From: a virus
Virus record (IMG/VR): IMGVR_UViG_3300007760_000740
Coordinates: 1-41,735 of that record
Strand: one strand, 5' to 3'
DNA: 41,735 nucleotides
Below, piece after piece: positions 1 through 41,735 of this stretch. The stretch's first letter is position 1; every line of letters starts with the position of its first letter. A program made the position numbers and the translations under genes. The notes under the pieces are model-generated. The model was not told the origin of the DNA and ran no database searches. It worked only from the letters and a program-made list of their open reading frames with translations.

Positions 1-1284
1 GCAATTTCTGATGTTGTTAATGAAGCTGTTGTTCACGAAGATGGGAAACCAACTGTTGCTATTTCTTTAGACAATGTAGAACAGAGTGATGGAATAAAAA
101 CTAAAATATCTAATGAATTCAAAAACATTTTACGTCTATTAGATTTTAATAAAACTGGTTCAGATTTATTTAAAAAATGGTATATTGATGCAAAAATATA
201 TCATCATATCATAATTGATAAAAATAAAATAAAAAATGGTATACAAGAATTAATTCCAATTGATGCATTAAATATACAAAAAGTAAAAGAAATAAAAAAA
301 GAAAAAGATCCTGTAACAAATGTTGAAATGGTAGCTGATACGCAAGAATATTTTGTTTATACACCAAATGATCATGTTATTACTGATGTAGTTCGTGTGG
401 CACCAGATTCTATTTCTTATGTTCATTCTGGTATGGTGGACAATCAAAAACAAATTATTATAGGTTATCTATATAAGTCAATAAAACCATTCAATCAATT
501 AAGAATGATTGAAGATTCACTCGTTATCTATCGTTTAGCAAGAGCTCCAGAAAGACGAATCTTTTATATTGATGTTGGTAACTTACCGAAATTAAAAGCA
601 GAACAATATTTACGTTCTGTAATGGACAAATATAAACAAAAAGTAATTTACAATGCTTCATCGGGTGAAGTAGAAGATCAGAAAAAACAGATGTCAATGT
701 TAGAAGATTTCTGGCTACCACGAAGAGATGGTGGTAGGGGAACCGAGATTTCTACATTACCATCAGGTCAAAATTTAGGTGAGATCGAAGATATTGAATA
801 TTTCAGAAAGAAACTATATCAATCTCTAAGCGTTCCAATTTCCCGTATTGAAGGAACAGAACAAACTGCATTTAATCTTGGTCGAGCTTCAGAAATTAAT
901 AGAGATGAAATAAAATTTACTAAGTTTATTGCTAAGTTACGACATAGATTTTCACATCTGTTCACAGATTTGTTAAGAATACAATTAATCTTGAAGGGTA
1001 TTATTAACGAAGAAGATTGGTTTGAGATCAAAGATAATATTGATTATATCTGGACAAAAGATTCACATTTCTCTGAACTAAAGAACAATGAAATTATAAG
1101 AGAACGATTTGAAATTTTACAAACTATGGAAGAATATATTGGTAAATATGTTTCTCAAGAATGGGTAAGAAAAAATGTTCTTCAACAAACAGAAGAAGAA
1201 ATAAAAGAAATGCAAAAACAGATTGATAAAGAAAAAGAAGAAGAGCCTCAAGAAGATGATATAGGTGATATGGAGGATGTTTAA
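1..1284 (+). CDS. 20: Portal vertex protein gp20 (5' partial)
   Basis: This is the C-terminal 427 residues of the T4-type portal protein. The frame is open from base 1 and the true start lies upstream of the window. The portal forms the dodecameric ring at the special capsid vertex, through which DNA is packaged and ejected and to which the neck and tail attach. Recognition rests on family features, for example a stretch near base 530 reading LARAPERRIFYIDVGNLPK, a following acidic region with FWLPRR, and the segment SVPISRIEGTEQTAFNLGR near base 830. The tail is acidic (EEEPQEDD). It is followed at once by prohead core, protease, scaffold and capsid genes in T4 order. The stop overlaps the next start (TAATG). 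The identification is firm; only the N-terminus is missing. Confidence 0.96.
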   Translation, partial: AISDVVNEAVVHEDGKPTVAISLDNVEQSDGIKTKISNEFKNILRLLDFNKTGSDLFKKWYIDAKIYHHIIIDKNKIKNGIQELIPIDALNIQKVKEIKKEKDPVTNVEMVADTQEYFVYTPNDHVITDVVRVAPDSISYVHSGMVDNQKQIIIGYLYKSIKPFNQLRMIEDSLVIYRLARAPERRIFYIDVGNLPKLKAEQYLRSVMDKYKQKVIYNASSGEVEDQKKQMSMLEDFWLPRRDGGRGTEISTLPSGQNLGEIEDIEYFRKKLYQSLSVPISRIEGTEQTAFNLGRASEINRDEIKFTKFIAKLRHRFSHLFTDLLRIQLILKGIINEEDWFEIKDNIDYIWTKDSHFSELKNNEIIRERFEILQTMEEYIGKYVSQEWVRKNVLQQTEEEIKEMQKQIDKEKEEEPQEDDIGDMEDV

Positions 1285-1511
1285 TGTCATTAAGAAAATC
1301 TAGCTTTATTAAAAATTATAAAAAGAAACTTTCTGTTACTGATTTAAGTAACACGAAAGAGGCTATTCATTATGCCTTTAAATTAACAGATAAATATGGT
1401 ATAAATAAGTTAGATAAATCTATTTTTGAAGCATCTATTAAATATAATATTGAAGAAAATATATTAAGAGATAATATTGATAATTTTTTTGAAAGGGATA
1501 ACAATGAGTGA
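1284..1511 (+). CDS. Small hypothetical protein of the prohead gene cluster
   Basis: 75 residues, basic in the N-terminal part (repeated Lys) and acidic at the end (FFERDNNE). There is no signal peptide, membrane segment or motif I recognise. Its start codon overlaps the gp20 stop (TAATG) and its stop overlaps the next start, so it is translationally coupled within the head operon. T4 has small core proteins gp67 and gp68 at this place. This protein could be a diverged core component, but I see no sequence feature that proves it. Confidence 0.7.
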   Translation: MSLRKSSFIKNYKKKLSVTDLSNTKEAIHYAFKLTDKYGINKLDKSIFEASIKYNIEENILRDNIDNFFERDNNE

Positions 1512-1698
1512 TTTAAAGCACACAATTTTTCAAAACATTTTAGATAAAAAATATACAAAAGCAAATAAAGACTTTGAAGGTATTATGAAAGATAAAGTTT
1601 TTTCTGCTATCAATAATTTCAAAAAAGATTTTACATATAGCCCCTCAGATACTTCTGAAGTAGAACCATCAACACCAGAGGATAAACAAGATGAATAA
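1504..1698 (+). CDS. 67: gp67-like small prohead core protein
   Basis: 64 residues from the ATG at 1504, chosen over an upstream in-frame start because GAAAGGG lies just before it. The first 45 residues look helical and amphipathic (FEGIMKDKVFSAINNFKKDF) and the tail is acidic and proline-rich (EVEPSTPEDKQDE). T4 gp67, which sits directly after the portal gene, has the same plan: a short helical N-terminus and an acidic tail. It is a component of the prohead scaffold core that gp21 degrades during maturation. The assignment is by position, size and composition, not by strong identity. It overlaps both neighbours by 8 bases. Confidence 0.6.
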   Translation: MSDLKHTIFQNILDKKYTKANKDFEGIMKDKVFSAINNFKKDFTYSPSDTSEVEPSTPEDKQDE

Positions 1699-2299
1699 TG
1701 TAGAAACACAAGATGAAGCATTAAATATAGCACAACGAAATAAAAAATCTAGGTTAATGAAAGCCAAAGGTAAAATTATTGCTCGTAAACGTGCTATATC
1801 AATGAAGAAAAAATCTAGTCCAGAAAAGTTGAAGAAGAAGGCTCAGAAGAAAGCAAGAGATTTAATTGCTAAGAAAATGTTAAAGGGAAAAAGCAAAGCC
1901 GATTTATCACAATCAGGTAAAGAAAATTTGGAGAAAAAATTAGATAAAAAGAAAGCACTTATTAAAAAGATCGCTAAGAAAATTTTACCAAAAGTTAAAG
2001 CAGCAGAAACAGAAAGAATGGCAAACAAAAAAGAAAAGAAAGAATCCGTAACAGGAACATCCGTAGCCGAAGGATATGAATCTCATGTTCTGGCAATATT
2101 GGATGATGAGGGGATTGATGGGCCGTTAGGTTATAATCCTTTCTTTGAGAGAGGTAAACTTTATGTTATGAAGGGTAAGGAACGTGCGGCAAAGAAGGCA
2201 TTACAAAATTCAGGCAAAATTAATAAGATTCCAAGAATTGTTGGAGAAGAGTTAGAAACAGAAAGAATGGCAAACAAAAAAGAAAAGGGAGATAAATAA
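1691..2299 (+). CDS. Lysine-rich prohead-locus protein with an internal duplication
   Basis: 202 residues. Residues 1-115 are extremely Lys/Arg-rich and predicted helical (runs such as KKKSSPEKLKKKAQKKARD), as in many marine T4-type phages that carry a basic protein between gene 20 and gene 21. Residues 115-190 are quite different, with a small globular-looking segment (EGYESHVLAILDDEGIDGPL) containing aromatic and glycine residues. The eleven-residue motif ETERMANKKEK occurs at the end of the basic part and again at the C-terminus, encoded by a 33-base exact direct repeat. A basic core protein could neutralise acidic scaffold or bind DNA in the prohead. It may occupy the slot of T4 gp68, but I cannot show homology. 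It overlaps gp67 by 8 bases and ends directly before gp21. Confidence 0.75.
   Translation: MNNVETQDEALNIAQRNKKSRLMKAKGKIIARKRAISMKKKSSPEKLKKKAQKKARDLIAKKMLKGKSKADLSQSGKENLEKKLDKKKALIKKIAKKILPKVKAAETERMANKKEKKESVTGTSVAEGYESHVLAILDDEGIDGPLGYNPFFERGKLYVMKGKERAAKKALQNSGKINKIPRIVGEELETERMANKKEKGDK
2006..2038 (+). repeat. 33-bp exact direct repeat, copy 1
   Basis: The sequence beginning gaaacagaaagaatggcaaa is identical to 2255-2287 over 33 bases. Both copies are in the same reading frame of the lysine-rich protein and encode ETERMANKKEK. They flank a 216-base segment that encodes the globular-looking domain. Confidence 0.9.
2255..2287 (+). repeat. 33-bp exact direct repeat, copy 2
   Basis: Second copy of the 33-base repeat, at the 3' end of the lysine-rich protein gene. 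The spacing suggests that a domain was inserted at, or duplicated together with, the original C-terminus. Confidence 0.9.
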
Positions 2300-2923
2300 A
2301 TGAAACTTATTACTGAACATACCAATGATATTGAATATATTGTTGAAGGTAAAGGAAAACAACAATACATCAAAGGTGTATTTATGCAATCTGATGTTAA
2401 AAATCAGAATGGTAGAGTTTATCCTTTTCCTGTTCTTCAACGCGAAGTTAAAAATTATAATAAGAAATTTGTGAAAGAGGGCAGGGCATTAGGTGAACTT
2501 GGACATCCTATGGGGCCTACAATAAACCTTGACCGTGTTTCTCATCTTATTACTGAGTTACACGAAGATGGTAAGAATTTTGTTGGTAAGGCAAAAATTA
2601 TGGACACACCAAATGGTAAGATTGTTAAAAATCTTTTAGAATCTGGTGTTAAACTTGGTGTTAGTTCAAGAGGATTGGGAACTGTAAAAGCAAACAAGGC
2701 TGGTGTAAATGAAGTACAGAAGGATTTCACATTAAGCACAGTTGATATTGTAGCTGATCCGTCTGCCCCTGCCGCGTTTGTTAATGGTATTATGGAAGGG
2801 AAAGAGTTTACAGCAACAGGGGAAGTGGAAGATTACATCAAAAAAGATGTTCATTCTACCAATTCAAAGGAATTAGATGCAAAAAAACTTGAAATATTCG
2901 AGAAATTTCTCGGAAATCTCTAA
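2300..2923 (+). CDS. 21: Prohead maturation protease gp21
   Basis: 207 residues, close to the T4 protease (about 212). It cleaves scaffold, core and capsid precursors inside the prohead, then destroys itself. Family features visible are GELGHP with the likely catalytic His at residue 69, GVSSRGLG with the Ser pair at 122-123, and TVDIVADPSAP at 148-157. These follow the assemblin-like serine protease fold known for T4 gp21 and herpesvirus proteases. The start at 2300 follows an AAAAGGGAG ribosome site and lies directly after the previous stop. Known T4 specificity is [L/I]-x-E followed by a small residue. Such sites occur in gp23 here and at the N-termini of the proteins encoded at 38301-41623. 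Confidence 0.95.
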   Translation: MKLITEHTNDIEYIVEGKGKQQYIKGVFMQSDVKNQNGRVYPFPVLQREVKNYNKKFVKEGRALGELGHPMGPTINLDRVSHLITELHEDGKNFVGKAKIMDTPNGKIVKNLLESGVKLGVSSRGLGTVKANKAGVNEVQKDFTLSTVDIVADPSAPAAFVNGIMEGKEFTATGEVEDYIKKDVHSTNSKELDAKKLEIFEKFLGNL

Positions 2924-2926
2924 TCT

Positions 2927-2934
2927 TATAAATA
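2927..2934 (+). promoter_or_regulatory. T4-type late promoter TATAAATA upstream of gene 22
   Basis: Exact TATAAATA in the short gap between genes 21 and 22. In T4 this octamer, centred at -10, is read by the gp55 sigma factor, and gp55 is encoded in this window. It would start transcripts near 2940 for scaffold and probably capsid genes. Confidence 0.8.
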
Positions 2935-2973
2935 TTAATAGACTTAAAAACACAACTTTAAAGGAGAAGCAAC

Positions 2974-3915
2974 ATGGCTAACGATGAAACCCTAAATGAT
3001 GGAGAACTTGAAAAAGAAATTATGGAAGCTGCCAAAAAAGCAGAAGAGGAAGAAGTAGAAGAAGTAGAAGAAGAAGTAAAGAAAGAGAAAGAAGAAGTAA
3101 AGAAAGAGGAAGAAGAGGAAGAAGAGGAAGAAGAGGAAGAAGATGAGGAAGAAGTAGAAGAAAAGAAATCCAAGAAGGAAGATATCGAAGTAGATGTTTC
3201 TACCGATGTTGCCGCTCTTGTCGAGGGTGAAGAACTTTCAGAAGAATTTAAAACTAAAGCTGCTACAATCTTTGAAGCTGCTGTTAAATCTAAAATCGCT
3301 GGTATTCGTAAACAGATTCGTGAAGAAACGAAGAAAGAAACGGACGAGCGTATTAAGTCTATGCAGTCTGAAATGACTGAGAACATGGATAACTATCTCA
3401 ATTATACAGTAAAAGAATGGATGACAGAAAATAAACTTGCTGTTGATACTGGTGTTCGTAACGAAGTCACCGAGAGTTTTATTTCTGGTTTGAAGAAGTT
3501 GTTTGAAGAGCATTATATTGATGTTCCTAATGAGAAGGAAGATGTATTTGAAAATCTAGTCGTTGAAGTTGCTGAATTGGAAGAAAAACTTGACGAACAA
3601 ACAGAGAAGCATATGGAAACCGTGAAAGAATTAAATACATATAAAGCTGATCGTATTTTCAAAGCAATTTCCAAAGGAATGGTTGATACTGATGTAGAGA
3701 AGTTGGCTGAGTTAACCGAAGATGTTGAGTACGATACTGATGAACAGTATAAAGAAAAACTGAACATCATCAAGAACAGCTATTTCAAGTCAGACAAAAA
3801 AGAAGTAACAGATAATAAGAAAACAGCCGGTACTAACAATTCAGTTGCAGATGGAAAAAGTGATGAACGTATGGACAGTATTATGAGTGCTATTTCTAAT
3901 TTATCAAAGCAATAA
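2974..3915 (+). CDS. 22: Prohead scaffolding core protein gp22
   Basis: 313 residues, highly acidic, with Glu-rich low-complexity sequence at roughly residues 15-70 and long predicted coiled-coil stretches afterwards. T4 gp22 is the major scaffold protein around which the gp23 shell assembles and is later degraded by gp21. The identification rests on position between genes 21 and 23, size, charge and helical content. The start at 2974 follows AAAGGAGAAG, with a late promoter 40 bases upstream. The Glu-rich stretch creates a Ser-rich shadow frame on the other strand (2958-3386), which is not a gene. Confidence 0.9.
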   Translation: MANDETLNDGELEKEIMEAAKKAEEEEVEEVEEEVKKEKEEVKKEEEEEEEEEEEEDEEEVEEKKSKKEDIEVDVSTDVAALVEGEELSEEFKTKAATIFEAAVKSKIAGIRKQIREETKKETDERIKSMQSEMTENMDNYLNYTVKEWMTENKLAVDTGVRNEVTESFISGLKKLFEEHYIDVPNEKEDVFENLVVEVAELEEKLDEQTEKHMETVKELNTYKADRIFKAISKGMVDTDVEKLAELTEDVEYDTDEQYKEKLNIIKNSYFKSDKKEVTDNKKTAGTNNSVADGKSDERMDSIMSAISNLSKQ

Positions 3916-3979
3916 ACTAAATAATGGAATGAATGATAACACAAAAATTTAACTAAATTAATAATTAAAGGAGATACAA

Positions 3980-5236
3980 ATGTATTTATCTGAAAACATC
4001 AAGGAAAAATGGGCACCAGTAATGGAGCACAAAGACCTTGAGGAAATTAAAGATTCTTATAAGCGTGATGTAACATTGCGTTTGTTGGAAAACCAAGAAA
4101 ATTTCTTGAAAGAAGCAGCACCGACTAACTCAATGGGTGCTTCTTCTTCTACGCCAGGAGATGGCCACGTTGATACCTGGGATCCTATTTTGATTTCTCT
4201 GGTTAGACGTGCAATGCCTCATTTGATGGCATATGATGTTTGTGGTGTTCAGCCTATGAACGGACCTACTGGTCTTATTTTCGCAATGAAATCTAAATAT
4301 TCCACGCAGGGTGGAACTGAAGCTCTTCATAACGAAGCAGATACAGATTTCTCTGGTACTGGTACTCATGTTGCTACAGACGGAACAAATAATCCGTTTG
4401 CTGGAACATGGACAACAGGTGCTGGCGATACTACTGCTAACATGGAAGCATATGGTTCTACTGGTGGAACGGCATTTGGTGAAATGGCATTTAGTATTGA
4501 CAAAACTTCCGTAACAGCTAAGTCACGTGCTTTGAAAGCTGAGTATTCTACGGAGTTGGCTCAAGACCTGAAAGCAGTTCATGGATTGGATGCAGAGACA
4601 GAATTGTCAAATATTCTTTCTTCTGAAATCCTTGCTGAAATCAATCGTGAAATCATCCGCCGCATTTATAAAAATGCACGATGGGGAGCCGCTACTAATA
4701 CTACGGCTGCTGGTACTTTCGATCTTGACACGGATTCTAATGGCCGATGGTCTGTTGAGAAGTTTAAAGGTTTGATGTTTCAGATTGAGCGAGATCGAAA
4801 TGAGATTGCTACCGACACGCGTCGTGGAAAAGGTAACTTTTTGATCTGTTCCGCTGACGTTGCTTCTGCATTGTCTATGTCTGGTATGCTAGAAACAGGA
4901 CATGCGACTAGTGGTGATGCACATACAAATACCCTCGTTGGTACAATGAATGGTATGAAAGTATATGTTGATCCTTATTACGGTTCAGCAGCTGGACAAC
5001 ATTATGTTGTTGGTTATAAGGGCTCTAGTCCTTACGACGCAGGCATGTTTTATTGTCCTTACGTTCCGTTGCAGATGGTGAGAGCGATGGGTGAGGATAC
5101 ATTCCAACCAAAAATCGGATTCAAAACCCGATATGGAATTGTTGACAATCCATTCGTTACTGCTGACCAAGCTGGTACTTCTACTAGCACTGGTAACCAG
5201 TACTACAGAAAAGTCAAAGTTGTCAACTTGATGTAA
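3980..5236 (+). CDS. 23: Major capsid protein gp23
   Basis: 418 residues, shell-forming HK97-fold subunit. Matches to the T4 family include VRRAMPHLMAYDVCGVQPMN near residue 75, LKAEYSTELAQDLKAVHGLDAE in the middle, REIIRRIYKNA, and the C-terminal GFKTRYGIVDNPF. It is about 100 residues shorter than T4 gp23, and the loss falls between the N-terminal arm region and MAFSIDK, where T4 carries its insertion domain. A gp21-type cleavage site NFLKE|A is visible at E45, so the mature chain should start at Ala46. The start follows a strong AAAGGAGA site. No separate late-promoter octamer is seen directly upstream, so it may share the one before gene 22. A hairpin terminator lies directly downstream. 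Confidence 0.97.
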   Translation: MYLSENIKEKWAPVMEHKDLEEIKDSYKRDVTLRLLENQENFLKEAAPTNSMGASSSTPGDGHVDTWDPILISLVRRAMPHLMAYDVCGVQPMNGPTGLIFAMKSKYSTQGGTEALHNEADTDFSGTGTHVATDGTNNPFAGTWTTGAGDTTANMEAYGSTGGTAFGEMAFSIDKTSVTAKSRALKAEYSTELAQDLKAVHGLDAETELSNILSSEILAEINREIIRRIYKNARWGAATNTTAAGTFDLDTDSNGRWSVEKFKGLMFQIERDRNEIATDTRRGKGNFLICSADVASALSMSGMLETGHATSGDAHTNTLVGTMNGMKVYVDPYYGSAAGQHYVVGYKGSSPYDAGMFYCPYVPLQMVRAMGEDTFQPKIGFKTRYGIVDNPFVTADQAGTSTSTGNQYYRKVKVVNLM

Positions 5237-5245
5237 TTTAAGTTT

Positions 5246-5277
5246 AATATAGGGACCTTCGGGTCCCTATATTTTTC
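5246..5277 (+). terminator. Intrinsic terminator after gene 23
   Basis: Perfect 11-12 bp stem (5246-5257 with 5262-5273) closed by a TTCG tetraloop and followed by a T-rich tail. This very stable UUCG hairpin would end the late head operon. The rest of the 170-base gap to 5407 holds an early-type promoter (5330-5362) and a weak 8-bp hairpin (5388-5412) overlapping the desaturase stop. Confidence 0.92.
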
Positions 5278-5329
5278 TCTTATATTGGGATTGTGGGACA
5301 TTAACTTTTATTCACAAATAGTCAACTTC

Positions 5330-5362
5330 TTCCTTGTATCGCTATTCTTTTTTTAGTATAAT
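5330..5362 (+). promoter_or_regulatory. Early-type promoter pointing into the 3' end of the desaturase (antisense)
   Basis: TTCCTTG at 5330-5336, 20 bases, then TATAAT at 5357-5362, the same layout as six other intergenic promoters here. It points right, but the next gene on that strand starts only at 6280. Its RNA would first run antisense through the desaturase gene (5407-6204). Confidence 0.65.
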
Positions 5363-5406
5363 TTGTATGTGGTTGGTTGGGTGGATCAAGTAATACATAT
5401 ATAATA

Positions 5407-6204
5407 TTACTTCTTAAATGGTTTTATTGAATATATAATATTAAGCTTTATTAAAGCTTTAATAAGTATTCCTGTTAGATCAAGTTCCCAGTATTTAACT
5501 TTTGTTGTATAGCCTTTAGGATGTTTATGATGATTTGAATGCCATCCCTCACCAAATGTTAGTAAAGCTACCCACCAAGTATTCTTTGATCTATCAGCTA
5601 TTCTATAATTAGTATAACCCCATTTATGACAAGCACTATTAACTAACCAAGTCACATGATAGACTACTACTAATCTTACAAAGATTCCCCATACAACCCA
5701 TGAGATACCACCCATTAAATAGAATAAACCACCTAAAGCTATTTGGATAAGAACAAAATATTTTTCTAGGAATTGATAAAATTTGTCGCCATTAATATCT
5801 TTAGTATATTTTCTTAATCGTGCTTTATTGTCAAATCGATATCTATCATAACACATCCATCCAATATGTGACCACCAAAAACCTTGACTTGCATTATGTG
5901 GATCATTTGATCTATCCGATGCTTCATGGTGCATTCGGTGTTGTGCTATCCATTTTAGAGGACCGTTCTGACAGGCAAGTGTTCCACAAAATACAACAAA
6001 ATAGTCTAGCCATTTTGGTAGGAATACGCTTCTGTGACATAGATATCTGTGAAACCCAAAACAGACTCCTATACTGGCTGTTAAATAATACATAAAGACA
6101 AACAGACCAACTGCTGACCAACAGAATGTAGATGGGAGAAATACTAGAAAGGCTCCAAGATGGAGGAAGATGAACCAGCCGATAATTAGTTTATTCAATT
6201 TCAT
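5407..6204 (-). CDS. Fatty acid (acyl-CoA/acyl-lipid delta-9 type) desaturase
   Basis: 265 residues, integral membrane di-iron desaturase that introduces a cis double bond into acyl chains. All three histidine boxes are present: HRYLCH (52-57), HRMHH (89-93) and WHSNHH (221-226, followed by KHP). Hydrophobic spans near 8-50 and 150-185 would form the four membrane helices. The start at 6204 follows AAGGA with six-base spacing. It is the only minus-strand gene in the window and lies between late structural genes, so it is a cargo gene. In the infected cell it would change membrane lipid unsaturation using host electron donors. Similar desaturases are known from some marine T4-type phages. Substrate and position specificity cannot be read from the sequence. 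Confidence 0.93.
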   Translation of the reverse strand: MKLNKLIIGWFIFLHLGAFLVFLPSTFCWSAVGLFVFMYYLTASIGVCFGFHRYLCHRSVFLPKWLDYFVVFCGTLACQNGPLKWIAQHRMHHEASDRSNDPHNASQGFWWSHIGWMCYDRYRFDNKARLRKYTKDINGDKFYQFLEKYFVLIQIALGGLFYLMGGISWVVWGIFVRLVVVYHVTWLVNSACHKWGYTNYRIADRSKNTWWVALLTFGEGWHSNHHKHPKGYTTKVKYWELDLTGILIKALIKLNIIYSIKPFKK

Positions 6205-6208
6205 TTTT

Positions 6209-6241
6209 TTCCTTGTGTAAATATTATAAATATAGTATAGT
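6209..6241 (+). promoter_or_regulatory. Early-type promoter upstream of the tail tube gene
   Basis: TTCCTTG at 6209-6215, 20-base spacer, then TATAGT at 6236-6241. The spacer contains the late octamer TATAAATA (6225-6232), so early and late elements are nested. The -10 differs from TATAAT at one position. Confidence 0.5.
6225..6232 (+). promoter_or_regulatory. T4-type late promoter TATAAATA upstream of the tail tube gene
   Basis: Exact octamer 48 bases before the ATG at 6280, as expected for a structural tail gene. The transcript would start near 6238. Confidence 0.75.
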
Positions 6242-6268
6242 GTAATATATATAATAGTAAATTGTCAA
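6239..6268 (-). promoter_or_regulatory. Candidate promoter for the desaturase
   Basis: On the minus strand TTGACA (6268-6263) is followed after 18 bases by TACACT (6244-6239), about 35 bases before the desaturase start. The -35 is perfect and the -10 is weak. It overlaps the plus-strand promoter elements, so the two directions may compete. Confidence 0.3.
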
Positions 6269-6279
6269 GGATAAATTTT

Positions 6280-6786
6280 ATGGCCATAAAAAATCAACCC
6301 ACGAATCTTAATCAATTGAATGTTGTTTCATTTGAAACGAACTTTCTAAGAATGCCTAATGTTAATTATTTTTGTCAACGAGTAAATATACCAGGTATTT
6401 CATTAAGTAATACTATCCAGTCAACACCTTTTGCTAATATTCCAATAGAAGGTGATGTGTTAGAATTTGAAGATCTAAATATATCGTTTATTGTTGATGA
6501 GGATTTACAAAATTATCTAGAAATTTATAATTGGTTACATGCCTTAGGTTTTCCGGAAAGATATACACAATATGATAATGAAACAGATTTAGCTATTAAA
6601 TCTGATTGTAATATTATTATACATACCAATAAATCCAACCCCAATTATAGTATAGTATTTAAAGATGTATTTCCGGTATCATTAGGAGTTATAAATTTTG
6701 ATACAAACACTACAGATCTAGAGCCTATTGTTGTTGATGCAACCTTTAAATATACAGGTGCATTTAACGTAAATAAACTGGTATAA
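6280..6786 (+). CDS. 19: gp19-like tail tube protein
   Basis: 168 residues. I start it at ATG 6280, with AAGGA eight bases upstream, rather than at an in-frame TTG at 6262. The pattern fits the T4 tail tube family (T4 gp19 is 163 residues): a strand-rich core with VNIPGISL, then PIEGDVLEFEDLNISFIVDE, a short helix LQNYLEIYNWLHAL, and a C-terminal VVDATFKYTGAF that mirrors the closing strand of gp19. Such proteins stack as hexameric rings to form the inner tube for DNA ejection. The family also includes tube-initiator and related tail proteins, so the exact tail role is less sure. A late promoter octamer lies upstream. It is placed away from genes 18 and 20, which differs from T4. Confidence 0.65.
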   Translation: MAIKNQPTNLNQLNVVSFETNFLRMPNVNYFCQRVNIPGISLSNTIQSTPFANIPIEGDVLEFEDLNISFIVDEDLQNYLEIYNWLHALGFPERYTQYDNETDLAIKSDCNIIIHTNKSNPNYSIVFKDVFPVSLGVINFDTNTTDLEPIVVDATFKYTGAFNVNKLV

Positions 6787-6790
6787 CTTC

Positions 6791-6823
6791 TTCCTTGTAT
6801 ATTTCCTTTAGTCTTGTTATAAT
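6791..6823 (+). promoter_or_regulatory. Early promoter of uvsY (predicted leaderless)
   Basis: TTCCTTG 6791-6797, 20 bases, TATAAT 6818-6823. Only six bases separate the -10 from the uvsY ATG at 6830, so the transcript should begin at or next to the start codon. No ribosome site is present. Confidence 0.8.
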
Positions 6824-6829
6824 AGTAGC

Positions 6830-7261
6830 ATGAATATAAATGAAATTAAAATAATGTGCGAAAAAGATGTAAAGATTGATAGCACGGATTTGGATGGGTA
6901 TTCTATATCTATTCCAACACTTGCTAACAAATATCACCAGCTCGCTTTTGATGAACGGAAAGTGCTACGCTTTCTTCAAAGTGAGTATAATGTTTTATTA
7001 CGACAGAGATGGCTTTACTATTCCGGCAAGGCAAATGATGATGTTTACGATAAAGAGCCGTTTGATTTAAAAGTATTAAAGAACGATATGGAAATGTTTT
7101 TAAATGCTGACCCAAAAATTATAGAAATGAAAGATAGAGTAGGTGAACAAACAGACAAGATTAATTTAATTGATGAAACGGCAAAAAAGATTATAGCTGC
7201 TTCTTTCAATATCAGTAATACGATTAAATGGCGGAAATTTTTGGCAGGGGATTTGACGTGA
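6830..7261 (+). CDS. uvsY: UvsY recombination mediator
   Basis: 143 residues, near T4 UvsY (137). UvsY helps load UvsX recombinase onto gp32-coated single-stranded DNA. Shared features are the N-terminal KDVKIDSTDL (T4 has KDVFIDSTKL), the central LLRQRWLYYSGKAND (T4 LKARLDYYSGRGD) and a C-terminal helix ending KWRKFLAG. It is followed by uvsW, as in T4. The start ATG has no Shine-Dalgarno sequence and lies at the predicted transcription start, so it is likely read from a leaderless message. Confidence 0.93.
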   Translation: MNINEIKIMCEKDVKIDSTDLDGYSISIPTLANKYHQLAFDERKVLRFLQSEYNVLLRQRWLYYSGKANDDVYDKEPFDLKVLKNDMEMFLNADPKIIEMKDRVGEQTDKINLIDETAKKIIAASFNISNTIKWRKFLAGDLT

Positions 7262-8742
7262 TTGTTGCGGGTAAATTAAATGAAACATTCCTACAACTAT
7301 CATGTGATAAACATATAGCATATGAGTTGAATGAATATTTTTCCTTTTTAGTTCCCAACGCACAATTTCATCCAAAAGTAAGAGCAAGAATGTGGGATGG
7401 AAAAATAAGATTATTCAATATACAAACTGGACAATTATATCTGGGTTTACTACCGTATCTTAAAGAATGGGCATCTAAACATTCATATCAATTAAAGACT
7501 GATATTGTAGATGTAAAACATTTGAAGGAAGGTGATATAGATAAGATTAAAGAATTTTTTGATTCTTTGAATCTTTGTTGTAAAGGGAAACAGATTACTC
7601 CGAGAGATTATCAGATATCATCATTTTTACATTGTATTAAATCTGATCGTGCATTATTGTTATCTCCTACATCGTCTGGTAAAAGTTTAGTTATATATGC
7701 ATTAATGAGATGGTATCAGAGGTTTTTGGATGAGGATAAGATGTTAGTGATAGTTCCTACTACTAATCTGGTTACACAAATGTATGGTGATTTTGCCGAC
7801 TATAGCTCTCACGATGAATGGAATGTTGAGGAACAATGTCATAAAATATATTCGGGGAAGGAAAAGAACGAAAAACAACCAATATATATAAGTACTTGGC
7901 AAAGCTTATATAAACAACCTAAAGAATATTTTGAACAGTTTTCTTTAATAGTAGGTGATGAAGCTCACCTAGCAACAGCACAGTCATTAAAAAGTATATT
8001 AGAAAAATCGACTTCTTGCAGATATAGATTTGGTACAACTGGAACATTGACTGATTGTAAAACACATAAACTAGTCCTTGAAGGATTGTTTGGAAAAACA
8101 TATAAAGCGATCACATCGAAGGAATTAATGGATGAGAAACATATTTCCAAACTAAATATACAATGTCTACAATTAGAATATCCAGAGGAGGAACGTAAAG
8201 CGTTAACCAAAGCAACATATCAAGAGGAGATAGATTTTATAGTTTCACATAGGAAGCGTAATAATTTTATTTGTAATTTAGCATTGGATCAGAAAGGTAA
8301 TACTCTTATATTATTTAATTATATTGAAAAGCATGGGAAAGTATTATTAAATCTGTTACTTGAAAAAGTAAAGGATAGACAAATCTTTTTTATAGCAGGT
8401 GAAACAGATGTTGAAGAAAGAGAAGCTATTAGAAAGGCAACCGAGAAAGAAAAGAACGCAATCATTGTTGCAAGTTCTGGTGTGTTATCAACGGGTGTAA
8501 ATATTAAAAATTTACAATTTCTTATTTTTGCACACCCATATAAAGCAAAAGTAAGAAATTTACAGTCAATTGGTCGTGTATTAAGATTAGATGATAAAAA
8601 CAATCGAGCAGTATTATATGATATTATAGATGATTTACATTGGAAGAAACATCAAAATTATGGATTGAAACATTGGAAAGAAAGACTGAATATTTATCTG
8701 AAGGAGAAGTTTGATTATGATTATACATTATTACCATTATAA
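7258..8742 (+). CDS. uvsW: UvsW superfamily 2 DNA/RNA helicase
   Basis: 494 residues from GTG 7258, which overlaps the uvsY stop (GTGA) and has AGGGGA just upstream. An ATG at 7228 in the same frame lacks a ribosome site and would add 10 residues. It unwinds branched DNA, R-loops and stalled forks during recombination-dependent replication. Visible are an N-terminal domain with ARMWDGKIRLF (T4 YGNWDGRIRLL), Walker A LSPTSSGKS, the VPTTNLVTQM motif, the DEAH box GDEAHLATA, motif III TGTLTD, and the motif VI region LQSIGRVLR. The match to T4 UvsW extends over the whole length, so the assignment is firm. Confidence 0.95.
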   Translation: MIVAGKLNETFLQLSCDKHIAYELNEYFSFLVPNAQFHPKVRARMWDGKIRLFNIQTGQLYLGLLPYLKEWASKHSYQLKTDIVDVKHLKEGDIDKIKEFFDSLNLCCKGKQITPRDYQISSFLHCIKSDRALLLSPTSSGKSLVIYALMRWYQRFLDEDKMLVIVPTTNLVTQMYGDFADYSSHDEWNVEEQCHKIYSGKEKNEKQPIYISTWQSLYKQPKEYFEQFSLIVGDEAHLATAQSLKSILEKSTSCRYRFGTTGTLTDCKTHKLVLEGLFGKTYKAITSKELMDEKHISKLNIQCLQLEYPEEERKALTKATYQEEIDFIVSHRKRNNFICNLALDQKGNTLILFNYIEKHGKVLLNLLLEKVKDRQIFFIAGETDVEEREAIRKATEKEKNAIIVASSGVLSTGVNIKNLQFLIFAHPYKAKVRNLQSIGRVLRLDDKNNRAVLYDIIDDLHWKKHQNYGLKHWKERLNIYLKEKFDYDYTLLPL

Positions 8743-8753
8743 GGAATATGAAA

Positions 8754-8921
8754 ATGAGTAAAAGTAGGAAAAAAAATAATAAAGATAGGTTTGAAAAAAA
8801 GAAAGCAATTGCTATTAAGAATAAAAAAAAAATAATTCTTGAACAGGAGGAATATTTCGATGAAAACGATGAAGAAGAAATATTGTTGCATCAAATGCAA
8901 CAAGAAAACATCGCAAATTAA
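8754..8921 (+). CDS. Small charged hypothetical protein
   Basis: 55 residues: a strongly basic N-terminal half (KKNNKDRFEKKKA) and an acidic, Gln-rich C-terminal half (FDENDEEEILLHQ). The ATG at 8754 has AAGGA eight bases upstream, directly behind the uvsW stop, so translation is plausible. Its last 60 bases overlap the next gene in another frame, an unusually long overlap. I do not recognise a family. Confidence 0.5.
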   Translation: MSKSRKKNNKDRFEKKKAIAIKNKKKIILEQEEYFDENDEEEILLHQMQQENIAN

Positions 8922-9045
8922 TTGCTCGGAAGGTTTTACTGGTTCACAATATTATTTAGATTATAAGTGTAATGAATGTGGAGGTATTAATACCTTTCCC
9001 GCTAAAACACCATTAATGACAACATTATATGGTTATATTTCATAA
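8860..9045 (+). CDS. Small zinc-ribbon protein
   Basis: 61 residues from ATG 8860, chosen over a TTG at 8839 because AGGAGG lies seven bases upstream. Two cysteine pairs, CIKC near residues 9-12 and CNEC near 39-42, are 26 residues apart and fit a zinc ribbon. Its function is unknown. It lies in a run of early DNA-metabolism genes between uvsW and dUTPase. Confidence 0.65.
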   Translation: MKTMKKKYCCIKCNKKTSQINCSEGFTGSQYYLDYKCNECGGINTFPAKTPLMTTLYGYIS

Positions 9046-9064
9046 TAATAATTAGAGGTTTTTA

Positions 9065-9490
9065 ATGAAATTAAAAATTAAAAATATAAGTGATAATCCA
9101 ATGCCGTGTTATAAAAACGTAGGTGATGCTGGAATGGATATATGTAGTAATGAAGATGTGAAAATTACTCCATTTAATTGGAAGCTTGTATCAACGGGAA
9201 TATTTTTAGAGATACCAAAAGGTTATGAAGTACAAGTTAGGTCACGGTCTGGGTTAGCAGTTAAACACGGTATCATAGTTCTTAACAGTCCGGGTACTAT
9301 TGACTCCGGTTACCGTGGTGAAGTTAAAGTTATTTTAAAGAATCATGATCATCATTTATATTATGTTAAAAAGGGAGATAGAATTGCGCAGTTAGTTATG
9401 GCCCCAGTAGTTACGGTAGAAATTGAAGAGGTATTAGAATTAACTAATACTAAACGCAGTGAAGGTGGATTTGGGAGTACAGGGAAATGA
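9065..9490 (+). CDS. dut: dUTP diphosphatase (trimeric dUTPase)
   Basis: 141 residues, the usual length. It hydrolyses dUTP to dUMP and pyrophosphate, keeping uracil out of phage DNA and feeding thymidylate synthesis. All five conserved motifs are seen: AGMDICS (24-30), RSRSGLA, GTIDSGYRGE with the catalytic Asp, GDRIAQLV and the C-terminal P-loop-like RSEGGFGSTG. T4 itself uses an unrelated gp56, so this is a replacement common in other T4-type phages. The stop overlaps the gp55 start (ATGA). Confidence 0.95.
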   Translation: MKLKIKNISDNPMPCYKNVGDAGMDICSNEDVKITPFNWKLVSTGIFLEIPKGYEVQVRSRSGLAVKHGIIVLNSPGTIDSGYRGEVKVILKNHDHHLYYVKKGDRIAQLVMAPVVTVEIEEVLELTNTKRSEGGFGSTGK

Positions 9491-10014
9491 CAGATAAAAA
9501 GAAACATTATGTCGATAACGAAAAGTTTTTTTTAGAAATTAAAAAATGGAAACAACGAGTTGTTGATGCCCGTGAAGTAGATGAACCGGATCCTCCATCA
9601 ACCGAATTTATGGGTGAATGTTTTTTAAAGATATCCGAAAACTTAGCATGGCGACCTAATTTTATTAATTATACATTTAGAGATGATTTAGTTAGTGATG
9701 GAATTGAGAATTGTTTGTTGTATGCACATAATTTTGATCCAAAGAAATCAAAAAACCCATTTAGTTATTTTACACAGATTATACATCATGCATATGTTAG
9801 ACGTATTACAAAAGAAAAGAAACAGATGCATATTAGATATCGTATTATAGAAAAGGAACAATTAAAAGAACAGCTAGAAAATATTGAAGACAATAGTCAT
9901 GTTATGGTTAAACAGTTTAAAAATTATTTAGAATTACATGATAAGTATGCTGAAAATCCTCAACCAACAAAGAAACTAAAAAAAAAATCTAGACTTGAGT
10001 ATTTTATGAAATGA
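9487..10014 (+). CDS. 55: Late transcription sigma factor gp55
   Basis: 175 residues, near T4 gp55 (185). It directs host RNA polymerase to TATAAATA late promoters together with the gp45 clamp and gp33. The sigma region 2-like core DDLVSDGIENCLLYAHNFDP followed by NPFSYFTQIIHHAYVRRI matches the T4 family. The last residues RLEYFMK look like the hydrophobic peptide by which gp55 holds the sliding clamp. Exact late octamers in this window support a working gp55. It is coupled by ATGA overlaps both to dUTPase and to the proline dehydrogenase after it. Confidence 0.93.
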   Translation: MTDKKKHYVDNEKFFLEIKKWKQRVVDAREVDEPDPPSTEFMGECFLKISENLAWRPNFINYTFRDDLVSDGIENCLLYAHNFDPKKSKNPFSYFTQIIHHAYVRRITKEKKQMHIRYRIIEKEQLKEQLENIEDNSHVMVKQFKNYLELHDKYAENPQPTKKLKKKSRLEYFMK

Positions 10015-10889
10015 AACTTTTATATTCATTAGTGAGAAGACTTTTATATCCATTAGCGAGGAGATTTATTGTAGGACATGATTTTGATTCTGCTAAACCA
10101 GTTATTGCTAATTTAAGGGAACAAGGTTATGGAGTAACGATTGATTATCTTGGTGAATTGAGTACAACTATTAATGATTGTGAAAAGGCAGAAAAACAAT
10201 ATTTAGATATAATAGAATATTATAAAAAACCTTTCAAGACAGGTCCTATTGATATATCTATCAAACCCACCCAACTAGGATTAAAACTAAACAAAGAAAT
10301 ATGTTTTAAATTACTATCAAATATAACATCACAAGCAAGACAATATAATATAACTATTCGTTTAGATATGGAAGATTCCTCTGTAACACAAGATACGATT
10401 GATATGTGCTTGAGGGTATGGGAGAATAATCCAAATATTGGTATAGCTCTTCAAAGTAATCTTTACAGAACTATTAATGATTTACCAGAATTAATATCTA
10501 AAGGTATTTCAATTAGATTAGTTAAAGGAGCTTATAAAGAAAAAATAGGAATATCATATCAAAATGACTATTTTAAAGTTAAATCATTTTTAAGAATGTC
10601 GCAGGAATTACTAGCTAGTAATAATGTACATGCTTTTGGAACTCACGATGAAACCATTATTGAGTTCATTAAGGAACGAGGCAACCCCTTGACTCATTAC
10701 GAGTTGTTATACGGGATTAGAAGGGATATAAGTTCTTCCTTGTTATCTGATGGATATAATGTTATATTGTATATTCCATTTGGAGAAAAGTGGTTTTCAT
10801 ATACTTTAAGAAGATTGAAAGAGTTTAAAAATCTAAGATTTGTTATTATTAATATATTGAAGGAGTTATTTAGTGGAAGAAAGTTTTGA
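10011..10889 (+). CDS. Proline dehydrogenase (FAD-dependent, monofunctional)
   Basis: 292 residues, close to the 300-residue bacterial single-domain enzymes. It oxidises proline to pyrroline-5-carboxylate and passes electrons to FAD and then the quinone pool. Family landmarks in order are VTIDYLGE (42-49), ISIKPTQLGL (82-91), RLDMED (117-122), GIALQSNLYRT (144-154), IRLVKGAYKE (168-177), FGTHDE, YELLYGIRR and the proline-binding IPFGEKWFSYTLRRL near the C-terminus with its Arg pair. All key positions appear intact, so it is probably active. It is tied to gp55 by an ATGA overlap and is an auxiliary metabolic gene. A role in drawing energy from host proline during infection is inference. Confidence 0.9.
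   Translation: MKLLYSLVRRLLYPLARRFIVGHDFDSAKPVIANLREQGYGVTIDYLGELSTTINDCEKAEKQYLDIIEYYKKPFKTGPIDISIKPTQLGLKLNKEICFKLLSNITSQARQYNITIRLDMEDSSVTQDTIDMCLRVWENNPNIGIALQSNLYRTINDLPELISKGISIRLVKGAYKEKIGISYQNDYFKVKSFLRMSQELLASNNVHAFGTHDETIIEFIKERGNPLTHYELLYGIRRDISSSLLSDGYNVILYIPFGEKWFSYTLRRLKEFKNLRFVIINILKELFSGRKF
10736..10768 (+). promoter_or_regulatory. Possible internal early promoter inside the proline dehydrogenase gene
   Basis: TTCCTTG at 10736-10742 is followed after exactly 20 bases by TATATT. It even has the AGTTC preceding the element as in the queE promoter. It lies within coding sequence, so chance conservation is possible. It would serve the genes from 10917 onward, including 47 and 46. 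Confidence 0.35.
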
Positions 10890-10916
10890 TAGTTCAACAA
10901 AGGTGGTATATACCAG

Positions 10917-11105
10917 ATGAATAATTATTATGTTATGTCTTTTGAAGAATGTCAAAGATGTAAGCAGTTTGAACCAGACCATGACCATAGGAATTGTGGT
11001 TTTGATATAGAACGAAAAGGTGATATAGTAATACAAACTTTTGAATGCACAAGGTGTTATTTTAAGTGGACTAAGGAATATAATTATGAAAGTAGCTCTT
11101 ATTAG
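10917..11105 (+). CDS. Small putative zinc-binding protein
   Basis: 62 residues with CQRC near residues 13-16 and CTRC near 44-47, plus a histidine cluster DHDHRNC between them, suggesting zinc binding. AAGGTGG lies upstream. Its 3' end overlaps the start of gene 47 by 20 bases, which couples the two. I know no function for it. Confidence 0.6.
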   Translation: MNNYYVMSFEECQRCKQFEPDHDHRNCGFDIERKGDIVIQTFECTRCYFKWTKEYNYESSSY

Positions 11106-12168
11106 TGACCAACATTTCGGGGGAAAGCAAGATAGTCAATATTTCTTAGATTATATTGAAAGATTTTATACTAATCAATTCTTTCCATATTTGAAAGAAA
11201 ATAATATCACTACTGTTATTGATTTAGGTGATACATTCGACAGAAGGAAGTATGTAAATTTTAATACACTTTATCAAGTTAAGAAGTTTTATTTTGATAA
11301 ATTAAGAAATAATAATATTAAGTTATGTTCTATCGTGGGTAATCATTCCACTTATTATAGAAATACTAATAATGTTAATAGCTCTAGTTTACTTTATGGT
11401 CATTATGATAATGTTAGTATTTATGCTAAGCCGTCAACTATATATTTACCAAGACCAGATACTTCAATTGATATAATTCCGTGGATTAATTCGGAAAATT
11501 ATGAAGAGACAATGGATTTTATCAAACGCTCTAAAGCACAAGTAGCATTCGGACATTTAGAAGTTGCTGGATTTGCTATGTATGAGGGCTACAATGCTGA
11601 GGATGGTATTGCGAAAGAAATTTTTAAAGGATACGAAGTAGTATGCTCCGGACATTATCATCATAAGTCAAGTAAAGATAACATTCATTATCTTGGAGCT
11701 CCATATGAGATTACTTGGAATGATCATAATGATCCTAGAGGATTTCATGTATTTGATACAGAAAGTAGAGAACTGAAGTTTATTAGGAATAAATATCGTT
11801 TATTTGAAAAGATTTATTATGATGATAGTGAAAATATTGATTATAAGAATTTAGATACTGATCAATATCAACATAAAATTGTTAAATTAATTGTGGAAGA
11901 AAAAAATAAGTTATCTGCTTTTGAAGATTTTGTAGAAAGATTATATAAATCAGGATTAAATGATTTAACAATACTTGAAGATTTATCAGAATATTCTATG
12001 AGATATAATAAGAATGATGAAGAAGATTTAGAAATAGGTAATACATCAACCTTTCTTAATGAATATGTAGACAGTATACCTGATAACAATGTTAAAGATA
12101 TAGAAAAAAATAAAGTTAAAAAATTGTTGCAAGTTATTTATAATGAGGCGTTGAATGTCAATGACTAA
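11086..12168 (+). CDS. 47: Recombination nuclease subunit gp47 (Mre11/SbcD-like)
   Basis: 360 residues from ATG 11086, which has AAGGA eight bases upstream. In-frame codons further upstream lack a site. It is the nuclease half of the gp46-gp47 complex that resects DNA ends and helps degrade host DNA. Calcineurin-type metallophosphoesterase motifs are visible: ISDQHFGG (D-x-H, residues 6-13), DLGDTFDRRK, VGNHSTYY, GHLEVAG and CSGHYHHKS. NDPRGFHVFDTE matches T4 gp47 (NDPRGFWMFDTE). Gene order 47, small gene, 46 follows the T4 pattern. Confidence 0.95.
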   Translation: MKVALISDQHFGGKQDSQYFLDYIERFYTNQFFPYLKENNITTVIDLGDTFDRRKYVNFNTLYQVKKFYFDKLRNNNIKLCSIVGNHSTYYRNTNNVNSSSLLYGHYDNVSIYAKPSTIYLPRPDTSIDIIPWINSENYEETMDFIKRSKAQVAFGHLEVAGFAMYEGYNAEDGIAKEIFKGYEVVCSGHYHHKSSKDNIHYLGAPYEITWNDHNDPRGFHVFDTESRELKFIRNKYRLFEKIYYDDSENIDYKNLDTDQYQHKIVKLIVEEKNKLSAFEDFVERLYKSGLNDLTILEDLSEYSMRYNKNDEEDLEIGNTSTFLNEYVDSIPDNNVKDIEKNKVKKLLQVIYNEALNVND

Positions 12169-12469
12169 GTATATGGTAGATATCGATGGGACAATATGCA
12201 CACAAATTAGACCTAAACCAGATTATCCAAAACATAAACCACATAAAGAACGAATTGAGGCTATGAATAAGTTATATGATGAAGGACATGAGATACATTA
12301 CTGGACAGCTCGTGGTAGTGGATCAGGTAAGGATTGGAGAGAGTTTACAAAAAATCAATTAAAAGAATGGGGTGTTAAAGCAACATCTATTAATTGTGGA
12401 AAACCCATGTATGATGTTTGGGTAGATGATAAAGCTATTAGTGATGAAGACTTTTTTGAAAAATTATGA
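12155..12469 (+). CDS. HAD-superfamily phosphatase-like protein
   Basis: 104 residues. Motif I VDIDGTIC (8-15 region) supplies the nucleophile Asp and acid Asp, YWTARGS is motif II, and GKPMYDVWVDDKAIS holds the Lys and the motif IV Asp pair. Proteins of this compact type occur in bacterial sugar and capsule loci and in phages. It lies between genes 47 and 46 with overlaps on both sides (14 and 4 bases), so it is expressed with the nuclease. A role as 3'-phosphatase cleaning DNA ends would suit the location, but that is inference. The true substrate may be a nucleotide or sugar phosphate. Confidence 0.75.
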   Translation: MSMTKYMVDIDGTICTQIRPKPDYPKHKPHKERIEAMNKLYDEGHEIHYWTARGSGSGKDWREFTKNQLKEWGVKATSINCGKPMYDVWVDDKAISDEDFFEKL

Positions 12470-14166
12470 TTAAATTAAAGACAATAAGATTTAAAAACTT
12501 TCTAGCCGCTGGTAATAGATTTGTTGAATTAAAGTTAGATAAAGAACCTATGGTGTTAATCGTAGGTAAAAATGGTGCTGGTAAGTCTACATTAATTGAT
12601 GCAATTACATTTTCTTTGTTTGGTAAGCCATTCAAAAAAGTTAATAAAGGTCAATTAATGAATACTGTTAATGAAAAAGACTTAATGGTAGAAATAGAAT
12701 TTTCTATTGGTAAATCAGAATGGAAGATAAGAAGGGGAATGAAACCAGCTGTTTTTGAGATTTACCATAATGGTAAAGTAATAAATCAAGATGCCAAAGC
12801 AGCTGATTATCAAAAATATTTAGAAGAGAAAGTTCTTAAATTAAATTTTAAATCTTTTACACAGATCGTTGTATTAGGTTCGGCATCTTTTGTTCCATTT
12901 ATGCAGTTGACTGCTAGTGACCGTAGAATTATTATTGAAGATATTCTGGATATTGGAATATTTTCTATTATGAAGAACTTAGTGAAAGATAGAAGTGGAA
13001 CATTAAAAGAAGAACTATCTGAACTTGAGTATGATATTAAACTGCTCCAAGAAAAAATAATTCTTGAAGAAAAATATATCGAAGAATTAAAAAGTCATTC
13101 AGCTAAGAAACGAAAATCTAATTTAGATAAGATTGAAGAAACGGAAAAACTGATTGCTAAACTTAATGATGAAATAGAAGATCATAAAGATATGGTATTA
13201 TCCTTAATGGATTCTGTAACTGATAAAACATCGATATTGAAAAAGAATAAAGATTTAGATAAGTATCGTTCACAAATTGATAAGAATTTAAAGAAACTTA
13301 ATAAGGAGAAACGATTTTTTGAGGAAAATCAAATATGTCCTACCTGTGAACAGGATATATTGGAGGATTTTAAAAAACATAAATGTAATGTTATAATAAA
13401 TAACATTAAAGAAATGGATGATGGTTTATGTAAACTTGAAAAAGAAATTGATAAGGTTGAACAACGAATAACTGAAATAAATACTTGTAATGATACTATT
13501 CAAGCAGAAGAAATTAAAATCAATTTAAAGAATAGTGATATACAGGCCCATAATAGTTTTATTACAAAATTAAATGAAGATCTTCAAGAAACACAAAAAG
13601 ACATCGATAAAAATAAAGTAAAAATATATGATAGTGAATTACAAGAATATAAAAATGAAAGATTACAATATGTAGAACAAAGAAAATATTATGATATTCT
13701 TGGAACTATATTAAATGACAAGGGAATTAAAACAAGAGTTATTAAAAAATACCTTCCTGTAATAAATGATAAGGTAAATAAGTATTTAAAGGACATGGAT
13801 TTCTTTGTGAATTTTCAGTTAGATGAGAATTTTAACGAAATTATTAAAAGTAGACATAGAGACGATTTTTCATATTATTCCTTTTCTGAAGGTGAAAAGA
13901 AGAGGATAGATATTAGTTTACTTTTAACATGGCGTGATATTGCAGCTATGCGAAATAGTGTTAATGTTAATCTATTAATACTAGATGAAATTTTTGATGC
14001 TTCTTTAGATCAAGCCGGTATGGATGATTTAATGAAATTATTCAATTTTCTTAAAAATACTAATTTATTCATTATATCTCATAAGTTAGATATATTAGAT
14101 GATAAATTTCCAGTTAAAATAACAGTAGAAAAAAATAATAATTTTTCACAATATAATTTTGAATGA
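12466..14166 (+). CDS. 46: Recombination nuclease subunit gp46 (Rad50/SbcC-like ATPase)
   Basis: 566 residues, about the size of T4 gp46 (560). It is the ABC-type ATPase partner of gp47. Walker A GKNGAGKST is at 34-42. Long coiled coils (about 175-290 and 300-410) flank the zinc hook CPTC at 291-294. The ABC signature FSEGEKKRIDISLLLTWRD is near 472-490 and Walker B LLILDEIFD follows. The start overlaps the HAD gene stop (ATGA). All elements for an active complex are present. Confidence 0.96.
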   Translation: MIKLKTIRFKNFLAAGNRFVELKLDKEPMVLIVGKNGAGKSTLIDAITFSLFGKPFKKVNKGQLMNTVNEKDLMVEIEFSIGKSEWKIRRGMKPAVFEIYHNGKVINQDAKAADYQKYLEEKVLKLNFKSFTQIVVLGSASFVPFMQLTASDRRIIIEDILDIGIFSIMKNLVKDRSGTLKEELSELEYDIKLLQEKIILEEKYIEELKSHSAKKRKSNLDKIEETEKLIAKLNDEIEDHKDMVLSLMDSVTDKTSILKKNKDLDKYRSQIDKNLKKLNKEKRFFEENQICPTCEQDILEDFKKHKCNVIINNIKEMDDGLCKLEKEIDKVEQRITEINTCNDTIQAEEIKINLKNSDIQAHNSFITKLNEDLQETQKDIDKNKVKIYDSELQEYKNERLQYVEQRKYYDILGTILNDKGIKTRVIKKYLPVINDKVNKYLKDMDFFVNFQLDENFNEIIKSRHRDDFSYYSFSEGEKKRIDISLLLTWRDIAAMRNSVNVNLLILDEIFDASLDQAGMDDLMKLFNFLKNTNLFIISHKLDILDDKFPVKITVEKNNNFSQYNFE

Positions 14167-14378
14167 AACAAACTAGATTAAATAGTTTTATAGAATCATG
14201 TTCGACTGTTGGTAGTGGTTTTATTGTGTCATTAGTAGCTACATATTATATATTTCCATTATTAGGTGTAAGAATAACATTTGTTCAAAATTTTCAGATA
14301 GTAAGTATTATGACTATAGTGTCTATTATTCGTGTTTATATTATTAGAAGATTTTTTAATACGAGGACAAAATTATGA
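14163..14378 (+). CDS. Two-helix membrane protein, DUF7220-like
   Basis: 71 residues. Two hydrophobic spans (about 17-36 and 43-60) are separated by a short loop, with a basic C-terminus RRFFNTRTK. The plan and wording (MKQTRLNSFIESCSTVGSG, then FPLLG) resemble small phage and prophage proteins placed in DUF7220, whose function is unknown. The family assignment is from memory. It overlaps gene 46 and the next gene by ATGA. Confidence 0.7.
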   Translation: MKQTRLNSFIESCSTVGSGFIVSLVATYYIFPLLGVRITFVQNFQIVSIMTIVSIIRVYIIRRFFNTRTKL

Positions 14379-14557
14379 AATTAATAGTTATGATGTGGAT
14401 ATTATATTTAAATGATTTATCAAGTCAAAAAATAATATATGATGGAGATATAAATGAATGTTTACAAGAATCAATAATATTTAATTTTGAAAATCAAGAT
14501 AAAGCTTATTCAGGATGTTATATGGAAGTTAAACAACCAGATTATTTAGAGGAATAG
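14375..14557 (+). CDS. Small hypothetical protein
   Basis: 60 residues, acidic in its second half, with no recognised motif and one short hydrophobic N-terminal patch. The only support is its ATGA overlap with the previous gene, the tight gap of two bases to the next gene, and no competing frame. Confidence 0.5.
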   Translation: MKLIVMMWILYLNDLSSQKIIYDGDINECLQESIIFNFENQDKAYSGCYMEVKQPDYLEE

Positions 14558-14559
14558 TA

Positions 14560-14763
14560 ATGCCATTATATAGTTATCATTGTGAAAAATGTAACGAAGT
14601 TTATGAAAACATGAGAAGTATAAACCAAAGAGATATTAGCTTAGTATGTCCTGAGTGTAATGATAAATGTGAACGCATACTGGATATGTCATCATTTCAA
14701 TTAAAAGGAGAAGGGTGGGCAAAAGATGGATATGGTAAGAAGCCTCCTAAAGAAAATGAATAA
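14560..14763 (+). CDS. FmdB-type zinc ribbon protein
   Basis: 67 residues. It begins MPLYSYHCEKCNEVYE and carries CEKC (8-11) and CPEC (31-34), the standard FmdB/CxxC-CxxC zinc ribbon, followed by a Gly/Lys-rich tail. The family is common in bacteria and phages. The name comes from a presumed regulator, and a true molecular role is not established. It lies in the early small-gene cluster downstream of 46. Confidence 0.8.
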   Translation: MPLYSYHCEKCNEVYENMRSINQRDISLVCPECNDKCERILDMSSFQLKGEGWAKDGYGKKPPKENE

Positions 14764-14932
14764 ACATAAATTTATTGTTATTATGTCAATCCTGGGTCTA
14801 TTTTTTATAGTTGACCCGTATAAGTGGTGGCCAATAGAACATCTTGTAGGAGACAAGAAAGCTCCCTGTACCACAGAGGATATACGGCCTACTTGTACAG
14901 GAAAAATAATCTTTTTTTGGCAAAAACCTTGA
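14726..14932 (+). CDS. Small single-pass membrane protein
   Basis: 68 residues if started at 14726. In-frame ATGs at 14732 and 14756 are alternatives, and 14756 (58 residues) overlaps the previous stop least. A hydrophobic helix (FIVIMSILGLFFIV) follows a basic N-terminus, so the C-terminal part with two Cys (CTTEDIRPTC) would face the periplasm, where a disulfide could form. The function is unknown. Confidence 0.55.
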   Translation: MDMVRSLLKKMNKHKFIVIMSILGLFFIVDPYKWWPIEHLVGDKKAPCTTEDIRPTCTGKIIFFWQKP

Positions 14933-14950
14933 CATTTGAAATTTAAATGT

Positions 14951-14958
14951 TATTTATA
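14951..14958 (-). promoter_or_regulatory. Possible minus-strand late octamer
   Basis: TATAAATA on the minus strand in the gap before hsp20. No minus-strand gene lies to the left for thousands of bases, so it would only give antisense RNA to early genes. In AT-rich DNA this may be chance. Confidence 0.2.
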
Positions 14959-14991
14959 TAGTATAACATTAATTTTTAAAAAGGAGTAGTT

Positions 14992-15402
14992 ATGAGTTTA
15001 GTTAAATATAAAGATTCGTTTGATAGTGTTTTTCCAAGTTGGGTACATTTTGACCATTTTGACCATTGGTATGATGGTGCTAATAAAGTTGAATTGAATA
15101 AAAACACTAAGTATCGTTGGAATGAAGATGATAAAACATATACACTTGAAGCTGTAATGCCGGGTATTACAAAAAAAGATGTTTCTATTACATTTAAATC
15201 TGGTACATTATCTATTAAGTGTGATAAATCGGTACCTGAAAAAGATAAGAAATTCTATGGAGTTAAGTCGGAAAGAGCATTTTCTAATTTCCCCGAAAAT
15301 ATCAACGAAAGTAATATTGAAGCTGAAATGAATGATGGTATTTTGAAAGTCGTTTTACATAAAAAGGAGCCAGATAGCGGAAAAACCATTAAAATCCGTT
15401 AG
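14992..15402 (+). CDS. hsp20: Small heat shock protein (Hsp20/alpha-crystallin)
   Basis: 136 residues. The alpha-crystallin domain covers roughly residues 40-136: YTLEAVMPGITKKDVSITFKSGTLSIKC, AFSNFPENINESNIEAEMNDGILKVVLHK, and a C-terminal KTIKIR that acts like the I-x-I anchor. It is a holdase chaperone, and such genes are common in marine T4-type phages. It has a strong AAAAGGAG site. A TTGACA lies upstream at 14929-14934 but no well-spaced -10 is evident. A strong terminator follows. Confidence 0.93.
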   Translation: MSLVKYKDSFDSVFPSWVHFDHFDHWYDGANKVELNKNTKYRWNEDDKTYTLEAVMPGITKKDVSITFKSGTLSIKCDKSVPEKDKKFYGVKSERAFSNFPENINESNIEAEMNDGILKVVLHKKEPDSGKTIKIR

Positions 15403-15418
15403 CTAAAACATTGTATCT

Positions 15419-15457
15419 AAAGGGTTTATAGTGTCAAATACTGTAAACCCTTTATTT
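15419..15457 (+). terminator. Intrinsic terminator after hsp20
   Basis: Ten-base perfect stem AAAGGGTTTA/TAAACCCTTT (15419-15428 with 15444-15453), extended inward by further pairs with two wobbles to a 3-base loop and followed by ATTT. The remainder of the 198-base gap holds no gene, only the promoter at 15529. Confidence 0.85.
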
Positions 15458-15528
15458 ACAACAACTTACATATTATTTCAAAATAAGTTTATAACTCCTT
15501 ATAAAACAAAGAGTTACGATTTCGGTTT

Positions 15529-15561
15529 TTCCTTGAATATCACTCTTAAATATTATAAAAT
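15529..15561 (+). promoter_or_regulatory. Early promoter of the CobT-like gene
   Basis: TTCCTTG 15529-15535, 20 bases, TAAAAT 15556-15561. A leader of about 33 bases follows, with a GAGAAGGA ribosome site. Confidence 0.65.
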
Positions 15562-15600
15562 AGTAGTATATTTAATAAATAATTGAGAAGGACATTTGAC

Positions 15601-17907
15601 ATGGTAAAAATTGAATCGAAAGAAAAACTAGCAAAACTGTTAGCAATAGAAGATTTGGATATCCAACATCAGCAGGTTGAAACTGCTATGTTTGATATAA
15701 CTAATCGAATCCTTATCCTTCCAATATGGGAAGATATGTCAAATGATTTATATGACCTGTTTGTTGGTCATGAAATCGGACACGCTCTTTTCACTCCAAC
15801 TAATCCAGAAAAACTACGAAGTATAATTGATAAAACTGCAAAAGATTATGTCAATGTAATTGAAGATGCAAGAATTGAATCTTTAATTAAAAGACGATAT
15901 CCAGGATTGAAAAAATCTTTCTTTAAAGGATATAATGATCTAGTTAAGCGTGGTTTTTTTGACCTTGATAAAATTGATATTCACACCTCGACTCTAATTG
16001 ATAAGATTAATATTCGTTTCAAGATTCCACAATATTGTGATATCACCTTTAATAAAGAAGAGCAGTCATATGTTGACCGGATTATTGAATCAAAAACATT
16101 TGAAGATATAGAAGGAATTATTATTGATGTTTTTGAATATGATAAGAAAGCTAAAGAAAACCAAGAGCAAGAACAAGATTTTGATAGTGTAGAACCAGCT
16201 AATAAAGAAGAAGATTGTGAAAAATCTGATTATAGTAGTGAAGGTGGTGATATTCAATATAATAATAAGAAGGAAGAAGAAAAATTAACAGAGGAAGAAG
16301 AAAAATTAACAGAGGAAGAAGAAGCTTTTAATAAATATATGGATTCTTCTGTAGAAGATCAAGTAGAAGATCAAACAGGAAATAATTCAACCGATGCTAC
16401 ACAAGAAACTAGCTATAATGATAAAGAAATGATTTCAAAAACACAGAGGCATTTTGAGGAACGAGTACAAGATACTTTTATTAATAATTGTTCAAATAAT
16501 ATATATGTAAATGTACCTGAAAATATTAATTTGAAAAATGCTGTTGAGGATTTCAAATCCGTTCATAGTAAGATTAATAAATTTTATAAAGATAATCTAA
16601 AACAGAATTCTACAGATACGTTACAGGCTTATTTTTCTGATGAAGGGCTTGAAGTAATACAGACAAAAATTTATAATGATGCTAAAGATATGTTACGGAG
16701 ACTTAAAAAGGATTCTGTAAAAACCGTCAACCATATTGCAATGGAATTTGAAAGAAAGAAAGCTGCTGATGTTTATAAGAAAACATCCATCTCTAAAACA
16801 GGAATTCTTGATACTAACAAATTATTCTCGGCAAAGTATAATGACGATGTTTTTAAAAAGAATATTCGTGTTCCTGATGGTAAGAACCACGGCCTGGTAA
16901 TGTTTATTGATTGGTCAGGATCAATGGCAAGTAATATTCATGAATGTATTAAACAAGTTATTGAGCTAACATTTTTCTGTAAAAAAGTGAATATTCCTTT
17001 TGAAGTGTATAGTTTTACTGATGCACCTTACCATCGACACTCTCGACAAAAAAATGATCCACATAACCATTCTATATTTAATTATAAACATGGTGATTTT
17101 GTTTGTGACCGAAATATGAAAGTACGAAATTATCTTTCAAGCAGAATGACTACAAAAGAATATAATAATGCAGTTTTGAATCTTTGTATCCTAGCTAATA
17201 GATTTGGAAAAGGAAGATATACAGCTTATCCTGCTCATAACGATGATGAACTTTTTACAACTCCGTTAAGTGGTGCGATTCTTATATCAGAATATATTAT
17301 TCGTAATTTTAAAAAGAAGAATAATTTAGAAAGTGTCCACGCTGTTTGGTTGACTGATGGTGAAGGAAATATCGAAAGACAAGGAATGTGGAATGCCAAA
17401 AAACAAGATGTTGAAGGGAAGCTATTTCGGCATCTATATTATAATAATAAAGAGTCAAACCCAGTGACCATCTTCTTGAAAGATAAAAAGACTAAAAAGG
17501 ATTATCGGATCAGTACTCGGAGAACATCTTTTATATTGTTTGATATTATAAAGGAAAGACTTGGTATTAATATAGTTGGTTTCTTTATTCTTCCTGATTT
17601 TACGAGCAAGTTATTATGGAGGTTTGTTCCAAAGAGTAAAGATAAGAATATATCATATCAACAAAACCAAACGAATTATAAAGATTGGATCAAAAGTGTT
17701 AGAAAAAGAGGATATTTCGTTAAGACGGAATCGGGATATGATGAATATTATGTTTTGAACGGAGCAGGGAAGAATATTAAAAATGAAGTTATAGATAATA
17801 AGATGACCACAAGAAAGATGGTTAGTGTATTTTCACAAAAGAATAAACAGTTCAAAGCAAAACGGATAATTCTATCTAGGTTTGTTGATTTGATCACGGC
17901 CAAGTAA
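15601..17907 (+). CDS. CobT-like VWA protein with HExxH motif
   Basis: 768 residues from ATG 15601 (GAGAAGGA eight bases upstream). The in-frame TTG at 15583 is less likely. Residues 50-120 carry a zinc-protease-like motif GHEIGHA (56-62) followed by VIEDARIE, a pairing typical of CobT-type proteins. Residues 185-280 are acidic low-complexity with a short tandem repeat (EEEKLTE twice). A von Willebrand A domain begins near 430 with the MIDAS motif DWSGS at 437-441 and later WLTDGEG. It precedes a CobS-like AAA+ ATPase, so the two probably form a MoxR/VWA-type remodelling machine. True cobalt chelatase function is unlikely, because no cobalamin genes are present. The target protein is unknown. 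Confidence 0.85.
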   Translation: MVKIESKEKLAKLLAIEDLDIQHQQVETAMFDITNRILILPIWEDMSNDLYDLFVGHEIGHALFTPTNPEKLRSIIDKTAKDYVNVIEDARIESLIKRRYPGLKKSFFKGYNDLVKRGFFDLDKIDIHTSTLIDKINIRFKIPQYCDITFNKEEQSYVDRIIESKTFEDIEGIIIDVFEYDKKAKENQEQEQDFDSVEPANKEEDCEKSDYSSEGGDIQYNNKKEEEKLTEEEEKLTEEEEAFNKYMDSSVEDQVEDQTGNNSTDATQETSYNDKEMISKTQRHFEERVQDTFINNCSNNIYVNVPENINLKNAVEDFKSVHSKINKFYKDNLKQNSTDTLQAYFSDEGLEVIQTKIYNDAKDMLRRLKKDSVKTVNHIAMEFERKKAADVYKKTSISKTGILDTNKLFSAKYNDDVFKKNIRVPDGKNHGLVMFIDWSGSMASNIHECIKQVIELTFFCKKVNIPFEVYSFTDAPYHRHSRQKNDPHNHSIFNYKHGDFVCDRNMKVRNYLSSRMTTKEYNNAVLNLCILANRFGKGRYTAYPAHNDDELFTTPLSGAILISEYIIRNFKKKNNLESVHAVWLTDGEGNIERQGMWNAKKQDVEGKLFRHLYYNNKESNPVTIFLKDKKTKKDYRISTRRTSFILFDIIKERLGINIVGFFILPDFTSKLLWRFVPKSKDKNISYQQNQTNYKDWIKSVRKRGYFVKTESGYDEYYVLNGAGKNIKNEVIDNKMTTRKMVSVFSQKNKQFKAKRIILSRFVDLITAK

Positions 17908-17923
17908 ATGACACAATATACGG

Positions 17924-17989
17924 CGATATAAGACGATATTATTGAAAAGACATACCATTGGCAGGGTATAATAATATTGCCTTATATCG
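17924..17989. other. 66-base composite hairpin between the CobT-like and CobS-like genes
   Basis: Outer stem CGATATAAG/CTTATATCG (17924-17932 with 17981-17989), a 3x3 junction, a second stem of 8 bp (17936-17943 with 17970-17977), an 8-base bulge GAAAAGAC, and an apical 5-bp stem ATACC/GGTAT (17952-17956 with 17965-17969) around the loop ATTGGCAG. No T tract follows, so it is not an ordinary terminator. It could be a structured RNA, an RNA-processing site or part of a mobile regulatory cassette. No gene lies in the 233-base gap. Confidence 0.6.
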
Positions 17990-18069
17990 GCTCTGTAAGT
18001 TGTTGAATTCAAAGGGTTTATAAACAAAATGTTAAGTCATTAAAAAACAATAGGTTACAACGGAACTTT

Positions 18070-18102
18070 TTCCTTGTTATATCTGGGAATTTTTTGTATA
18101 AT
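18070..18102 (+). promoter_or_regulatory. Early promoter of the CobS-like gene
   Basis: TTCCTTG 18070-18076, 20 bases, TATAAT 18097-18102. The leader of about 30 bases ends with GAAAGGA before the ATG. No further early promoter is seen until 25042, so this may serve everything through the methyltransferase gene. Confidence 0.8.
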
Positions 18103-18140
18103 ATTACTATATAAAAATAATTGAAAGGAAACTATATATT

Positions 18141-19388
18141 ATGAGTAAAAAAGAAATGAAAGATATTTTTTTAGAAAGCATTAATAAACAGTTTGGTGAT
18201 AAAGTTTTTACTACCAAAGACGCAGAAAATCTTTTTACTAAATTAAAATTAGGTGAAATAAAAAATAGGAAGGGATCCTATAACTCTGATTGGCTTTATA
18301 TTTATAATAATATTTTGTTAAAAAATAGAACAGAACAGAGGGGAAAATACTGCTTAAGTGATTCTGTCGATATTATTAAAAATGAAGCAAAAAAAACAAT
18401 TAAAAAAGATTGGGATATTTTAAATAATGATGTTGCTGAAAATTCACAATCTAAACCTGTAAGTAATATGGTTATGAATCTCATTCCTAAAAAAGACCTC
18501 CAATATGTTCCTTGGGGTCATTTTAAAGATATTAAAACAATATTACAGAGTAATATCTTTTACCCTATTTTTGTTACAGGTCTTTCTGGTAATGGAAAAA
18601 CTTCTATGATTCGTGAAGTATGTGCTAAACTGAAGCGTGATTTAATTCGTATCAATATTACAATTGAAACGGATGAAGATGACCTTTTGGGTGGGTTTCG
18701 ATTGGTTAATGGTGAAACGGTCTGGCAGGATGGTCCGTTGGTTGTAGCTATGAAACAAGGTGCAGTTGCTCTTATTGATGAAGTGGATTTGGCTTCTCAT
18801 AAGATTATGTGTCTCCAACCTATTATGGAAGGACAGCCAATTTATTTGAAAAAGATAAATGAAGTGGTTTATCCAGCTAAAGGTTTTAACATTGTTGCAA
18901 CAGCAAATACAAAAGGTAAAGGTTCCGAAGATGGACGTTTTATGGGAACTAATATTTTAAATGAAGCATTTCTTGATAGGTTCTCTGCAACTTTTTATCA
19001 AGAATATCCTTCTCCAGTAGCAGAAGCAAAGATTTTGAAAAAGCAGTTTTCTTTGCATGAAATAGAAGAAGATGGTTTTGTTGATAACCTGGTCAAATGG
19101 GCAGATGTTATTCGCAGGTCTTTCAAGGAAGGTGCGGTAGATGAGATTATTACAACTCGCAGATTAATTGATATAACAAAATCATTTTCTATCTTTCGTG
19201 ACAGGATGAAATCAGTAGTGATGTGTCTTGAAAGGTTTGATGATGAAATCCGTGAATCATTTGTTGATTTTTATACAAAAATTGATGCGGGTGTTTCAAT
19301 GGAAGACTTGATGAATGAAGGATCCGAATCATTTAATGAAGAAGATGAAAAGGTTGAAGAAAAGGAAGAAGATAATGTTCCGTTTTAG
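18141..19388 (+). CDS. CobS-like AAA+ ATPase
   Basis: 415 residues. An N-terminal winged-helix-like region (about 1-75) precedes a MoxR/CobS-type AAA+ domain: Walker A GLSGNGKT (147-154), ETDEDDLLGGFRL, Walker B ALIDEVDLAS (IDEVD 212-216), sensor ATANTKGKG, and arginine-finger region NEAFLDRFSATF. The C-terminus is acidic (EEDEKVEEKEED). CobS homologues are widespread in marine T4-type phages, where their true role is unproven. With the preceding VWA protein it forms an ATPase/adaptor pair. The 3' end overlaps the next gene by 14 bases. Confidence 0.93.
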   Translation: MSKKEMKDIFLESINKQFGDKVFTTKDAENLFTKLKLGEIKNRKGSYNSDWLYIYNNILLKNRTEQRGKYCLSDSVDIIKNEAKKTIKKDWDILNNDVAENSQSKPVSNMVMNLIPKKDLQYVPWGHFKDIKTILQSNIFYPIFVTGLSGNGKTSMIREVCAKLKRDLIRINITIETDEDDLLGGFRLVNGETVWQDGPLVVAMKQGAVALIDEVDLASHKIMCLQPIMEGQPIYLKKINEVVYPAKGFNIVATANTKGKGSEDGRFMGTNILNEAFLDRFSATFYQEYPSPVAEAKILKKQFSLHEIEEDGFVDNLVKWADVIRRSFKEGAVDEIITTRRLIDITKSFSIFRDRMKSVVMCLERFDDEIRESFVDFYTKIDAGVSMEDLMNEGSESFNEEDEKVEEKEEDNVPF

Positions 19389-19758
19389 TTTGATTTTAGT
19401 TTTGTTATGTTATAGTCCTGCTTCTGCTTTTGTGGAACAGGATTGTGACATAATGAAAAATAAAGACGATAGTATATCACTTGGTTTCAAAGCTGGTGGT
19501 TTACTTTGGGGAGTCGGTCCCGAAATCTCTTTTAGAAATTATTTTGGAGTTAATTGGAGAGGGAATATTCAATACATGATAGCCGAATATCAAGAATTGT
19601 GTTCCCGATATAACACAGGAAGAATTTCTAAGGAGAAATATGATAAAGAAATTAAAACTATTATAGAAAGAAGTAGGAGGTATGAAATGGAAGTAGCAGA
19701 ACATTTTAGAATGAAGAAGGACAATATGTTTAATGAGATGGAAGGAGAAACACAATGA
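19375..19758 (+). CDS. Exported protein of unknown function (first of three)
   Basis: 127 residues from ATG 19375 (AAGGA eight bases upstream, within the end of the CobS-like gene). The N-terminus FRFSLILVLLCYSPASA is a signal peptide with an A-S-A cleavage site. The mature part has a glycine-rich stretch (GFKAGGLLWGVGPEIS), two Cys and a long charged helix containing CSRYNTGRISKEKYDKEI. I have seen this helical pattern in bacterial envelope proteins encoded near LPP20-type lipoproteins, but no function is known to me. Confidence 0.75.
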   Translation: MFRFSLILVLLCYSPASAFVEQDCDIMKNKDDSISLGFKAGGLLWGVGPEISFRNYFGVNWRGNIQYMIAEYQELCSRYNTGRISKEKYDKEIKTIIERSRRYEMEVAEHFRMKKDNMFNEMEGETQ

Positions 19759-20366
19759 AATATTTTATTATGATTTTAAGTGTATTATTTTTGGGAACGG
19801 CATGTTCAAGTGTTCCTGTTATTCCTGATCCTCCTAAGGCGTTGGTAGAATATGATCCACCGAAATGGGTTTTAATGGGTGGAGGCGCACATTCAGATAG
19901 TGAAGGTAAAGCATTTTATGGTGTTGGTTCGGCGACAGGTATTAAGAACTATTCACTACAAAGAACTGTTGCTGATGACAGAGCCAGAGGTAATCTTGCT
20001 AAAGTTTTTGAGGTGTATATAACTTCATTGACTAAAGACTATCAAGCACACACGACAGCGGGTAGTTTTGATACTTCTACCGAAGAACAAAACAGTGAAG
20101 TGGCACTGAAGGTTGTTGTGTCTCAAACACTCCGTGGTGTTGTGATTGTAGATCATTTTGAGATTCCAGAACGCCAGGAATTTCTTTCTTTGGCACGATT
20201 AGACTATGATGCTTTTAAGAGGAATGTTGAAAATAATAAAGAGTTTCAACAGCTTCCAGATAAGGTTCGTGAAGATATTAAAGAAAGGGCTGATAAACTT
20301 CACAAGGAAATGGAAGATGAAGCAGAACGATTAAGTCAAAGTCGTAGTTTCTTTAATAAACCTTAA
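19755..20366 (+). CDS. LPP20-like lipoprotein
   Basis: 203 residues. A lipoprotein signal with lipobox LGTACSS places the lipidated Cys at residue 17. No Asp follows the Cys, so outer-membrane sorting would be expected. The segment PKWVLMGGGAH, then AFYGVGSATGI, then TVADDRARGNLAK is typical of LPP20-type domains, also seen in Vibrio FlgP. The C-terminal third is a charged helix. It overlaps the previous gene by ATGA. A lipoprotein of this kind in a lytic phage is unusual and suggests envelope modification during infection. Confidence 0.8.
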   Translation: MKYFIMILSVLFLGTACSSVPVIPDPPKALVEYDPPKWVLMGGGAHSDSEGKAFYGVGSATGIKNYSLQRTVADDRARGNLAKVFEVYITSLTKDYQAHTTAGSFDTSTEEQNSEVALKVVVSQTLRGVVIVDHFEIPERQEFLSLARLDYDAFKRNVENNKEFQQLPDKVREDIKERADKLHKEMEDEAERLSQSRSFFNKP

Positions 20367-20398
20367 TGTTGAAGAGGATTATTAAAAAGGAGAATATT

Positions 20399-21556
20399 AT
20401 GAAATATATTCTTACATTTATTATGTTGTCGTTTGTTTCAACGGCGTATGCCAATACCCCTGATTGGGTGTTTGGAAAGGGACACAATGCTTTTCCAGAC
20501 GACAAGTACTTAGTTGGTATTGGGGTTTCTGAAAAAAGCCCCATATTGGCATCAGAATCTGCTCGAGCAGAATTGATTAAAACTATTAGGGTTAAAGTTA
20601 ATTCAGTGGTAACAGATTATAATAGCAGAGAAAAATCTGTTTCTGAATCATCTATTGTTTCGGAAACAGATTTTCTACTTGAAGGTTCACAAGTAAAGGA
20701 TGGTTGGTATGATAGTAGGAATAATGTATTTTATTCGTTTGTTGTTATTGAAAGGAAATATATTCTTGAAACGTTAAAGGTGATGATAGAACATATCCTA
20801 GCAAGTATTGAATTGTCGTTGAGACAAGGAGATACTTTTTTCAATAACAATGAAATTATTAGAGCACTGGTATATTATTATAATGGGTTCAAAGAAAGTA
20901 CTAAACTTCTTCCTTACATTCAGACCTATAATAGTGTTATAATGGTTAAAAATAAACAAGAGTATAAGGATGAATATAATCTTTTATTTAAGGAGAAGAT
21001 TCAAAATATAGTTGATAATATCTCTCTTGAAAAACAGCAACACAATATTAATGATTTAGATTTAGGTGTAAAGGCTACATTTAAAGGTCGTGGTATTGAT
21101 AATTTTCCTATTAAGTTTTCAAGTCAATATAATTATTATGTAGAAAGAATTTCTTGTAATAAGGGTGGAAGTTGTAATGTAAATGTAACACCGAAGATAT
21201 TTTTAAAATACCGTCAATTTGATAAAATTTTAATTATAGCTAAGGTTGATTTACAGACATTAGAAAAACATTTTAATTATAGTTTGAAAAAGAATCTATT
21301 TGGTAGATTAGAATTATTAAAGGTTTCTTTTAAAATCAAAAAACAAAAACAAAAGCATGTAGCTAAACAAAAAGAGCAGGTAATTATATTTAACCCGGAA
21401 CCTGAAAGAACATTTCATGAAAGATATTCTAATGATATAGATTTGTCACCATTGAGAGGTGGTGGTTTTATTAAAAGAAATAGAAATAGTGGACATATAA
21501 ACTTTGGTATTCGGTTTGGTAATCGGGGTAATATAAACATTTATAGAGGATGGTAA
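20399..21556 (+). CDS. Exported LPP20/FlgT-like protein
   Basis: 385 residues from ATG 20399, with AAGGAG six bases upstream. The in-frame ATG at 20366 lacks a site and would spoil the signal peptide. The signal is YILTFIMLSFVSTAYA. The mature protein opens TPDWVFGKGHNAFPDDKYLVGIGVSE, then ESARAELIKTI, the same LPP20-like pattern as its neighbour and the N-terminal domain of FlgT-type proteins. The middle is helical. The end is unusual: a Lys-rich stretch and then a Gly/Asn/Arg-rich tail (FGIRFGNRGNINIYRGW) with an aromatic C-terminus reminiscent of outer-membrane strand ends. The function is unknown. Confidence 0.75.
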   Translation: MKYILTFIMLSFVSTAYANTPDWVFGKGHNAFPDDKYLVGIGVSEKSPILASESARAELIKTIRVKVNSVVTDYNSREKSVSESSIVSETDFLLEGSQVKDGWYDSRNNVFYSFVVIERKYILETLKVMIEHILASIELSLRQGDTFFNNNEIIRALVYYYNGFKESTKLLPYIQTYNSVIMVKNKQEYKDEYNLLFKEKIQNIVDNISLEKQQHNINDLDLGVKATFKGRGIDNFPIKFSSQYNYYVERISCNKGGSCNVNVTPKIFLKYRQFDKILIIAKVDLQTLEKHFNYSLKKNLFGRLELLKVSFKIKKQKQKHVAKQKEQVIIFNPEPERTFHERYSNDIDLSPLRGGGFIKRNRNSGHINFGIRFGNRGNINIYRGW

Positions 21557-21557
21557 T

Positions 21558-21908
21558 ATGGCTAGAGAGATGTTGAAGTTAAGAAAAGGTGATTCAGCCA
21601 TTAAGATTAAAGCGGACGGACAAATAGAATTAGCTGGAGTACAAGACAAAGCAATGGTTGATGATAAAGGAAATATTTCTCCAGTTATTTTATTTGCGGC
21701 CGCGTGGGCAAAGAAAGATCAAAGTTTACTAAATCATTTAGTAGAGAATTTTCGTAGTTGTGTTAAAGAAGGATATTTTGGTACTGATGCTCAAAATGAT
21801 TATAAGAGAATGGAAGGACATATAAAGAAAGAACAAGAAAAAAGAGATAAGAATAAAGATGTTGGAAAGTTAACTATTGAAGAAGGAGTTAAGAATGAAA
21901 CTAAGTAA
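21558..21908 (+). CDS. Conserved-looking hypothetical protein upstream of gene 45
   Basis: 116 residues. The N-terminal part looks like a small beta-rich fold (DSAIKIKADGQIELAG), followed by a helix ILFAAAWAKKDQSLLNHLVENF and a charged tail. There is no signal peptide or known motif. It starts two bases after the exported protein gene and overlaps the clamp gene by 14 bases, so it is co-expressed with replication genes. Confidence 0.7.
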   Translation: MAREMLKLRKGDSAIKIKADGQIELAGVQDKAMVDDKGNISPVILFAAAWAKKDQSLLNHLVENFRSCVKEGYFGTDAQNDYKRMEGHIKKEQEKRDKNKDVGKLTIEEGVKNETK

Positions 21909-22566
21909 AGATACCATTGAAGTATTAAAGAACTTTTATGACATTAATCAATCTATTGTAGTAAAGAAAGGTAATAAACTTAAGACAGTTAATACATTAA
22001 AAAATATTCTTGCTCATGCAACTGTTAAAGAAGATTTTTCAAAAGATTTTGCTATTTATGATTTAAGTAAATTTTTAGGTTTGCTTTCAGCACTAGAAGA
22101 TCCTGAATTAGAATTTAATGAAAAATATGTCACTGTATTATCCAAACTTCAAAAAACTAATTATCGTTATGTTGATATTGATTATGTAGTTAAGCCAGAA
22201 AAAGATATTATAATGCCTGATAGTAATATTAAGTTTAGACTTAATGAAGATGTCTATATTAATTTAGATAAAATATCCACCATTCTACAGCTAAATGATG
22301 TTTATCTTAAAGGTTGTAAAAAAACCAATAAGATGTTTTTATGTGCGACTAATAAAAAAGATGATTCATCAGATGACTATTCCGAAGAAGTAGGAGAGGG
22401 TGTTATTAATGATTTTAATGTTGTTATAAAAAAGGAAAATCTTAAAATAATACCTGGCGATTATGATGTGTCAATTTCCTCAAAAGGAATTTCACACTTT
22501 AAGAATGCGAATTTGGATTTGGAATATTGGATTGCATTGGAACCTACAAGTGAATACGGGGAATAA
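21895..22566 (+). CDS. 45: DNA polymerase sliding clamp gp45
   Basis: 223 residues (T4: 228) from ATG 21895, preceded by GAAGGAG; this gives MKLSKDTIEVLKNF, matching T4 MKLSKDTTALLKNF. The trimeric ring tethers the polymerase and, in T4, activates late transcription through gp55 and gp33. Other matches are AIYDLSKFLGLLSAL, FNVVIKKENLKIIPGDYDV, and the C-terminal YWIALEPT. It is followed by gene 44 in the usual order. Confidence 0.96.
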   Translation: MKLSKDTIEVLKNFYDINQSIVVKKGNKLKTVNTLKNILAHATVKEDFSKDFAIYDLSKFLGLLSALEDPELEFNEKYVTVLSKLQKTNYRYVDIDYVVKPEKDIIMPDSNIKFRLNEDVYINLDKISTILQLNDVYLKGCKKTNKMFLCATNKKDDSSDDYSEEVGEGVINDFNVVIKKENLKIIPGDYDVSISSKGISHFKNANLDLEYWIALEPTSEYGE

Positions 22567-22569
22567 ATA

Positions 22570-23508
22570 ATGAATAATACATTATGGGTTGAAAAATTTA
22601 GGCCAATGCGAATTGAAGATTGTATTTTACCAAAAGAAATTAAAACTATGTTTCAAAGCATAGTTGATAGTGGAGAAATACCCAACCTTCTTCTCACCGG
22701 AAGTCCCGGGATTGGAAAGACAACGGTAGCAAAGGCATTGTGCAATCAATTAGATTGTGATTGGTTGATGATAAACGGAAGCGACGAAGGCCGAATGATT
22801 GATACTTTGCGCACAACCGTTGTGAATTATGCCAGCACTGTATCTCTTTCAGGTGGGAAGAAGGTTATTATTATTGATGAAGCTGATTACATGAATAAAG
22901 ATTCTGTACAGCCTGCATTAAGAGGAGTGATAGAAGAATTTTCCAAGAACTGTCGTTTTATATTTACTTGTAACTTCAAGAATAGAATTATTCCAGCATT
23001 ACATTCTAGGTGTTCAGTAGTTGACTTTGTGATTAGTAAAAATTCCAAACCAGATGTAGCTATGGAAATGTTGGAAAATACTAAACGAATTTTAGATAAG
23101 GAAGGAGTGAAATATGATGAAAAGATTTTAGTAGATTTAATATTGAAGTATTTTCCAGATTTTCGGAGAGTGATTAATGAGTTACAAAAGTATTCTTTGA
23201 ATGGTGTTATTGATGATGGGATTCTTAAACAATCGTCTGATGAAAATTTCACTGAATTGTTTGTAGCTCTGAAAGGAAAAGATTTCTCGGGAATGAGGAA
23301 ATGGGTAGCACAAAATATTGATAATGACCACGTGAGATTATATCGTCAAATCTATGACACTTTGAATAAAAGATTTGAAAAACGAAGTATTCCACAGGCA
23401 GTTTTAACTATTGCAGATTATTCTTATAAGGCAGCTTTTGTTGCAGATCAGGAAGTTAATATGGTTGCTTGTTTAACAGAGATAATGATGGAGTGTGAGT
23501 TTGTTTAA
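22570..23508 (+). CDS. 44: Clamp loader ATPase subunit gp44
   Basis: 312 residues (T4: 319). The AAA+ clamp loader subunit opens gp45 and loads it at primer ends. It shows LWVEKFRPMRIEDCILP at the N-terminus, Walker A GSPGIGKTT (44-52), Walker B IIIDEADYM, and HSRCSVVDF with the SRC arginine finger. In T4 and cyanophages gene 62 follows directly. Here gene 62 lies about 7.4 kb further on, beyond the modification island. Confidence 0.96.
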   Translation: MNNTLWVEKFRPMRIEDCILPKEIKTMFQSIVDSGEIPNLLLTGSPGIGKTTVAKALCNQLDCDWLMINGSDEGRMIDTLRTTVVNYASTVSLSGGKKVIIIDEADYMNKDSVQPALRGVIEEFSKNCRFIFTCNFKNRIIPALHSRCSVVDFVISKNSKPDVAMEMLENTKRILDKEGVKYDEKILVDLILKYFPDFRRVINELQKYSLNGVIDDGILKQSSDENFTELFVALKGKDFSGMRKWVAQNIDNDHVRLYRQIYDTLNKRFEKRSIPQAVLTIADYSYKAAFVADQEVNMVACLTEIMMECEFV

Positions 23509-23520
23509 TAGGAGATTATT

Positions 23521-24099
23521 ATGAGTGTTATAACAGCAGATGAATTTACAAAGACAAAAATATATAAAGTTATTGAAGAAAATAAAGCTAATAATATATA
23601 TACTGGTACTCCATTTGAAAATTTAACTAGTTTGAGTTCAAAAGCAAAAGGTTCTAAATTTGAACAACTTACTGAAGAACATTTTCGTAAAATGTGTTCT
23701 GAAAATGATTTTGATATTATAAAATATAAAAATAAAGGTTCAGAATATGATAGACATTTTTTAGTATTACATAAACATAATATTTTATTTGAAATTAAAG
23801 GAAGTTGTATATGGCAAGATACAAATGTGTTCAAATGGCAACAAATTCGTCCGTCACATAGATATTCCCATATGCTTTTCTTAGGTGTTTATTTTGATAG
23901 AATAGAATTTTATTATTGTACGAAAAAAGAAATTGTTGATTATGTAATGGTACAAGATGAAGATGGTAATTGGCCGTATGCTCAACATGGTGGAAAAAAC
24001 AATAATGAAACACCAGATACATTTTGGATTCAAGGGCAACCTTCGGATTTTCCATTTATGAAACCATTAGATGATATTTTTGAATATGAAAACATTTGA
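23521..24099 (+). CDS. Putative PD-(D/E)XK restriction-type endonuclease
   Basis: 192 residues. A helical start with KGSKFEQLTEEHF precedes a nuclease-like core: Asp77 in GSEYDRH, then the E-x-K pair Glu91/Lys93 in ILFEIKGS, then FKWQQIRPSHRYSHMLFLGVY and an aromatic strand IEFYYCTKKEI. This D-(x)n-E-x-K pattern followed by WQQIRP and LGV is what type II restriction enzymes often show. The methyltransferase gene begins inside its 3' end, the classic arrangement of a restriction-modification pair. The function is inferred from motif and context; it could instead be a free-standing nuclease attacking host DNA. The ribosome site is TAGGAG. Confidence 0.65.
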   Translation: MSVITADEFTKTKIYKVIEENKANNIYTGTPFENLTSLSSKAKGSKFEQLTEEHFRKMCSENDFDIIKYKNKGSEYDRHFLVLHKHNILFEIKGSCIWQDTNVFKWQQIRPSHRYSHMLFLGVYFDRIEFYYCTKKEIVDYVMVQDEDGNWPYAQHGGKNNNETPDTFWIQGQPSDFPFMKPLDDIFEYENI

Positions 24100-25015
24100 T
24101 ATAAAAAATGAAGATTGTATAGAATACTTGAAAAGTGTTCCTTCTAATTCTGTTGATTTAATTTTGACTGATCCTCCTTATAATATTGGTGTTGATGGTG
24201 GAAAGGGTTGGGATAGTAAAAAGGGTGGTCAATGGGAAACTGAGAATGAATATTTATTATGGTGTAAGAAGTGGACAGATGAATGTGTCAGAGTATTAAA
24301 ACCAAAACGTATGTTGATTGTTTGGGGAACATTAAAGACTGATACATTTTTGAAGTATAAGCTTGATGTTTTAAATTCATATCCTGATATGGTTGGTCAA
24401 CAAGAAATCATTTGGGGTTATAATTGGGGCGGTCGTATTAAACATAACTTTGCAAGAAAGCATGAATATGTATGGTGTTATAGTAAGGGTGATAGTTTTC
24501 TTTTTAATGCTGATGATGTTAGAATTGATCGTGCTATTAAATTTAACATGAACAAACAAAAGAAAATGTTACATAGATTTAAAAATTATAAATGTTGGGT
24601 TAGAGGTGATAGAGAACCAACACAAGAAGAAATAAAAATATATAAAACTGATGTGATTGAACCAGCAACTGAATTTAAAAAAGGTTCAATCCCTACTAGT
24701 ATATGGCAGAAAAACAATCATACAACTTCTGATGATTATTGTGGTTGGCATGCTACAACTAAAAATATTGATATATTGGAAAGAATGATTGCCGCTTATA
24801 CCAATAAAGGTGATACTGTTCTTGATATTTTTATGGGTTCTGGTTCAACTGCAATAGCATCTAATAATTTAGGAAGAAACATTATTGGTTGTGAAAAGAG
24901 TGAAGAATATTATCCGAAAATGATATTTAGATGTGAATTAGCTATGTATAAGAATTGGTATGATAGAAATAGAAATGTTTTTAAAGCAATTGCACAAGAA
25001 AAGAAACAGAGATAA
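24086..25015 (+). CDS. DNA methyltransferase, beta-class (N6-adenine or N4-cytosine)
   Basis: 309 residues from ATG 24086 (24071 is an in-frame alternative adding five residues). The motif order is that of beta-class enzymes: catalytic DPPY at 29-32 in the N-terminal part, AdoMet-binding LDIFMGSGST (246-255) near the C-terminus, preceded by HATTKNIDILERMI, the equivalent of HPTQKP-LLERLI. The target recognition region lies between (about 120-215). DPPY fits N6-adenine or N4-cytosine transfer. It probably protects phage DNA from the nuclease encoded directly upstream, and possibly from host enzymes. Confidence 0.9.
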   Translation: MKTFDIKNEDCIEYLKSVPSNSVDLILTDPPYNIGVDGGKGWDSKKGGQWETENEYLLWCKKWTDECVRVLKPKRMLIVWGTLKTDTFLKYKLDVLNSYPDMVGQQEIIWGYNWGGRIKHNFARKHEYVWCYSKGDSFLFNADDVRIDRAIKFNMNKQKKMLHRFKNYKCWVRGDREPTQEEIKIYKTDVIEPATEFKKGSIPTSIWQKNNHTTSDDYCGWHATTKNIDILERMIAAYTNKGDTVLDIFMGSGSTAIASNNLGRNIIGCEKSEEYYPKMIFRCELAMYKNWYDRNRNVFKAIAQEKKQR

Positions 25016-25041
25016 TGATGGAATATGAATTTGTATAGTTC

Positions 25042-25074
25042 TTCCTTGTATTATAAACTTTAATTTGTTATAAT
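25042..25074 (+). promoter_or_regulatory. Early promoter of queE (predicted leaderless)
   Basis: TTCCTTG 25042-25048, 20 bases, TATAAT 25069-25074. The queE ATG at 25081 is six bases beyond the -10, so the message should start at the start codon. No Shine-Dalgarno sequence is present. Confidence 0.8.
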
Positions 25075-25080
25075 TATATT

Positions 25081-25968
25081 ATGAATAAACTAAGATATAG
25101 TGAAATGTTTTACTCAGTTCAAGGGGAAGGAAGGTATGTTGGTGTGCCTTCCGTTTTCCTTCGAGTGTTTGGTTGTAATTTTGAGTGCCGTGGATTTGGT
25201 CAACAAACACAAGATAGGGATAAATGGGTACCAGAAGAATTAATGCCTCATAATAAATCCTATTCTAATATAACTAATATTAAGGATCTTCCTGTTCCTG
25301 GTATAGGTTGTGATAGTTCCTTTTCTTGGGGAAAGAAATGGGGACACTTAGCAAATATTGATGATACTGATACTATTGTTGATAAAATCAATTCTTATAT
25401 TCCTAGCACAGAACCAATCCATTTAGTTATAACTGGCGGGGAACCACTCCTTAAAGGTTTTCGACCTGCTATGAGTGATATTGTTTTTCATCCTAAGTTG
25501 GGTATGAATAATGTAACATTTGAAACAAATGGAACACAAGAATATTTGTTTAATAATGCAACAAATACTCATGAGAAATATGAAATATATTGTGAAAGAT
25601 TTAGTCAATTTTATGGATCAAATGGTATTACATGGTCTGTTTCGCCAAAACTTTCTTTTTCTGGTGAAGAATGGAATGATGCTATCGTACCTGATGCGTT
25701 ACTTACTTATAACACTTGGCCTGATTCTTTTTTATATCTTAAATTTGTAGTCCGTTCATTAGTTGACTTACAGGAAGTTGAAGAAGCTATTATGGCATAT
25801 AAAGAAGCTGGTGTTAAAATAGATGCTGTTTATTTAATGCCTGAAGGAGGAACAGTTGAAGGATTATCAATTACAGAACAGGATGTAGTACAACTTTGTC
25901 TTGATACTGGATATAAGTTTAGTCCTCGTTTACATATTAATCTTTTTGGAAATATTTGGGGAACATAA
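25081..25968 (+). CDS. queE: QueE, 7-carboxy-7-deazaguanine synthase (radical SAM)
   Basis: 295 residues. It converts 6-carboxytetrahydropterin to 7-carboxy-7-deazaguanine. The N-terminus YSEMFYSVQGEGRYVGVPSV is diagnostic. The cluster-binding cysteines are C32 and C36 (GCNFEC) and C77 (GCDSSFSW), with 40 residues between the second and third, far more than in bacterial QueE, as in other phage-type enzymes. ITGGEPLL is the SAM-binding GGE motif and FETNGTQ follows. It opens the que operon from its own early promoter. Confidence 0.93.
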   Translation: MNKLRYSEMFYSVQGEGRYVGVPSVFLRVFGCNFECRGFGQQTQDRDKWVPEELMPHNKSYSNITNIKDLPVPGIGCDSSFSWGKKWGHLANIDDTDTIVDKINSYIPSTEPIHLVITGGEPLLKGFRPAMSDIVFHPKLGMNNVTFETNGTQEYLFNNATNTHEKYEIYCERFSQFYGSNGITWSVSPKLSFSGEEWNDAIVPDALLTYNTWPDSFLYLKFVVRSLVDLQEVEEAIMAYKEAGVKIDAVYLMPEGGTVEGLSITEQDVVQLCLDTGYKFSPRLHINLFGNIWGT

Positions 25969-25970
25969 GA

Positions 25971-26471
25971 ATGGCTACACCAGAAGGTAATAAAAATACA
26001 AAAGAAACAAAGAAAAATGCAAAAAGAAATAAAGATGGGTTAAGAGGTATTCCGTATACGGATGTGGTAAATAATAAATCTATTATGGTTAATGATGGTG
26101 GAAATGATAAAGATGGTAATCCTACCAGAGAAGGACATACTAGAATAGATAGTGATACACTTAATACTTTAAGTAAAGCTGCAAAAGAATTAAAGATAAG
26201 ACGAGCTGTTCTTATAAGAAAAGTTCTTCAATCCTTTTGTATGTATTTTACAGAATCAAAAGAATTAGGTGGTAATCCTTTTTTTAATACACCTAAAACA
26301 TATGAAATTTGGTTACAAGATAGAAGTGAAGTAAAAGTATTAGTGAATGAAATTATTAATATGAATAATACAATGCAGGAAAATAGTAAATCACCAGAAG
26401 TTAAATTGTTATCAAAACAAATGGTTACTTTAACTAAAATAATGAACCTTACACATAAGACGGTACTATGA
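25971..26471 (+). CDS. Unknown protein of the que operon, possible ribbon-helix-helix
   Basis: 166 residues from ATG 25971, two bases after the queE stop. The first 35 residues are Lys/Asn-rich and probably disordered. Residues about 60-100 read like an RHH DNA-binding unit: a strand HTRIDS, a helix TLNTLSKAAKELKI, a turn, and a second helix RRAVLIRKVLQSFCMYF. The C-terminus is helical. It overlaps the next gene by ATGA. It could be an autoregulator or a DNA-targeting partner for DpdA, but neither is shown. Confidence 0.65.
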   Translation: MATPEGNKNTKETKKNAKRNKDGLRGIPYTDVVNNKSIMVNDGGNDKDGNPTREGHTRIDSDTLNTLSKAAKELKIRRAVLIRKVLQSFCMYFTESKELGGNPFFNTPKTYEIWLQDRSEVKVLVNEIINMNNTMQENSKSPEVKLLSKQMVTLTKIMNLTHKTVL

Positions 26472-26932
26472 CTGAAAAATACAATTATTATTATGACGAG
26501 TACTATAACGACATATCAAAATTATATGATCGGTTTATTAATGTAGTCAACCCTCATATTGTTGGAGTGTATCGTGGATCATTACCAATCGCGACTCATT
26601 TAAGTAATATACTTGATTGTCCTATGAGTATTATAAAGTTTCAGTCTCGGGACGGTGAAGATAAAAAGGCTGAATGGTTGTTAAATCTAACAGAGGATAA
26701 AACTATTAGAGATAAGCCACAATTCTTTCCTACGTTGATTGTTATAGATGATGTTTATGATACAGGCAAAACATTTCGAGCTATTAAAAAACTTCCAGAG
26801 TTTAAAGATAACATAACTTGTAGATTAATATCATTATTTGGTAATGCTAATGATGATGATGTTTCCTATTTACATGAACAATTATATAGATGGATTGTCT
26901 TTCCACATGAACGCGTAAAAGGAGGTATGTGA
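26468..26932 (+). CDS. Phosphoribosyltransferase-family protein
   Basis: 154 residues. The PRPP-binding loop VIDDVYDTGKTF is at 92-103 and VGVYRGSLPIATHL at 32-45 resembles the type I purine PRTase opening. It looks like a hypoxanthine/guanine-type enzyme that joins a base to PRPP. It lies between queE and queD, with ATGA and TGATG overlaps to its neighbours, so it is part of the modification operon. A reasonable inference is salvage of the guanine that DpdA removes from DNA. Base specificity cannot be read. Confidence 0.85.
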   Translation: MTEKYNYYYDEYYNDISKLYDRFINVVNPHIVGVYRGSLPIATHLSNILDCPMSIIKFQSRDGEDKKAEWLLNLTEDKTIRDKPQFFPTLIVIDDVYDTGKTFRAIKKLPEFKDNITCRLISLFGNANDDDVSYLHEQLYRWIVFPHERVKGGM

Positions 26933-27468
26933 TGTGGGAAATAACTAAATCATTTAATTTTTGTTATGGTCATAGAGTCTGGACACAGGAACTAAATAAA
27001 GAGTTTAGTTTAGATAGTCAATGTAAGTGCCGACATCTTCACGGTCATGAAGCCACAGTTGATGTTACTTTAAGATCAAATAAATTAGATAAGTCTGGTA
27101 TGGTTACAGATTTTAAACATTTGAATTGGTTAAAGCAGTGGTTAGATGACTATGTGGATCATAAGTTTATCATGGATAAAAACGATCCTTTATTTACCAC
27201 AATGTTTAAATTAAACAGAGATGATGTTTTAATGATTCCTATTGATGGAAATGGATATGTGTTTGAGATGCAGAATAAAACAGAAAGTTCTTTATCTGAA
27301 TATTATGAAGGATTTTTTATTGTAGATTTTCCACCCACCTCAGAGAACCTTTCTAAATGGATTTATGAATTTACAAAAACTAAAATGAAACCTCTTTGTG
27401 AAGTTTCGAGTGTAACTTGGCATGAAACACCAAAGAGTGTTTCCATATATCATGGAGGAAATGAATGA
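26932..27468 (+). CDS. queD: QueD, 6-carboxytetrahydropterin synthase
   Basis: 178 residues from ATG 26932, which overlaps the previous stop (TGATG) and has AAAGGAGG six bases upstream. It converts dihydroneopterin triphosphate to 6-carboxytetrahydropterin. Zinc ligands are visible in CYGHRVW and CRHLHGHEATV, with the nearby Cys nucleophile in CKCRH, VDHKFI supplying the Asp-His pair, and the C-terminal WHETPKSVS with the pterin-binding Glu. An insertion around 95-120 makes it somewhat longer than bacterial QueD. Confidence 0.93.
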   Translation: MWEITKSFNFCYGHRVWTQELNKEFSLDSQCKCRHLHGHEATVDVTLRSNKLDKSGMVTDFKHLNWLKQWLDDYVDHKFIMDKNDPLFTTMFKLNRDDVLMIPIDGNGYVFEMQNKTESSLSEYYEGFFIVDFPPTSENLSKWIYEFTKTKMKPLCEVSSVTWHETPKSVSIYHGGNE

Positions 27469-28151
27469 AACAAATAACAGCATCTGAAGCTATATTAGAT
27501 TATTTAAAGAAATCAAATATTAATTATTTTGCAAACGATAATATTTCTGATGTTATTGATGAAAGAGATTTACCAGAGATAGAATCTGAAGTAGCAGAAG
27601 CATTTCAAGGAGTATTAAAAGCACTTCTTATTAATACAGAGGATGATCATAATACAAAGGATACAGCTAAAAGAGTTGCTAAAATGTATGTTCAAGAAAT
27701 CTTTAAAGGTCGTTATACAAAATTACCTAAGATTACAGCGTTTCCGAATGCAAAACAATATGATCAATTATATATGACAGGGCCTATTACTATAAATTCA
27801 ACCTGTGCCCATCATTTTCAACCAATAGATGGTAAATGTTGGATTGGAATATTTCCAGGTAAAAAAGTTATAGGTCTTTCCAAATTTAATAGAATAGTAG
27901 ACTGGGTTGTATCAAGACCACAAATACAAGAAGAAATGACAGAACAAATTGCCGATATAATTGAGAAAGAAACAGAAGCTAAAGGTGTAGGAGTTATTGT
28001 TAAAGCAGAACATTTTTGTATGACGGCTAGGGGTGTTAAAGAACATGAAAGTGATATGATGACATCAGTAGTTCGTGGTCTACTTCGTAATGAACTATCA
28101 ATGAAAACTGAGTTTTTTTCTTTGTTAAATAATATGAAAGGTATAAAATAA
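27465..28151 (+). CDS. folE: FolE, GTP cyclohydrolase I
   Basis: 228 residues. It makes dihydroneopterin triphosphate from GTP, the first step of both folate and 7-deazaguanine synthesis. Signature sequences are STCAHHFQPIDGK (zinc Cys and His pair), GLSKFNRIVDW, RPQIQEEMTEQIADII and EHFCMTARGVKE. The start overlaps queD (ATGA) and the stop overlaps queC (TAATG). A phage copy frees the pathway from host control. Confidence 0.95.
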   Translation: MKQITASEAILDYLKKSNINYFANDNISDVIDERDLPEIESEVAEAFQGVLKALLINTEDDHNTKDTAKRVAKMYVQEIFKGRYTKLPKITAFPNAKQYDQLYMTGPITINSTCAHHFQPIDGKCWIGIFPGKKVIGLSKFNRIVDWVVSRPQIQEEMTEQIADIIEKETEAKGVGVIVKAEHFCMTARGVKEHESDMMTSVVRGLLRNELSMKTEFFSLLNNMKGIK

Positions 28152-28912
28152 TGGTCAATATGATAACTAGTGGTAAACAAAAAGTAACTGGTAAAACAGT
28201 TCTTTTATTTTCCGGTGGTATGGATAGCTTAATATTTGATTATTTATTAAAGCCCGATGTGTTGTTGTATATTCCAACTGGAAGTAAATATGAACAGATA
28301 GAAAATAAAAAATTAGATATACTTAAGAAAAAAAATTATGTAGATAAAAATAAGCTAGTTTTTTTACCTAATGTTTTAAATTTAAGTGTATTTGAACGTG
28401 ATGATGCAATTGTTCCAAACCGTAATGCTCATTTAATGTTATTAGCTTCTATGTATGGCGAACATCTAATATTAGGAAGTATACAAGGGGACAGATCATA
28501 TGATAAAGATATTATTTTTTATAAGAAAATGATGGATCTGTTAAACTATACATGGAAAGAACAGCATTGGACTGAAGAACGTGTTTTTACAGTTAGTTCA
28601 CCATATAAAGATAAAACAAAAACAGAAATTGTTAAAGAATATTTGGAAAAAAGTGGAAGTTCAGATGCTTTATTAGAATCATACAGTTGTTATGAAGGTG
28701 ATGAACAACCGTGTGGTTGGTGTAAACCATGTTTTCGTAAATGGGTCTCACTTCATAATAATGGAATAACAATACCAGAAAAATATTATAAACATAATCC
28801 TTGGAATGCGCCATGGCTTCCAGAATTAAAATCTGTAGTTTTAGAGGGTAAGTATAGAGGCGCTGAAGATAAAGATTGGGTAACAGCATTAAACGATAAA
28901 GGAAAAATATAA
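28151..28912 (+). CDS. queC: QueC, 7-cyano-7-deazaguanine (preQ0) synthase
   Basis: 253 residues. It converts 7-carboxy-7-deazaguanine to preQ0 with ATP and ammonia. The PP-loop SGGMDS is at 21-26, an RNAHLMLLASMYGE segment follows in the middle, and the zinc site is CYEGDEQPCGWCKPC near the C-terminus (four Cys). It is a single-domain form without the amidotransferase fusion linked to some other phage modifications, so preQ0 is the predicted end product. No queF is seen in the window. Confidence 0.93.
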   Translation: MVNMITSGKQKVTGKTVLLFSGGMDSLIFDYLLKPDVLLYIPTGSKYEQIENKKLDILKKKNYVDKNKLVFLPNVLNLSVFERDDAIVPNRNAHLMLLASMYGEHLILGSIQGDRSYDKDIIFYKKMMDLLNYTWKEQHWTEERVFTVSSPYKDKTKTEIVKEYLEKSGSSDALLESYSCYEGDEQPCGWCKPCFRKWVSLHNNGITIPEKYYKHNPWNAPWLPELKSVVLEGKYRGAEDKDWVTALNDKGKI

Positions 28913-28928
28913 GAAAGGAATATAATAG

Positions 28929-30242
28929 ATGTCTAGCTTAACATATATAATGTCAGGAATCTCCATGGTTCTTAAGAATGGTAAAGTGTGCAAAAGGGAT
29001 AATGAAAAATATGCTAATATGGTTACTGATACTATTCGTGATTTTAAATCAGAAATTAATTTTGAAATGATGTTTAATGCCTATCATGAGGATGTTTTAA
29101 TGGATGGTTATTTATCTAAATATAAATATTTCGGTTCTAAATGGTATGCGGATTCTGGTGGTTTACAAGTAATTACAGCGGGTCGAACTATAACAGAAGA
29201 ATTAAAGCAAAAAGTTTATGAAATGCAAGCAATGCATTCTGATTATGCTATGTGTTTTGATGAAATGCCTATTAATGTTACTGCATATGCTGGTACTGCT
29301 TCAAGAGTTGATCTTTCAGGAAGACAATTTATAACCGAGTGGAAAGAAGAAAAAGCTATTAAAACTGGTTTAAATGTAAAAAAACAGATTGAAATTATTC
29401 GTAAAATGAAATCCAAAACAAAAGTATTTTTAATTTGTCAAGGAAATGATATACAGGATTTTGTTGATTATTTTGATACAGCTATAGCACAAATACCAGA
29501 AGAGTATTATTCAACTTTGGCAGGTGTTGCGGTTAGTTCAGCATGTACTGGATTAGGAAAATTAGAAACTATCAAATTATTAGGATCATATAAATTTATG
29601 AAAATTCCAGCAGGTATGGGAAATAAATTACATCTTCTGGGTTATGGTTCAAAAGGTAGATTATATTCAATGTTAATATTAAAAGAAAGTGGTTATTTGG
29701 ATTGTGATATTACTTTTGATTCTTCGTCACATGCAATGAATACCTTATTAGGTGAAATATTAGTTAAAGAGTGTAAATTATTTCCAGAAGGTGGAACTAT
29801 ACCGTTTGGTAAGGTAAGGACACCAAAGTCAGATCGAATATTTAAATATTTATATAATAAGTATGGTGTAGTTATTAGAAAATATTATGATAATATGTCT
29901 TTTGATGAATATTTAAAGATAGTTTGTGATGATCTTACAACCTCAAAAAAATTTCATTTAGATTGTAAAACAGATGTAACTATTCATTTATATACACGTT
30001 TTTTAATAGCATATGAATCATTCTATAATTTTGCCGAATCAATAATAAAAATAACAGATGGTATTAAAGAAAGAAAATTTGATTCTGGTGTTCCCATTAT
30101 TAATAGTTTAATAAATGTTAAAACAAAAGAAGATTTTAATAAGTGGATTAAAAAATGTTCGAAACACGTGCCTTCTAATGCTATTAAACGCTTTGAAACA
30201 TTTGACGAGGCACAAAAACAACAAGCAGTTTTACCTATATAA
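28929..30242 (+). CDS. dpdA: DpdA-type 7-deazaguanine DNA transglycosylase
   Basis: 437 residues. It is related to tRNA-guanine transglycosylase but belongs with phage DpdA, which swaps guanine in DNA for a 7-deazaguanine. The catalytic landmarks are ADSGGLQ (Asp75), CFDEMP (Asp111), the glycine-bearing GVAVSSACTG, and the second Asp in DITFDSSSH (Asp264), matching the two-Asp chemistry of the TGT family. Its place at the end of a queE-queD-folE-queC operon in a phage makes DNA rather than tRNA the likely substrate. AAAGGAA precedes the start. Confidence 0.92.
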   Translation: MSSLTYIMSGISMVLKNGKVCKRDNEKYANMVTDTIRDFKSEINFEMMFNAYHEDVLMDGYLSKYKYFGSKWYADSGGLQVITAGRTITEELKQKVYEMQAMHSDYAMCFDEMPINVTAYAGTASRVDLSGRQFITEWKEEKAIKTGLNVKKQIEIIRKMKSKTKVFLICQGNDIQDFVDYFDTAIAQIPEEYYSTLAGVAVSSACTGLGKLETIKLLGSYKFMKIPAGMGNKLHLLGYGSKGRLYSMLILKESGYLDCDITFDSSSHAMNTLLGEILVKECKLFPEGGTIPFGKVRTPKSDRIFKYLYNKYGVVIRKYYDNMSFDEYLKIVCDDLTTSKKFHLDCKTDVTIHLYTRFLIAYESFYNFAESIIKITDGIKERKFDSGVPIINSLINVKTKEDFNKWIKKCSKHVPSNAIKRFETFDEAQKQQAVLPI

Positions 30243-30260
30243 ATGTGATGTTTTAAAGGT

Positions 30261-30268
30261 TATAAATA
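30261..30268 (+). promoter_or_regulatory. T4-type late promoter TATAAATA upstream of the 30301 gene
   Basis: Exact octamer in the 58-base gap after dpdA. The transcript would start near 30274 and lead into the coiled-coil protein and gene 62. Confidence 0.7.
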
Positions 30269-30300
30269 TATAATGAATAGTAAAAGAGGGGGTATTACTG

Positions 30301-30927
30301 ATGGATGAATTAAAACCGGATAAAGAAGGTAAAATACATTTAATATTAAATCCTGATGATAGTGCTTTGGTTGTTCGTACAAACGATACAATTGAAATTG
30401 TTAGTCGTGAAATGGTAGAAAATGAAAATGGTTATGTTGGTGATATTGAGGATTTAAATAAAACTTTTTCGCTTGTTTTAGCATTAGCTGCATCACTTGA
30501 AGATGAAGATTTATATAGTCGTATCTTTTATAATTTAAATAAAGTTTTGATGCAACAATGGAATAGTTTAGATGATACAAAAAAAGAAGAAATTATAAAA
30601 ATACGTCAGCAAAAAGAAAAAAAACAAAGCAATAAAGATCGTAAAGAAAAGGATAAAAGAGTAGACGATTTTAAAGATAGGATAAATAGACATAGACAAG
30701 ATTATTATGAAGATCAACAAAGAAGAATGATGGAAGATTTATATAATGAAAAAGAGTTTTTGAAAAGAAATGAAGCTGAATTTGCAAAACCAAAAAGGAA
30801 AATAAAAAAGAAAAAAGCATCTTTAGCATACTTGAAAAATATTGCATGGGACCCTAATGATAAATCATTGACTGCACACTTTAAAGAATTTCGTGCTGAT
30901 GCACCACCACCTGTTGAGGAGGAATAA
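30301..30927 (+). CDS. Hypothetical coiled-coil protein
   Basis: 208 residues. An N-terminal ordered part with strands (IHLILNPDDSALVVRTNDTIEIV) is followed by a helix, then a long highly charged helical region (about 95-175), and a short tail ending APPPVEEE. The ribosome site is GAGGGGG. It has a late promoter octamer and overlaps gene 62 (TAATG). I cannot name it. The late promoter hints at a structural or assembly role in spite of the replication neighbours. Confidence 0.7.
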   Translation: MDELKPDKEGKIHLILNPDDSALVVRTNDTIEIVSREMVENENGYVGDIEDLNKTFSLVLALAASLEDEDLYSRIFYNLNKVLMQQWNSLDDTKKEEIIKIRQQKEKKQSNKDRKEKDKRVDDFKDRINRHRQDYYEDQQRRMMEDLYNEKEFLKRNEAEFAKPKRKIKKKKASLAYLKNIAWDPNDKSLTAHFKEFRADAPPPVEEE

Positions 30928-31304
30928 TGAATCCCTTTGAATATGCGAATGACTTGATGGTAAAGGAAGGTTATGATGAGGACATTGAGCAAAGAAAAGA
31001 TTATAAAGAGTTTCTGATTAATCGCTCAATATCGTATCAACCAGATTTAATTCACATTGTTAATGAGATAAATAGATATCCTGATGTGGATAAGAAATTA
31101 CATTATGATTTTCTTTATAATATTATATCCAAAAAGAAAAGACCAAGAAAGTTTTGGGTAAAGGGAAAGAAACTTGAAAACATAAAATTAATTAAGGAAT
31201 TTTTCAAGTATAGTAATTCAAAAGCTGAAACAGTATTATCGATTCTTACTGATGGTGATATTGATTATATAAAGGATAAATTAGATAAAGGTGGTGTGTT
31301 TTGA
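30927..31304 (+). CDS. 62: Clamp loader small subunit gp62
   Basis: 125 residues, like the short gp62 of marine T4-type phages (T4 has 187). The pattern KDYKEFLINRSISYQPDLIHIVNEINRYPDVDKKLHYDFLYN followed by KRPRKFWVKG and a C-terminal KDKLDKGG is characteristic, though the T4 protein itself is very diverged. It pairs with four gp44 subunits to load the clamp. Genes 62, regA and 43 keep their usual order, but gene 44 is 7.4 kb upstream. GAGGAGGAA gives a strong ribosome site. Confidence 0.85.
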   Translation: MNPFEYANDLMVKEGYDEDIEQRKDYKEFLINRSISYQPDLIHIVNEINRYPDVDKKLHYDFLYNIISKKKRPRKFWVKGKKLENIKLIKEFFKYSNSKAETVLSILTDGDIDYIKDKLDKGGVF

Positions 31305-31307
31305 TAT

Positions 31308-31315
31308 TATAAATA
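31308..31315 (+). promoter_or_regulatory. T4-type late promoter TATAAATA upstream of regA
   Basis: Exact octamer just after the gene 62 stop. It gives a leader of about 40 bases containing the regA ribosome site AAAGGA. Confidence 0.65.
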
Positions 31316-31360
31316 TTATGTAGTTATTACATAAATTTATGATTTGAAAGGAACAGCCCA

Positions 31361-31825
31361 ATGACAGATATTATTAAATGGACTATGGAAGATATGATTG
31401 AAGTGAGATTAAAAGAAGATGATGATTTTCTAAAGGTTAAAGAAACCCTCACACGAATTGGAATAGCTTCGCGAAGGGAAAAGAAGCTTTACCAATCTTG
31501 CCATATACTTCACAAACAAGGTAAATATTATATTGTGCATTTCAAAGAATTGTTTGCGCTTGATGGTAAGCCAACCAATCTTTCTGAAAATGATATAGAA
31601 CGAAGAAATACCGTTGTGAATCTTTTGCACGAATGGGACTTGGTTGAAATTATATTTCCGGAGAAAGCACAACCAACGGTTTCAATTCGTCAAATGAAAA
31701 TTCTACCGTTCGGAGAAAAATCTGAATGGGATTTACAAGCAAAATATTCCATAGGAAATGTTGGAATAAAGACCACTAATGAGTCTTATAGTGCCACTGA
31801 AATAAACGATGATATTTTTAAGTAA
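31361..31825 (+). CDS. regA: RegA translational repressor
   Basis: 154 residues (T4: 122, with an N-terminal extension of about 10 and a C-terminal extension here). RegA binds start regions of early mRNAs, including those of genes 44, 45, rIIB and its own, and blocks their translation. The core DFLKVKETLTRIGIASRREKKLYQSCHILHKQGKYYIVHFKEL is almost the same as in T4, and EWDLQAKYSIGN matches the T4 C-terminus. It lies between 62 and 43 as expected. Confidence 0.96.
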   Translation: MTDIIKWTMEDMIEVRLKEDDDFLKVKETLTRIGIASRREKKLYQSCHILHKQGKYYIVHFKELFALDGKPTNLSENDIERRNTVVNLLHEWDLVEIIFPEKAQPTVSIRQMKILPFGEKSEWDLQAKYSIGNVGIKTTNESYSATEINDDIFK

Positions 31826-32210
31826 ATGTGTTTTGATGGGCAGTTTATTTCTATCCGGTTGTGCTGGTATAGAATCATTTTTAATTGGTGTTACAGGTAA
31901 TGTAACATCTCAATACATTATTAATAATGTAGATTTAAAGGAGTATGATCCCGTGAATGTAAAAATTGTAAAATTAACAAATGGTGAAGAACTAATAGGT
32001 GAGTTTAACGAAGAAACAAATACAATAACCAATCCGGTTGTTATGATTCCAGTGGATAAAGAAAAGATTGCTTTCCAGCCATGGATGCCTTACTCGGAAG
32101 ATAAATCATTTACAATAAAAGATGAAAATATACAGACAACAGCTATTCCAAGTAAAACTATCGTAAATGAGTATAATAGAGCCTTTGGTAGTGGTATTGT
32201 AGTTCCCTAA
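31809..32210 (+). CDS. Lipoprotein signal fused to an Lsm-like domain; possible internal start
   Basis: 133 residues. Residues 1-18 form a lipoprotein signal with perfect lipobox LSGC (Cys18). Residues 50-133 (VKIVKLTNGEELIGEFNEET, then IAFQPWMPYS, ending EYNRAFGSGIVVP) look like the Lsm/Sm-like small proteins that marine T4-type phages encode beside gene 43, normally without a signal. A strong AAAGGAG (31937-31943) lies nine bases before an in-frame GTG at 31953, exactly at the domain boundary, so a cytoplasmic 85-residue form may also be made. The start at 31809 has no clear ribosome site and overlaps the regA end. Confidence 0.7.
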   Translation: MIFLSKCVLMGSLFLSGCAGIESFLIGVTGNVTSQYIINNVDLKEYDPVNVKIVKLTNGEELIGEFNEETNTITNPVVMIPVDKEKIAFQPWMPYSEDKSFTIKDENIQTTAIPSKTIVNEYNRAFGSGIVVP

Positions 32211-32213
32211 TAG

Positions 32214-32246
32214 TTCCTTGTTTTTTTGAACTCCTTTTGTTATAAT
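32214..32246 (+). promoter_or_regulatory. Early promoter of gene 43 (predicted leaderless)
   Basis: TTCCTTG 32214-32220, 20 bases, TATAAT 32241-32246. The gene 43 ATG at 32252 is five bases beyond the -10. No ribosome site is seen. Confidence 0.8.
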
Positions 32247-32251
32247 ATATT

Positions 32252-34762
32252 ATGAAATTTTATACTTATGTAGCTAAAATTGGGAATAGAATTTATTCTC
32301 GTGAAATAGATAACAAGGGTAATTATTACTCTGGGTATTCTAATTTTAAACCAACCTTATATCTCCCATCACCAAAAGAAAAATCTGATTACAAGAGTTT
32401 AGATAATAAACCACTTGGGTCACATACTTTCGGTTCTATCAAAGACTGTCGAGAATTTGTTGATTCTTATGATGGTACTGTAAATTATTCTATTCTTGGT
32501 AATCGTAATTATGTTTCACAATACATAACAGAAACATATCCAAAAATTAAATGGGATACTTCAAAAATTACCATTTACAATATAGATATTGAAACATCTA
32601 TTGATAATGGGTTCCCTGATATCCGTACAGCTAATTCAGAAATAACCTCTATCACGTGTTACAATAGTATAAATGACAAGTATTATGTTTTTGGGGCTGG
32701 TGATTACATACCTGATCAATCTGATAAAACTATAAATTATTTTAAAGCGGATGATGAACGTGAAATGATGAATATGTTTTTGAATTGGTGGAAAGAATCA
32801 CCACCTGATATTGTTACAGGCTGGAATTGTAAATTTTTCGACATTCCATATATTGTAAATAGATTAGAAAAATTAGGACTTGAATCTAAACTTCTATCAC
32901 CAATAAAGAATATATTTGAAAAGAATATAAAAATTGCTGGTAAAGAAAATCAAACGTATTCAATTACTGGTATTTCTGTTTTAGATTATCTTGATTTGTA
33001 TAAAAAATATACTTATAAAATTAGAGAATCATATCGCTTAGATTATATTGGTAAAGTTGAGTTAGGTCTTAGTAAAGACCAAGATGAAATTCCAGGCTAT
33101 GAGTTATACAAAACAGATTATCAGCAGTTTATTAATTATAATATCAGAGATGTTGAGATTGTAAAGAAACTTGACGAGAAAATGAAGCTGATGGATTTAG
33201 TAATTACTATGGCTTATGATTCTGGAATTAATTTTGAAGATGTCTTTTCGCCAGTTAAGACATGGGAGTCGATTATATATAGATTTCTTAAAGAAAAGAA
33301 AATAGCTATTCCAGTAAAATCTAATAATACCGAGACACGAACTATTGAAGGTGGTTATGTTAAAGATCCTCATATTGGTTTACATAAATGGGTAGTAAGT
33401 TTTGATCTTAATTCGCTCTATCCACATCTGATTCAACAATATAATATTAGTCCGGAAACTTTATATAAAGGTGTTGTTTGTGCTGATTCTAAAAATATTG
33501 GTGTCAGTGGATTATTAGAAGAAAAATTAGATACGGGTTATCTTAAAGAAAATAATATAACATTGACTCCTAATGGTGTTCATTTTAAAAATGATAAACA
33601 AGGTTTTCTTCCACAATTGATGGAAAAGATGTATAATGATAGGGTAGTATATAAGAAGAAAATGTTAAAAGAACAACAAAAAATAGAGAGTGGTGATTAT
33701 AAAGATAAACAAAAAGTAATTAATAATATAGCAAAATATAATAATATTCAAATGTCAAAAAAAATATTATTAAATAGTGCTTACGGAGCTTGCGCAAACC
33801 AATATTTCCTTTATTATGATCCTGATTTAGCAGAAGCTATTACAATGTCAGGACAATTATCCATTAGATGGATTGAAAAACATATAAATATATATATTAA
33901 TAATCTTTTAAAAACAAAGAATATTGATTATGTCATTGCGGCGGATACAGACAGCGTTTATATTACATTCGACAAATTGGTTACTGAAGTGTTTCCGGAA
34001 GGAGCGACAACTTCTAAGATTATCACCTTCTTGGATACGATTTGTAAAGATAAAATTCAATTACATATTAATCAAGGTTATAAAAATCTTCATTCGTATG
34101 TAAATGCTTATGAACAGAAAATGTTCATGGAACGTGAAGTAATTGCAGATAAAGGTATATGGACAGCCAAGAAAAGATACATTTTAAATGTTTATGATAA
34201 CGAAGGTGTGACGTATAAAGAACCTAAGCTAAAGATAATGGGTATTGAAAGTGTAAGAAGTTCAACTCCGGAATGGTGTCGTGATAATTTGCAATCATTA
34301 ATAAAAACAATTATCACAACGGATGAAAAAACAGTTGTAAAAAAAATCAATGACTATCGTGATATATTTAAAAAATTAAAGTTTATTGATATAGCATTTC
34401 CAAGATCAGTTCGTGGTCTTGATAAGTATAAATCTTCAAAAGATATTTATGTTAAATCTACACCAATTCATGTAAGAGGTGTTTTGCTTTATAATCATTT
34501 CTTAAAAAAACAAAATTTAACAAATAAATATCAATCAATTCGTGATGGGGATAAGGTTAAATTTGCATATCTTAAAGAGCCAAATAAGATTGGTGAGAAT
34601 GTAATTGCAATTTCATCCGTTTTACCAAAAGAATTTAATTTAGAAAAATATATAGATTATGATACACAATTTGATAAATCATTTCTTCAGCCTGTTAAGA
34701 ACATTTTAAATGCTATTGGTTGGAAGAGTGAACATACTGGAAGTTTAGAATTATTTTTTTGA
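32252..34762 (+). CDS. 43: Family B DNA polymerase gp43
   Basis: 836 residues (T4: 898). It carries the 3'-5' proofreading exonuclease (Exo I NIDIETS with D112 and E114, Exo II GWNCKFFDIPY, Exo III region NYNIRDVEIV) and the polymerase palm: motif A FDLNSLYPHLI (384-394), motif B KKILLNSAYGACAN and motif C AADTDSVY with D565 and D567. The C-terminus TGSLELFF is a clamp-binding peptide like that of T4. The message is predicted to be leaderless. Confidence 0.97.
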   Translation: MKFYTYVAKIGNRIYSREIDNKGNYYSGYSNFKPTLYLPSPKEKSDYKSLDNKPLGSHTFGSIKDCREFVDSYDGTVNYSILGNRNYVSQYITETYPKIKWDTSKITIYNIDIETSIDNGFPDIRTANSEITSITCYNSINDKYYVFGAGDYIPDQSDKTINYFKADDEREMMNMFLNWWKESPPDIVTGWNCKFFDIPYIVNRLEKLGLESKLLSPIKNIFEKNIKIAGKENQTYSITGISVLDYLDLYKKYTYKIRESYRLDYIGKVELGLSKDQDEIPGYELYKTDYQQFINYNIRDVEIVKKLDEKMKLMDLVITMAYDSGINFEDVFSPVKTWESIIYRFLKEKKIAIPVKSNNTETRTIEGGYVKDPHIGLHKWVVSFDLNSLYPHLIQQYNISPETLYKGVVCADSKNIGVSGLLEEKLDTGYLKENNITLTPNGVHFKNDKQGFLPQLMEKMYNDRVVYKKKMLKEQQKIESGDYKDKQKVINNIAKYNNIQMSKKILLNSAYGACANQYFLYYDPDLAEAITMSGQLSIRWIEKHINIYINNLLKTKNIDYVIAADTDSVYITFDKLVTEVFPEGATTSKIITFLDTICKDKIQLHINQGYKNLHSYVNAYEQKMFMEREVIADKGIWTAKKRYILNVYDNEGVTYKEPKLKIMGIESVRSSTPEWCRDNLQSLIKTIITTDEKTVVKKINDYRDIFKKLKFIDIAFPRSVRGLDKYKSSKDIYVKSTPIHVRGVLLYNHFLKKQNLTNKYQSIRDGDKVKFAYLKEPNKIGENVIAISSVLPKEFNLEKYIDYDTQFDKSFLQPVKNILNAIGWKSEHTGSLELFF

Positions 34763-34773
34763 GGAGGTAACTA

Positions 34774-35823
34774 ATGGCAGTTAAAGATTTTATTAAACAA
34801 TTAATCAAGGAGAGTGGAAATGATATGGCTTCGATTGTATCCTCTGGGATTATTGGGGATAGCAATACTTTTATTGGTACTGGATCATATTCATTAAATG
34901 CGTTACTGTCTGGTTCAATGTATGGCGGAGTACCTTCAAATAAAATAACTTGTTTTGCTGGTTCTGAAGCTGTTGGTAAGACATTTATTACCTTAAGTAT
35001 TGCCAAACATTTTTTAGAACAAAATAAAGAAAATGCTGTTATGTATTTTGAAAGTGAAGGTGCATTAACACAAGATATAATTGCAGAAAGAGGTTTAGAT
35101 ACTGATAGAGTTGTAGTATTACCAGTAGCTACTGTAGAAGAGTTTAGAACTCAGTGTGTGAAAGTAATTGAAAATAGTAAACGAGTAAAAGGTCAGATAA
35201 TGATTTTCCTTGATTCACTTGGTAATCTTTCTACAATGAAAGAAACAAGTGATGTTGCTTCTGGTAGTGATAAAAGAGATATGACACGAGCACCATTAAT
35301 TCGGGGAACATTTCGTACACTTGCTTTAATGTTATCAAGACATGATATACCTTTGATACTGACCAACCACACATATGACTCAATTGGCAGTATGTTTCCT
35401 AAGAAAGAAATTTCTGGTGGTGGAGGAATTAAGTATGCGGCCTCAACTATTGTTACATTAGGGAAACGAAAAAACAAAGATGGAACAAATGTTATTGGTA
35501 ATATCATCAAAGCTAAATTAGTTAAGGGTAGAATGACTAAAGAAGAATCGATTGTTGAAATGATGTTGGATTATCAAAAGGGTTTAGATAAGTATTACGG
35601 TTTAATTCCTATTGCAGAAAAATATGGTATCTTTAAAAAAGTATCGACTAGGTTTGAAACACCATCCGGAAAAGCATTTGAAAAAACTATTATCAATGAT
35701 CCTGAGAAGTATTTTACAGAGGATGTAATGAAACAACTTGAAGAAGCAGTTTATAAAGAATTTAATTATGGTAGCAAAGGAGCCTTGAATGATAACAATG
35801 ACAAGCAACGAGAAGACATTTAA
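34774..35823 (+). CDS. uvsX: UvsX recombinase (RecA-like)
   Basis: 349 residues (T4: 391). It drives strand exchange and recombination-dependent replication together with UvsY and gp32. Walker A GSEAVGKT is at 63-70, MYFESEGALT carries the catalytic Glu, IMIFLDSLGNLSTMKE is Walker B, and ILTNHTYDSIGSMFPKKEISGGGGIKYAAST is the typical loop region. A GAGGAGG site precedes it. The 3' end overlaps gene 59 by 35 bases. Confidence 0.95.
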   Translation: MAVKDFIKQLIKESGNDMASIVSSGIIGDSNTFIGTGSYSLNALLSGSMYGGVPSNKITCFAGSEAVGKTFITLSIAKHFLEQNKENAVMYFESEGALTQDIIAERGLDTDRVVVLPVATVEEFRTQCVKVIENSKRVKGQIMIFLDSLGNLSTMKETSDVASGSDKRDMTRAPLIRGTFRTLALMLSRHDIPLILTNHTYDSIGSMFPKKEISGGGGIKYAASTIVTLGKRKNKDGTNVIGNIIKAKLVKGRMTKEESIVEMMLDYQKGLDKYYGLIPIAEKYGIFKKVSTRFETPSGKAFEKTIINDPEKYFTEDVMKQLEEAVYKEFNYGSKGALNDNNDKQREDI

Positions 35824-36433
35824 TGCGTGGATAACATATCAGGCAATTAATGCACACTTTACAAGAGATTATGATTATTTCAGGTATAATGGTAAATTGA
35901 ATATGACTTATGATTCAATGGAAAGACAATTTAATAAGTATGAACATAATAGTAATTTCTCAGCCCAAAGACAAATTTTTGATAATCTTGGAAAATCATT
36001 TAAACATAAAGAGGATTTAATATTTTTTTATCTATCACAATTTACAAATGGTATAACATATCCATCTATGTTTGATAGTGATTTGTATGAGGAATATAAA
36101 GAACAAATGAATAATTTCCATTTTTATTTAAAACGTGATATTGAAGAAGTTATTAAATATATGCAGGAATATGATAAAACATTTGATGAATTGTTCGTAG
36201 CCGAAAAGGTTAATCATCCTCCAATCTTAAAACTTGGGTTATCGCGAACAATATCGGTAGAAACATTCACAACACTTGATATTATTTTGAATTTTCTTTC
36301 ACAAATGGAAAAGAAATTAATTGATCCAGCATCAAAAGATTTTATTAAATTGGTGAGAAATTATAAACCATTCTTATCAATTGATATAGAAAAGGGGAAA
36401 AAAATAATAAAAGATACTTTAATGAAAGGGTGA
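35789..36433 (+). CDS. 59: Helicase loader gp59
   Basis: 214 residues (T4: 217), mostly helical and basic. It loads gp41 helicase onto gp32-covered forks. Similarity is low in the N-terminal half, but the C-terminal ISVETFTTLDIILNF matches T4 ISFETFILLDSFLN, and the ending with a Lys-rich helix also fits. AAAGGAG lies six bases before ATG 35789. The position between uvsX and gene 41 supports the call. Confidence 0.87.
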   Translation: MITMTSNEKTFNAWITYQAINAHFTRDYDYFRYNGKLNMTYDSMERQFNKYEHNSNFSAQRQIFDNLGKSFKHKEDLIFFYLSQFTNGITYPSMFDSDLYEEYKEQMNNFHFYLKRDIEEVIKYMQEYDKTFDELFVAEKVNHPPILKLGLSRTISVETFTTLDIILNFLSQMEKKLIDPASKDFIKLVRNYKPFLSIDIEKGKKIIKDTLMKG

Positions 36434-36434
36434 T

Positions 36435-37841
36435 ATGAGGACAGAGAGTTTGATATTAGAGAATTTGATATATAATGATAATTATTCTAGTATTATTGGT
36501 ATCTTTTTAAAACCAGAATATTTTAAAGATAATAATGAAAAGATAATTTTCACAGAAATACAAAAACATATTTCTGAATATAATAAACCACCTACAATAG
36601 AATCATTATCTGTAAAGCTATCAAATAGAAATGATTTGAATGAAACAACATTTAATAAATGTGAAGAGCTTTTAAAAACATATAAGAAAAAGACAGATGA
36701 TGAAGAATGGTTAGTTCAAGAAACAGAGAAATGGGCAAAAGATCAAGCTGTATATAATGGTATAGTCGACAGTATTTCTATTTTAGAAGGCAAAGATACA
36801 AAATCATCTAAGGATGCAATTCCAGAAATTCTTACAGAAGCACTTGCTATTTCATTAGACCAAAGTGTGGGTCATAGTTATATGGAGGACGGTGATAATC
36901 GTTGGGAATTTTATCATAAGAAAGAATCAAAAATTCCATTTGATATGACAATGTTGGATAAGATTACTAATGGAGGAATATCACCAAAAACACTTACAGT
37001 ATTACTTGGTGGAACTGGTGTTGGTAAAACATTAGTTAAAACACATTTGGCTTGTCAATATATGAAACAAGGATTAGATGTTTTATATATTACAATGGAA
37101 ATGGCAGAAGAAAGAATAGCAGAAAGGATTGATGCTAACTTGATGGATATTGATATTGACCAGTTACATATAATTCCAAAAGATAGCTTTCAAAAGAAAT
37201 TAAGTAAATTAAATATTGGTAGATTAGTTGTGAAAGAGTATCCAACAGCAGGAGCTCATGTTGGAAACTTTCGTGCATTGATCAGAGAATTAAAAATTAA
37301 AAAAGATTTTACACCACAAGTTATTATATTAGATTACTTGAATATTTGTGCGTCAAGTAGAGTCAAGTGGGCTGCAAACATGAACACTTACATTTATATT
37401 AAATCAATTGCTGAAGAAGTTCGTGGGTTGGCAGTTGAATGTAATGTTCCTATTATCACAAGTTCACAGTTAAATAGAGAGGGTTATGGTAGTAGTGATC
37501 CTGATTTAACTAATACGTCAGAATCGTTCGGACTTCCAGCCACTGCTGATCTGATGTTAGCAATTATGGCAAAAGACGGGGATCCAGGTAGTAAGAATCA
37601 AATACTATTTAAACAGTTGAAAAATCGTTATGCTGACTTGAGTATGAATAGTAAGTTCTTGGTCAATGTTATTAAAAAAAGAATGAAACTAGAAAATATT
37701 GAAGAAGATGAACAACCAGTATTAGCGAATGATGGAAGTAATAAGTTTTATGAGAAAAAGACTGAAGCCAATACATCAGCTAATCCATTTGTATTTAAAG
37801 TAAAGCCAGAACGCAGGAAAGTGGATAATTGGAACATATAA
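36435..37841 (+). CDS. 41: Replicative DNA helicase gp41 (DnaB-like)
   Basis: 468 residues (T4: 475). The hexameric 5'-3' helicase moves on the lagging strand and works with primase gp61. Walker A GGTGVGKT is near 193-200, preceded by LDKITNGGISPKTLTVLL, followed by VLYITMEMAEERIAERIDANL, Walker B VIILDYLNIC, and the SSQLNREG motif of DnaB-type helicases. The C-terminal tail is basic (FKVKPERRK). Confidence 0.96.
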   Translation: MRTESLILENLIYNDNYSSIIGIFLKPEYFKDNNEKIIFTEIQKHISEYNKPPTIESLSVKLSNRNDLNETTFNKCEELLKTYKKKTDDEEWLVQETEKWAKDQAVYNGIVDSISILEGKDTKSSKDAIPEILTEALAISLDQSVGHSYMEDGDNRWEFYHKKESKIPFDMTMLDKITNGGISPKTLTVLLGGTGVGKTLVKTHLACQYMKQGLDVLYITMEMAEERIAERIDANLMDIDIDQLHIIPKDSFQKKLSKLNIGRLVVKEYPTAGAHVGNFRALIRELKIKKDFTPQVIILDYLNICASSRVKWAANMNTYIYIKSIAEEVRGLAVECNVPIITSSQLNREGYGSSDPDLTNTSESFGLPATADLMLAIMAKDGDPGSKNQILFKQLKNRYADLSMNSKFLVNVIKKRMKLENIEEDEQPVLANDGSNKFYEKKTEANTSANPFVFKVKPERRKVDNWNI

Positions 37842-37844
37842 ATA
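37837..37844 (+). promoter_or_regulatory. T4-type late promoter TATAAATA after gene 41
   Basis: Exact octamer overlapping the gene 41 stop region. The transcript would start near 37850, with a GGAGGAAA ribosome site before the ATG at 37865. Confidence 0.72.
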
Positions 37845-37864
37845 TATAATAAAATGGAGGAAAT

Positions 37865-38092
37865 ATGCAAAATTTAACTATATCTAAAGGTTGGGGCGAA
37901 GGATTCAAGGAAAAGGATAAAGCCCCTATATTAAAAAAATTATGCGAACATCGTGCAAATACGATTACTTTAGACCATGAAGTAGGTATTGAATACTGTA
38001 ATTTTTGTGGTGCATTGGGGCATTATAGTGTAGATAAAGACACGGTAGAGTGGAAATTACCTGAATTTTTAGTGAAACAAAATTATAATTGA
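37865..38092 (+). CDS. Small hypothetical late protein with one CxxC
   Basis: 75 residues with CNFCGALGH near 45-53, a single zinc-knuckle-like pair, plus an upstream CEH that might complete a site. No family is recognised. It has a good ribosome site GGAGG and its own late promoter octamer. Confidence 0.7.
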   Translation: MQNLTISKGWGEGFKEKDKAPILKKLCEHRANTITLDHEVGIEYCNFCGALGHYSVDKDTVEWKLPEFLVKQNYN

Positions 38093-38104
38093 CTTTTGGA
38101 ATCT

Positions 38105-38112
38105 TATAAATA
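38105..38112 (+). promoter_or_regulatory. T4-type late promoter TATAAATA of the internal-head-protein operon
   Basis: Exact octamer only 9 bases before the ATG at 38122. The start point predicted near 38118 leaves about four leader bases, so the first gene would be almost leaderless. It would drive the operon that runs to at least 41623. Confidence 0.75.
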
Positions 38113-38121
38113 TATAGTGTT

Positions 38122-38304
38122 ATGAATAATATAAAGCAAATGTTCAGGGATGTTGTTAAGAAAAAAGGTGAGGAAATCGGTGAAAATTCACTTCTAAACA
38201 GACAAACAAGCAAGGCTGATGATCATTATACAGTCTGTCCATTTAGGTCAATTGACATAGAAGAATGTCCATTGTGTAAAATAGAGGAATTGGGAGAGAT
38301 ATGA
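38122..38304 (+). CDS. Small hypothetical late protein with Cys pair
   Basis: 60 residues with a basic helical N-terminus, then CPFRSIDIEECPLC, giving three Cys in a compact segment that may bind metal. No ribosome site is visible. It overlaps the next gene by ATGA, so it may serve to couple translation of the operon. Confidence 0.6.
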   Translation: MNNIKQMFRDVVKKKGEEIGENSLLNRQTSKADDHYTVCPFRSIDIEECPLCKIEELGEI

Positions 38305-38627
38305 AAACATTTAAAACTTATTTAGTAGAAGCAGTTGATAAAGATATGGTCATTGAGCTTAAGTTATACATTGAGAATGATGCAGATTTGTATCGTCAAC
38401 GTCTTGTTCCTATTGTCAAGAATATCCAGAAGAAAATGAAGTCTGGAAAGTATGACCATAAGAAAGCACCTAAACTTTGGAAGTATCTTGTAGATGATGG
38501 TGCAAAGAAATATGCAAAGGAATTTCCTGGCGTTAAGTTTAACAAACAGGAAAAGGAAGCAGTTGCACAGGAATTTGCTGATGAATACAAAGATGAAATC
38601 GAAGCACAAGACGGAGCAATGTTCTAA
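38301..38627 (+). CDS. Predicted internal head protein (capsid-targeting leader), 108 aa
   Basis: The N-terminus MKTFKTYLVEA closely resembles the T4 internal protein capsid-targeting sequence MKTYQEFIAEA, and LVE|A at residue 10 is a gp21-type cleavage site. The rest is a helical, Lys/Asp/Glu-rich body (residues 11-108) with no known fold. T4 internal proteins are packed in the head, trimmed by gp21 and injected with DNA. It has a late promoter upstream, a GGGAGAG ribosome site and a TAATG overlap with the next gene. The packaging role is inferred. Confidence 0.75.
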   Translation: MKTFKTYLVEAVDKDMVIELKLYIENDADLYRQRLVPIVKNIQKKMKSGKYDHKKAPKLWKYLVDDGAKKYAKEFPGVKFNKQEKEAVAQEFADEYKDEIEAQDGAMF

Positions 38628-38872
38628 TGAAAACTTATAAAGATTTTTTAATAGAGAAAAAAGTTACTGAAAAAGATATAGTAAAGGCAATAAAAAAAGA
38701 TAGAAGTCGCCAGCCAGGTGTACTTTTATTGATTAATTATAGGGGTCGAGAAATGCACGTTGCCGTTGATTTGGACACGATTAAAAATAAGGATGGTAAT
38801 TCATATTTTGGAACAGACGAAGATGGTAACGAAATTGAATTTGAAATCGATGATGTTTCAAGGATAGAATAA
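38627..38872 (+). CDS. Predicted internal head protein (capsid-targeting leader), 81 aa
   Basis: It begins MKTYKDFLIEK with a candidate gp21 cut after E10. The mature part reads as a small beta-rich domain (GVLLLINYRGREMHVAVDLDTI, then DGNEIEFEIDDVSRIE). I recognise no family. It overlaps both neighbours at stop/start (TAATG), so the proteins of this operon are probably made in linked amounts. Confidence 0.72.
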   Translation: MKTYKDFLIEKKVTEKDIVKAIKKDRSRQPGVLLLINYRGREMHVAVDLDTIKNKDGNSYFGTDEDGNEIEFEIDDVSRIE

Positions 38873-40392
38873 TGAAAACATTTAAAACTTTTTTGAAAGT
38901 AGAAAGATTAGCTCCGTTATTAAGTGAAGCTTTATCAAACCCAACTTTAAATACGCCTGCTAGTGCCGGTCCAAATAGTGGTTTGCAACGCTATGAAATT
39001 TTTGCTAATAAGGTATGGGGTAAAGGAGATATTACATCACATATAAAAAATGATGCTGGTACTGTTGTTATTAAAAAAGTAGAGATGGGTGGCAAGATAT
39101 ACTCTGCTTCTAATCCAAGAGATAAAGCAAAGTTTATCAAAGATTATATGGAGACAGATGGTTCTGGATTTAAAATTATTGATCCAGCAATGAAAATATC
39201 CGACTTAGCTAAAACGCCAGAATATGGTGGTAAAGGTGGTGGACAATCAATATCAGAAAGTACACAAGAATTAATGGTATGTTGTCTTGTTTTAAATGGA
39301 TATACATATGATGGAACTGATATTGATGCTGACCAAGCATCAGAAATTATTGAAGCTGCAAAAGGTGAATGGAGTAAAATTGTTGGTGCAACAGGAAAAG
39401 AAAAATTACTAGATCAGTTTACTGAAAACTGGTATGACCTTGCAACATCCGTATCATCTTGTAATGCTATTTTAGATATTACTGGAACTGCGGATAAAGT
39501 ATTTTGGACAGGACAATCATGGGATAAAGAAATTAAACCTTACAATCCTGATGTTGAAGGAATTAAAGATTACAATTCATCTGATATGGTTGTCAAGGGT
39601 GGAGATGGTATTTACTACGGTTTCTCATTAAAGAAAAAACCATCTTCTAAAGCGGATGATCCAACATTAATTAATAAACCAATTACAGGTGAAAAATCAG
39701 AATTAAAAAGTATTCTTAGTACTAAAGGTTTAAAGAATATTGAAGATGCTAAAGTTAAATTTTTTGATAGAATCATAAAAGATTACACAAAGTTTAACAG
39801 TGGTGATAAAAAATTAATTAAAAAAGGTATTAATAAATTATCTCCAAAACAGAAAGGTGCTTTAATCCGAAAAGTTAATAACGATTGGATTAATGATAGA
39901 CTTAGAGGTAAAGGTCCAACTAAAAATATATTTTGGAAAACCTTTGACGAAGAATTACAAAAAGCTAAGAAAACATTTTGTCAAAAGTTTATTAAGCTTC
40001 TTTTTAGAATGGATTTAAATAAGTTAATGGGTAAGGCTAGTTCTCAATTTAAATTTTATTTGTTAACTGGTATTGGTAAACAAACATCTACTGGTATTTT
40101 TGTAGAAAAAGCTGAAGTTAAAGACCTTCCTAGTACCATTGAAGTTCTGTCTAAAGTATTTAAACAGAATAAATTAAAATTAGGAAAGACATTGGACAAA
40201 AAGGGCAGCCCTATTGCTCAACCGTGGGAATGGGATGGTGGAAAAGACTTGGCAGCTAAAGTTAGATATACTATTTACAATGGTAATGTACCACTAATTA
40301 ATATTGATGTAAGGTACAAAGGTTCAAAAACTGCTGAACCACAATTTCAGGCAATAGCTACTCCAAGTTTTAGAAACCTTTTTGACCATTAA
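38872..40392 (+). CDS. Large predicted internal head protein, possible nuclease fold
   Basis: 506 residues. The leader MKTFKTFLKVE repeats that of the gene at 38301 (19 identical bases), and a second candidate gp21 site LLSE|A lies at E19. The middle holds NSSDMVVKGGDGIYYGFSLKKK (about 238-259), a strand pair with Asp and S-L-K-K spaced like the D-(x)n-(E/S)-x-K active site of PD-(D/E)XK nucleases; this is only suggestive. Later parts are Lys-rich. An injected nuclease acting on the host chromosome would make sense, but I cannot prove it. Confidence 0.7.
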   Translation: MKTFKTFLKVERLAPLLSEALSNPTLNTPASAGPNSGLQRYEIFANKVWGKGDITSHIKNDAGTVVIKKVEMGGKIYSASNPRDKAKFIKDYMETDGSGFKIIDPAMKISDLAKTPEYGGKGGGQSISESTQELMVCCLVLNGYTYDGTDIDADQASEIIEAAKGEWSKIVGATGKEKLLDQFTENWYDLATSVSSCNAILDITGTADKVFWTGQSWDKEIKPYNPDVEGIKDYNSSDMVVKGGDGIYYGFSLKKKPSSKADDPTLINKPITGEKSELKSILSTKGLKNIEDAKVKFFDRIIKDYTKFNSGDKKLIKKGINKLSPKQKGALIRKVNNDWINDRLRGKGPTKNIFWKTFDEELQKAKKTFCQKFIKLLFRMDLNKLMGKASSQFKFYLLTGIGKQTSTGIFVEKAEVKDLPSTIEVLSKVFKQNKLKLGKTLDKKGSPIAQPWEWDGGKDLAAKVRYTIYNGNVPLINIDVRYKGSKTAEPQFQAIATPSFRNLFDH

Positions 40393-40396
40393 ATAA

Positions 40397-41623
40397 ATGT
40401 TATCATTCAAAGAATTATTAAATGAAGATACAAATACGCACATGGAACACCTTGAAGATGAAATCATCAACAATGGTGTCAAAGGTGCAACTACAGCTAT
40501 TCAGTTTTTAAATTCCCTAAAAGATATGTTATCTGGTGGGAAAAGTAAAACGAATATAACTGTAAAGTGGGATGGAGCCCCAGCAATATTTGCTGGTATC
40601 AATCCAGAGAACGGCAAGTTTTTCGTTGCAACGAAAGCAATGTTTAATAAGACCCCAAAAATAAATTATACCAAAGCAGACATTGACGCTAATCATGGTT
40701 CAGAGGGTCCTTCAGATAAATTAAGAGTTGCATTGAAATACTTACCCGATCTTGGAATGAAAGGCATCTATCAAGGTGATATCATGTTTTCTAAAGGTGA
40801 TTTAAAGAAGGAGACTATTGATGATGTCAGTATGTTAACTTTTGGTCCTAATACTATCACCTATGCTGTTCCAGAAGATAGTGACTTGGCATCTGAAATG
40901 AGAAAGGCAAGTCTTGGAGTGGTATGGCACACAAAGTATACAGGAGACACTATTGATTCATTAAGTGCATCTTTTGGTGTTGATGCATCTAAGTTTAAGA
41001 AAACTAAAAATGTTTGGTCTGATGATGCATATGTTGATACTGCAAATGCAGCTATGTTCACACCGTCAGAAGTAAATAAATTAGAGAAAAAAATAAACCA
41101 AATTAAAGGTTCAGTTAAAAAGGCTGGTAAATTTTTAAATCTTTTAGGAAAAGAAATTGCTGATAAGAAAAAGTGGGGATTAGCGCCGTGGATGAAAGTA
41201 TTTTTTAATACCAAGATTCGTGCTGGTGTAAGAATTGCCGATACTAAAAAACTTATTAAAGAATTTGAAAAGTATTATGTTGATAGAGTGCAAAAAGAGA
41301 TTGATGTAAAGAAAACTGTTCAAGGTAAAAAACCATATCAAGATATACAGAAAGAATCTAAAAAAGCGTTAAGGAAATTTAAAACAGAATTATATTTTAC
41401 TATGGCGACTTATATAGGTATTCTTGAAGCAAAGAATATGGTTGTTAAGAAATTAGAAACGATTAGGGGTATTGGAACATTTCTAAGAGATGGTGATGGT
41501 TTTAAAGTTACAGCACCAGAAGGATTTGTTGCTATTGATTCAGCTGATGGTGGTGCTGTTAAGTTAGTTGATAGACTTACTTTTTCACATGCTAATTTTA
41601 CTATTGCAAAGGATTGGGACTAA
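40397..41623 (+). CDS. Ligase-like nucleotidyltransferase family protein with head-targeting leader
   Basis: 408 residues. The leader MLSFKELLNE|D fits the same targeting and cleavage pattern. Residues about 53-78 contain ITVKWDGAPAIFAGINPENGKFFVATKAMF, a K-x-D-G motif in the setting typical of DNA/RNA ligases, with FFVATK as a motif IIIa-like strand and KGIYQGDIM further on. I associate this with a phage family often listed as DUF6267, from memory. No clear C-terminal OB-fold is visible. It would be an adenylyl- or guanylyl-transferase-like enzyme; substrate unknown. The start has no strong ribosome site. Confidence 0.75.
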   Translation: MLSFKELLNEDTNTHMEHLEDEIINNGVKGATTAIQFLNSLKDMLSGGKSKTNITVKWDGAPAIFAGINPENGKFFVATKAMFNKTPKINYTKADIDANHGSEGPSDKLRVALKYLPDLGMKGIYQGDIMFSKGDLKKETIDDVSMLTFGPNTITYAVPEDSDLASEMRKASLGVVWHTKYTGDTIDSLSASFGVDASKFKKTKNVWSDDAYVDTANAAMFTPSEVNKLEKKINQIKGSVKKAGKFLNLLGKEIADKKKWGLAPWMKVFFNTKIRAGVRIADTKKLIKEFEKYYVDRVQKEIDVKKTVQGKKPYQDIQKESKKALRKFKTELYFTMATYIGILEAKNMVVKKLETIRGIGTFLRDGDGFKVTAPEGFVAIDSADGGAVKLVDRLTFSHANFTIAKDWD

Positions 41624-41642
41624 TAGTTAATGAGGTGATATT

Positions 41643-41735
41643 ATGGAACATAAAGTTTACCGTTATTTTCAAAAATTACCGTTTGTATTTGATCAAGAAA
41701 AATTAGAAGAAGCACTAAAACAAGTATTAGAAATT
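41643..41735 (+). CDS. Hypothetical protein, 3' partial
   Basis: 31 residues before the window ends, starting MEHKVYRYFQKLPFVFDQEK, with GAGGTGA upstream of the ATG. The reading frame is open at the edge. Too little is present to assign a family. Confidence 0.6.
   Translation, partial: MEHKVYRYFQKLPFVFDQEKLEEALKQVLEI

Follow-up and report, generated by a model that had tools for sequence, protein, structure and literature searches.

A phage-borne gene pair resembling a type II restriction-modification module, with TTAA as its inferred target, inserted at gp44 of a T4-like phage

Restriction-modification is usually viewed as a bacterial defence against phages, and phage T4 breaks up the host chromosome with a chemistry of its own. 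Adjacent nuclease-methyltransferase pairs are, however, also carried by viruses. In the chloroviruses, the nucleases of such pairs are packaged in the virion, are held responsible for the rapid early degradation of host DNA, and proved not to be a cause of exclusion (PMC7019647). The GATC restriction-modification system of Marseillevirus is reported not to degrade host DNA and has been proposed as a weapon against competitors (PMC7253447).

The stretch of DNA analysed here (hereafter the window), 41.7 kb long, comes from IMG/VR and is a fragment of a T4-like marine phage, whose DNA polymerase is nearest to those of cyanomyoviruses (about 49% identity). Like the chlorovirus systems, it has a virus-borne adjacent pair, but those belong to eukaryotic algal viruses and their nucleases are virion-packaged (PMC7019647). 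Marseillevirus also has a virus-borne pair, but with a GATC target and an amoebal host (PMC7253447). Both window families are found in one cyanomyovirus genome, that of S-BM3 (T4-GC_685, "restriction endonuclease", and T4-GC_38, methylase), with 27.5% tblastn identity to the window for the nuclease and 54.5% for the methyltransferase. The two S-BM3 genes lie about 80 kb apart, whereas those of the window overlap as one unit. The inferred TTAA target presumably links the window module to the MseI-type (TTAA) type II systems; this target and an m6A-type methyltransferase are what they have in common, with no sequence comparison made and with the specificity taken from genome statistics only. EcoRV, PvuII and NhoI have the PD-(D/E)XK core in common with the window nuclease by fold comparison, but they show no detectable sequence similarity and have different targets. 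The literature searched yielded no account of TTAA avoidance by cyanophages or of the present cassette.

Our best reading, with a probability of roughly 0.72, is that the window pair is a phage-borne type II restriction-modification module that is used offensively. Catalysis, the TTAA specificity of the window's copy and the role are inferred. The features of the locus are as follows.

22570..23508, + strand: gp44-like clamp loader, left flank and insertion site
23475..23507, + strand: direct repeat copy 1, 33 nt, at the gp44 3' end (..TEIMMECEFV)
23511..23514, + strand: GGAG ribosome-binding site of the nuclease gene, read from the sequence
23521..24099, + strand: restriction-endonuclease-like gene of the PD-(D/E)XK family, 192 aa (PHROG_6927; cyanophage cluster T4-GC_685; TTAA specificity inferred for the family)
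24086..25015, + strand: beta-class DNA methyltransferase gene (N6-adenine type, DPPY), 309 aa, with a 14-nt overlap with the nuclease gene
25005..25037, + strand: repeat copy 2, a remnant gp44 tail (..TEIMMEYEFV stop) straight after the methyltransferase, marking the cassette boundary
25081..25968, + strand: queE-like gene, right flank, first of the 7-deazaguanine group

The original prediction had placed a 192-residue protein with D77, E91-x-K93 and WQQIRP directly before an overlapping beta-class methyltransferase, beside 7-deazaguanine genes, in the layout of a type II system. All of these residues are present in the ORF (D77, E91-I-K93 and W106-QQIRP), the methyltransferase (PF01555, E=1e-44) does follow directly, and queE is the right flank. 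The methyltransferase ORF has an alternative in-frame ATG at 24071, but the start at 24086 is backed by homologues, so the overlap is 24086-24099, that is, the 14 nt predicted. The type II layout is supported by the predicted fold, by conservation of the pair and by the genome statistics of relatives. Endonuclease and methyltransferase are separate, adjacent genes, as the type II criterion demands; no translocase or HsdS/Res subunit was found in the unit, whose neighbours are gp44 and queE. Upstream of the pair are gp45 and gp44, and downstream are queE, a phosphoribosyltransferase gene, queD, folE, queC, a TGT/DpdA-like gene and DNA polymerase B.

The nuclease matches PHROG_6927, a family of unknown function, and PADLOC REase_II models matched both it (4.6e-8) and its S-BM3 homologue (1.5e-27). 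It had no Pfam or NCBIfam family match, a PDB sequence search with the nuclease or its profile returned nothing useful, and no relatives were found in about 85,000 bacterial and archaeal genomes by a scan reaching pattern matches only. The direct match among 50,697 phage records was S-BM3, whose gene is annotated as a restriction endonuclease; via this homologue S-ShM2, S-RIM14, P-SSM7, ACG-2014f, S-SSM4 and others were reached. Residues S39, K43, G44, E48, D77, E91, K93, K135, Q155 and G158 are invariant in an alignment of 36 members. In the AlphaFold2 model (pLDDT 87, pTM 0.81), E91 and K93 share one strand and D77 sits in a low-confidence loop. Foldseek against the PDB gave EcoRV (prob 0.99), I-Ssp6803I and NhoI as top matches, all of them PD-(D/E)XK enzymes; the E-values are modest (EcoRV 0.006), yet the matches converge on one superfamily. 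A predicted fold lacking a nuclease core had been set beforehand as a refuting outcome, and these matches show that it did not occur. The model and the residue conservation together suggest a PD-(D/E)XK endonuclease, with catalysis inferred in the absence of activity data. Structural matches in BFVD were unnamed viral proteins (A0A0P0YNA6, G8DD32, F2Y0Z8 and A0A076FFB8), one match being from Aureococcus anophagefferens virus, an algal giant virus.

When IMG/VR was searched with the methyltransferase or the nuclease, more than 20 distinct viral loci had the nuclease gene immediately before the methyltransferase gene or overlapping it, some listed loci being the same contig fetched twice. The divergence of the two proteins is correlated (mirror-tree r=0.78, 0 of 5000 permutations, 23 distinct pairs). 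Because the same order recurs in these loci and divergence is correlated, the layout is not due to chance, and the two genes form a conserved unit that is shared by many marine phages.

Palindrome counts were compared with a Markov expectation. In a blind scan of 613 4/5-mers, TTAA came out on top (p=1.3e-6) and had much the strongest effect, its median observed/expected ratio being 0.28 in 28 nuclease-positive records and 0.87 in 11 controls. These 28 records lack independence, G040 and S-ShM2 being 92% identical; after clustering of the nucleases at 80% and 60% identity, p was 1.4e-5 and 1.5e-4, respectively. Across the 179,563 bases of S-ShM2 (loci L118-L126) TTAA never occurs, against an expectation of about 590, and the unrelated contig G012 has 0 of 95. 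S-BM3, which has both genes, has 76 against 552 expected. In eight cyanomyoviruses unmatched by the nuclease search, TTAA stands at 0.74-0.93 of expectation. The median was 0.06 in records without a visible methyltransferase and 0.37 in paired records, although most contigs are fragments, in which absence of the methyltransferase is unproven. The residual shortage in paired contigs is not required by full methylation alone, and two of them are only weakly depleted (G015, 0.78; G038, 0.77). The relatives' genome statistics imply in vivo cleavage by the nuclease at a defined 4-bp site, most likely TTAA, a specificity inferred from these statistics alone.

Other candidate targets were rejected. 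CCGG is depleted in controls too and contains no adenine, GATC and CATG are low in the window but unsupported by relatives, and the six-base palindromes missing from S-ShM2 are mostly scarce in controls as well. Single palindromes were absent from several other stretches that were read: CTAG in S-SM2 (0/87, L145), GTAC in S-SM1 (0/154, L149), TCGA in S-SSM4 (O/E 0.0, L204 and L205), and both GATC and AGCT in G029 (O/E 0.0, L179 and L180). These may mark other phage-borne or host-borne nucleases. In a second nuclease subfamily, FIINHVS replaces WQQIR (L005 and L006, which are P-SSM7 and AG-345-E15, and L007 and L008); in P-SSM7 and AG-345-E15 a different beta-class methyltransferase follows. 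Carriers of this subfamily, three of which are among the controls, keep normal TTAA, so it should have another target.

The window methyltransferase has DPPY and FxGSG-type motifs, as expected of a site-specific amino-methyltransferase, and DPPY (motif IV) precedes GSGS, the order of the beta class. The same family also follows other small genes, including nuclease-like ones. In one alternative partner family (e.g. L055:3421-4011) the D...E-x-K is invariant and the predicted fold resembles PvuII; another partner (L071) carries a motif similar to D...E-x-K but matches restriction enzymes only weakly. TTAA is likewise depleted (p=8e-4) in contigs that combine the same methyltransferase with other nuclease-like genes, and it is only indirectly, via these partners, that TTAA specificity of the methyltransferase is supported. 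Bacterial relatives are few and have no recognised nuclease partner, and therefore give no specificity information. The family was also seen, with no recognised nuclease beside it, in Chloroflexota/Dehalococcoidia MAGs (L136-L139).

The 33-nt repeat of the gp44 tail (copies 29/33 identical) and the existence of empty-site relatives show that the cassette entered at the 3' end of gp44: the DNA past copy 2 is colinear with the gp44-queE junction of the cassette-free L233 and L248. In a random control, a comparable match was obtained 4 times in 3000 random 33-mers, all from one other repeat. At the cassette position after gp44, large ORFs without Pfam or PHROG match were seen in the window's relatives L230 (6010-8061, 684 aa), L235 (3209-4801, 531 aa) and L239 (5950-8040, 697 aa). 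Another direct repeat (32/33 nt, copies about 250 nt apart) lies at about 2000-2290 of the window.

The insertion with its duplicated tail could also be explained by homing: the nuclease would be a selfish endonuclease of the homing type, with the methyltransferase as its hitchhiker, and its benefit would be its own spread through gp44 and not attack on the host. HNH or endonuclease-like genes occupy the same junction in other relatives (L231, L238 and L246), the nuclease is a good structural match to I-Ssp6803I, and L233 and L248 supply the empty-site alleles of a conserved insertion site that homing calls for. Homing enzymes, however, recognise long, rare sites and require no methyltransferase, whereas the genome-wide signal of this family is for a 4-bp word (there are no cleavage data) and the nuclease is kept with the methyltransferase across many different phages. 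Mobility is compatible with restriction, and we regard homing as unlikely. It is also rather unlikely, in our judgement, that the methyltransferase alone is the useful part, as an anti-restriction shield against a TTAA-cutting host system, with TTAA lost to host restriction and not to the phage nuclease. Orphan phage methyltransferases are common, the present family also occurs without an adjoining nuclease, and depletion of CCGG, AGCT and GGCC in the controls too indicates that host-driven avoidance does occur. Yet nuclease-free phages from the same host strains keep normal TTAA: on WH8102, S-SSM5 has 292/331, against 0/590 in the nuclease carrier S-ShM2; on WH7803, S-PM2 has 322/348, against 76/552 in the nuclease carrier S-BM3. 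Such same-host differences speak against a host effect. TTAA loss is moreover most complete in S-ShM2, which has the nuclease but no PF01555 methyltransferase (a D12-type one is present), and of 5 contigs that carry the methyltransferase without a recognised nuclease, 4 show no strong depletion (0.73-0.87; G029, 0.37).

The window itself is not depleted, with 532 TTAA against 537 expected, and its cassette-free relatives are likewise undepleted (0.87-1.12). The specificity of the window's enzymes therefore rests on homology, and the window count is no evidence for TTAA specificity of its copy. It fits recent acquisition with protection by methylation, and also drift or inactivity. A restriction-modification module whose window copy has drifted to another site or become inactive is thus a possibility that we hold doubtful without dismissing it. 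The window nuclease is divergent, 41-43% identical to its nearest paired relatives and at most 43% to any (the methyltransferase, about 60% to the nearest). Against this, all invariant nuclease residues are kept, both ORFs are intact, and the strongly conserved segments of the methyltransferase family are retained.

If the module is indeed an offensive restriction-modification system, the PD-(D/E)XK endonuclease would cut unmarked DNA during infection, most likely at TTAA, and the N6-adenine methyltransferase of the overlapping gene would most likely methylate the same site, sparing the phage DNA. The most likely uses would be breakdown of the host chromosome and destruction of competing phage DNA; we place the former somewhat ahead, although nothing here decides between them. 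A weapon against host or rival DNA, as originally proposed, remains an inference, and so does the activity of the window's enzymes. A virulent phage lineage nevertheless appears to carry restriction-modification as an offensive tool, and the erasure of all of the roughly 590 expected TTAA sites in S-ShM2 is strong natural evidence for enzyme action during infection. A broader picture has, in our view, about even odds: in virulent T4-like phages the TTAA enzyme would be a lytic-cycle DNA shredder, self-exemption would come from TTAA methylation (the window) or from deletion of all TTAA (S-ShM2, restriction without modification), and one methyltransferase type would serve several unrelated, exchangeable nucleases. 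The inferred TTAA target is concrete and cheaply testable, for a gene family that carries only a hypothetical annotation in the majority of marine phages.

The 7-deazaguanine genes adjoin the cassette yet form a separate, independent system; relatives carry them without the cassette. TTAA has no G or C, from which we infer that 7-deazaguanine modification could not shield it and that the methyltransferase would be needed. Cassette-free relatives keep the 171-aa RHH-like gene at 25956, and a role for it as controller of the cassette was therefore discarded. The TGT/DpdA-like gene (28929-30242; PHROG_10773, unknown function), beside queE, queD, folE and queC, has relatives in Vibrio, Stenotrophomonas and Pseudomonas phages, and together with these neighbours suggests the presence of 7-deazaguanine in the phage DNA.
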